38,487 bases of DNA, from contig CASFMA010000073.1 of the NCBI GenBank assembly GCA_949295675.1, positions 1-38,487 of the forward strand, written 5' to 3'. Shown here piece by piece: positions 1 through 38,487 of the stretch; position 1 is the first letter of the stretch, and every line of letters begins with the position of its first letter. The translations under genes and the position numbers were made by a program. The notes beneath the pieces were generated by a model. That model had not been told where the DNA came from, made no database searches, and saw only the letters and a list, made by a program, of their open reading frames with translations. Origin of the DNA: an uncultured Spirochaetales bacterium. Lineage in GTDB: Bacteria; Spirochaetota; Spirochaetia; Sphaerochaetales; Sphaerochaetaceae.

Positions 1-1595
1 ACGACAAGAAGACTATCTCCATGACCGCTGACAATAGCACGCCCAAGAGGAAGGCTGAACCCGCTGTCCCCTATCGGGCCTTCTTCATTATAAAGTGCCT
101 TATGCTCTATGAAGACTACTGGATCGGAAGCCTTTGCAGCGCTTTTGAGCAACGCCTTTGCAGATAACGCATCCGATGGTGCCACGACTATCAGGCCAGG
201 GACCCGGAACATATTCTCAAGGGACTGGGTATGCTGGGCACCATGCCCGGTACCTCCTCCCATTGGCGCACGGAGTATCATATGACATGAAAGCTGGCCG
301 AATGACATGAAGCGGAGCTTTGCAGCATGGTTTATCAAAGCATCCGATGCAAGCGTAGAGAAATCACCATACATAAGCTCAACGATCGGAAGCTCTCCCA
401 TGGCAGCAGCACCGACAGCCATTCCAGTGAAGGCCTCCTCCGCTACCGGTGTCTCAAGAACCTGCCCGGGATGCCTGAGATATAGATCCCCAGTAACTCC
501 GAAGCATCCGCCATATACCCCGATATCCTCTCCCATGAGAAATGATTTGCTGTTTTCTGCCAGGATTTCATCCAAGGCTTCATAGATAGCCTTCCTGTAT
601 GTTCCAGCATGCAATGAAGGCACTATCTCCGGAATATCCGGCAAGGATGGCGCAGAGAGTGCTTCAAGCTCATCATAGGAGAGAGTATCGCCGGATGCGG
701 CAACAGCTTCAGCCATTGCCTTGCGGACATCCATCTGCACGCTTTCGCTGATATGGCTTATCTCATCTGCGCTCATGATTGAGTTATCTTCAAGGTATCC
801 TATGAAGCGCCTGATGGGATCCTTTGCCTTCCATTCCATCTCCTCCGCTTCGCTCCTGTATACGTTCCTGTCAGACCGGCTGTGCCCGCACATCCTGTAA
901 GTTTCAAGCTCTATGAAATAAGGATGATGGCTTTCCACGATATATTCCCGTACATCCCTGATCGTGGAATAAACCTGGAGGATATCATTGCCGTCGATCC
1001 TGGATGATCTGATCGAATAGCCTGCTGCGCGTTCATAGATCGCATCTGTAGAGATCATCCTTGATGCGGCAGCGGACATGCCGTAATGGTTGTTCTCAAG
1101 GACAAAGAGAACTGGCAGGTTCCAGATTGATGCGATATTCATCATCTCATGCACCGTGCCACGCGATGCCGCCCCATCCCCGAGGACTGCGACTGCGATA
1201 TTATCCAGGCCACGGCGGGCAAAGGAAAGAGCGATGCCTCCTGCGATGCTTATGCCTGAGCCGACGACAGCAGAGGACCCGAAGTTGCCATGTGCCATGT
1301 CAGTCATGTGCATCGATCCGCCAAGCCCGCCGCAAAGGCCATGTCTTGATCCAAGCATCTCGGAGAAGAATGAGCATAGCGATGATCCCTGGCCGATGTT
1401 ATATCCATGGCAGCGATGCGTAGGGACAACGATGTCGCCATCCTCCAGAGCCATGGAAACACCGATATGGCAGGCTTCCTGCCCTGTTGAAAGATGATAT
1501 GTACCCCAGATAAGGCCTTTTGATGCAAGTTCCTCAACACCTTCTTCGGCATAACGCGATGCAAGCATCAGAGAAAGCGCTTTCCGATAATCCAT
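1..1595 (-). CDS. Fused E1 alpha/beta subunit of a 2-oxoacid (acetoin/branched-chain type) dehydrogenase, 3' end beyond the window
   Basis: This thiamine-diphosphate enzyme carries out the decarboxylating first step of a 2-oxoacid or acetoin dehydrogenase complex. The start ATG lies 7 nt after GGCGG, and 531 codons read without a stop to the window edge. Residues 1 to about 320 are an E1-alpha domain with the cofactor motif GDG (139-141) ending in Asn-Asn (168-169) and the GHSRSD segment near 237. From about residue 330 an E1-beta domain follows in the same frame (GEDIGVYGG near 355, ETPVAEEAFTG near 381). The two subunits are usually separate genes, so this is a natural fusion. The rest of the beta domain and any E2/E3 genes lie outside. 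A flavin-reductase-like gene is 20 bp upstream in the same unit. The substrate cannot be told from sequence alone. Confidence 0.9.
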   Translation of the reverse strand, partial: MDYRKALSLMLASRYAEEGVEELASKGLIWGTYHLSTGQEACHIGVSMALEDGDIVVPTHRCHGYNIGQGSSLCSFFSEMLGSRHGLCGGLGGSMHMTDMAHGNFGSSAVVGSGISIAGGIALSFARRGLDNIAVAVLGDGAASRGTVHEMMNIASIWNLPVLFVLENNHYGMSAAASRMISTDAIYERAAGYSIRSSRIDGNDILQVYSTIRDVREYIVESHHPYFIELETYRMCGHSRSDRNVYRSEAEEMEWKAKDPIRRFIGYLEDNSIMSADEISHISESVQMDVRKAMAEAVAASGDTLSYDELEALSAPSLPDIPEIVPSLHAGTYRKAIYEALDEILAENSKSFLMGEDIGVYGGCFGVTGDLYLRHPGQVLETPVAEEAFTGMAVGAAAMGELPIVELMYGDFSTLASDALINHAAKLRFMSFGQLSCHMILRAPMGGGTGHGAQHTQSLENMFRVPGLIVVAPSDALSAKALLKSAAKASDPVVFIEHKALYNEEGPIGDSGFSLPLGRAIVSGHGDSLLV

Positions 1596-1615
1596 GTATA
1601 AACCGCCTTTGAGCG

Positions 1616-2110
1616 CTATGGGATGTAAACGCCCTCCACAAGTCCGACATACATATGATGCCAGTCCCCATGAGGATAGAGCTTCAATATGCTCTCGTCA
1701 ACGATTGTCCCCTTGTCAAGGCAGACATGCGCGGCTTTGCTGCATGTCATTATGAGATTGGCTTCCTCAAAGGCAACTGTGCCATCCAGCCCTGTCGGCG
1801 TGATCCCCGCGCCTTTTGCCTTATCGGTATCGGCTCCTGTATGTGTCCCGCAGTAATCAAGCACACCTCTAAGCTCAGGAGGGAAGAATGACAGCGAGAA
1901 GCCATGGCTTTTCTCCATCATGCTGAACGTATACCTGGATTCCCTGACAAAGACATATACAGCAGGCTTTTCCCATAGATATCCGAAGCCTCCCCAGCCA
2001 GCAGTCATCGTATTCCAGCAGTCATATGAACCAGCTGTAAGAAGAAATGCCTCATCACCTATCACGGTAAAAGGATTAAGCTCAAGCTGCCTGAAATCAA
2101 TTTTCTGCAT
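1616..2110 (-). CDS. Flavin reductase-like / FMN-binding split-barrel protein
   Basis: A 164-residue cytoplasmic protein that looks like a short flavin reductase or flavoredoxin family member: the start has the Pro-Phe-Thr-Val segment and the body contains the Thr-Met-Thr-Ala-Gly-Trp-Gly-Gly stretch typical of FMN-binding split barrels. The start is well set by GGGAGGTG five nucleotides before the ATG. It is the first gene of a two-gene unit with the E1 fusion and has a near-consensus promoter of its own. It may pass electrons to or from a flavin acceptor, but no partner is visible. The family call is fairly firm; the physiological role is unknown. Confidence 0.75.
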   Translation of the reverse strand: MQKIDFRQLELNPFTVIGDEAFLLTAGSYDCWNTMTAGWGGFGYLWEKPAVYVFVRESRYTFSMMEKSHGFSLSFFPPELRGVLDYCGTHTGADTDKAKGAGITPTGLDGTVAFEEANLIMTCSKAAHVCLDKGTIVDESILKLYPHGDWHHMYVGLVEGVYIP

Positions 2111-2132
2111 AGCTGCACCTCCCTATATGATG

Positions 2133-2162
2133 ATTATAAGGTTGAAAATCACTCCTTTTCAA
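2133..2162 (-). promoter_or_regulatory. Sigma-70-type promoter with an overlapping inverted repeat
   Basis: On the minus strand TTGAAA (2162-2157) and TATAAT (2138-2133) are 18 bp apart and point at the flavin-reductase/E1 unit. A perfect inverted repeat, TTGAAAA-N7-TTTTCAA (2142-2162), covers the -35 box and most of the spacer, where a repressor would block polymerase. No regulator gene is next to it. The promoter is a sequence match; the operator role is inferred. Confidence 0.55.
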
Positions 2163-2203
2163 ATAAAAAGCATTAATATAGACTGACAAAGTAGGAGTAT
2201 GGC

Positions 2204-2758
2204 ATGGCAGATAACCCACAGCTTTCAAAGGATCTCCGGCGTGTGCTCATTGATGAGAAGACAATCGCAGATCGCGTCAATGAGCTTGCCCAAGAGATCA
2301 ACATGAGGTACAAGGACTCTGAGGAGCCCCTTATACTCGTAGGAGTCCTGAAAGGCTCTTTCATCTTCCTGGCAGATCTTTCCCGCCGTCTTACCATCCC
2401 GCACATCATTGATTTCATAGCGATCTCATCCTATGGGAAGAAAGGTGACCAGCGTGGTGAGGTAAGGCTGCTGATGGACACAAGGGAAAACCTCGCAGGC
2501 CATGATGTCCTGATAGTGGAGGATATACTGGACAGCGGTTCCACGCTCAGCTATCTGATAAGGACATTCAAAGCCAGGAATACAAAGTCTGTCTCGACAG
2601 CAGTCTTCCTTGACAAGCCTGCAAGGCATGAAGTCGATATAGACATACAGTTCAAGGGCTTTGAGATCCCGGATGTCTGGGTTGTCGGCTATGGACTTGA
2701 CTATAAAGAGAGGCACAGGACACTGCCTTTCATCGCAGAGATGATTCCGGAGAACTGA
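2204..2758 (+). CDS. hpt: Hypoxanthine phosphoribosyltransferase
   Basis: Joins hypoxanthine (often also guanine) to PRPP to give IMP (GMP) in purine salvage. The 184-residue length is normal for the family. The PRPP-binding signature is at residues 102-114 (VLIVEDILDSGST), and the flexible-loop segment with Ser-Tyr-Gly is near residue 75. The start is set by GTAGGAG seven nucleotides upstream. The gene is followed after one base by a second purine phosphoribosyltransferase and then purA, so hypoxanthine could be turned into IMP and on to AMP by one operon. I found no convincing promoter boxes of its own in the 93 bp upstream. Confidence 0.93.
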   Translation: MADNPQLSKDLRRVLIDEKTIADRVNELAQEINMRYKDSEEPLILVGVLKGSFIFLADLSRRLTIPHIIDFIAISSYGKKGDQRGEVRLLMDTRENLAGHDVLIVEDILDSGSTLSYLIRTFKARNTKSVSTAVFLDKPARHEVDIDIQFKGFEIPDVWVVGYGLDYKERHRTLPFIAEMIPEN

Positions 2759-2759
2759 A

Positions 2760-3326
2760 ATGGACGAGAAATTCTACGTTAGCTACAACACCGTACATAA
2801 GCTCATAAAGAGCCTTGCGAAGAGAATAGAGGGCTCAGGCTTCGATCCAGATGTGATTGTCGCGATAGGCTCTGGAGGCTTCATCCCTGCTAGGATAATA
2901 AAGACATTCATAAACCGTCCGATATACGCAGTCGGCATCTCATACTATGGCATGGACCATAAGCACAGGGAGCATCCTACCAAGATCCAGTGGATCGATG
3001 AGGTCCAGGAACAGCTGAGAGGCAAGAAAGTCCTGCTGATCGATGAGGTTGATGACACAAGGGCTACATTGGCATACTGCGTTGGTGAGCTGCTGTCATA
3101 CAATCCTGAGGAGATCGCAGTGCTTGTTCTTCACAACAAGCTCAAGAAGAAAGATGTTGAATTCCCGCCAGAGATCAAAAGGTACTACCCTGCCCTTGAG
3201 ATTGAGGATATGTGGATAAAATATCCATGGGATGCTGATGACATAGAGGAACATACAAGGCTCGAGAAGGAAATGATCGAGGAAATGAAGAAGCAGGGAA
3301 AGGAGCTTTTCGATGGCATCATATAA
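2760..3326 (+). CDS. Second purine phosphoribosyltransferase (xanthine/guanine type, XPRT-like)
   Basis: A 188-residue PRTase-fold protein with the PRPP signature VLLIDEVDDTRAT at residues 91-103. The early GSGGFIPAR loop (37-45) and the Trp-Ile-Lys-Tyr-Pro-Trp stretch near the end resemble xanthine/guanine phosphoribosyltransferases of the yeast Xpt1/archaeal kind more than hpt. It would salvage xanthine or guanine to XMP or GMP. The ATG lies one base after the hpt stop, with its ribosome site (GGAG) inside hpt, and the last 14 bases overlap purA, so translation is probably coupled. The base preference cannot be read from the sequence. Confidence 0.8.
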   Translation: MDEKFYVSYNTVHKLIKSLAKRIEGSGFDPDVIVAIGSGGFIPARIIKTFINRPIYAVGISYYGMDHKHREHPTKIQWIDEVQEQLRGKKVLLIDEVDDTRATLAYCVGELLSYNPEEIAVLVLHNKLKKKDVEFPPEIKRYYPALEIEDMWIKYPWDADDIEEHTRLEKEMIEEMKKQGKELFDGII

Positions 3327-4593
3327 TGTAAACGCGGTTGTTGGAGTGCAGTGGGGAGATGAAGGGAAAGGACGTATCGTTGATTACCTTGCCTCTGACG
3401 CGGAGCTTGTCATACGCTTCCAGGGTGGTGACAATGCAGGTCATACGGTAATAAACGAATATGGGAAGTTCGGTCTCCATATCCTTCCATCAGGCGTATT
3501 CAATCCGGACACGATGAACATAGTCGGGGCTGGCACTGTTGTCAATTTCGACAGGATGAAAGAGGAAATCGACAATATAAAGAAGAGCGCCGGACTTGAT
3601 ATCCAGAACGTATTCATAGATGAGAGAGCTCATATCATCATGCCGTATCACATGGCACTCGATGGTGCCGAGGAAGGCAGGAGAAGCGAGAAGGACAAGA
3701 TAGGGACAACCAAGAGAGGCATCGGCCCATGTTATTCTGACAAAGCCGCAAGGACTGGGATAAGGGCTGCCGACATAATGGATGAGGAGACACTTGAGAA
3801 GCGTCTGGCAGCCATCCTTCCAAGAAAGAACAGGGAGCTTGAGTACTATGGGCTTGAGACTGTCAAGCTTGAGGATATGCTCGCCCTTGCTGCAAAATGG
3901 AGAAAGGAATTCGGTGACCATATCATCGATACTGTGCCTATCGTCCGCGATGCTGTAGAGGAAGGAAAGAAGATACTCCTCGAAGGCCAGCTTGGTATAA
4001 TGAGGGACAACGACTGGGGAATCTATCCATACTCCACATCCTCGAACCCGACAGCGGCCGGAGCCTGCAATGGCGCAGGAATCCCTCCACGTGCGATCAC
4101 GAAGGTCGTCGGTGTCGCAAAGGCCTACTCCACATCTGTCGGCGGAGGCCCATACATGACAGAACTGTTCGATGCGGATGGCGAGAAGCTCAGGGATATC
4201 GGGCATGAATATGGTGTAACAACAGGACGTCCGAGAAGATGCGGCTGGTTCGATGCAGTAGCGGCAGATTACGCATGCTACATGAACGGCATTACGGATA
4301 TCGCACTCACAAAGCTCGATGTGCTGGACACATTCGAGAAGATCAAAGTCTGCACAGGCTACATGATAGATGGCGAATACTACAGGAACCTGCCTGAGAC
4401 AAGGCTCCAGGAAAGGGCCAAGCCTATCTATGAAGTCTTCGAGGGATGGATGAGCGATACGACAGGATGCAGGACCTGGGAATCTCTCCCAGAGAAGGCA
4501 AAGACATACATCCTCGCGCTTGAGAAGTTGATGAATACCCATATCACATACATCTCAGTCGGGCCGGAAAGAGATCAGCTGATCATAAGATAA
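3313..4593 (+). CDS. purA: Adenylosuccinate synthase
   Basis: Makes adenylosuccinate from IMP, aspartate and GTP, the first step from IMP to AMP. The 426-residue length is standard. The GTP-binding loop WGDEGKG is at residues 14-20 and the IMP-site GGDNAGHT at 38-45; the GTTKRGIGP segment and the GRPRRCGW segment are both present. The ATG, preceded by AGGAG at 7 nt, lies inside the upstream phosphoribosyltransferase gene. Its position after hpt gives a direct hypoxanthine-IMP-AMP route. purB is not in the window. Confidence 0.97.
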   Translation: MASYNVNAVVGVQWGDEGKGRIVDYLASDAELVIRFQGGDNAGHTVINEYGKFGLHILPSGVFNPDTMNIVGAGTVVNFDRMKEEIDNIKKSAGLDIQNVFIDERAHIIMPYHMALDGAEEGRRSEKDKIGTTKRGIGPCYSDKAARTGIRAADIMDEETLEKRLAAILPRKNRELEYYGLETVKLEDMLALAAKWRKEFGDHIIDTVPIVRDAVEEGKKILLEGQLGIMRDNDWGIYPYSTSSNPTAAGACNGAGIPPRAITKVVGVAKAYSTSVGGGPYMTELFDADGEKLRDIGHEYGVTTGRPRRCGWFDAVAADYACYMNGITDIALTKLDVLDTFEKIKVCTGYMIDGEYYRNLPETRLQERAKPIYEVFEGWMSDTTGCRTWESLPEKAKTYILALEKLMNTHITYISVGPERDQLIIR

Positions 4594-4649
4594 TGGATAA
4601 ATGGAGCTGTCGCAGAAACACAGGAGCGGCAGCATCAATCAACCACAAG

Positions 4650-4698
4650 GGGGCTGCTGCAGAAGTCCAGGCTTTTGAAGCAGCTCCTATTTGCTTTT
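4650..4698 (+). terminator. Probable intrinsic terminator of the hpt-purA operon
   Basis: GGGGCTGCT (4650-4658) can pair with AGCAGCTCC (4679-4687) over nine positions with one G-U pair and a 20-nt loop. It is followed by TATTTGCTTTT. The loop is long and the T-tract broken, so strength is uncertain. Confidence 0.45.
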
Positions 4699-4971
4699 CA
4701 AGCGATCAGCAAAGCGGAATCAAAGCTGCATGGATACCGTTTCTCTTGCTAAGCCGGTGCTACTCTCTATCCTGCCTCACATTGCTGTGGATCTGACGAT
4801 GGAGCTTCTTCTCACTCAAGATACCTGCAGGCCTTTGCCCTTATCTTCCCTTGGTCGTCCAGCTTATATGCAAGCATAGTCCTCACTATTTCACTCCAGG
4901 ATGACATGAGGATCCTGATCCAATCCCATACTCACATACTCCAGAAATCGTACGGTTTGCACTCAGATTTT

Positions 4972-5000
4972 TTGATTTTCTGTCCATATCGGATTATATT
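4972..5000 (+). promoter_or_regulatory. Promoter of the toxin-antitoxin pair
   Basis: TTGATT (4972-4977), a 17-bp spacer and TATATT (4995-5000) stand just upstream of the antitoxin start at 5017. The short leader leaves room only for the GAGG ribosome site. Such pairs are usually repressed by their own antitoxin at this position, but no clear palindrome is visible. Confidence 0.5.
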
Positions 5001-5016
5001 TATATCAGAGGACGCT

Positions 5017-5235
5017 ATGGTAATCACATCAACAGAACTGAAAAACAATCTCGGAATGTATCTTGAGAAAGCGGGATACGAGGACATCATAATCACGAAA
5101 AATGGAAGGAGCGTCGCGCGCTTGACATCTCCAACGGTGGACAAGTCAGCATTGTGGAAGAGCCTTCTGGGAAGCGTTCCAGGTGGAGGCGAGATGGACA
5201 TCAGAAAAGCACGTGACGAAAGGCTGGGCATCTGA
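5017..5235 (+). CDS. Antitoxin of the Phd/YefM type
   Basis: A 72-residue protein whose N-terminal half has the Phd/YefM pattern: Ile-Thr-Ser-Thr-Glu-Leu-Lys-Asn-Asn-Leu, then an Ile-Ile-Ile-Thr-Lys-Asn-Gly-Arg strand near residues 26-33 and Val-Ala-Arg-Leu. This half would dimerise and bind operator DNA, while the charged tail would wrap the toxin. The reading frame is open further upstream, but the ATG at 5017 has GAGG at the right distance and gives the normal family length. Its stop overlaps the toxin start by one base (TGATG), the usual arrangement for translational coupling. Confidence 0.8.
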   Translation: MVITSTELKNNLGMYLEKAGYEDIIITKNGRSVARLTSPTVDKSALWKSLLGSVPGGGEMDIRKARDERLGI

Positions 5236-5669
5236 TGACGGTGCTGTTCGACACCAATGTAATACTTGACAGCCTTCTGGAGCGCTCACCTTTTGCGGAG
5301 GAGTCTTCCGCTGCCGTACAATACGCACTCGATAACAGCCACCGCTGCCTGGTTTCAGCATCATCTGTTACCGACCTGTTCTACATCATCAGAAAGCAGA
5401 CCGGAGACAGAAAGATGGCCTGGGAGAAGATAACACTGCTCTCATACGTCTTTGAATTCGCATCAGTATCAGGGGATGACATCCTGACGGCACTAAGAAG
5501 CAGGATGGCTGATTTCGAGGATGCGGTCATCGCATCATCAGCTGCAAGGCATTCCGCCACGTACATAGTGACACGCAACGTTGATGACTTCAGGCTCTCC
5601 CCAGTTCCCGCCATCACTCCGGAAGAATTCACCAGGATCTTCCCATCTCAGGGCAAGAATGGAGAATGA
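5235..5669 (+). CDS. PIN-domain toxin (VapC-like ribonuclease)
   Basis: A 144-residue single-domain PIN protein, which in this family is a Mg-dependent ribonuclease acting on tRNA or rRNA. The acidic residues expected for the metal site are present: Asp6 in FDTNV, Asp47, Glu95/Asp96 in the ADFEDAV segment and Asp117/118 near the end. It starts inside the antitoxin stop codon. The PIN toxin is paired with a Phd-type rather than a VapB (AbrB/RHH) antitoxin, a known alternative combination. The target RNA cannot be inferred. Confidence 0.82.
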   Translation: MTVLFDTNVILDSLLERSPFAEESSAAVQYALDNSHRCLVSASSVTDLFYIIRKQTGDRKMAWEKITLLSYVFEFASVSGDDILTALRSRMADFEDAVIASSAARHSATYIVTRNVDDFRLSPVPAITPEEFTRIFPSQGKNGE

Positions 5670-5835
5670 GCCCGAAACTGAGATTGATCTCTATATCAAA
5701 TATGCAAGACCCGATTGTGGGATTCCGAGGTCAGAATCAGCTCAAATCAAGCAAGATGAAGGAATTGCAATGAAATACGAGGATAGCTAGCCGTCTCAAG
5801 GCAGAGAGCCGATGGTCCATGCTGCCGCTGCATCC

Positions 5836-6522
5836 TCAATGCTTGAAGTATTTGCTCAGCCTATTGTAGTTGAACTCAAAAGTTCCCTCGATAATCCCTA
5901 TTGCCTTCTCGGGATCCCTTTCACTGATAGCATCAAGGATCATCCTGTGATTTCTTTTGGCGTTATCCCAGTTGTTATCAAGATTATCGCCTGACATCTC
6001 AGCTAAATACTTATAAATAGTAGCTTCAAATGTATCATATATCTGTATGAATACCGGATTATGCGATCCACAGATCATCGAATAATGGAATTGATAATCA
6101 GCATCAGCATATGCCTTGGCTGTATCAGCGGCTTCCAGCGCCTTATAGGCTTTATCCAGTCTGGCTATATCCTCATCGGTGCCTTCCGAGCATAGTATCC
6201 TTATGCTCGTGAACTCCAATGCCCTGCGAAGCTGGATCATGTATTTGTAATCAGAGGCGCTTAAGTCGATCACTGTGGAATCCAATGCTGGAACAGCATC
6301 TGAATTGCTGGCTACAAAAGACCCTTTCCCGGGCTTCGTGACTATGTACCCAAGGGCCTGAAGCTTGTGGAGAGCCGTCCGGACACTGACACGGCTCGTA
6401 TTATACTCCTTCGATATCGTATTCTCAGATGGAAGCTTATCTCCCACATTCCATTCCTTGTTCCTTATCAGAAGAAGCATATGCTCATAAAGCTCATCAG
6501 AAACCAGCTTACTGCTCTCCAC
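5836..6522 (-). CDS. GntR-family transcriptional regulator, FadR/FCD subgroup
   Basis: A 228-residue regulator with an N-terminal winged helix (about 8-70; LPSENTISKEYNTSRVSVRT is the recognition part) and an all-helical FCD ligand domain (about 85-225) with the metal-binding Asp...Phe-His pattern (DYQFH) and a later His in RNHRMI. Such proteins bind small organic or sugar acids. The start codon is GTG, chosen because GGAGG lies 6 nt before it. It is the last gene of the dehydratase-Tct unit, and the palindrome at 10716-10733 over that unit's transcription start is its likely operator. A weak hairpin (6549-6574) separates it from tctA. Confidence 0.87.
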   Translation of the reverse strand: MESSKLVSDELYEHMLLLIRNKEWNVGDKLPSENTISKEYNTSRVSVRTALHKLQALGYIVTKPGKGSFVASNSDAVPALDSTVIDLSASDYKYMIQLRRALEFTSIRILCSEGTDEDIARLDKAYKALEAADTAKAYADADYQFHYSMICGSHNPVFIQIYDTFEATIYKYLAEMSGDNLDNNWDNAKRNHRMILDAISERDPEKAIGIIEGTFEFNYNRLSKYFKH

Positions 6523-6584
6523 ACCAGTCCTCCATAGTGAATACAGATAAACATTAGCAGTTTACCTGATGTTTCACCAGCCCA

Positions 6585-8078
6585 TTATTCATCACCTCTA
6601 AGCCTTGTCTTGAAATTACCCCAGATCAGCAAGGCGATAAGGACGATTATCACTATGGATATAGGCCTGAACACGATATATGCGAACAGGTTCGCAGACT
6701 TCGCTGCCGCGATGACCATCGACTGCCTGAGGTTCTTCTCTGCCATGCTGCCAAGGATCATGCCAAGCACTGCTGGAGCGATTGGGATTGAAGCTCGCTT
6801 GAATACAAGCCCGATAAAGCCGAACACAACTGCAAGCAGCACATCAAAAACGCTGTTCCTTGCGCTGAATGCGCCAAATAGCGAGAATGCAATGACTGCA
6901 GGGATGATGTAGTTGACCTTGATCTTAAGTATCTTCGTAAATAAGGATGTACCATATACGCCAAGGATCACCATCATTATCGTGCTTATAAGCAGGCCGA
7001 TCATAAGCGCATACATGACATCTGTATGCTCAGAGAAGAGCTTAGGGCCAGGAATCATCCCATGGACTGTCAATGCGCCGAATATGATGGCGCTTGTGGC
7101 ACTGCCTGGGATGCCAAGGGAAAGCAGAGGGACAAAGGATCCTCCTACCGCGGCATTATTAGCACTCTCCGGCGCGACTATTCCATCGGGAGCCCCCTGT
7201 CCGAACATCTTCCTTTCCTTGCTTGTCCTCTGGGCCTCGCCATATGAGATGAACGAAGCTATCGCTCCGCCAGTCCCTGGCAGGATACCGATGATAGTGC
7301 CGATGATTGAGGATTTCAGAAGGATCCTCCACCTGTTCACTAAGATATCCTTGGCAATCGCAACAGCCTTCACATTGGAAAGCTTGCCCGTTATTATCTC
7401 CATATTGGAATCAGACAGCAGCAAGTTAAGCATCTCTGCAATCGCAAAGAACCCGACACTTATAGGGATCAGATCAAGGCCAGCCTGCAGGTTCAGATTT
7501 CCAAACGTGAACCTGTAATTGACGCTTGTGACATCCATTCCAACTATTGACAATATAAGGCCGAAAGCCACCGAGAAGAAACCTTTTGCAAGGCTCTTTC
7601 CCATGAGGCTGCCAACGACAGCGAGTCCCATTATGCTGACAAGGAACAGCTCTGGAGGACCGAACTTAAGGGCTACACGGGCAAGCAGCGGTGTAAAGAA
7701 AAGCATGATCACAACACCGAAGAGCCCGCCGAATCCACTCGAAAGAACTGAGTAGTACAAGGCGTCCTTTGCCTTGCCCTGCTTAGCCATAGGGCTTCCA
7801 TTCAAAGCTGTACATGCAGCTTCTCCTGTCCCTGGACAATTCAGGAGTATCGCTGATATGGATCCACCGTAAGTAGCACCCATATAAAGTCCTGCAAGCA
7901 TTATCAGGCCATATGCCGGAGACATGCCATATGTAAGCGGCAGCAGCAAAGCTACACCTACTACACCATTGAGACCGGGCAATGCCCCGAAAATAATGCC
8001 CAGCACAACACCCACAAGGTTCATAAGAAGCCCCATAGGTGAAAACACTGAAGCCAGTGCACTCAGAATATAACTCAT
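6585..8078 (-). CDS. tctA: Tripartite tricarboxylate transporter, large membrane subunit TctA
   Basis: A 497-residue multi-spanning inner-membrane protein, the usual TctA length, which moves carboxylates or sugar acids using an ion gradient. The family-typical N-terminal GALPGLNG segment and the following TYGGSISAILLNCPGTGEAA loop are clear, as is a second internal copy (ILPGTGGAIASFISYGEAQ). The start has GGAGG at proper spacing. It sits downstream of tctC and tctB in one unit headed by an enolase-superfamily dehydratase, so the substrate is more likely an aldonate or aldarate than citrate. Confidence 0.93.
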   Translation of the reverse strand: MSYILSALASVFSPMGLLMNLVGVVLGIIFGALPGLNGVVGVALLLPLTYGMSPAYGLIMLAGLYMGATYGGSISAILLNCPGTGEAACTALNGSPMAKQGKAKDALYYSVLSSGFGGLFGVVIMLFFTPLLARVALKFGPPELFLVSIMGLAVVGSLMGKSLAKGFFSVAFGLILSIVGMDVTSVNYRFTFGNLNLQAGLDLIPISVGFFAIAEMLNLLLSDSNMEIITGKLSNVKAVAIAKDILVNRWRILLKSSIIGTIIGILPGTGGAIASFISYGEAQRTSKERKMFGQGAPDGIVAPESANNAAVGGSFVPLLSLGIPGSATSAIIFGALTVHGMIPGPKLFSEHTDVMYALMIGLLISTIMMVILGVYGTSLFTKILKIKVNYIIPAVIAFSLFGAFSARNSVFDVLLAVVFGFIGLVFKRASIPIAPAVLGMILGSMAEKNLRQSMVIAAAKSANLFAYIVFRPISIVIIVLIALLIWGNFKTRLRGDE

Positions 8079-8100
8079 CCAATCCTCCAGTAAGCAGTTA

Positions 8101-9078
8101 TCAGTTGAATGCGTCAGGCACAGCCTTCAGCAGCTCCTCAACCATTGCATAATCCTGGTCAAGGCGTGCCTTCACAGCATCCGCATCGAGATAGCGATAA
8201 TTCTCGCTCATTCCAGCCATCCTCTCCTGGAAAGCAGGGTCAGAAGAAACCCTCTCAATACAGTCAGACAGCTTCTGGCATATCTCTTCAGGAGTCCCCT
8301 TCGGTGCGACAACAACCCTATATGTCTCTGTAGCGACATCATAACCAAGATCTTTAAGCGTCGGCAGCTCCTCAATAGGGCTGATGTGGTCAGCCGAGAA
8401 TGAAACTATCGGTGTCACGCCCATTCCCTGAACCTGCGCCACGAAGTTCTTGTCCATCAGGGCCATATCTACATGACCGCCAAGCACAGAAGCGAGGGAG
8501 TCATTTCCGCTTCCCTGCATCACTGTAGTCAGGTCAATTCCCGCAGCCTGTTCAAAAAGAGCAATTTCCGCGATATGTGTCTTGCCGGATATAGCTACCG
8601 TAAGCTCACCAGGATGGTCCTTTGCATATGCAATGACATCGTCAACAGTCTTGAACCCTGTATTATTGTCATTCGCGTAAAGGACATTGGCGGTGGTGTT
8701 TATCGCACCGAGATACTCAAAGGAATCATAACCATAAGAGACATTCTCCCCGGTAAGGAGAACAAGTATGTGATCAAGGTTAGAAAGCGCTCCGATTGTA
8801 TATCCATCAGGTTTAGCAGCCGCAAGCTCTGTCAATCCGACCTGTCCCAGTCCACCTGCCCTGTTCGTGATGACAATGGAATGCCCAAGATCCTGCTCCA
8901 TCGCATTCGCGAGAAGCCTCATGAGGCTATCAGTGCCGCCACCTGCTGAGTAAGGAATAACAAAAGATATATTCCTCGAAGGGTAATCCGCAGTCGACTC
9001 GCCTGCCCCTCTGGCAAGAAGACTTCCACATGCCAGCAGAGAAAGCATCAACACGGCAAGAATGGCTTTCTTTTTCAT
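8101..9078 (-). CDS. tctC: Tripartite tricarboxylate transporter substrate-binding lipoprotein TctC
   Basis: A 325-residue solute-binding protein that captures the substrate outside the inner membrane. The signal sequence has a Lys-rich start and the lipobox Leu-Leu-Ala-Cys with Cys17 as the lipidation site. The mature protein shows the Bug/TctC fold pattern: PYSAGGGTD near residue 42 and NRAGGLGQVG near 72. A strong ribosome site (AAGGAGG) precedes the ATG. It lies between tctB and tctA. Ligand choice cannot be read directly; the neighbouring dehydratase points to a sugar acid. Confidence 0.92.
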   Translation of the reverse strand: MKKKAILAVLMLSLLACGSLLARGAGESTADYPSRNISFVIPYSAGGGTDSLMRLLANAMEQDLGHSIVITNRAGGLGQVGLTELAAAKPDGYTIGALSNLDHILVLLTGENVSYGYDSFEYLGAINTTANVLYANDNNTGFKTVDDVIAYAKDHPGELTVAISGKTHIAEIALFEQAAGIDLTTVMQGSGNDSLASVLGGHVDMALMDKNFVAQVQGMGVTPIVSFSADHISPIEELPTLKDLGYDVATETYRVVVAPKGTPEEICQKLSDCIERVSSDPAFQERMAGMSENYRYLDADAVKARLDQDYAMVEELLKAVPDAFN

Positions 9079-9091
9079 ATTTTCCTCCTTA

Positions 9092-9547
9092 TTATATCAA
9101 GACACCAAATGGCGTCGTCAGACCTAAGCAGATATTGAAGCAAACGAAACATAGAACAGTTATGGCTATGCTATATGCAAATGAGAACAATACCTTTCGT
9201 CCCGTCAGCGGATATTCGACACAAAGCGAAATGGCAAACAGCATGATCAGCAATGTCGCATAGAATCCAAGGACATCAAAAAGCAAGCAGGCAACGACCA
9301 ATATCGCAAGGGTGATGATCTCCTTTGCATGGATGCGAAGCTTGGATACATCACCGCTGACCTGTCCTCTAATGGCTCGTATTGTCAGGCTTAGCCCTGA
9401 TATGCCGATCACGATGCTTGCGAAAACAGGGAATATGCGGCTGTCTGGAACTGTTATCAAAACAATCTGCCACAGTAAGATACAGAATACAGCAATCATT
9501 CCTAATCCGATATAGAATTCAGAATTGCGAATAATATTCTTACTCAT
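9092..9547 (-). CDS. tctB: Tripartite tricarboxylate transporter small membrane subunit TctB
   Basis: A 151-residue protein with four predicted membrane segments, matching the small TctB subunit in size and place. Sequence conservation in this family is low, so the call rests on topology plus its position between the dehydratase and tctC. The ATG follows AGGAGG closely. The gene order dehydratase-tctB-tctC-tctA differs from the common tctCBA order. Confidence 0.85.
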   Translation of the reverse strand: MSKNIIRNSEFYIGLGMIAVFCILLWQIVLITVPDSRIFPVFASIVIGISGLSLTIRAIRGQVSGDVSKLRIHAKEIITLAILVVACLLFDVLGFYATLLIMLFAISLCVEYPLTGRKVLFSFAYSIAITVLCFVCFNICLGLTTPFGVLI

Positions 9548-9556
9548 ATCAACCTC

Positions 9557-10693
9557 CTAGAACTTATCCCAATATCCGTTTTTGAAGACTTTGCCGAATT
9601 CATGCAGCGCTTCTTCCTTTATCTCCACACCGATTCCAGGCTTATCATTGAAGATATACCTTCCATCTCTGATATCCTCTCCATACAGTGAATACTCCGA
9701 ACGGTCTGGAACGGCCATGAAAGGGAACTCCAATGGCTGGCCATGCTTAAGCGCTGCTGTCAGATTTGCGCTGTGTGCCGTGGCAATCAAGCCATTAGGG
9801 TTATGGATAGAAACCTGCTTGCCTTTCATCTCAGCAAATCTAGCCGTGCTCAGCACTGCGCTAGGCCCGCCGATGAACTTGACATCAGGCATGATGACAT
9901 CGTAGGCATCAGAGTCTATCGTTCTCACCAGCTGCATCTCGTTTATCGCAGATTCCCCTGCCGCAAATCGCACGAAAGGGAACGCATTTACAGCTATCCG
10001 CTGAGTATCGTAATCATCAATATACACAGTGTCCTCAATCCAATAAGGGTTGCCGAATTCCTCGAGAACCCGCTGGATCATCCGGGCCAGTGTGAAGCGA
10101 TTGAAGCGTTGATGGCAATCGATGGCGATTCTCGAGATAGGTGCATATGACGAAACAGTGCGGATCCTCTCAATGCCCATCTCCATCGAGGCATCTGGCT
10201 CATCTGGACGGATTTCATCAAACGGTGTGCACTTCAGAAATGAGAATCCTGCAGCAGAAGCTGCCGATGAATGGTCGGCCAGCGACTGCAGGCTGCGATC
10301 CTTCCTCAAAGCCTTGTTGAGGTTCGCATACAATGGGATGCTGGCGGTAGATCCTGCCCCATAAAGCGAGCGGAGCGGTCTCCCTACAGATTTTGCAAAC
10401 AGATCCCATAAGCCCTGATTCAGTCCACTGACAGCGCACCTGAATGTACGAAGGTCATTCTTCACAGGATATTCCCATCTCTCCACATCCTGCATTATCA
10501 GCTCCACATCCTCGGCATTCCTGCCGATCACGATGCTTCTAAGCTCATCCAGGAATGCAGCTGCACCGGAAATGTTCATAGAGCTGCTTATCTCGCCCCA
10601 TCCTATGGCTCCATCATCCGAAAGGATGCGGACAATATCCCAAACATCATTTTGAAAATCCAAGCGAATAACCTGAATATCAGAAATTATCAT
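9557..10693 (-). CDS. Enolase-superfamily (mandelate racemase/MLE-like) sugar-acid dehydratase, substrate unknown
   Basis: A 378-residue protein with the capping domain and TIM barrel of the enolase superfamily. The three Mg ligands are visible as Asp in AIDCHQRF, Glu in YWIEDT and Glu in FAAGES, with an acid-base Lys in FLKCTPFDE and a later His in VSIHNPNG. The Asp-X-His pattern resembles sugar-acid dehydratases. The frame is open further upstream, but the ATG at 10693 has AGGAG 7 nt before it, and the promoter at 10740-10768 would lie inside any longer version. It is first in the unit with tctBCA and a GntR regulator, so it probably acts on the imported acid. It is clearly different from the galactonate dehydratase at 16105. 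Confidence 0.85.
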   Translation of the reverse strand: MIISDIQVIRLDFQNDVWDIVRILSDDGAIGWGEISSSMNISGAAAFLDELRSIVIGRNAEDVELIMQDVERWEYPVKNDLRTFRCAVSGLNQGLWDLFAKSVGRPLRSLYGAGSTASIPLYANLNKALRKDRSLQSLADHSSAASAAGFSFLKCTPFDEIRPDEPDASMEMGIERIRTVSSYAPISRIAIDCHQRFNRFTLARMIQRVLEEFGNPYWIEDTVYIDDYDTQRIAVNAFPFVRFAAGESAINEMQLVRTIDSDAYDVIMPDVKFIGGPSAVLSTARFAEMKGKQVSIHNPNGLIATAHSANLTAALKHGQPLEFPFMAVPDRSEYSLYGEDIRDGRYIFNDKPGIGVEIKEEALHEFGKVFKNGYWDKF

Positions 10694-10715
10694 CAAGCGC
10701 TCCTGTTGTATGACT

Positions 10716-10733
10716 TGTAATACAGCTATTACA
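10716..10733 (-). promoter_or_regulatory. Palindromic operator, probably for the FCD-type GntR regulator
   Basis: A perfect inverted repeat with 7-bp arms, TGTAATA-CAGC-TATTACA (plus-strand reading), lies just after the -10 box and over the expected transcription start of the dehydratase-tct unit. GntR-family proteins bind short palindromes of this size, and the unit encodes one. The pairing of protein and site is inferred. Confidence 0.6.
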
Positions 10734-10739
10734 GGTTTA

Positions 10740-10768
10740 ATGCTAACTTCACATTTCTGATATGTCAA
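10740..10768 (-). promoter_or_regulatory. Promoter of the dehydratase-tctBCA-gntR unit
   Basis: On the minus strand TTGACA (10768-10763) is followed after 17 bp by TAGCAT (10745-10740). The -35 box is perfect and the -10 box matches at four of six positions. It lies upstream of the start at 10693 and downstream of the preceding operon's terminator. Confidence 0.6.
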
Positions 10769-10806
10769 ACTTTTTCTGCATCTATATCATGAACTTTGCA
10801 GGATTC

Positions 10807-10848
10807 AATAAAACCCCATCACGCTGCACTGAAGACAGAATGATGGGG
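10807..10848 (-). terminator. Intrinsic terminator of the galactose-oxidation operon
   Basis: On the minus strand CCCCATCA pairs perfectly with TGATGGGG (10848-10841 with 10821-10814) across a 19-nt loop, followed by TTTTATT. It comes 16 nt after the stop of the DUF5107/TPR gene and separates that operon from the dehydratase-tct operon. Confidence 0.75.
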
Positions 10849-10863
10849 CTATGGGAACAAAGG

Positions 10864-13800
10864 CTAAATATCGAATAACTTCAAAAGGATATCAAGCTTC
10901 TGCAGATGCGTCCTTGCTCCGGAATGATAAGGATCGATCCTAAGGACATCTTCGAGCTTTGCTGCGGCATTCTCCCTGTCTCCTTCTGCAAGAGCCCCCA
11001 AGGCTATGAGATAAAGGCAATGCGCTTTATTCTTTCTTGTCAGATCATCATCCCAAAGCTGGAGATCAGGAAGCGAGACCGCGAAATAATCAAACTTGAT
11101 CTCATCGAAATAATGCTTCTCGCCAAAATCAGCCATAGCATTGAACCTCTTCTTGGCTCCTTTATCATCTCCGAGCTTCCTGCGGCAGAGACCTTGATAA
11201 AGAGCCATATCAGCGGGCTGGTCATTATAATACAGCGCGCTTGCGAGCTCCTCTGTCCCTTCGATTCCTTTCCGGAACTCATCCTGCGCCTCGTTTTCCC
11301 TGCCGCACTTCTCAAGGCAGATACCAAGAAGATAGTGGATATCATTATCCTTCGTCCCCTCAAGCTTTCCCTCTCCAAGATTATCAGGGTATGTGAGCGC
11401 TCTCGAAAGCAGTTCGATAGCCCTGTCAAAGTCTCCAGATGAAATCGCATCAAATGCAAGGTTCTTCAGTGACAGCTTATACTGCGCTGTGACTTTGCCC
11501 TCGCCGCCTTCCCATGGATGGAATTTCCTTGAGGCAATACGGGAGAAGGCCTCTTCATATCGTCCGGAATAGTTCAGCAATGTGATATATGAAATGTAGA
11601 GATCATCTCTTCTTTCAGCAATGCCCATGTGAGCCTCAAGAAATGAAAGCCTGTCTTCAGCGGAATAACCAAGCTTTTCCTTGAGCTGGTCAAGCTCAAG
11701 CAGGACTCTCGCATCTTCCTCATCAAGGGAATAAGCCATCTCAAGGGATTTCAATGCCTCCTCCTTCTGTGAACGCTTATTGTAGAGCACGATGCTGAGA
11801 TTCCTGAAGACTGTCGGGAATGAAGGATCTGCTTCAGCTGAGATTCTCCAATCTTCATATGCTTCATCATAGCGCTTCTTGTCATAAAGAAGATTTCCTC
11901 TCAGATATCTTGCAGAAGGATCATCTGATTCCACATTGATTGCAGATGAGAGCACTATATATTCATATATTGATGATGGGAAGCAATATGCAAGATCAGC
12001 GGACCTTGCCTTCTCCAGGGCTGCCTTCGATTTATCTGTAAGGCCGGCTTTCTGGTATTCATACGCTTCAGCATAAGCGACAGAGGGAGAAGCAGGAGAC
12101 AAGGAAAGGATATCCGCAGACTCCTCATGATTGCCCCAGATGCTGAAGTCAAATGCAGTATTGAGGTAGTTTACAGGCCTGTCATTCATCAGATTCCTGA
12201 ATACATCCTGGCTGACTGCACCGATTCTCATCAGATAATAAGCAGAAGCGAAGCAGAATGGGTTATCCTTGATGGTCTCAAGCGCCATACGCCTCGCCCC
12301 TTCTGCGTCCCTAAGGCCTTCAAGTATATAGACCTTCAGCGATCTTGCAGAATAATTCCTGGCATTTCTGGCAAGGCTTTCATCTATGAAAGAAAGTGCC
12401 TTATCGTATTCACCTTTATGCTTTGCTATTGCAGCCAGATAATAGAACGCACCGCTCTTCTCAGATTCAGACCACGTTGCTTTATAGAATGAGTCATAAG
12501 CCTCATCCTCCCGCCCCTGATAGAAAAGAGAAAGCCCAAGATTGAAGAAAGGCTCTCCTGTATATGGGTTCGGAGTCAGCAGCGTCAATCGCTTAAGCGC
12601 ATTGCGGAACAACTCTTCCGCTCCAGTGAAATCACAGCGTCTGAGAAGAAGCTTCCCGTACGCATTATTCACCCGTATATCCAACGCATCTCTCTTCAGA
12701 GCTTCCTTGTAATAATCATCTGGATCAAACGTTGCATGCCTATATTGCTCAAGGTGCTCTCCGATAAGGTAGAGCTCCTCGTTAGTCATGATCTCAGAAG
12801 GAGCTTTCACCTTCTCAGCTGGCTCCGGAAGCTGCTCCAGTTTTTTCTCTCGCTCAGAGGCCTCGATAAGGATATTCTTATCCCTGTCGTACAGCGATAG
12901 AGTCGGGTTGCCGTACTTTCCTTTTATCTGCACGAAATCCTCAAAGTAGCCATCTGGAGAAAGATCAGCCTTCTTCTCCCATATATCCTTCCCGTCAATC
13001 GAGAGCACGATAGCTGCATCCTGTATGACACGCATCGCTGAAACAATGATATGAATGCCGTCATCAGATCTTTCAAAGTTCAGAGCCGCATCAAGATTCG
13101 CGTTCTTTACGTACCCCGCTCCTTTATATGGCATGAAATACTGCTTGAACGACTTCTCCTCAAAAGGCATCAACCATGTGAAATCCGGCTGATTATCGGT
13201 GAATACCCCTGTCATCAGTTCGATATACGGGCCATTCTCATCTGTCAGATTCCTATCCCATGCCTTTCCGAAATCTCCGCAGCCCCAGGTCCATTGCTTC
13301 TTTCCCGGAGATATATGGTGATCAGCGAAATGCAATATTCCAGCCTTCTTCCCATAATCATATCCGCCTACAAAATCATATGTGCTCTTGTAAGCCATGT
13401 ATGATGTAGGCACCGGTATATTCCTGTAGCGTGAGATATCAACACCTGCCCCATAATCATGCTTGTAGTATACACCTGTTGCTATAGGGAACTTCGATAC
13501 ATCCCTTTTGCCATGGTCAAATACGGCGTTCACATCTGGAGGGAATACTGACTGTGTATCATCATTGACGGAAACAGCAGGATTAGCCCACCACAGGAAA
13601 GTCTGCGGCAGGGATGTGCGATTGAAAAGCTTCGCGCCTATTTCGATGTATGCCCGTCCAGGATAAACGGTAAATGTTGTCTCAACCACTGTCCCATACA
13701 TTTCATCAGTATCTCCGATGACAAGCGAGACAGATCCATCATCATTATGCTTTATTTCATATGAAACAGGCATATATGTTGTCGGACGGTGATGCTGAGG

Positions 13801-14163
13801 CCAATTGAATTCGATGCCACCGCTGATCCAGGGGCCTAAGAGGCCGACCAATGCAGGTTTTATCACCTCATTGCGATAAACAAAATCATAACCATTCGTC
13901 TTGTCCTTTGCCCACTGTATCCTTCCGCCAAAGCATGGAAGCACAGTCACCTCGATATATTCATTCTCAAGTATGACTGCCTCATATTCAACATCAGATT
14001 TCTCATCACCGATGCTATCTATGACAGGATACGGATAAACCTTTCCGCTTGACCCCTGATACACCCTTCTCTCCAGGAACATCGGATTCTTATCCGGCTT
14101 TCCAACAGGGTATGTAGGAATTATGATATTCTCAACACGTATGCTTGCAAAAGACTGCGACAT
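10864..14163 (-). CDS. Large DUF5107 (mutarotase-like) protein with C-terminal TPR repeats
   Basis: A 1099-residue protein without a signal peptide. Residues from about 40 to 350 match the DUF5107 domain, a beta-sandwich related to galactose mutarotases: the PCFGGRIQWAKDK, GGIEFNWPQHH and LWWANPA segments are typical and rich in His, Trp and Asp that could bind sugar. From about residue 480 to the end the chain is a series of TPR-like helical repeats. Proteins of this design recur in carbohydrate gene clusters, but their reaction is not established to my knowledge. Here it is the last gene of the galactose-oxidation operon, with a strong AGGAGG site 9 bp after lacI. It may release or reshape an incoming galactoside, or act as a sugar-responsive scaffold; both are guesses. 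Confidence 0.82.
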   Translation of the reverse strand: MSQSFASIRVENIIIPTYPVGKPDKNPMFLERRVYQGSSGKVYPYPVIDSIGDEKSDVEYEAVILENEYIEVTVLPCFGGRIQWAKDKTNGYDFVYRNEVIKPALVGLLGPWISGGIEFNWPQHHRPTTYMPVSYEIKHNDDGSVSLVIGDTDEMYGTVVETTFTVYPGRAYIEIGAKLFNRTSLPQTFLWWANPAVSVNDDTQSVFPPDVNAVFDHGKRDVSKFPIATGVYYKHDYGAGVDISRYRNIPVPTSYMAYKSTYDFVGGYDYGKKAGILHFADHHISPGKKQWTWGCGDFGKAWDRNLTDENGPYIELMTGVFTDNQPDFTWLMPFEEKSFKQYFMPYKGAGYVKNANLDAALNFERSDDGIHIIVSAMRVIQDAAIVLSIDGKDIWEKKADLSPDGYFEDFVQIKGKYGNPTLSLYDRDKNILIEASEREKKLEQLPEPAEKVKAPSEIMTNEELYLIGEHLEQYRHATFDPDDYYKEALKRDALDIRVNNAYGKLLLRRCDFTGAEELFRNALKRLTLLTPNPYTGEPFFNLGLSLFYQGREDEAYDSFYKATWSESEKSGAFYYLAAIAKHKGEYDKALSFIDESLARNARNYSARSLKVYILEGLRDAEGARRMALETIKDNPFCFASAYYLMRIGAVSQDVFRNLMNDRPVNYLNTAFDFSIWGNHEESADILSLSPASPSVAYAEAYEYQKAGLTDKSKAALEKARSADLAYCFPSSIYEYIVLSSAINVESDDPSARYLRGNLLYDKKRYDEAYEDWRISAEADPSFPTVFRNLSIVLYNKRSQKEEALKSLEMAYSLDEEDARVLLELDQLKEKLGYSAEDRLSFLEAHMGIAERRDDLYISYITLLNYSGRYEEAFSRIASRKFHPWEGGEGKVTAQYKLSLKNLAFDAISSGDFDRAIELLSRALTYPDNLGEGKLEGTKDNDIHYLLGICLEKCGRENEAQDEFRKGIEGTEELASALYYNDQPADMALYQGLCRRKLGDDKGAKKRFNAMADFGEKHYFDEIKFDYFAVSLPDLQLWDDDLTRKNKAHCLYLIALGALAEGDRENAAAKLEDVLRIDPYHSGARTHLQKLDILLKLFDI

Positions 14164-14172
14164 CTATACCTC

Positions 14173-15249
14173 CTATATGTAATCAGCCTTGCCAATAAGC
14201 CCAAGTGAATATGTTTCTTTAAGGAGAACCTGTATTTCCGGGACATATATCCTGCTATCAAGTCCGGCCCCTGATAAGTAACTGAACATCAGCCTAAGCG
14301 CAATGAACATCTGCCGCGCAGGATGCTGGTAGATCGACGCCTTCACAACTCCCCTATCGAGATAATCCTTCAAGCTCCCAGAGCTCTCATGGGTAATCAG
14401 GATAATGTCGCTGCGCCCAGACTCATCTATAGCCCTGGCAACACCGTCAAAGATACCATTCATCACATAGAAGGCATTCATCTGAGGGTACTTATCCAGT
14501 ACCTCCTTTGCTTTTATATACAGATCATCATTCAGCTCGCCATCAGACAATCCTGAACCAATGATGGTCTGCGCCAATGTGATGTTATCAAGCTCAGCGG
14601 ATGCCTTGCTGACGAATCCAGCGATGCGGAGCTGAGATCCGATGAACTGATTGTTGGATGAGACTATCACGACATTAAGCGGTGCAGCTGCAGCATAAAG
14701 GCTCATGAGCTTTGCGGCCAAGGCGCCAAGGGCCATATCATCGGGACCGACATGGAACAGCACCCGTGGGCTGCTTGTCTTATCGATGATAGTCGCGAAC
14801 GGGATGTTCTCGGGGATACATGATTCGATATCGCCTAATCCGAAATTGACTACAGCTCCGATGATTATCCCGGAAACCCCCTGCGAGACAAGATACGATA
14901 CGGCATCCTTCTGGCCCTCAATGCTATAGTCGGATGATGTATGCACAATGAATGAGACGCCATAGGTCGAGAGGATCTTCTCCGCTTCCTTTATACCAGA
15001 ATCGATCTCATTCCAGAAATCACAGTCTATGGCAGGATATGTTATGCCGATCACTATGCCCTTGCGGCGGGAAGCCAATACCTTTGCAGCAGAGCACGGC
15101 TCATAATCGATCTTTGCAAGGACCGCATTGACCTTCTCCGATGATTTTGCAGAAACATTCCCACGTTTATGCAGGACACGATCAACAGTTCCGATGGAAA
15201 CACCTGCCATGGATGCGATATCTTTGATTGTGTACGTTACTTTATCCAT
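14173..15249 (-). CDS. LacI-family transcriptional regulator of the galactose-oxidation genes
   Basis: A 358-residue repressor-type protein. The N-terminal helix-turn-helix (about 5-55: IKDIASMAGVSIGTVDRVL then the hinge helix) is followed by a periplasmic-binding-protein-like sugar domain. It lies inside the operon, between the lactonase and the DUF5107/TPR gene. The ATG is one base after the lactonase stop and has no clear ribosome site, so translation is probably coupled. Its own start region carries the 11-mer TGTGTACGTTA that also stands upstream of the operon's first gene, which suggests self-regulation. The ligand is likely galactose or a pathway intermediate. Confidence 0.88.
   Translation of the reverse strand: MDKVTYTIKDIASMAGVSIGTVDRVLHKRGNVSAKSSEKVNAVLAKIDYEPCSAAKVLASRRKGIVIGITYPAIDCDFWNEIDSGIKEAEKILSTYGVSFIVHTSSDYSIEGQKDAVSYLVSQGVSGIIIGAVVNFGLGDIESCIPENIPFATIIDKTSSPRVLFHVGPDDMALGALAAKLMSLYAAAAPLNVVIVSSNNQFIGSQLRIAGFVSKASAELDNITLAQTIIGSGLSDGELNDDLYIKAKEVLDKYPQMNAFYVMNGIFDGVARAIDESGRSDIILITHESSGSLKDYLDRGVVKASIYQHPARQMFIALRLMFSYLSGAGLDSRIYVPEIQVLLKETYSLGLIGKADYI
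15229..15239. promoter_or_regulatory. Copy of the operator-like 11-mer inside the lacI start region
   Basis: TGTGTACGTTA occurs here, 11-21 bases into lacI, and again at 18031-18041 immediately before the sugar dehydrogenase. A repressor bound here could form a loop or a roadblock. It is coding sequence, so chance is possible. Confidence 0.3.
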
Positions 15250-15250
15250 A

Positions 15251-16111
15251 TCAGACTAAATACCCATAATCTCCTTTATAAGAATCATCTGATAAATGAT
15301 AGCACTTTCCATCATCATCTCCGATATGGTCCAGGCCACAGGTTGCCGAGGTGGCAAAAAGCGTATGGAAGCCATTGCCGCCAAAAGCAACTGATGAGAC
15401 ATTGGCAGCGGGGGCATCAACCCTTCCAAGAAGCTCTCCAGACGGTGAGATCTTGAATACAGCACCTGCACCCCAGACCGCAGTCCACACATTCCCGTCA
15501 CTATCCACAGCCATTCCATCAGGCTCCCCTGCCTCGGGAAAATCAGCAAAGAAGACACGGCCGTCATCGATCAAGCCATTCTGGGCATCATAGGAATAAG
15601 CTTTTATAGTCTTATATCCAGAATCTGTATGGTAGAATGTCGCGCCATCACGAGAGAATCCCATGCCATTTGATATCCTGAGGTGATCGAGTACCGTACG
15701 CCATGTGCCATCTTTCTCGATCACTATGAGGCGCCCGTCCCTGTTGTCAGCTTTCTTGATGCCTGCGATTATCCTTCCTTCCTGATCAGCGACAGCGTCA
15801 TTGAAGCGCTCTCCTTCTTCGAATGCGAAAGGAATAGCGGCAGTTTCATCCATCCGGAACAGGCCATCCTGCCTCCGGGCCCATATCAATCCTTTCTCTG
15901 TAAGCAAAGCGATATCCCCATTCCTGGATATCAGGAAAGCTCCTGTCTGGTATCCAGTCTCCAGCTCAAGCCTTGCAGAGCAGCAGGATGAATCTGCTGA
16001 GTAGATTGCGCCATTCAGTATATCCGTAAAATAGAACCTGCCATCCAGAGGATTCCATCTAGCGTTTTCACCAAGCTCGCACACAGGAAAATCAATCGGG
16101 ACCATCACCAT
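15251..16111 (-). CDS. SMP-30/gluconolactonase-family sugar lactonase (probable galactonolactonase)
   Basis: A 286-residue six-bladed beta-propeller that would hydrolyse an aldonolactone to the open acid. The metal ligands of the family can be placed: Glu15 in LGENARW, Asn104 in RFNDA, Asn148 in RISNG and Asp198 in EPDGM. The start overlaps the end of dgoD by 7 bases, with GGGAG nine nucleotides upstream; a second ATG two codons later is also possible. Between a dehydrogenase/dehydratase pair and the regulator, the natural substrate is D-galactono-lactone made by the dehydrogenase. Specificity is inferred from context only. Confidence 0.88.
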   Translation of the reverse strand: MVMVPIDFPVCELGENARWNPLDGRFYFTDILNGAIYSADSSCCSARLELETGYQTGAFLISRNGDIALLTEKGLIWARRQDGLFRMDETAAIPFAFEEGERFNDAVADQEGRIIAGIKKADNRDGRLIVIEKDGTWRTVLDHLRISNGMGFSRDGATFYHTDSGYKTIKAYSYDAQNGLIDDGRVFFADFPEAGEPDGMAVDSDGNVWTAVWGAGAVFKISPSGELLGRVDAPAANVSSVAFGGNGFHTLFATSATCGLDHIGDDDGKCYHLSDDSYKGDYGYLV

Positions 16112-17253
16112 TCTGTCACGCTCCCATCATCAAGTCGGAAAATCGTATTGCGCCAATGATGGCCTTCTTTCGCCATTTCCCTGACAGATTCTTCATTTAT
16201 CTCCACGCCAAGGCCAGGTTTCCTGAGAAGCTTTATAGCACCTGTGCTGAAGTCAAAGATATCTGTATTGAGGACATACTTATCCATTTCCTCGCCCTTA
16301 TTGTAAGCCATCCCGAAGCTCTGCTCCTGAATGCAGGCATTTATCGACGCAAAGTCAACCTGCAGGCATGACGCAAGGGCAATCGGGCCAAGAGGACAGT
16401 GAGGGGCAAGGGCTACATCATAAGCCTCTGCCATTGATGCTATCCTCCTCACCTCGGATATACCGCCAGCATGGGAAAGATCTGGCTGTATTATATCAAC
16501 ATAGCCTTCGGAGAGCATCTTCTTGAATCCCCAGCGCATATAGCAGCGCTCTCCGGTCGCAAGAGGAATGGAAGAACAGGCATGAAGTTCCTTGAAAGCT
16601 TCCTCATTGTCTATGAGGACAGGCTCCTCAACAAATAGGATGCGGTATTTCTCCAGCTCCTTCAGAAGGGACTTTGCCATGCTCTTATGGGCCCTTCCAT
16701 GGAAATCGATGGCAATGCCGAGATCGTAGCCAACCTCATTGCGGATTGCATCAACCTTCGCAAGGAGCTTATCCATCTCTTTTGCATCTGTTATCCAGCC
16801 TGTCTTGTCAGTTCCGAACATCTTGATGTTATTGAAGCCGGCATCTTTCTTCTTCCTTGCGCTGATCGCAGCTTCCTCAGGTGTATTTGAATCAATCCAG
16901 CTGTAGATCTCCATCTTGTTGCGGACAGCGCCGCCGAGAAACTCATAGACAGGAAGGCCATATCTCTTCCCCTTTATATCCCATAAGGCCTGGTCAATTC
17001 CCGATATGGCGCTTGAAAGGACAGCACCGCCTCTGTAGAATGCGCCTCTGTAAAGAGTCTGCCAGATGTCCTCGATATTGTTCACATCCATATCCATGAT
17101 GACAGAGCACAGCTCCTTCACCGCAGCCTCTGTAGCTTCTGCCTTCCCTTCCACGACAGGCTCGCCCCAGCCAACATAGCCGTCATCGGTCTCAATGCGC
17201 AGGAAAAGCCATCTTGGCTTGATCCTGAAGGTCTCGATCTTTGCAATCTTCAT
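16105..17253 (-). CDS. dgoD: D-galactonate dehydratase
   Basis: Removes water from D-galactonate to give 2-keto-3-deoxy-D-galactonate. The 382-residue sequence follows E. coli DgoD closely along its whole length, as I recall that sequence, and the catalytic positions keep the same numbers: Asp183 and His185 in DFHGR, Glu209 in FVEEP, Glu235 in TGERC and His285 in APHCPLGP. Lengths and the C-terminal WRN...SVTEW segment also agree. It overlaps the dehydrogenase by ATGA and the lactonase by 7 bases, so the three enzymes are tightly coupled. This is the gene that identifies the whole operon as a galactonate route. Confidence 0.93.
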   Translation of the reverse strand: MKIAKIETFRIKPRWLFLRIETDDGYVGWGEPVVEGKAEATEAAVKELCSVIMDMDVNNIEDIWQTLYRGAFYRGGAVLSSAISGIDQALWDIKGKRYGLPVYEFLGGAVRNKMEIYSWIDSNTPEEAAISARKKKDAGFNNIKMFGTDKTGWITDAKEMDKLLAKVDAIRNEVGYDLGIAIDFHGRAHKSMAKSLLKELEKYRILFVEEPVLIDNEEAFKELHACSSIPLATGERCYMRWGFKKMLSEGYVDIIQPDLSHAGGISEVRRIASMAEAYDVALAPHCPLGPIALASCLQVDFASINACIQEQSFGMAYNKGEEMDKYVLNTDIFDFSTGAIKLLRKPGLGVEINEESVREMAKEGHHWRNTIFRLDDGSVTEW

Positions 17254-18017
17254 AGCTCAACCCCCTTGAAGAACTTGTTCTCGGTAAGGACCGGAAGCAC
17301 GGCGCCGCCATCGACAGTCACGCAGTTCCCTGTCATATATGAACACGCAGGGCTGGCCAGGAACGCGATTATCCCGGCAATCTCCTCCGGCTTGGCAAAA
17401 CGCTTCAGAGGGATTCTTTCCATCACATCATATATACCGGTTTCAGGATTCCATCCTACATCTGTATATCCGGGAGCGACTGTTATCACCCTTATCCCAT
17501 ACTCTGCAAGCTCCATGGAAGCATTCTTGCCGAATTTAGTGAGGGCAGCTTTCGCAGAAGCATAAACAGTGGCACCTGGCCAGCAGCCATCCACATGATT
17601 GGACGACATGTTTATGACAACACCATTAATTGAATGCCTTATCATGTTCTTCGCAGCATACTGGGTACCGAAGAAAGCGCCCTTGAAATCAGTGGAGATA
17701 AGCCTCGTCCAAGCTTCCTCCGTCACTTCCAGGAATGGATAGAACTTGCTGATGCCTGCATTGTTGACCATTACATCGATACCTCCGAGATCATCCTCGA
17801 AAGCATCGAACATATCTTTCATCTCAGACAGATCCGATACATCGGCTTTATATATATGATGATTACCTCCAAAGCCATCACAAAGCTTCTTTGTCTCAAC
17901 AGCGCCATCAGAATTCGAGCAATAATTGATCCCGACATTATACCCATTCTTAGCAAATTCAACCGCAATGGCCTTCCCTATGCCATGGCTTGCTCCTGTA
18001 ATCAGCACATTTTTCAT
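17250..18017 (-). CDS. Short-chain dehydrogenase/reductase, probable galactose 1-dehydrogenase
   Basis: A 255-residue classical SDR. The nucleotide-binding TGASHGIG is at residues 7-14, NNAG at 85-88, and the catalytic Ser138/139, Tyr152 and Lys156 (YASAK) are all present. A GTGAGG ribosome site precedes the ATG. As the first gene before galactonate dehydratase and a sugar lactonase, it most likely oxidises D-galactose at C1 to the lactone. NAD versus NADP preference is not clear. Other sugar substrates such as L-arabinose or D-fucose are possible, since enzymes of this kind are often loose. Confidence 0.85.
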   Translation of the reverse strand: MKNVLITGASHGIGKAIAVEFAKNGYNVGINYCSNSDGAVETKKLCDGFGGNHHIYKADVSDLSEMKDMFDAFEDDLGGIDVMVNNAGISKFYPFLEVTEEAWTRLISTDFKGAFFGTQYAAKNMIRHSINGVVINMSSNHVDGCWPGATVYASAKAALTKFGKNASMELAEYGIRVITVAPGYTDVGWNPETGIYDVMERIPLKRFAKPEEIAGIIAFLASPACSYMTGNCVTVDGGAVLPVLTENKFFKGVEL

Positions 18018-18030
18018 GTCAAAACCTCAC

Positions 18031-18044
18031 TGTGTACGTTAACG
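18031..18044. promoter_or_regulatory. Operator-like site before the galactose-oxidation operon
   Basis: TGTGTACGTTAACG lies 13 bp upstream of the dehydrogenase start. It contains the perfect palindrome CGTTAACG (18037-18044) and shares the core GTTAACG with the site at 18201-18214. The AT-rich stretch upstream (18050-18120) offers several weak promoter matches for this operon, none decisive. Confidence 0.45.
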
Positions 18045-18121
18045 GAAATTTATCTTCAATCAATCAAATCATAAATCCAAAACCACAAAAATCAACACAA
18101 AAAAATTAATTGAATAATTGT

Positions 18122-18150
18122 TTGACAACCAGATGAAGTGGTTTTACCCT
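18122..18150 (+). promoter_or_regulatory. Promoter of the sugar ABC transporter operon
   Basis: TTGACA (18122-18127), 17 bp, then TACCCT (18145-18150). The -35 box is perfect and the -10 box moderate. It would give a leader of about 70 nt that includes the palindrome at 18201-18214. Confidence 0.45.
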
Positions 18151-18200
18151 AGTTTTAGACATGCGAAGGTGTGCTGGATGATTTTAACCATCATTCCTGC

Positions 18201-18214
18201 TGTTAACGATAACA
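18201..18214. promoter_or_regulatory. LacI-type operator in the ABC transporter leader
   Basis: TGTTA-ACGA-TAACA is a perfect inverted repeat with a central CG step, close in form to operators of LacI-family gluconate repressors. It lies 15 bp before the ATPase start and shares GTTAACG with the site on the other side of the divergent region, so the LacI protein at 14173 may control both directions. Confidence 0.5.
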
Positions 18215-18228
18215 ATTTGGAGAGGCAG

Positions 18229-19722
18229 ATGGCAACAATTGAATTTCGGAACATCTCAAAGACTTTTCCTGGAGTGAAGGCTCTTGATGATATCTCATTC
18301 AAAGCTGAAAGCGGCCAGGTCTATGCGTTCCTAGGGGAAAATGGAGCCGGCAAGTCGACATTGCTGAAGATAATGAACGGTGATTACCAGCCATCAGCAG
18401 GCGAGATGTTCATCAATGGCGAGAGAAAAAGCTTCTCCGTCCCAAAGGAAGCCATCGAGAACGGCATCAGTGTCATTTACCAGGAAAGACAAGTCGTAAA
18501 GGAGATGACTGTCGCTGAGAACGTCTTCCTGGGCTCCTGGACAAAAGGAAAGGCAGGGCTCATCGATTTCGAGACGATGAACAAGAAGACAGCAGAGATA
18601 ATATCATCCCTCAACATGAATATCCCGCCTGATAAGAAAGTATCAATGCTGAGCATTGCGGAGCAGCAGCTTGTCGAGATAATCAAAGCTATAGTCCGCG
18701 ATAGCAATATAATAGCGTTTGATGAACCGACGGCGAGCCTGTCAGATGATGAAATAAACAACCTCTTCCAGATAATAAATGAACTGAAGAAGAGAGATAA
18801 GATCATATTCTATGTATCCCATAGGATGAATGAGATAAGGAAGATCGCGGAAAAGGTCGTCATCTTCAAAGACGGCAAGCTTGTCGACCTTGTGGACACC
18901 GATGACGTCACAGATGATCAGCTGATAAGGATGATGGTTGGAAGGCCTTTGGGCAAGATCTTCGAGGAGCTCGACAGGAACAAGGATATAGGAGGCACTG
19001 TCCTTAAGGTAGACAGACTTACTACCTCGTATGTCTCTGATATCTCTTTTGAAGGACGGAAAGGTGAAATACTAGGCTTTGCGGGCCTTGTAGGAGCTGG
19101 AAGGACAGAAATAATGAAAGCTCTGTTCGGCCTGGACAAGATCAAGAAAGGCACCATCCTGATCGATGGGAAGGAATACACGCCGAAATCACCTGCACAT
19201 GCAATCAGCAACGGGATAGCGCTTGTGCCTGAAGACAGGAAGGACCAGGGAATCCTTCCCAATATCTCCGTACGCGGGAATATCTCCATAAGCGTCCTCA
19301 AGAACAAGCTTCTTACGAAGATGAAGTTCATCGATGAGGATAAGGAAAAAGAGATCGCTGAAAAGAATATCAAGGCTCTCAATATAAAGACTCCGGATGA
19401 CGAGAAGCTGATAAGCCAGCTATCTGGAGGAAACCAGCAGAAGACGATCCTGGGAAGATGGCTTGAGACAGACCCTCGCATCCTTATCCTCGATGAGCCG
19501 ACAAAAGGAATAGATGTCGGAGCCAAGAGCGATTTCTACAAGCTCATATGCGACTGCGCCCAGAAAGGGATCCTTGTGATACTCATCTCATCAGAACTCT
19601 CGGAGATAATCGGACTCTGCGACCGGGTAATGGTAGTGAGGGAAGGAAGGATATCAAAAGAGCTTGAAAGATCGGAGCTGTCAGAAGAAACAATCCTAAA
19701 ATACGCGATGATAACAAAATAA
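18229..19722 (+). CDS. Sugar ABC transporter ATPase with two nucleotide-binding domains (AraG/MglA type)
   Basis: A 497-residue tandem ATPase that drives monosaccharide uptake. The first half has Walker A GENGAGKST (36-44) and Walker B with AFDEPTASL; the second half has the altered GLVGAGRTE loop usual in this family, a full LSGGNQQK signature and ILDEPTKGID. The start at 18229 is set by GGAGAGG six bases upstream and by the MATIEF beginning; the open frame runs further back but without a ribosome site. It is the first gene of a transporter operon running away from the galactose-oxidation operon. Confidence 0.94.
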   Translation: MATIEFRNISKTFPGVKALDDISFKAESGQVYAFLGENGAGKSTLLKIMNGDYQPSAGEMFINGERKSFSVPKEAIENGISVIYQERQVVKEMTVAENVFLGSWTKGKAGLIDFETMNKKTAEIISSLNMNIPPDKKVSMLSIAEQQLVEIIKAIVRDSNIIAFDEPTASLSDDEINNLFQIINELKKRDKIIFYVSHRMNEIRKIAEKVVIFKDGKLVDLVDTDDVTDDQLIRMMVGRPLGKIFEELDRNKDIGGTVLKVDRLTTSYVSDISFEGRKGEILGFAGLVGAGRTEIMKALFGLDKIKKGTILIDGKEYTPKSPAHAISNGIALVPEDRKDQGILPNISVRGNISISVLKNKLLTKMKFIDEDKEKEIAEKNIKALNIKTPDDEKLISQLSGGNQQKTILGRWLETDPRILILDEPTKGIDVGAKSDFYKLICDCAQKGILVILISSELSEIIGLCDRVMVVREGRISKELERSELSEETILKYAMITK

Positions 19723-19733
19723 AGGTGGAGGTT

Positions 19734-20729
19734 ATGGAAAAGAAAGGAACAGGAATTGCAGCAAGGCTGAAGAAATCAGATATGGCAGACAGACTTTCAC
19801 TGATAATAGCCCTGATTATAATGATTATCTTCTTCTCGCTTCAGAACAGGCATTATTTCACGACTCAGAATCTTATAAATATACTGGTGACATGCTCCCT
19901 CATGGGATTCATAGCCATTGGTGAAACATATCTTATCATAGCTAACCAGATAGATCTCTCGGCAGGATCTGTGGCAGCATTCTCAGGAGTCCTGGTTGCC
20001 GTCCTTGTGGGAATGGGCATGAATCCCCTTCTCGCCCTTCTCGTGACAGTCATCGCAGGAGGCCTGATCGGCGCACTGAATGCGACAGGTATAAACTACC
20101 TCAATCTCCAGCCATTCATCGCCACGCTTGCATCGATGTCGATCATAAGAGGTTTTGCATACATAATCTGCGATGGCAAGGCAGTGCCTATATCCAATGT
20201 TGACTTCATAAATCTTGGAAGCAAGCCGCTCATCGGCAGGATCACGTTCCCTGTGATTCTTCTTCTCCTCGCATTCATAATACTGGGCATAGTCCTCAAG
20301 AAGACTTACTTTGGCAGAAGCATATATGTACTTGGCGGCAATCCCTATGCAGCAAGGCTTGCAGGCTTGAATCCGAAGGCTATCATCTACAAGCTGCATA
20401 TCCTTTCCGGAGTGATGGCAGCTCTTGCAGGTGCGCTGCTGGCAGCCAGGATGAACTCTGGGCAGCCTTCAGCCTGCGATGGACTCGAATTTGATGGCGT
20501 TACAGCTGCAGTCCTGGGCGGATGCGCTTTCACAGGCGGTGTAGGAACAATACTGGGAACATTCATCGGCATGCTCGTCCTGCAGGCGTTCAATACTGGA
20601 CTGATCATGCTTAACGTGCAGATCTTCTGGCAGAATGTAGCGCAGGGTGCGCTGCTTGTTGTCGCTCTTGCCTTTGACTTCTACAGGAAAAAGGCAGCGG
20701 CTAAGAAACTTGAGAATAAAACAGCTTGA
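19734..20729 (+). CDS. Sugar ABC transporter permease (RbsC/AraH/MglC type)
   Basis: A 331-residue membrane protein with about eight to ten hydrophobic segments, which forms the channel with the ATPase. The signature GGNPYAARLAGLNPKAI coupling segment and the ending VLGGCAFTGGVGTILGTF are typical for the family. The ATG at 19734 is preferred over an in-frame GTG at 19725 that lies within the AGGTGGAG ribosome site. It lies 11 bp after the ATPase stop. Confidence 0.92.
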   Translation: MEKKGTGIAARLKKSDMADRLSLIIALIIMIIFFSLQNRHYFTTQNLINILVTCSLMGFIAIGETYLIIANQIDLSAGSVAAFSGVLVAVLVGMGMNPLLALLVTVIAGGLIGALNATGINYLNLQPFIATLASMSIIRGFAYIICDGKAVPISNVDFINLGSKPLIGRITFPVILLLLAFIILGIVLKKTYFGRSIYVLGGNPYAARLAGLNPKAIIYKLHILSGVMAALAGALLAARMNSGQPSACDGLEFDGVTAAVLGGCAFTGGVGTILGTFIGMLVLQAFNTGLIMLNVQIFWQNVAQGALLVVALAFDFYRKKAAAKKLENKTA

Positions 20730-20753
20730 TTTCAAAAACAAATAGGAGGGTTT

Positions 20754-21740
20754 ATGAAAAAGTTAGTTGTTTTCGCATTGGCAATAGCAATGATCGCAAC
20801 ATCTGCATTTGCTGGCGGCGCAAAGGAATCTGATGGATTCACAATCGCCGGAATCTATAAGATGGGTGATGCAGAGTGGTTCCTTCAGGAAGGAGAAGCC
20901 TCAAGAGAAGTAATCGAAGCTGCTGGCGGTACATTCATGTATATGGATGCAGGCCTTGACGGCGCGAGGTACATCGAGATGATCGACAATGCCATCACAC
21001 AGGGTGTTGACGGTGTTCTTACTTGCCCGCCTGACCAGAACCTCAGCCAGGCAGTAGTCAACAAGCTTGAAGCGGCTGGAATTCCTGTAATAGCTTGTGA
21101 TGACGCGCTTCAGACACCTGATGGCACACGCCTTGCTCCATGGGTTGGCATTGACGGATATAATATCGGCAAGTCGGTAGGCGAATGGGCTGTCGAGTAT
21201 ATAGCTGAGAATAATCTTGCAGACGATCCTCAGTTTGGAATCATGCTCATGACCGCCGATACAGTATCATCTGTCGTTCCTCGCACAGAAGGTCAGTATG
21301 ATGTCATCGACGCAGCATATCCGCAGATCGATGATTCAGGAAGAATCTTCAGGGCTGACCACGACACGACCGCAGCAGATGGCAATACAGCCGCATCTGC
21401 AGTCATCACAGGCAATCCACAGATAACAAAGTGGCTCGTCCTCGGCGTATCAGACGATGGCGCACAGGGAGCAGCAAGAGCCCTTGAGTCCGTTGGCCTT
21501 GCAGAGAATTCAATGTGCGTAGGCCTTGGCGGATACTTTGCACCGGAAGAGTTCGCAAAGGAGACATCGCCATTCAAGGCTTGTGCTTACTTCAGCGCAA
21601 AGGACGTAGGCGGAACAGCAGCCAGATATATGGTTGACTATCTGCAGAATGGCACGCCTATCCCAGAATCATATGGAACAGGTGCAATCATCGTAGAGCC
21701 AGGCGATGACCTTGCCTCTATAATGCCTGAGTATATGTAA
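20754..21740 (+). CDS. Periplasmic sugar-binding protein, L-arabinose/D-galactose-binding (AraF) type
   Basis: A 328-residue solute-binding protein with a standard signal peptide cut after Ser-Ala-Phe-Ala (residue 20). The mature start Gly-Gly-Ala-Lys-Glu-Ser is a hallmark of spirochaete exported proteins. The order of motifs follows E. coli AraF: WF near the start, CPPDQNL, VIACDDAL, the RTEGQ segment and ITKWLVLGVSDDGAQGAARA. AraF binds L-arabinose and D-galactose alike, which fits the galactonate genes opposite. A strong AGGAGGG site precedes the ATG, and a hairpin follows the stop, as often seen where the binding protein is made in excess. Confidence 0.9.
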   Translation: MKKLVVFALAIAMIATSAFAGGAKESDGFTIAGIYKMGDAEWFLQEGEASREVIEAAGGTFMYMDAGLDGARYIEMIDNAITQGVDGVLTCPPDQNLSQAVVNKLEAAGIPVIACDDALQTPDGTRLAPWVGIDGYNIGKSVGEWAVEYIAENNLADDPQFGIMLMTADTVSSVVPRTEGQYDVIDAAYPQIDDSGRIFRADHDTTAADGNTAASAVITGNPQITKWLVLGVSDDGAQGAARALESVGLAENSMCVGLGGYFAPEEFAKETSPFKACAYFSAKDVGGTAARYMVDYLQNGTPIPESYGTGAIIVEPGDDLASIMPEYM

Positions 21741-21753
21741 TGAATATGCAAGC

Positions 21754-21780
21754 AGCCGTCGGAGAGATCCGGCGGCTTTC
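21754..21780 (+). terminator. Hairpin after the binding-protein gene, partial terminator
   Basis: AGCCGTCGG (21754-21762) pairs with CCGGCGGCT (21769-21777) over nine positions with one U-G, loop AGAGAT, then TTTC. The T-tract is short, so it may let part of the transcripts read into the two genes downstream, or protect the 3' end of the message. Confidence 0.55.
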
Positions 21781-21791
21781 AATTTCACTTT

Positions 21792-22709
21792 ATGATCAAA
21801 GAAAAAGACGGAATATACAAACTCTATAACGGCAGGCTCTCTGCTGTGGTGATGCCTGATCGAGGCGGGAAGATCGCATCGATCTATTATCCTGCGAAGG
21901 ATTTCGAATTGCTATTCCAGAATCCTTCAGGCAATTGGGGAAGAGCTGATCTATCCAGCGCCTTCGAGGATTATGAGGCTGCAGGATTCGATGATACATT
22001 CCCTTCGATAGATCCAGGAATAGTCAAAGTCAACGGGAAGGATATCTCATACCCGGATCATGGCGAGATATGGACATCCAGGATGGAAGCCTCGGCAGGT
22101 AAAGATGAGATTCGCCTTTCCACAGACAGCAGGATCCTGGATTACAGATACCAGAAGACAATCAGGCTGGATGATTCATCGATCATTATCTCATACAGGA
22201 TCGAGAACACCGGAGGGCATGCCTTCCCGGCAATCTGGACAATGCACGCACTTACAGCCATCGATGATGATACGGAAATATTCATCCCGGACGGCATCAG
22301 CAGCATACAGAACGCATTCGGGGAAGATGGCATATTGCCTTGGGAGAAGGACGGCAGGCTCCCCTATCCGATCACAGGCGATTACGACTTCAGGAAGGCA
22401 TTGAACAAGGATGATGCTGGCAAATGCCTGAAATTCTATGTTCCGGATGCTGTGACGGAAGGAAGGTGTGGATATATATATCCTTCACGCGGCCTAAGGG
22501 CAGTAATATCATACGATCCAAGCAAGATTCCTTATCTAGGCTTCTGGAAGACCATAGGAGGCTTCAGGGGAGATATCAATATAGCGCTTGAACCTTCGAC
22601 CGGCTTCTACGACAGCATCGCGAATGCTGCAGCAAATGACAGGTGCCCTATATTCAACCCAGGCGACATACTCACCTTCGATATCAGGATCGCAATCGAG
22701 GAAATGTGA
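21792..22709 (+). CDS. Aldose 1-epimerase-like protein (galactose mutarotase fold)
   Basis: A 305-residue protein of the galactose-mutarotase superfamily (DUF4432/DUF5107-like branch), with the early MPDRGGKIASIYYP segment, YPDHGEIW near residue 88 and WTMHALTAIDDDTE near 153; the His and Asp/Glu of these segments are candidates for the sugar site. It would interconvert sugar anomers before oxidation at C1, which is useful because sugar 1-dehydrogenases act on one anomer. The ATG has no clear ribosome site and comes 15 bp after the hairpin, so it may be weakly expressed. It lies directly before the creatininase-family gene. Confidence 0.72.
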   Translation: MIKEKDGIYKLYNGRLSAVVMPDRGGKIASIYYPAKDFELLFQNPSGNWGRADLSSAFEDYEAAGFDDTFPSIDPGIVKVNGKDISYPDHGEIWTSRMEASAGKDEIRLSTDSRILDYRYQKTIRLDDSSIIISYRIENTGGHAFPAIWTMHALTAIDDDTEIFIPDGISSIQNAFGEDGILPWEKDGRLPYPITGDYDFRKALNKDDAGKCLKFYVPDAVTEGRCGYIYPSRGLRAVISYDPSKIPYLGFWKTIGGFRGDINIALEPSTGFYDSIANAAANDRCPIFNPGDILTFDIRIAIEEM

Positions 22710-23480
22710 ATGAAAATAAATGAATTCAGGCTGATGACACCCAGGGAAATCAAGGAAAGAGCCGCGGCCCCATCAGTTGCATTGATACCTGTAGGCTCTA
22801 TGGAATGGCATGGATTGCACATGAATCCAGGCATGGACACGATGCACGCTGAGAAAATAGCCATGCTTGCCGCTGCCGAGACAAATGCTGTCGTGCTTCC
22901 TGCATTATATATAGGCACAGAGGTCAGGAGAACCGAGCAGCAGCTCAGGAATCTTGGTTTTGATGGAACAGAGGATATAACAGGTGTTGATTTCCCGTCG
23001 AACCTGATACCAAGCATGTATTTTCCGCCTCGCATTTTCAAGGATGTGATAGAAACAGAGATAAACTATCTCAAGAGAGTGGGATTCAGGAAAATAATAG
23101 TGCTGAATGGCCATGGCGCAGACAAGCAGATAGAGATACTGGACGAGCTTGCAGGCCTTTGCAGCGATGAAAAAACAAAAGTAATCAACTTCCTATGCTT
23201 TTCCCCAGATGACGGGTATGACCTGGGCCACGCCTGCCTTCTTGAGACATCAATCATGATGAGCATCGATCAAAATGCCGTTGATATTTCCACACTGCCC
23301 GAAAGAAGCGTCCCACTGAAGTTCAGAGAATATGGGGTCTATGACGGCAAAGCAATATCAGGGAACCCAAACAGAACTTATACAGTTGAATTCGATCCAC
23401 GTGATGCAACAAAGGAAATAGGACAGACGCACATACAGAGAACAGCAAGAAGATGTATAGCGCTGATCGAAGATAAGTGA
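22710..23480 (+). CDS. Creatininase-family amidohydrolase, substrate unknown
   Basis: A 256-residue protein with the metal-site pattern of creatinine amidohydrolases: Glu32 and His34 in MEWHGLH, Asp43 in GMD, the His of NGHG near residue 135 and a Glu in LLETS. The family includes enzymes that open cyclic amides and others of unknown action in sugar and cofactor pathways. The ATG immediately follows the epimerase stop, with GAGG inside that gene. In a sugar transporter operon creatinine is an unlikely substrate; a ring-opening step on a sugar derivative is conceivable but unproven. Confidence 0.8.
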   Translation: MKINEFRLMTPREIKERAAAPSVALIPVGSMEWHGLHMNPGMDTMHAEKIAMLAAAETNAVVLPALYIGTEVRRTEQQLRNLGFDGTEDITGVDFPSNLIPSMYFPPRIFKDVIETEINYLKRVGFRKIIVLNGHGADKQIEILDELAGLCSDEKTKVINFLCFSPDDGYDLGHACLLETSIMMSIDQNAVDISTLPERSVPLKFREYGVYDGKAISGNPNRTYTVEFDPRDATKEIGQTHIQRTARRCIALIEDK

Positions 23481-23493
23481 GGAGACAGCAAAC

Positions 23494-23520
23494 GGCAGGA
23501 GGACACCAATGCCTCCTGCC
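23494..23520. terminator. Bidirectional hairpin between convergent genes
   Basis: GGCAGGAGG (23494-23502) is perfectly complementary to CCTCCTGCC (23512-23520) with a 9-nt loop. It lies between the ends of the creatininase-family gene and the KDG kinase gene. Neither side has a long T-tract, so it may end transcripts weakly or act as a stabilising stem. Confidence 0.5.
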
Positions 23521-23537
23521 ACTGCCAGAGTGGAATG

Positions 23538-24560
23538 CTACCGCTGAACACGTCCGGAAGCGTTTCCACCTGCAAGATTCTCAACCTCAGCAACCGATAC
23601 AAGATTGAAGTCATGCTCTATGGAATGCTTAAGGCATGAGGCAGCTACGGCAAAGTCGATAGCCTTCTGCCCTTCATAATCATTCAGCAAAGCATAGATA
23701 AGCCCCGCACCGAATGAATCTCCGCCTCCTACCCTATCGACAATCTGCATTGTGTACTCAGGAGCGATGTAGGCTGTGTCATCCTCATATAGCATCCCGC
23801 TCCATTTGTTTACCGAAGCTGAAATGCTTGTACGGAGTGTGATGGCAACTCTCGGACAGCCGAATCTCTCATGTATCTGCCTTGCGACATCAATATAGCT
23901 TTCCTTGTCCAGCTTTCCTTTGCTGAGGTCCGTATCCTTTGCACTGATGCCGAATACATCGGAAGCATCTTCCTCATTCGCAATGCAAACATCGAAGTAT
24001 CCTGCCAGGCGGCTCATCACATTCCTTGCATCTTCTCGTGACCACAGCTTGTTCCTGTAATTAAGATCGCAGCTGATCACTGCTCCATGTTCTTTCGCCG
24101 CTATGCAGGCCTGCTCGCATATAGAAGGCAGATTGGGGCCCAGTGCGGGTGTAATGCCTGTGAAATGGAACCAGTCCACACCATCGAATATGCTATCCCA
24201 GTCAAAATCATCAGGAGATGCCTCTGCAATTGATGAATGCGCCCTGTCATACAGGACCTTCGAAGCTCTCTGGCTCGCGCCCTTCTCAACATAGTACACG
24301 CCAAGGCGCTCACCGCCGTATACAATGGATCTTGTATCGACACCGAACCTGCGGAGCTCATTGACCGCGCACTTCGCAAGATCATTTCCAGGAAGCTTTG
24401 TAACGAAGGAAGCATCCACTCCGTATTGGGCAAGGGATACTGCGACATTCGCCTCGCCGCCTGCAAAGGATATCTCAAAAGACGAAGCCTGCTGGAACCT
24501 CTGGTATCCAGGCGGATTAAGACGCATCATGATCTCACCAAATGTAACTACACGTTTCAT
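23538..24560 (-). CDS. kdgK: 2-keto-3-deoxy-sugar-acid kinase (PfkB family, KDG/KDGal kinase)
   Basis: A 340-residue ribokinase-family sugar kinase. Its FGEIMMRLNPPG start and the GGEANVA segment (34-40) are typical of 2-keto-3-deoxygluconate kinases, and the C-terminal signature GGGDSFGAG (278-286) carries the catalytic base Asp281. It would phosphorylate C6 of 2-keto-3-deoxygluconate or -galactonate. The start overlaps the aldolase stop (ATGA), so the two enzymes are coupled. It supplies the step after galactonate dehydratase. E. coli uses an unrelated kinase (DgoK) for the galacto form, so the substrate range needs testing. Confidence 0.88.
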   Translation of the reverse strand: MKRVVTFGEIMMRLNPPGYQRFQQASSFEISFAGGEANVAVSLAQYGVDASFVTKLPGNDLAKCAVNELRRFGVDTRSIVYGGERLGVYYVEKGASQRASKVLYDRAHSSIAEASPDDFDWDSIFDGVDWFHFTGITPALGPNLPSICEQACIAAKEHGAVISCDLNYRNKLWSREDARNVMSRLAGYFDVCIANEEDASDVFGISAKDTDLSKGKLDKESYIDVARQIHERFGCPRVAITLRTSISASVNKWSGMLYEDDTAYIAPEYTMQIVDRVGGGDSFGAGLIYALLNDYEGQKAIDFAVAASCLKHSIEHDFNLVSVAEVENLAGGNASGRVQR

Positions 24561-25225
24561 ACATTCCCTCCTCTTATGCTCTTCCAGGTCTCGCTTGCAG
24601 CCTTTGCCCTTCTTCCGATCTCATCAAAATCCTTTTTCCTTATCAGGTCTTTCGAGGCTATCCAGGATCCTCCAACAGCTGCGATATTCGGCTCTGCAGC
24701 CCATGATGCCAGATTATCCTGGCTCAATCCTCCGAGAGGGAAAAGCTTTATGCCAAGATAAGAATAAGGCCCCATCATTGATTTCATATACTTGATGCCG
24801 CCAAGAGGCTCTGCAGGGAAAAGCTTAAGAAGCCTGCAGCCTTCACTGTATGCCGCCTCCACCTCGCTTGCAGTCGAGATCCCAGGAGCGAAAGGAAGGG
24901 ACATCTCTGCAGCTCTCCTGACAATGTGCGGATTAAAGCCCGGAGCGACTCCCATTGAGGCACCAGCTGCAATCACCTCCTCAAGCTGCTCAGGGAAATG
25001 AACAGTGCCAGCCGTGATGAACATGTCTGGGAATGCCTCATGGATACGCTTCATTGCGGGAATCGAAGCTTCTGTCCTCAAAGCCAGCTCAATTGCTGTG
25101 ATGCCATTCGAATAAAGCGCTTCAGCCACTGGCAAGGCATCGCATTCATCCTGGATTTCCAGGACTCCGAAAACACCCCGGGAGGTTATCTCCTGCATAA
25201 CCTCATCAGGTATTGCTTTTTCCAT
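24557..25225 (-). CDS. eda: KDPG/KDPGal aldolase
   Basis: A class I aldolase of 222 residues that cleaves 2-keto-3-deoxy-6-phosphogluconate (or -galactonate) into pyruvate and glyceraldehyde-3-phosphate. Glu46 in AIELALRT and the Schiff-base Lys134 in LLKLFPAE fall within one residue of the E. coli Eda positions, and PLGG and GGSWI are present. Of two adjacent ATG codons I chose the second (25225), five bases after GGAGG. It overlaps the end of the IclR gene by 20 bases and the kinase by 4. The gene name is by family; a DgoA-like preference for the galacto substrate fits the setting. Confidence 0.9.
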   Translation of the reverse strand: MEKAIPDEVMQEITSRGVFGVLEIQDECDALPVAEALYSNGITAIELALRTEASIPAMKRIHEAFPDMFITAGTVHFPEQLEEVIAAGASMGVAPGFNPHIVRRAAEMSLPFAPGISTASEVEAAYSEGCRLLKLFPAEPLGGIKYMKSMMGPYSYLGIKLFPLGGLSQDNLASWAAEPNIAAVGGSWIASKDLIRKKDFDEIGRRAKAASETWKSIRGGNV

Positions 25226-25994
25226 CATATCCTCCTTTTGCCATATTCCCGAGCATATACGGCAATATAGCTTCAATACTGTCTCTTATTCCGGCAAGTT
25301 CATTCTCTATGGTATTCTTCTTGGTGACAGAATATCTGAAAACGGGCATGGCTACGGAAATGGCAGCCATGACACGCCCATCGACTCTTAGCGGCATAGC
25401 GACACAGGCCACATCATAGTTGCTCTCCTCTCTCTCATAGGCAAAGCCGCATCTCCTGACATCATCAAGCTGCGAGAACAGAACATCAAACGACGTGATT
25501 GTGTTTTCCGTAATGGGCTTAAGGCCATCAGGATAAAGTTCCATCACCTGCCTTTCATCCAGATCAGAAAGAAGGGCCTTCCCCAAAGCCGTCCCATATG
25601 CCGGCAAGGAAATCCCGACAGAGGAATATGTGCGGACAGAGCATGTAGATTCAATCTTCATGAGATAAAGGACATTTCCTCCATCAAGCCTCGCAAGATG
25701 CACGGTCTCCCCGCCGCAGCGCCCAGCAGCATCAGATAAGATCCTGCTCATGGATGAGTATCCATTGTCGATTGCTGCATAACGTGAGCCGGCCAGGAAG
25801 AAATCCAGCCCGATGGAATACTGGCGCGTCTGGCTGTCATAGTTCAGGTATCCTACATCAGAAAGAGTCTGCAATATCGGATAGATTGTCCCGACAGGAA
25901 TGTCGATGGCAGAAGCGCACTCGACAAGGCCAGCCTTCCCCTGTCTGGATATGTAGTTAAGTATAGATATGACACGCCAGGTCGGCTTGTGCAT
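25206..25994 (-). CDS. IclR-family transcriptional regulator
   Basis: A 262-residue regulator with a winged helix (about 5-65; ASAIDIPVGTIYPILQTL) and the IclR ligand domain (about 80-250; ALGKALLSDL and REESNYDVACVA are typical). The KdgR members of this family sense 2-keto-3-deoxygluconate, which fits the kinase and aldolase genes that follow in the same unit. It heads the operon and its upstream region carries two TATATACAAA repeats, so it probably controls its own unit. Confidence 0.88.
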   Translation of the reverse strand: MHKPTWRVISILNYISRQGKAGLVECASAIDIPVGTIYPILQTLSDVGYLNYDSQTRQYSIGLDFFLAGSRYAAIDNGYSSMSRILSDAAGRCGGETVHLARLDGGNVLYLMKIESTCSVRTYSSVGISLPAYGTALGKALLSDLDERQVMELYPDGLKPITENTITSFDVLFSQLDDVRRCGFAYEREESNYDVACVAMPLRVDGRVMAAISVAMPVFRYSVTKKNTIENELAGIRDSIEAILPYMLGNMAKGGYDGKSNT

Positions 25995-26015
25995 TCATCA
26001 GCCCCTTTTGTTTCG

Positions 26016-26055
26016 TATATACAAAACTATTCTTTATATACAAATCAATTCTATA
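26016..26055 (-). promoter_or_regulatory. Promoter and repeated operator of the iclR-eda-kdgK unit
   Basis: On the plus strand TATATACAAA occurs at 26016-26025 and 26035-26044, 19 bp apart, so on one face of the helix. The first copy lies in a near-palindrome, TTTCGTATATACAAAA (26011-26026). On the minus strand an extended -10 box (TG-A-TATAGA, 26055-26050) sits just upstream, which would put transcription start among the repeats. The promoter has no good -35 box. Confidence 0.45.
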
Positions 26056-26113
26056 TCAGCATAATCCACTTGTAAACAAAAAAAGAATAGGCATTGGCAG
26101 TCTGGAACAACCC

Positions 26114-27094
26114 TTAACGCGTGCTTTCCCGGATAACAAGCGAAAAAGGCAATTCCTTACGCTTTTCCGGTATGATACCAGCCATAGCACTCTCAAGTAT
26201 CCTGACACACTCTGCAGACATCGCGCTGAGGCTTGTATCTACAGAGGAGATCGATGGATTTGATATAGCGGAATAGATCGAGTTATCAACACCGAAGACT
26301 GAAATATCATCGGGAATGGCAAGCCCGGAATCAAGGATTGCCCTTACCCCGCCTGCTGCAAGGATATCCATGGAGTATACAACTGCATCAGGCCGCGCCT
26401 GTTCCAGAAGCCTCAGCGTAGCTTTCCGTCCACCTTCAAAGGAATCGGTGGTTTCCATGTAGATGCAGCTTAGCCCGGTCTTCGATACGGCATCTTCCAC
26501 GCCTTTCCTCTTGAGCCTGTTAGACGGAGTATCGTTTGCGTTGATATAAGCAAGGCTTCTGCACCCTGATCCTGCAAGGTACTCAACAGCGGAGCGGAGT
26601 CCCGCGCTGTCCGCGGCCGCTACCGTATACACATTATCCAATGGCAGGGAGCCATTCTCCATCACTATTGGAGTATCTGGCATATATGTAGAGACAGCCT
26701 TGGCCACTTCTTCTGTCGAAAATGAGGATCCTATGAACACGGCTCCGTCAACACGCCGTGAAGAAAGCATGCGCACCGCATCTATCTTCGCTGCCCCGCT
26801 ATTCCCGGCATTCATGATGATTGAGCAGTATCCTTTCCGCTGGAACTCCTCAACCATCACATAAGCGCCTTCTGTATAATGCTGGTTGCGGATATCAGAG
26901 ACAAGGATCCCGATAAGCATGCTGCTCTTCAGCTTCAGGGACCGCGCATTCTCGCTGAGCGCGAAACCCTCAGCCTCAGCTATTGCCAGTATCCTCTTCC
27001 TTGTCCCATCGCTTATGCCGGGCTGCCCGTTAAGCACCCTTGAAACCGTGCTGCCAGCAACCCCGGCCTTCCTAGCGATATCGTAAATCGTCAC
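26114..27094 (-). CDS. LacI-family transcriptional regulator
   Basis: A 326-residue repressor with an N-terminal helix-turn-helix (YDIARKAGVAGSTVSRVLNG, about 3-22) and hinge, followed by a type-1 periplasmic-binding-like ligand domain. The start is a GTG directly after the stop of the cyclase-family gene, with GGAG 12 nt upstream and coupling likely. The 18-bp palindrome at 27800-27817, just after the -10 box of the same unit, is the expected operator. Its ligand is unknown; the neighbouring genes point to a nucleoside or a product of the cyclase-family enzyme. Confidence 0.88.
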   Translation of the reverse strand: MTIYDIARKAGVAGSTVSRVLNGQPGISDGTRKRILAIAEAEGFALSENARSLKLKSSMLIGILVSDIRNQHYTEGAYVMVEEFQRKGYCSIIMNAGNSGAAKIDAVRMLSSRRVDGAVFIGSSFSTEEVAKAVSTYMPDTPIVMENGSLPLDNVYTVAAADSAGLRSAVEYLAGSGCRSLAYINANDTPSNRLKRKGVEDAVSKTGLSCIYMETTDSFEGGRKATLRLLEQARPDAVVYSMDILAAGGVRAILDSGLAIPDDISVFGVDNSIYSAISNPSISSVDTSLSAMSAECVRILESAMAGIIPEKRKELPFSLVIRESTR

Positions 27095-27781
27095 TTACTC
27101 AGAGAACTCCTTGATTCCCTCGATAGCATATGCCCTCACAGGGCTGGAATCAAGACCGATGATCGGAAGCGGAGAGTAAGACATGAAGAATACCTTCTTC
27201 TCAAGCAGCTCAAGGTTCTTGAGCACCTCGATGAACACGATATTATGGGCAAGGAGGATATCATGGAATGGCTTTACATCCTCATTGCAGTTCTCTATCG
27301 AGACACCATCACCGAATCCGACGGCCTTTGCATGGTGGTCAAGGAACCACTGCGCTGTCTCGCCATTCACGAAGAGCCTCTTGTCCTCTTCTGTGTTTGT
27401 CTTTGGAGTGAACGGAGTAAGCTTGTATGGGCTGTCTATGATGACGATGGTATCGTCCTTCATCAGAGGCAGGCAGTATTCATCAAGCATCCCTGCCGTG
27501 ATATGGCTATTTGGCTCAGCTTCGATGTTCACGTATATAGCACGGCCCATGAATGTTGTGAGAGGAACCTCCGCGACACTCGGCCAGCTATCATCATGAT
27601 GGTACGGACACTCAGCATGAGTGCCAAGATGACTCATTAGATCCATATTCGTGTGGAAATCAGGAATCGGACCTCCTGTATTGAAGCGATGAAGCTTGCA
27701 GCGCCTTGTCTCCGTTGCAGGATCAAGAATCTTGGAAAGGTCTATGACCCTCAGATCACCCATCTTGTAGACAGCATCCAT
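27095..27781 (-). CDS. Cyclase-family metal-dependent hydrolase (kynurenine formamidase-like fold)
   Basis: A 228-residue protein of the cyclase family (PF04199 type). The metal motif HXGTHXDXPXH appears as HLGTHAECPYH near residues 51-61, with Glu in place of the usual Asp. The early VIDLSKIL segment is also typical. Members hydrolyse formamides or other amide and ester bonds. It is first in a unit with a LacI regulator, behind a near-perfect promoter and an operator palindrome, and divergent from the MTA/SAH deaminase. The Glu substitution is conservative, but may mark a subgroup with another substrate. Confidence 0.8.
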   Translation of the reverse strand: MDAVYKMGDLRVIDLSKILDPATETRRCKLHRFNTGGPIPDFHTNMDLMSHLGTHAECPYHHDDSWPSVAEVPLTTFMGRAIYVNIEAEPNSHITAGMLDEYCLPLMKDDTIVIIDSPYKLTPFTPKTNTEEDKRLFVNGETAQWFLDHHAKAVGFGDGVSIENCNEDVKPFHDILLAHNIVFIEVLKNLELLEKKVFFMSYSPLPIIGLDSSPVRAYAIEGIKEFSE

Positions 27782-27799
27782 ATTATTCTCCTTTGCATC

Positions 27800-27817
27800 T
27801 GTGCAATCGGTTGCACA
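27800..27817. promoter_or_regulatory. LacI-family operator palindrome
   Basis: TGTGCAA-TCGG-TTGCACA is a perfect inverted repeat with 7-bp arms and a central CG, the usual form of a LacI-family site. It lies directly downstream of the -10 box of the cyclase-lacI promoter, over the expected transcription start, where binding would shut the unit off. Confidence 0.7.
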
Positions 27818-27825
27818 ACAACTGC

Positions 27826-27854
27826 AATATACTTTAGCGGCCGCTATCTGTCAA
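27826..27854 (-). promoter_or_regulatory. Promoter of the cyclase-lacI unit
   Basis: On the minus strand TTGACA (27854-27849) and TATATT (27831-27826) are exactly 17 bp apart, one of the best promoter matches in the window. The spacer includes the palindrome GCGGCCGC. Start of transcription is expected near 27819, inside the operator. Confidence 0.75.
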
Positions 27855-27918
27855 GGAGAATATCAATACATGCGCAGCATGTTGTATGTTCCTGCGTTTT
27901 ATGGATTACAATAGCATC

Positions 27919-29199
27919 ATGACAACACTGATAAAGAATGCTCTGATGATCCCGATGACAGAGAAGGAACACTATGAGAGGGCCGATATCCTCATAAAGG
28001 ATGGGATTATAGAGAGCACTGGCAAGATATCCGTGGAAGCTGATGAGCTGATAGATGCTTCAGAGATGATCGCGCTTCCATCATTCATCAACGCGCACAC
28101 TCACCTTTCGATGACACTGATGCGCAACTACAAAGATACATGCGAGAACCTCCAGGACTGGCTTTCTGAGATATTCCCCATAGAGGACAAGCTCAACGAC
28201 GAGGACATATACTGGAGCTCTCTCCTCGGCGCTGCAGAGCTTATAGAATCAGGCTGCACGGCCTTTGCCGACATGTACTTCTTCGCATGGAATACAGTAA
28301 AGGCCGCGAAGGATGCAGGAATAAGAGGGATAATCGGGCAGACGTTCATGAATGACGCCAATGACGCCAGGTACCGAATACGCGAGATAGCGCCACGCAT
28401 TCTTGATGCCATCGGGAACAGTGATATGTTCAGGCTGGATGCGGCAGTGCATGCCATATACACCGCGACCCCAGACTGCTACGAAACGGCAGCTGACTGG
28501 GCCGCATCGATCAATGCAAGGATGAATACTCATATAGCGGAGACACGCAAGGAGGTTGGCGACTCGATCGCGAAGTACGGCAAGAGCCCCGTGGCCCTGC
28601 TCGACTCGCTGGGGATATTCAGCACGGTACCGACATACGGTGCGCACTGCGTGCATCTTTCAGATGATGATATCTCAATACTTGCGGACAGAGGTGTATC
28701 TGCCGTGCATAACCCATCATCCAACATGAAGCTTGCATCTGGGGCTGCCCCGATGATGAAGATGAGGAAAGCGGGGATGAACATAGCTCTCGGGACTGAT
28801 GGGGCATCGTCAAACAACAATCTCTCAATGATGAAGGAGATGAACGTGGCAGCCCTCCTCGCGACAATATCGGAGATGACGCCATCTGCAGCCAGGCCAT
28901 ATGATATCCTGGAGATGGCTACCATAAATGGAGCAAAGGCGCTTGGGCTGGAAAACAGGATAGGCACGATAGAGTGCGGGAAAGATGCAGATATCGTCCT
29001 CATCAATACAGCAGATGTGAACATGACTCCTCTCAACGATCCATTCTCGGCTGTCATATTCTCAGCAGACAGGAAGAATGTCGATACAGTATTCTGCAGG
29101 GGACGCAAGCTTCTTGAGGGAGGCAGGCTTCTCACGATAGACAAGGATGAAGCGATGGCAAAGACAAGGGAAAGGTGGGAGGAAATCCTCAGGAGATAA
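27919..29199 (+). CDS. mtaD: 5'-methylthioadenosine/S-adenosylhomocysteine deaminase-type amidohydrolase
   Basis: A 426-residue metal-dependent amidohydrolase that removes the amino group from MTA, SAH, 5'-deoxyadenosine or adenosine. The zinc ligands are readable: His60 and His62 in NAHTH, His205 in NTHIAE, His243 in GAHCVH and Asp294 in GTDGASSN, with Glu208 as the substrate-contacting acid. It aligns well with the Thermotoga enzyme TM0936 as I recall it. In-frame ATG codons also occur at 27886 and 27901, but the MTTLIKNALM beginning fits the family. No start has a ribosome site. It precedes mtnA, three bases apart. Confidence 0.87.
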   Translation: MTTLIKNALMIPMTEKEHYERADILIKDGIIESTGKISVEADELIDASEMIALPSFINAHTHLSMTLMRNYKDTCENLQDWLSEIFPIEDKLNDEDIYWSSLLGAAELIESGCTAFADMYFFAWNTVKAAKDAGIRGIIGQTFMNDANDARYRIREIAPRILDAIGNSDMFRLDAAVHAIYTATPDCYETAADWAASINARMNTHIAETRKEVGDSIAKYGKSPVALLDSLGIFSTVPTYGAHCVHLSDDDISILADRGVSAVHNPSSNMKLASGAAPMMKMRKAGMNIALGTDGASSNNNLSMMKEMNVAALLATISEMTPSAARPYDILEMATINGAKALGLENRIGTIECGKDADIVLINTADVNMTPLNDPFSAVIFSADRKNVDTVFCRGRKLLEGGRLLTIDKDEAMAKTRERWEEILRR

Positions 29200-29201
29200 C
29201 C

Positions 29202-30224
29202 ATGGAAGATATCAAGGCAGTGCAGTTTGAGAATGGCAGGCTCAAGCTGATTGATCAGCGTATCCTTCCTGCCAGATTCGAATATTGGTACACAGATACG
29301 GAAGAAGGCGTATTCGAGGCTATACGCACAATGATAGTGCGGGGAGCACCTGCAATAGGGGGCGCTGCCGCTTATGGCGTCTATTTCGCACTCAGGGAGT
29401 CAGGGAATGATGCGCAGGCATTCATCGGAAGATGCCGCCATCTTATATCAGCCCGTCCGACAGCGGTGAATCTTGAATGGAGCGTTCTTCGCATGATGAG
29501 GAAAGCGGAGGAATGCGGATATGATCCGGACACACTGCTGGAAGAGGCTCACATCATCGTCAGGGAAGATGAGGAGATGAACCGGAAGCTCTCCGAAATA
29601 GGCCTCCAGGTGATCCGCAGAGGCGATACGATACTCACCCACTGCAACGCTGGAGCCCTTGCGACATGCGGATGGGGAACGGCGCTTGGCGTGATAAGAA
29701 GCGCACATGAAAGCGGCCTTGGCATAAAGGTATACGCAGATGAGACAAGGCCAAGGCTACAGGGCGCAAGGCTTACCGCATGGGAGCTGAAGGAAGCAGG
29801 CATCCCAGCCACATTGATACCTGACAGCGCGGCTGCAACCCTGATACGGGATGGGAAGATCGATCTCATCATCTTAGGCGCTGACCGCATAAGCGCTGAT
29901 GGGGACGTCGCGAACAAGCTCGGGACATTCGCGCTTTCCGTGGTGGCAAAGGCATATGGCGTTCCATTCTATTCAGCAGCTCCTACATCGACCATAGATT
30001 TCTCGATGAAGGATGGAAAGGATATACCGATAGAGGAAAGGGACGCTGACGAGGTCAGGATGATCGAAGGCGTGCAGATCGCGCCAGAGGGAATGCCTGT
30101 ATATAACCCTTCATTCGATGTAACGCCGCATGAGAACGTCACGGGAATCATAACGGAAAAGGGAATAATACGGCCACCTTTCGACAAGAACATAGAGAGG
30201 ATAAGGAACGGGGAAAACCTATAG
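29202..30224 (+). CDS. mtnA: S-methyl-5-thioribose-1-phosphate isomerase
   Basis: Converts 5-methylthioribose-1-phosphate (and, in some bacteria, 5-deoxyribose-1-phosphate) to the ribulose form in salvage of SAM by-products. The 340-residue length and the motifs RGAPAIG (47-53), THCNAG with Cys148, ETRPRLQGARLTAWEL and LGADRI with Asp228 fit; Cys148 and Asp228 keep the spacing of the catalytic pair known from the Bacillus enzyme. The start is set by AGGAG six bases before the ATG. None of the later methionine-salvage genes (mtnB, mtnC, mtnD, mtnW) is in the window, which suggests an alternative shunt. Its last six bases overlap the convergent HAD gene. Confidence 0.92.
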   Translation: MEDIKAVQFENGRLKLIDQRILPARFEYWYTDTEEGVFEAIRTMIVRGAPAIGGAAAYGVYFALRESGNDAQAFIGRCRHLISARPTAVNLEWSVLRMMRKAEECGYDPDTLLEEAHIIVREDEEMNRKLSEIGLQVIRRGDTILTHCNAGALATCGWGTALGVIRSAHESGLGIKVYADETRPRLQGARLTAWELKEAGIPATLIPDSAAATLIRDGKIDLIILGADRISADGDVANKLGTFALSVVAKAYGVPFYSAAPTSTIDFSMKDGKDIPIEERDADEVRMIEGVQIAPEGMPVYNPSFDVTPHENVTGIITEKGIIRPPFDKNIERIRNGENL

Positions 30225-30869
30225 GCGATCCTTTACCCATTTCCCGAGCTCTTCATATGAGTTGATGATGGCATCAGCCCCGGAAGTATCGAGCTTCACG
30301 CTTGCTGCCTTGAAGCCAACGGCAAATATGCCTGCTGCCTTGGCTGATGCTATGCCGGCAGGAGAATCCTCGATTATCATGCAGTCATGCTTACTGCAGC
30401 CAGAGAATGCAAGCCCTTTAAGGTAAGGCTCCGGATCAGGCTTGCTCTTCTCTACCATATCGCCGGTGACGATGAAATCAAAAAGACCAACCATCTTCAT
30501 GCGGCTCAATGCGTAGAGGATATGCTTCGACCTTGTCGAAGAGACAAGCCCGGTGGAATATCCCATCCCGCGGATTGACTCTATGCACTCAGCAGCCCCC
30601 TCAATGGGACTGAGGCCCTCATAATCCATATAGTAGTTCCCATACAGTGAATACTTTGAGACATAGTCATCCAGATCAACAGATGTGCCATATCTGCTGT
30701 TGAGATATGAGAGCGTGCGCGCCGTATTGTACCCTATCACATGCACAGCATCCTCCTCGGTCACAGATATGGAGTAATTCTCCCTCATTATCCTGACAAG
30801 AAGCTCAAGGGCATAACGTTCACTATCTACGATGACGCCATCGAAATCAAACATAATACAGCGGTTCAT
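30219..30869 (-). CDS. HAD-superfamily phosphatase/phosphomutase (beta-phosphoglucomutase-like)
   Basis: A 216-residue HAD hydrolase with a helical cap. Motif I is FDFDGVIVD with nucleophile Asp8 and Asp10; motif II is the Ser in LVSSTRS; Lys in EKSKPDP is motif III; IIEDSPAGI is motif IV. Members remove or shift phosphate on sugar phosphates. The ATG at 30869 gives the usual MNRCIMFDFDG start, although its ribosome site is weak; the frame opens further upstream. It converges with mtnA so closely that both stops share CTATAG. It might act on a sugar phosphate from the mtnA route, but it is on the other strand. Confidence 0.85.
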   Translation of the reverse strand: MNRCIMFDFDGVIVDSERYALELLVRIMRENYSISVTEEDAVHVIGYNTARTLSYLNSRYGTSVDLDDYVSKYSLYGNYYMDYEGLSPIEGAAECIESIRGMGYSTGLVSSTRSKHILYALSRMKMVGLFDFIVTGDMVEKSKPDPEPYLKGLAFSGCSKHDCMIIEDSPAGIASAKAAGIFAVGFKAASVKLDTSGADAIINSYEELGKWVKDRL

Positions 30870-31126
30870 ATCCTGATGATACCATCTATGCGGCATATCA
30901 GGAACAAGCTTCATTTCGTTGAGGACTTTCTACGGTCACCCGCGTACTCTCTGCAACCTCTACGAAAAGTGTCCGCAAAGTACGCAGAAACGCAATTTGC
31001 ACCAGTTGCAAGACATGCCTCTTTCAAAATTGCCCCTCACGCGCACGAGGATTAACGAGAACGCCATCTGTCTCAAGGATAATTTTATATGACCTCTTGT
31101 TTATGAAAAGGCAACATCCGAAACAG
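30870..31126 (-). other. Stretch between the HAD and DUF3800 genes, with a possible 35-residue Cys-pair microprotein
   Basis: The minus strand from 31067 to 30960 reads as 35 codons from ATG to TAG. The C-terminal half has a CXXC-X4-CXXC pattern (Cys at 20, 23, 28 and 31) like a tiny zinc knuckle. An internal Met at residue 18 has AGAGG just before it. The ribosome site for the longer form is weak, so this may be chance or a remnant. The region also holds two inverted repeats: GCGTACT...AGTACGC (30942-30948 with 30979-30985) and TTGCA-N5-TGCAA (30997-31011), the latter a little like the LacI operator at 27800. No clear promoter for the HAD gene was found. Confidence 0.3.
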
Positions 31127-31804
31127 CTAAAACTGGAATTTCCGGAGATTGTTATAATAGTTGCGGATGAAAATCCTTCGTGTGCCGAAGAAATCAACAA
31201 CAGATTTTGTTTCAAGGCCACGATCCCATTTCTCTTTTGCGAATTCGAGTGTACAGATGAAATCGGCAACCTGCAGCAGTTTATAATTATCCTGAAACGC
31301 AAGCTTCATCTCGGTGTTGGTGAATATCTCAGCAAATGTAGAATTCAAAAGCAAGGAGACCTCTCTTTGTCCTCGATCGTAGAAAAGACGGATCTTGTCG
31401 AACTGCTGGAAATAACTGAGGTTTGCGAGGATAAAACTATTGAAAGAGGAAACCATCTTGGCAATAAATGCACTGTAAGAACTACTCTGCTTTTTATCGA
31501 ACATGAATGCTTTATACCTAATTGGCAGTCGTTGAATGAAAGAAGCTGTTGCGGTAAACAACGATTTCCTTTCATTCTTATCCAGTTCTGCATAAGGCGG
31601 CTCTTTTCTGATCAGAGGGCTGACATGAACAGCTTTCTCGGAATTGAAACCTTTCTGGCGCTGTATTGTGTCAAATCCCTCTATAGCATCTGTGATATCA
31701 TCATCCTGATTGTGAAATACCAATGTGATACAATAGAGTGGGTCACATGTAGTACTCATATCGAAGTTGCCAGCTTCGTCAATCATTATTGAAAGAGTGC
31801 TCAT
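31127..31804 (-). CDS. DUF3800 family protein
   Basis: A 225-residue protein of the DUF3800 family, recognised by the N-terminal IMIDEAGNFD (acidic strand), the central LFYDRGQ and the C-terminal LLQVADFICTLEFAKE. The spaced Asp residues resemble an RNase H-like metal-binding nuclease core, but activity is not established. The ATG at 31804 follows GGAGG at 4 nt; an in-frame ATG five codons earlier lacks a ribosome site. Its GC content is visibly lower than its neighbours, a sign of horizontal gain. An intrinsic-terminator hairpin ends only about 14 nt before the start codon, behind a structured leader with its own promoter. DUF3800 genes are often found in mobile or defence-like settings; the role here is unknown. 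Confidence 0.82.
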   Translation of the reverse strand: MSTLSIMIDEAGNFDMSTTCDPLYCITLVFHNQDDDITDAIEGFDTIQRQKGFNSEKAVHVSPLIRKEPPYAELDKNERKSLFTATASFIQRLPIRYKAFMFDKKQSSSYSAFIAKMVSSFNSFILANLSYFQQFDKIRLFYDRGQREVSLLLNSTFAEIFTNTEMKLAFQDNYKLLQVADFICTLEFAKEKWDRGLETKSVVDFFGTRRIFIRNYYNNLRKFQF

Positions 31805-31817
31805 GCGTCCTCCATAC

Positions 31818-31846
31818 ATAAAAATTGCCGAAGGTTTACCTCCGGC
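31818..31846 (-). terminator. Intrinsic terminator/attenuator just before the DUF3800 start
   Basis: On the minus strand GCCGGAGG pairs with CCTTCGGC over eight positions (one G-U) around the loop TAAA, followed by AATTTTTA. Its end is about 14 nt from the DUF3800 ATG. It either ends transcription from the upstream direction, with read-through for DUF3800, or works as a switch. Confidence 0.7.
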
Positions 31847-31921
31847 CTCAGGTCAGGCGACTACATTTAAAGTGCCCTGTTCGGATCTTCGCACAACCGA
31901 GATTGCGCGCCTCCCCGACTT
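31818..31921 (-). ncRNA. Structured leader RNA of the DUF3800 gene
   Basis: About 100 nt between the predicted start of transcription near 31921 and the DUF3800 gene, with no open frame. On the minus strand AGGCG (31912-31908) can pair with CGCCT (31859-31855). Inside it GCGCAA (31908-31903) pairs with TTGTGC (31896-31891) around the loop TCTCGG, and that loop could pair with CCGA at 31884-31881, forming a pseudoknot. The 3' end is the terminator hairpin. As I recall, several candidate structured RNAs named DUF3800-I, -II and so on have been described upstream of DUF3800 genes; whether this is one of them needs a covariance search. Confidence 0.45.
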
Positions 31922-31927
31922 AACTAA

Positions 31928-31956
31928 AATCTAACCTGAAAAATGCTGGAAATCAA
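31928..31956 (-). promoter_or_regulatory. Promoter of the DUF3800 leader
   Basis: On the minus strand TTGATT (31956-31951), a 17-bp spacer and TAGATT (31933-31928). It lies after the GH3 stop and about 125 bp before the DUF3800 start, so the leader and gene can be transcribed apart from GH3. Confidence 0.5.
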
Positions 31957-32034
31957 GATGGTAAATTACAGAAGAATCTGGAAGGAACAAGCCTTGCCGC
32001 ATCCACAGACGGATAGCTCACTGTCCCTTCGCCA

Positions 32035-34266
32035 TCAATGGAGGCCAAAGCCCAGCTCATAGTAGTTCCCGTTGCTGTCACGGTAAGCATACGCCTTTCC
32101 ATTCTCATCCTTCAGGCTGTCTGGCATGTGCTTATCCTTCTCATAGCCGGGAACATCATTCGGGCTTATGCAGACACCATGCTTATCAACAGCGATGACT
32201 TCATCGCCGCGGGGCAGCGTTATGGGAAGTTTGCCCGTAGGCGCAAAGCGTCCGGATATCACATCAAGGACAGCAGAGGCATATGTATCAAAACCAGCTA
32301 CAAGGCAGTCAGCAAAAGGCTCAACAGCACCAACTTCCCATGCAAGCGTGATATTTATGCTCGCTATCACCTTTCCTCCGTTGGCCCTCACAGCTTCCGC
32401 GATCTTCCCTATCCTGCCGACATCAGCAAGCGTGGTCTCGGCATGGACAGTTCCTGAAGGGCGGCCTTCATCATCAACATCCGGAACCATCTTGCCATCA
32501 CAGAGATCAAGCTCAAGATAACCGGGCGTCGCACTGAAATAAGCTCCGGATGAAGGCGCAAGCATAAGAATAGCGAAGTCCGCCGCCTCATAGTCATCTG
32601 TAAGCAGCACCGACTCGCTGAGGGCAGAGCGAAGGCTGGCTGTCGCAGCTTTCGCTTTCTCCCTATCCTTTGCAAAGCATTCCGCATATACACGTTTTCC
32701 TGCCAGCTTATCCGGCGTGAGGGGAACAGTCCCATCGTTCTTCAGAAGAACGACAGATTTCCTATGAGCGTCCATTGCCATATCCCAGTCCAAAGGGTCA
32801 GCCACGATACGCTCCGCTTCTTCGGGACTGCGGAAAGGATTGTCGAACATGCCAAGAGCAAACATCTCTGCAAGAGTCCTTCCGACAGCCCTGTCTATTG
32901 CCTCATCTGTCAGGACCAGATCTTCCTTTCTGAAGCCCTCTGGGATCCTGTGAACATCATAATATCCGTTCCTTCCGCGCTCATAAGCCTCAAGCCCTGC
33001 TGAATTGTCAAACAGCCCGGAGATCAGGTCAACGCCAGCATTCACTGCAAAGGCTATGCGCTCTGGGATATCAAGCATATCAACGCCCCAGGCCATATTA
33101 TGTACGATGCCTGTATCAGAATTGATATATCCCCTGAACCCCATCCTTGTGCGGAGAAGATCATCTATGAACGGCCTGTTGTATGCAAATCCATATGGCT
33201 GCATCTCGATTGCACGGCCATCGGCATCACGCTGCAAGGCGCTCTTCGGGGAAGGTTTTGCATAGTAAGGCATTATAGAAGAGGCGTTGAGAGCCACCGC
33301 AGCCTTGAACGCTGGCAGATGATATTTCTCCAAGGATCCTTCTGTCTGATAGATATTCCACTGCCCCATCTTATAGTGCGGATCAAAGCCATTCTCCCTC
33401 GCACCTCCTCCGGGGAAATGCTTGACAGTCATCGCAACGCCATCTTCCGTCACTCCGTGAGGGCTTCCCTAGATGCGCGGTATGATATGCCGCAGTATCT
33501 CCTGGATAAGCTCAGGATCCTCACCGAACGTGCCATAGGTGCGCTGCCATCTTGGATCTGTCGCCACATCAGCCATGTACATATAGCCCTTGCGGAGCCC
33601 CGCTGCGTTCCATTCGCGCCGGATTGTCTCTGCAAAGCCGTCAGCGACAGAGATGTCGCTGCCGATTATCGCGGCAGCTATCCCCAAAGTCCCCGGATAA
33701 GTAGCGAATACTCCTCCGGCATCGTTCATGCCGAATACAATCTCACCGTTCTCATTGCGGGAATTTGAAGCGACCTCGACCGGTATGAAATGCCTGCATC
33801 CTTCTGCCACGGCCTGAAGCTGGTTAAGCCAGTCAGCAAGATCAGCTACTGAAGGATTGGCCCTGAGGATGAGATGCCTGCTGAACCATTCACGCAGAAG
33901 CGTTGTGGTCCCGGGCAGATGCTGTTCTCCGAATATCGTATGGTCTATGAACTCTGCCTCATCAAGCGTGCCTGACTCGTCAAGAACCCCTTCATGGTCC
34001 TTGAATGCCTCAAGATACCTCCCCATCCGCCAGTCAGATATGAACAGCTGCGCTACCTTCTCCTCCAAGGTAAGTTCCTTTACATATGCCGCAGCCCTTT
34101 CAGAAGGAGGCAGCCTCCAGTCATCAAAAGGCTTGAACACCCCGCTTCCATCTATATCCTTGAAATAAAGGCCATCTATCTCCAATACACGCCGGGATAC
34201 GGTGCTTATGACAGCGCCCCCATTGTTACGATATATCCTTATATTCTCACTGGCTTTCCTGGACAT
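32035..34266 (-). pseudogene. Glycoside hydrolase family 3 beta-glycosidase interrupted by an in-frame amber codon
   Basis: A GH3 enzyme of 743 codons whose frame is intact except for TAG at 33471-33469 (codon 266). The first part (34266-33472) has FGEDPELIQEIL of the TIM barrel; the second continues in the same frame with MTVKHFPGGGARENG, the catalytic-nucleophile region GYINSDTG and the second domain with SVVLLKNDGTVPL. A single CAG-to-TAG change would explain it. The GTG at 33453 could restart only without most of the barrel, and it lacks a ribosome site. TAG is an ordinary stop in this window (mtnA, HAD and DUF3800), so recoding is unlikely. The start is set by GGAAGG. It would have released glucose or xylose from plant glycans. 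Confidence 0.85.
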
Positions 34267-34369
34267 CTGCTTCCTTCCTTTGCTATCTCACTATTCTTGC
34301 CCAGCAATCACATGAAAACAAGCGGAAAATGCAACCAAGAGAACAATGCAACAGCCTTATTGACAAGAA

Positions 34370-34392
34370 ATGGCTCCCGAAAAGAGAGCCAT
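34370..34392 (-). terminator. Terminator after the NUP-family gene
   Basis: ATGGCTC (34370-34376) is complementary to GAGCCAT (34386-34392) around a 9-nt loop. On the minus strand the stem is followed by TTTCTTGT. It begins 19 nt after the stop of the NUP-family gene. Confidence 0.5.
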
Positions 34393-34411
34393 CATCAAGC
34401 CTTGACGGATT

Positions 34412-35431
34412 TCAGAGCGTTCCTGCAAGGATAGCGTCTATCACAACGCTACCGACCTTGTAATTGTTCTCCATAGCAGTAGCGAAGATATCAGCAGACT
34501 CTACGCTGTCCGCAGAAGCAAGGGAATCCTCGATTCCTGCCCACAGGTACTCAGGATTGGCACCATTCATGAACACATCCATATTCACAGAGTCCCTTAT
34601 GACTATATACCTGTCAAGCATACCAAGCCTGTCAAGCGCTGCAGCGATGGCTACATCCTCCATCTCTGACATGGCATATGGATCCGGCGCGCCATAGGTC
34701 TCTGCCATTAGCCTGGCGTTAGCCTCATCATATGCGCCTTTCCAGTAGTTATCCCCTGATACAGTGGTTCCGAGAAGCACCTCAGGATCCCTTACAGCCC
34801 AGTCAGCCCCAGGGAACGCCGCTGCCATGAAATTCCTTGTCTTCTCTGTCGTCTCTATATCCACATCCTTGACCAGATCATAGACAGCGCTGACAAGATC
34901 CTGATCGAGAAGCTTATAGGAAGCATCATCGTATGAGGCATCATGGAACCATGTGGTATCGGACGCGATTGTCATCTCCCTTGGATCTGCATGGTGGCCA
35001 AGATCGTAATCAATGCAGGCGGACATGACGAATACATCACCCATGACTATATATCCAGTAGCGGTTCCGCCGCAGCCTGTGCTTATGATATAGGCATCGC
35101 TGAAATCAAAGCGTGGATCAAGGAGCACAGCTGTCGCGCTCATTGATGAATTGACCTTGCCCATGCCTGTGACATACAGGGCAACTCCATCCTTCACATA
35201 AAGCTTATGCCCTGGATATCCGCCCTTTACATCATACTCTTCGCCGCCGGCAAGGTAATTCTCATAATAGTACTGGGCCTCACCTGGGAAATCACCGGCC
35301 ATCTCACCATTCTCGAACTTCGGGAGAATCAGGACTTCTATCTTCTCAGGATTCTCAGTTGTTGCAGTTTCTGCAACAGCTGGTGCAATAAGTGCAGCAA
35401 AAACCAGGGCAACGACAATAAATCTACGCAT
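34412..35431 (-). CDS. Secreted NUP-family (purine nucleoside permease-like) protein
   Basis: A 339-residue protein with a clear signal peptide (cut near Ala-Val-Ala-Glu, about residue 20). The mature part matches the NUP family first described as purine nucleoside permeases of Candida: VLILPKFENGEMAGDFPGEA, LYVTGMGKVNSS, ISTGCGGTATGY and the METYGAPDPYAMSEMED-like segment. The fold is related to nucleoside phosphorylases rather than to membrane carriers, so a periplasmic nucleoside-binding or -cleaving role is likely. The ATG at 35431 has AAGGAG six bases before it. It is followed by a terminator and preceded by a MATE gene. Confidence 0.83.
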   Translation of the reverse strand: MRRFIVVALVFAALIAPAVAETATTENPEKIEVLILPKFENGEMAGDFPGEAQYYYENYLAGGEEYDVKGGYPGHKLYVKDGVALYVTGMGKVNSSMSATAVLLDPRFDFSDAYIISTGCGGTATGYIVMGDVFVMSACIDYDLGHHADPREMTIASDTTWFHDASYDDASYKLLDQDLVSAVYDLVKDVDIETTEKTRNFMAAAFPGADWAVRDPEVLLGTTVSGDNYWKGAYDEANARLMAETYGAPDPYAMSEMEDVAIAAALDRLGMLDRYIVIRDSVNMDVFMNGANPEYLWAGIEDSLASADSVESADIFATAMENNYKVGSVVIDAILAGTL

Positions 35432-35513
35432 TTTCACTCTCCTTGGCTGCAGGGTATACAACATACATATCTGAGTCAATCGCCATAGGAAGCACATAAG
35501 CAGCTGCCGGCAG

Positions 35514-36884
35514 TCACCTTATCCGAGGCTTCGCAGGAGACAAGGCCTTCTTCCTTATTATGAAATATGCTGTAAGCACTGCAGCTCCGGTGAGTATCCA
35601 GGAAACAGGATAAACAACCATAAGCACCCTGAAATCATGGAATACCCTTGATACCGAGAAAGCCCAGATGAGCCGGAATACACATGTTCCGAATATCGTG
35701 AAAAGCGCAGGTGTCATTGAGTATCCTATCCCTCTGAGAGCAGCGCCGCCTATCTCATATGTGGCTATGAAAAGATAAAGCGAGAGCACCGTCTCCATCC
35801 TCATGATCGCATATGCCTGCACTTCCGGATCCGACGTGAATACAGATGTGAAGAACGACCGGCCCAGTATGAATATCCAGCTCATGCAGAAAGCAGATGC
35901 CATGGCCATTGTGATGCAGAGCCGGAAGATCTTCCTGCATCTGTCATAATTGCCTGCTCCATAGTTCTGGCTGGTGAAAGTGACGGTGGCCTGTGTGAAG
36001 GATGATACGACAAAGTACGAGAAGTTCTCATAGTTCAGGGCGACTGCGCTGCCTGCGACAGCCTGTGTGCCGAAGCTATTCAGCACGGACTGTATGATGA
36101 CATTCGAAAGAGAGAACACCATGCTCTGCAACCCAGCAGGGACGCCTATCCTGAGTATCCGCACAAGATCCCTTCTGTCTATTCCAAGCTTTCCTGGCTC
36201 AAGCCTTATCTCGCTTCTCTCCCGCATCAGGAAGATGATTACCATCATCGAGCTTATCACGTTGGAGATAACGGTTGCGATGGCGACTCCAGCCACATCA
36301 AGATGGAAGACAATGACAAGGAACAAATTCAGCGCTGCATTGAGGATGCCCGACAGCACCAGGCAGAACAGAGGCCTCTTGGTATCACCGATGCTTCTAA
36401 GTATTGCAGCGCCGAAGTTATATACCATTATGAACGGCATGCCAAGCACATATATCCTCAAATACTGCAGAGCATATGGCAACACTGCCTCAGGTGTATT
36501 CATGGCCGTAAGAAGCGGTCTCGATACGGCAAGCCCCAGGAACAACAGGAAAACACCGCTGATAGCCGCCAGCGTCATGGCTGTATGCACTGCCTTGTTC
36601 GCGCTCTTCCTGTCCTGAGCTCCTATGAAGTTCGACACGACGACATTCGCCCCGACTGAAATTCCGACGAATAGGTTGATGATAAGATTGATCACCGAAC
36701 TGTTGCAGCCGACGGCAGCAGTCGCCTCAGCCGGATTCTGTGCGAAATGGCCTACGACAGCGACATCGACAGCATTGAAAAGCTGCTGCAGTATGCTGCT
36801 TGCAGCAAGCGGTATGGCAAAAAGGAGGAGCTTGTCAGCAAGAGTCCCTCCCAGCATGTCCATCTTCTTTGCTTCAGATTTCAT
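35514..36884 (-). CDS. MATE-family efflux transporter
   Basis: A 456-residue inner-membrane protein with twelve hydrophobic segments in two related halves. The first half begins with PLAASSILQQLFNAVDVAVVG and the second with IGVPAGLQSMVFSLSNVIIQ, the typical MATE repeat. It would export drugs or metabolites using a Na+ or H+ gradient. The ATG at 36884 follows GAGG five bases upstream; the open frame starts 12 codons earlier without a ribosome site. It is 49 bp downstream of a second MATE gene, with which it shares only general family similarity. The substrate is unknown. Confidence 0.92.
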   Translation of the reverse strand: MKSEAKKMDMLGGTLADKLLLFAIPLAASSILQQLFNAVDVAVVGHFAQNPAEATAAVGCNSSVINLIINLFVGISVGANVVVSNFIGAQDRKSANKAVHTAMTLAAISGVFLLFLGLAVSRPLLTAMNTPEAVLPYALQYLRIYVLGMPFIMVYNFGAAILRSIGDTKRPLFCLVLSGILNAALNLFLVIVFHLDVAGVAIATVISNVISSMMVIIFLMRERSEIRLEPGKLGIDRRDLVRILRIGVPAGLQSMVFSLSNVIIQSVLNSFGTQAVAGSAVALNYENFSYFVVSSFTQATVTFTSQNYGAGNYDRCRKIFRLCITMAMASAFCMSWIFILGRSFFTSVFTSDPEVQAYAIMRMETVLSLYLFIATYEIGGAALRGIGYSMTPALFTIFGTCVFRLIWAFSVSRVFHDFRVLMVVYPVSWILTGAAVLTAYFIIRKKALSPAKPRIR

Positions 36885-36933
36885 CGGAACCTCACTCGGC
36901 AATGATAGTACCGACTGCAAGCCATTACAATAT

Positions 36934-38262
36934 TCAGATGGATTTAATTTTCACAACGCAGCGCACAAGATAGGCAAGGAGGAGGAACATCCATGCAATA
37001 GCCTCCGCATAGGCTATGACAAGTGTCCCGAAAACATCCCGCAGGGCATATGAGCAGATTATCCTTATGGCAAGCGATGCTATGCCTATGATGCTGGAGA
37101 ACAGCATATCACCTACTCCTTCAAGGAATCCCCTTATGGCCATGGACAAGCCAAAGACAATATAGAAGGAGGCTATGCAATGGAAGAATGTGCGCCCGAT
37201 TTCAGTAGTCTCCGCCGACAGGCCGAACATAGCAATCAGGCTTCCGCCGAAAAAGAGGACAAGAAGGGTCAGCAGCAGCGAGACCACAGCCATTATAACC
37301 GCTCCTGACCTTATTGCCTTCTTTGCCCTGCCTGTCTCTCCCGCGCCGATATTCTGCGCAACGACGGTGGCGATTCCAGAGCCAAGATTTGTGATAGGCA
37401 GCAATATCACGGTATCAACGCGATACGCTGTCGTGATAGCAGACACGGTCTGTGCGCCGAAGCTGTTCATGAACTGCTGGAGAATGAGGCTTCCGATGGA
37501 GCTGGCGCTGGACTGTATGGCAGGAGGGAATCCGAAGGCAGCGCCATCCCCCACTGCCTGCGCATCAAGCATCCTTCCCAAGCCAGGATTAAGATCAGGA
37601 TATCTTCGCAATGTATATATGACTGTGAATATCGCCATTGCGGCCTGCGAGATGGCTGTTGCCGCGGCAGCGCCTCTTGTCCCATATCCAAGTCCTGCCA
37701 CAAAAAGTAGGTCAAGCACTACATTCGCAATGGATGACACGATGATTGCCAGGAAAGGTGCCCTGCTGTTGCCTATGCCGCGCAATACCGCAGAGTAAAC
37801 ATTGTACACTGCAAGGAAAGGTATGCCGGTAAGCAGGACGGAAAGATAGTCATCAGCGCTCTGGAATATCAGGTATGGAGTATCCATGACAGTGAGGATC
37901 TCATCGGAAAGAACGATGCCAGCTGCGGATATCAGCGTGAAGATCCCGCCAAGAATCACAGCATATGAAGATAGCATTGCCCTGATTCGGCTATATTCCT
38001 TCCTGCCAAACTGCTGTGCAGATAGTACCGAAAGCCCTGCCGTGAATCCTGTGATGACAGTTACGAAAAGGTTGTATATTGATGTCGTAGCACCAATTCC
38101 CCCGAGAGCAGTCTCTCCATTTACGTTGCCAACAATGAATGCGTCCACCCAGCTGAAAAGCTGCTGAAGCAATCCACTCAGGATGAGCGGAACAGTGAAT
38201 GTGAAGAGTGCCTTCGAAACACTGCCTTCTGTCAAACTCCCTAAATCTCTGCCATCTTTCAT
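36934..38262 (-). CDS. MATE-family efflux transporter
   Basis: A 442-residue membrane protein with twelve hydrophobic segments and the MATE repeat: FTVPLILSGLLQQLFSWVDA in the first half and FPPAIQSSASSIGSLILQQ in the second, with YNVYSAVLRGIGNSRAP between. The start is uncertain: 38262 (MKDGRDLG) suits family alignments, while 38286 is also open; neither has a good ribosome site. It is the first of two consecutive MATE genes, which may form one unit or be independent paralogues. Confidence 0.9.
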   Translation of the reverse strand: MKDGRDLGSLTEGSVSKALFTFTVPLILSGLLQQLFSWVDAFIVGNVNGETALGGIGATTSIYNLFVTVITGFTAGLSVLSAQQFGRKEYSRIRAMLSSYAVILGGIFTLISAAGIVLSDEILTVMDTPYLIFQSADDYLSVLLTGIPFLAVYNVYSAVLRGIGNSRAPFLAIIVSSIANVVLDLLFVAGLGYGTRGAAAATAISQAAMAIFTVIYTLRRYPDLNPGLGRMLDAQAVGDGAAFGFPPAIQSSASSIGSLILQQFMNSFGAQTVSAITTAYRVDTVILLPITNLGSGIATVVAQNIGAGETGRAKKAIRSGAVIMAVVSLLLTLLVLFFGGSLIAMFGLSAETTEIGRTFFHCIASFYIVFGLSMAIRGFLEGVGDMLFSSIIGIASLAIRIICSYALRDVFGTLVIAYAEAIAWMFLLLAYLVRCVVKIKSI

Positions 38263-38402
38263 ATCAGGTATGAAGCACTGTAGCATCTAGCTGAGCGAGA
38301 TTCAACAACCAGCACAAGCGCCAAGGATGTAAATGTCATCTGATTTCGATCTGCACTTATCCATACTCTCGAAGAGAGAATGCAAGGACCTATAAATAGT
38401 CA

Positions 38403-38474
38403 TAGTCCCTAGCGGAATCGAACCGCTATTTAGAGACTGAGAATCTCCTGTCCTAACCGTTAGACGAAGGGACC
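38403..38474 (-). tRNA. tRNA-Glu, anticodon CUC
   Basis: A 72-nt cloverleaf on the minus strand. The acceptor stem GGTCCCT pairs with AGGGACT (one G-U at the end); the D arm reads GTCTAACGGTTAGGAC; the anticodon stem GGAGA/TCTCT holds the loop TTCTCAG with anticodon CTC; the T arm is AGCGG-TTCGATT-CCGCT. The 3' CCA is not encoded. The D-arm sequence is characteristic of glutamate tRNAs. It reads GAG codons. Confidence 0.95.
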
Positions 38475-38487
38475 ATCCACTTAAAAG

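Follow-up and report, generated by a model that had tools for sequence, protein, structure and literature searches.

The DUF3800 locus described here is, as judged from comparative analysis of its DNA, a real and conserved RNA-protein module that is type III-like by layout alone, and its RNA probably controls or partners the putative DUF3800 nuclease encoded behind it. The locus is located in a stretch of 38,487 nucleotides (hereafter, the window) from a gut spirochaete of the genus Candidatus Ornithospirochaeta, whose genome assembly is 1.77 Mb in size and incomplete. Among gut bacteria, both DUF3800 genes and the RNAs that accompany them are widespread; a literature search found no paper stating the function of either. 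This clade supplies the missing comparison: a single genus contains four RNA types, each paired with its own protein clade, and it offers intact, broken and RNA-only copies together with a confidently predicted nuclease fold. Such a clade makes the question of inhibitor versus cofactor directly testable.

The module is found on the minus strand and extends, by DNA homology (blastn against all fetched loci), from 31,127 to 31,973. In the direction of transcription it comprises a promoter (31,928 to 31,956; TTGATT at 31,956-31,951 and TAGATT at 31,933-31,928, separated by 17 nt), a DUF3800-associated RNA of about 102 nt that we call type B (31,820 to 31,921), a Shine-Dalgarno sequence GGAGG (31,809 to 31,813), and an intact DUF3800 gene of 225 amino acids (31,127 to 31,804, with the ATG at 31,804 and the stop at 31,127). 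The RNA is one unit that includes its own intrinsic terminator (31,820 to 31,846), composed of an 8-bp stem with a 4-nt loop (hairpin 31,846-31,827) and a T-tract running to 31,820; the Shine-Dalgarno sequence lies between this terminator and the ATG. The initial annotation had described promoter, terminator hairpin, T-tract, GGAGG and ATG from the window alone, and all of them are present. Gene-bearing relatives match the window by blastn inside 31,166-31,933, while RNA-only copies match inside 31,820-31,973 and end at the T-tract. The low GC content ascribed to the gene holds as well (40.3% versus 48.8% for the window, the neighbouring HAD and GH3 genes having 48.4% and 52.0%, respectively). 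In an empty-site comparison, the flanking GH3 and HAD genes were not found adjacent in the relatives, which leaves no direct readout of the insertion ends. Upstream of the module, the GH3 beta-glucosidase gene (32,035-34,266) is split by a frameshift into 32,035-33,453 and 33,469-34,266, and the same gene is one open frame of about 760-850 amino acids in four sister genomes; the split is due either to a pseudogene or to an assembly error.

The leader of about 100 nt that the initial annotation had taken to be structured corresponds to the type B RNA, which is matched by the type B model at 31,819-31,921. It was recovered in sister species at 75-88% identity, and the trimmed RNA folds better than shuffled sequences (z -2.91, with 2 of 200 shuffles as good); a longer stretch of 127 nt is not remarkable against its shuffles (z -1.24). 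The common structure, derived from an alignment of seven and later 12 copies, is formed by a 5' domain (31,881 to 31,918), in which a UCGG/CCGA helix surrounds an inner hairpin (31,909-31,890), a second predicted hairpin with the invariant arms CAGG and CCUG (31,854 to 31,879), and the terminator. Five pairs of the inner hairpin have changed on both sides with pairing retained in the 12 type B copies, the alignment of which was fitted to the model and agrees with a seven-row MAFFT alignment made beforehand. The covariation score of this hairpin is 0.212 versus 0.113 in shuffles, none of 500 scoring as high, and it does not exceed 0.034 in a control slid by one to three columns. The alignment of leaders across homologues, which had been proposed in advance as a test, found both conservation and covariation, and these alignments identify the window RNA as a conserved, covarying RNA with its own terminator. 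The pseudoknot proposed earlier fares less well: it is possible, as an alternative pairing of the CCU of the second hairpin with the AGG at 31,912-31,910, but a local hairpin competes with it and, since AGG and CCU are invariant in seven of seven copies, it shows no covariation and is unproven. Tandem repeats, of which the initial annotation had seen no clear sign either, were not found in the RNA, which is a single unit in each of the 12 type B copies.

Regarding the transcription signals, a promoter scan by itself found no promoters at the window locus, and the promoter alone is weak. Nonetheless, the spacing of the -10 box is fixed across copies: a TATATT-like box is found exactly 12 nt 5' of the RNA in 30 of 35 type A copies (see below) and eight of 12 type B copies, that is, in 38 of 47. 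A terminator-like hairpin is present within the 70 nt before the start codon in 83 of 89 DUF3800 homologues versus seven of 290 control ORFs from the same loci. The stem of the type B terminator hardly varies, and its pairing is kept in 98% of the cells of the 12-copy alignment.

One clade of DUF3800 proteins, which has 96% support in a 64-protein tree, is preceded by three RNA types, namely A (short), B (that of the window) and C. In Rfam covariance searches no family was matched by the window RNA up to E 10, nor by the type A loci; type C reached 24.8 bits with the DUF3800-XI model, below its cut-off of 37.8, and it is this sub-threshold match that ties the whole clade to XI. Outside the clade, nearly all tested homologues are accompanied by a DUF3800-XI RNA at or above the cut-off, in hosts such as Bacillota, Fibrobacterota, Actinomycetota, Treponema and others, and XI RNA also accompanies five DUF3800 proteins within the window's own genus. 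The covariance search suggested by the initial annotation was negative for the window RNA itself; relatives of the protein do carry known DUF3800 RNAs, in line with its remark that structured RNAs have been described upstream of DUF3800 genes. When the RNA type is placed on the protein tree (every row that lacked a signature of A, B or C counted as XI, including a few not called by Rfam), the four types require three changes, which is the minimum, against a mean of 13.6 after shuffling. Since the RNA type matches the protein clade and the XI genes share the genus, the RNA type tracks the protein and not the host. In this sense, the link between leader and protein claimed at the outset is upheld in the form of a conserved, covarying, terminated RNA that is inherited with the protein clade. 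These comparisons define the window RNA as a new variant, missing from Rfam, of the DUF3800-associated kind of RNA. The exact type A and type B cores gave no matches in IMG/VR, and the plasmid and phage collections contained one weak relative each.

The protein matches Pfam PF12686 (DUF3800) with 30.6 bits against a cut-off of 21, and no other Pfam family, including Abi_2 and ToxN-type families, was matched up to E 10. Its AlphaFold2 model, built with 63 sequences, has a pLDDT of 94.3, and the top PDB match of both structure programs is RNase HII (Foldseek E 5.8e-4; Z 8.3 over 161 residues, rmsd 3.9). A Z just over 8 is modest; the following rows are also RNase H-fold enzymes, with Piwi among the matches. 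An RNase H fold for DUF3800 has been reported independently (PMC10910872). Residues D9, E10, D143 and D181 are invariant across 63 homologues and, by analogy with RNase HII, would constitute the catalytic set. The confident model thus predicts an RNase HII-like fold and a putative nuclease. A sequence search of solved structures returned no convincing match, no PADLOC model matches the locus, and PHROGs provided nothing useful.

Neither this fold nor the existence of the RNA as a separate lineage that also occurs alone had been foreseen in the initial annotation. A model search of 48 genomes of the genus detected 12 type B and about 41 good type A copies, the type A model (R2) working mainly as a sequence model and the type A structure being taken from RNAalifold. 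When a sample of the class was searched as well, a further type B copy and a weak match turned up, both in a sister genus within the family; outside that family, the A and B models found nothing in the sample. After removal of duplicates, 49 A/B copies remained, the sister-genus type B copy included, and they are followed by an intact gene (12), a full-length gene with a stop or frameshift (seven), a remnant (seven), no detected gene (21) or the end of the contig (two). Conversely, wherever the DNA upstream of a homologue was read, a leader is visible. For several RNA-only copies, the match to the window runs as far as the T-tract, where homology ends sharply. Between pairs of type A loci, identity is 86-100% in the RNA versus 66-91% in the coding DNA, which indicates that within this type constraint is stronger on the RNA than on the gene. 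It could be that the RNA-only copies are remnants in decay: a few still show vestiges of the gene start, the T-tract is gone from some (L195 and L198), and those of type A have accumulated somewhat more changes than the copies before intact genes. Because of this decay, and because a search with RNA models favours well-kept RNAs and under-counts degraded ones, selection keeping the RNA-only copies is only suggested.

Several individual loci deserve a description. Genome G035 (94% complete) carries on contig C6 (L190, 5701-9725) an RNA-only type B copy, a C-like RNA and a sub-threshold XI RNA, and no DUF3800 protein is detectable in it despite these three DUF3800-class RNAs; an Abi_2 gene and a PIN/MazE pair are found near them. 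In L201 (4889-6824), three type A RNAs occur within 2 kb and an intact DUF3800 gene follows the first only. Single in-frame stops (TAA or TAG) interrupt the DUF3800 genes of L003 (codon 172), L009 (202), L010 (188) and L015 (40); relatives mostly have glutamine at these codons, which fits C-to-T decay in this small number of cases. A tRNA gene (Leu, Met, Phe or Gln) is located on the same strand within 300 nt upstream of 16 of the 49 A/B copies (L160, L164, L166-L171, L173, L178, L181, L183, L184, L196, L202 and L205), which suggests insertion at tRNA genes or co-transcription.

The reading to which we give a slight edge is that of a two-part module, in which the terminated RNA would bind the putative DUF3800 nuclease in trans and restrain it until the balance between the two is upset. 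The RNA would be transcribed from its own promoter and most transcripts would stop at the terminator; the RNA would then be in large excess, and the protein would be produced only by rare read-through. Binding of the RNA in trans would keep the nuclease inactive, and release could occur when the balance is disturbed, for instance by a phage infection that halts RNA synthesis, much as type III toxin-antitoxin and AbiF systems work. One precedent is the AbiF RNA of C. difficile, which has a closely similar layout and neutralises its protein (PMC12373285). An extension of this reading, tentative and on the whole doubtful, is that the RNA outlives the nuclease and is kept alone as a trans antidote or decoy against incoming DUF3800 modules, often with several copies in a genome.

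The nearest rival, which we consider unlikely, holds that the RNA is a required cofactor for activating or positioning the RNase H-fold protein; the pair would then be an RNA-dependent nuclease and not a toxin with its antidote. A cofactor predicts the same co-inheritance of RNA and protein and the same gene-level pattern, the fold and the presence of Piwi and RNase HII among the structural matches agree with it, and some Cas12a2 and type VI-F loci have a DUF3800 gene next to them (PMC10910872, PMC12669027). However, a cofactor would be useless in genomes that carry RNA-only copies and have no detectable DUF3800 protein (e.g., G035 and G017), and no stretch of the RNA varies as a guide would, type A being near-invariant outside its terminator. 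A spacer-guide reading was dropped because of the same lack of a variable stretch.

An improbable alternative is that the leader acts in cis only, as a riboswitch, an attenuator or an autoregulated leader that sets the level of read-through. The terminator is indeed placed directly 5' of the gene in nearly all homologues, and the RNA occupies the entire leader. Nonetheless, the terminator of 12 of the 41 type A copies has exchanged a G-C pair for A-U while the 5' helix upstream is unchanged, which in type A speaks against a conserved alternative pairing between leader and terminator. In addition, RNA copies occur without the gene, and the related XI RNA is classed by Rfam as a gene and not as a cis-regulator. 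The terminator that varies alone and the RNA-only copies thus disfavour the switch that the initial annotation had put forward as one of its options. It is very improbable that the conserved segment is mainly a site at which a small mobile cassette lands or is excised, with an incidental RNA structure. This reading draws on the scatter of the copies, their proximity to tRNA genes and the abrupt ends at the T-tract; against it stand the compensatory hairpin changes, the fixed -10 box and the kept terminator, all of which characterise a transcribed RNA, and the lack of any recombinase gene noticed alongside the cassette.

Among known systems, the module resembles the type III toxin-antitoxin systems in layout. 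These consist of an RNA antitoxin made of tandem repeats and a toxin of the ToxN, CptN or TenpN family. The module shares with ToxIN, CptIN and TenpIN the order of RNA gene, terminator and predicted nuclease gene, as the initial annotation had pointed out, but membership was rejected: the RNA is a single unit without repeats, and the protein belongs to DUF3800 only, with an RNase H fold and no ToxN-, CptN- or TenpN-type match. The AbiF RNA/Abi_2 systems, including RCd22-AbiFCd of C. difficile, also have a promoter, a terminated RNA of about 100-130 nt and then the gene; in RCd22-AbiFCd the RNA both reduces expression and neutralises the protein (PMC12373285). However, their protein family and RNA are unrelated to those of the window, and neither the abiF RNA (RF03085) nor Abi_2 was matched at the locus, so membership was likewise rejected. 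An abiF RNA (L116, 5615-5651) and a pemK RNA (L082, 3935-3989) flank DUF3800-XI loci, hinting at shared defence or toxin-antitoxin neighbourhoods. The DUF3800 RNAs themselves are reportedly described for the first time in a 2017 paper by Weinberg. Other members in Rfam (e.g., DUF3800-I and IX) are, like the window RNA, structured RNAs linked to DUF3800 genes, but they give no covariance match to it; a DUF3800-I copy lies in the flank of one relative (L049). The DUF3800-XI RNA (RF02975) is likewise a small RNA with its terminator directly before a related DUF3800 gene, and its predicted fold is similar, with a 5' hairpin, a second hairpin and a terminator; the differences are that the first helix of type B encloses one more hairpin, which covaries, and that the window protein belongs to a separate clade.
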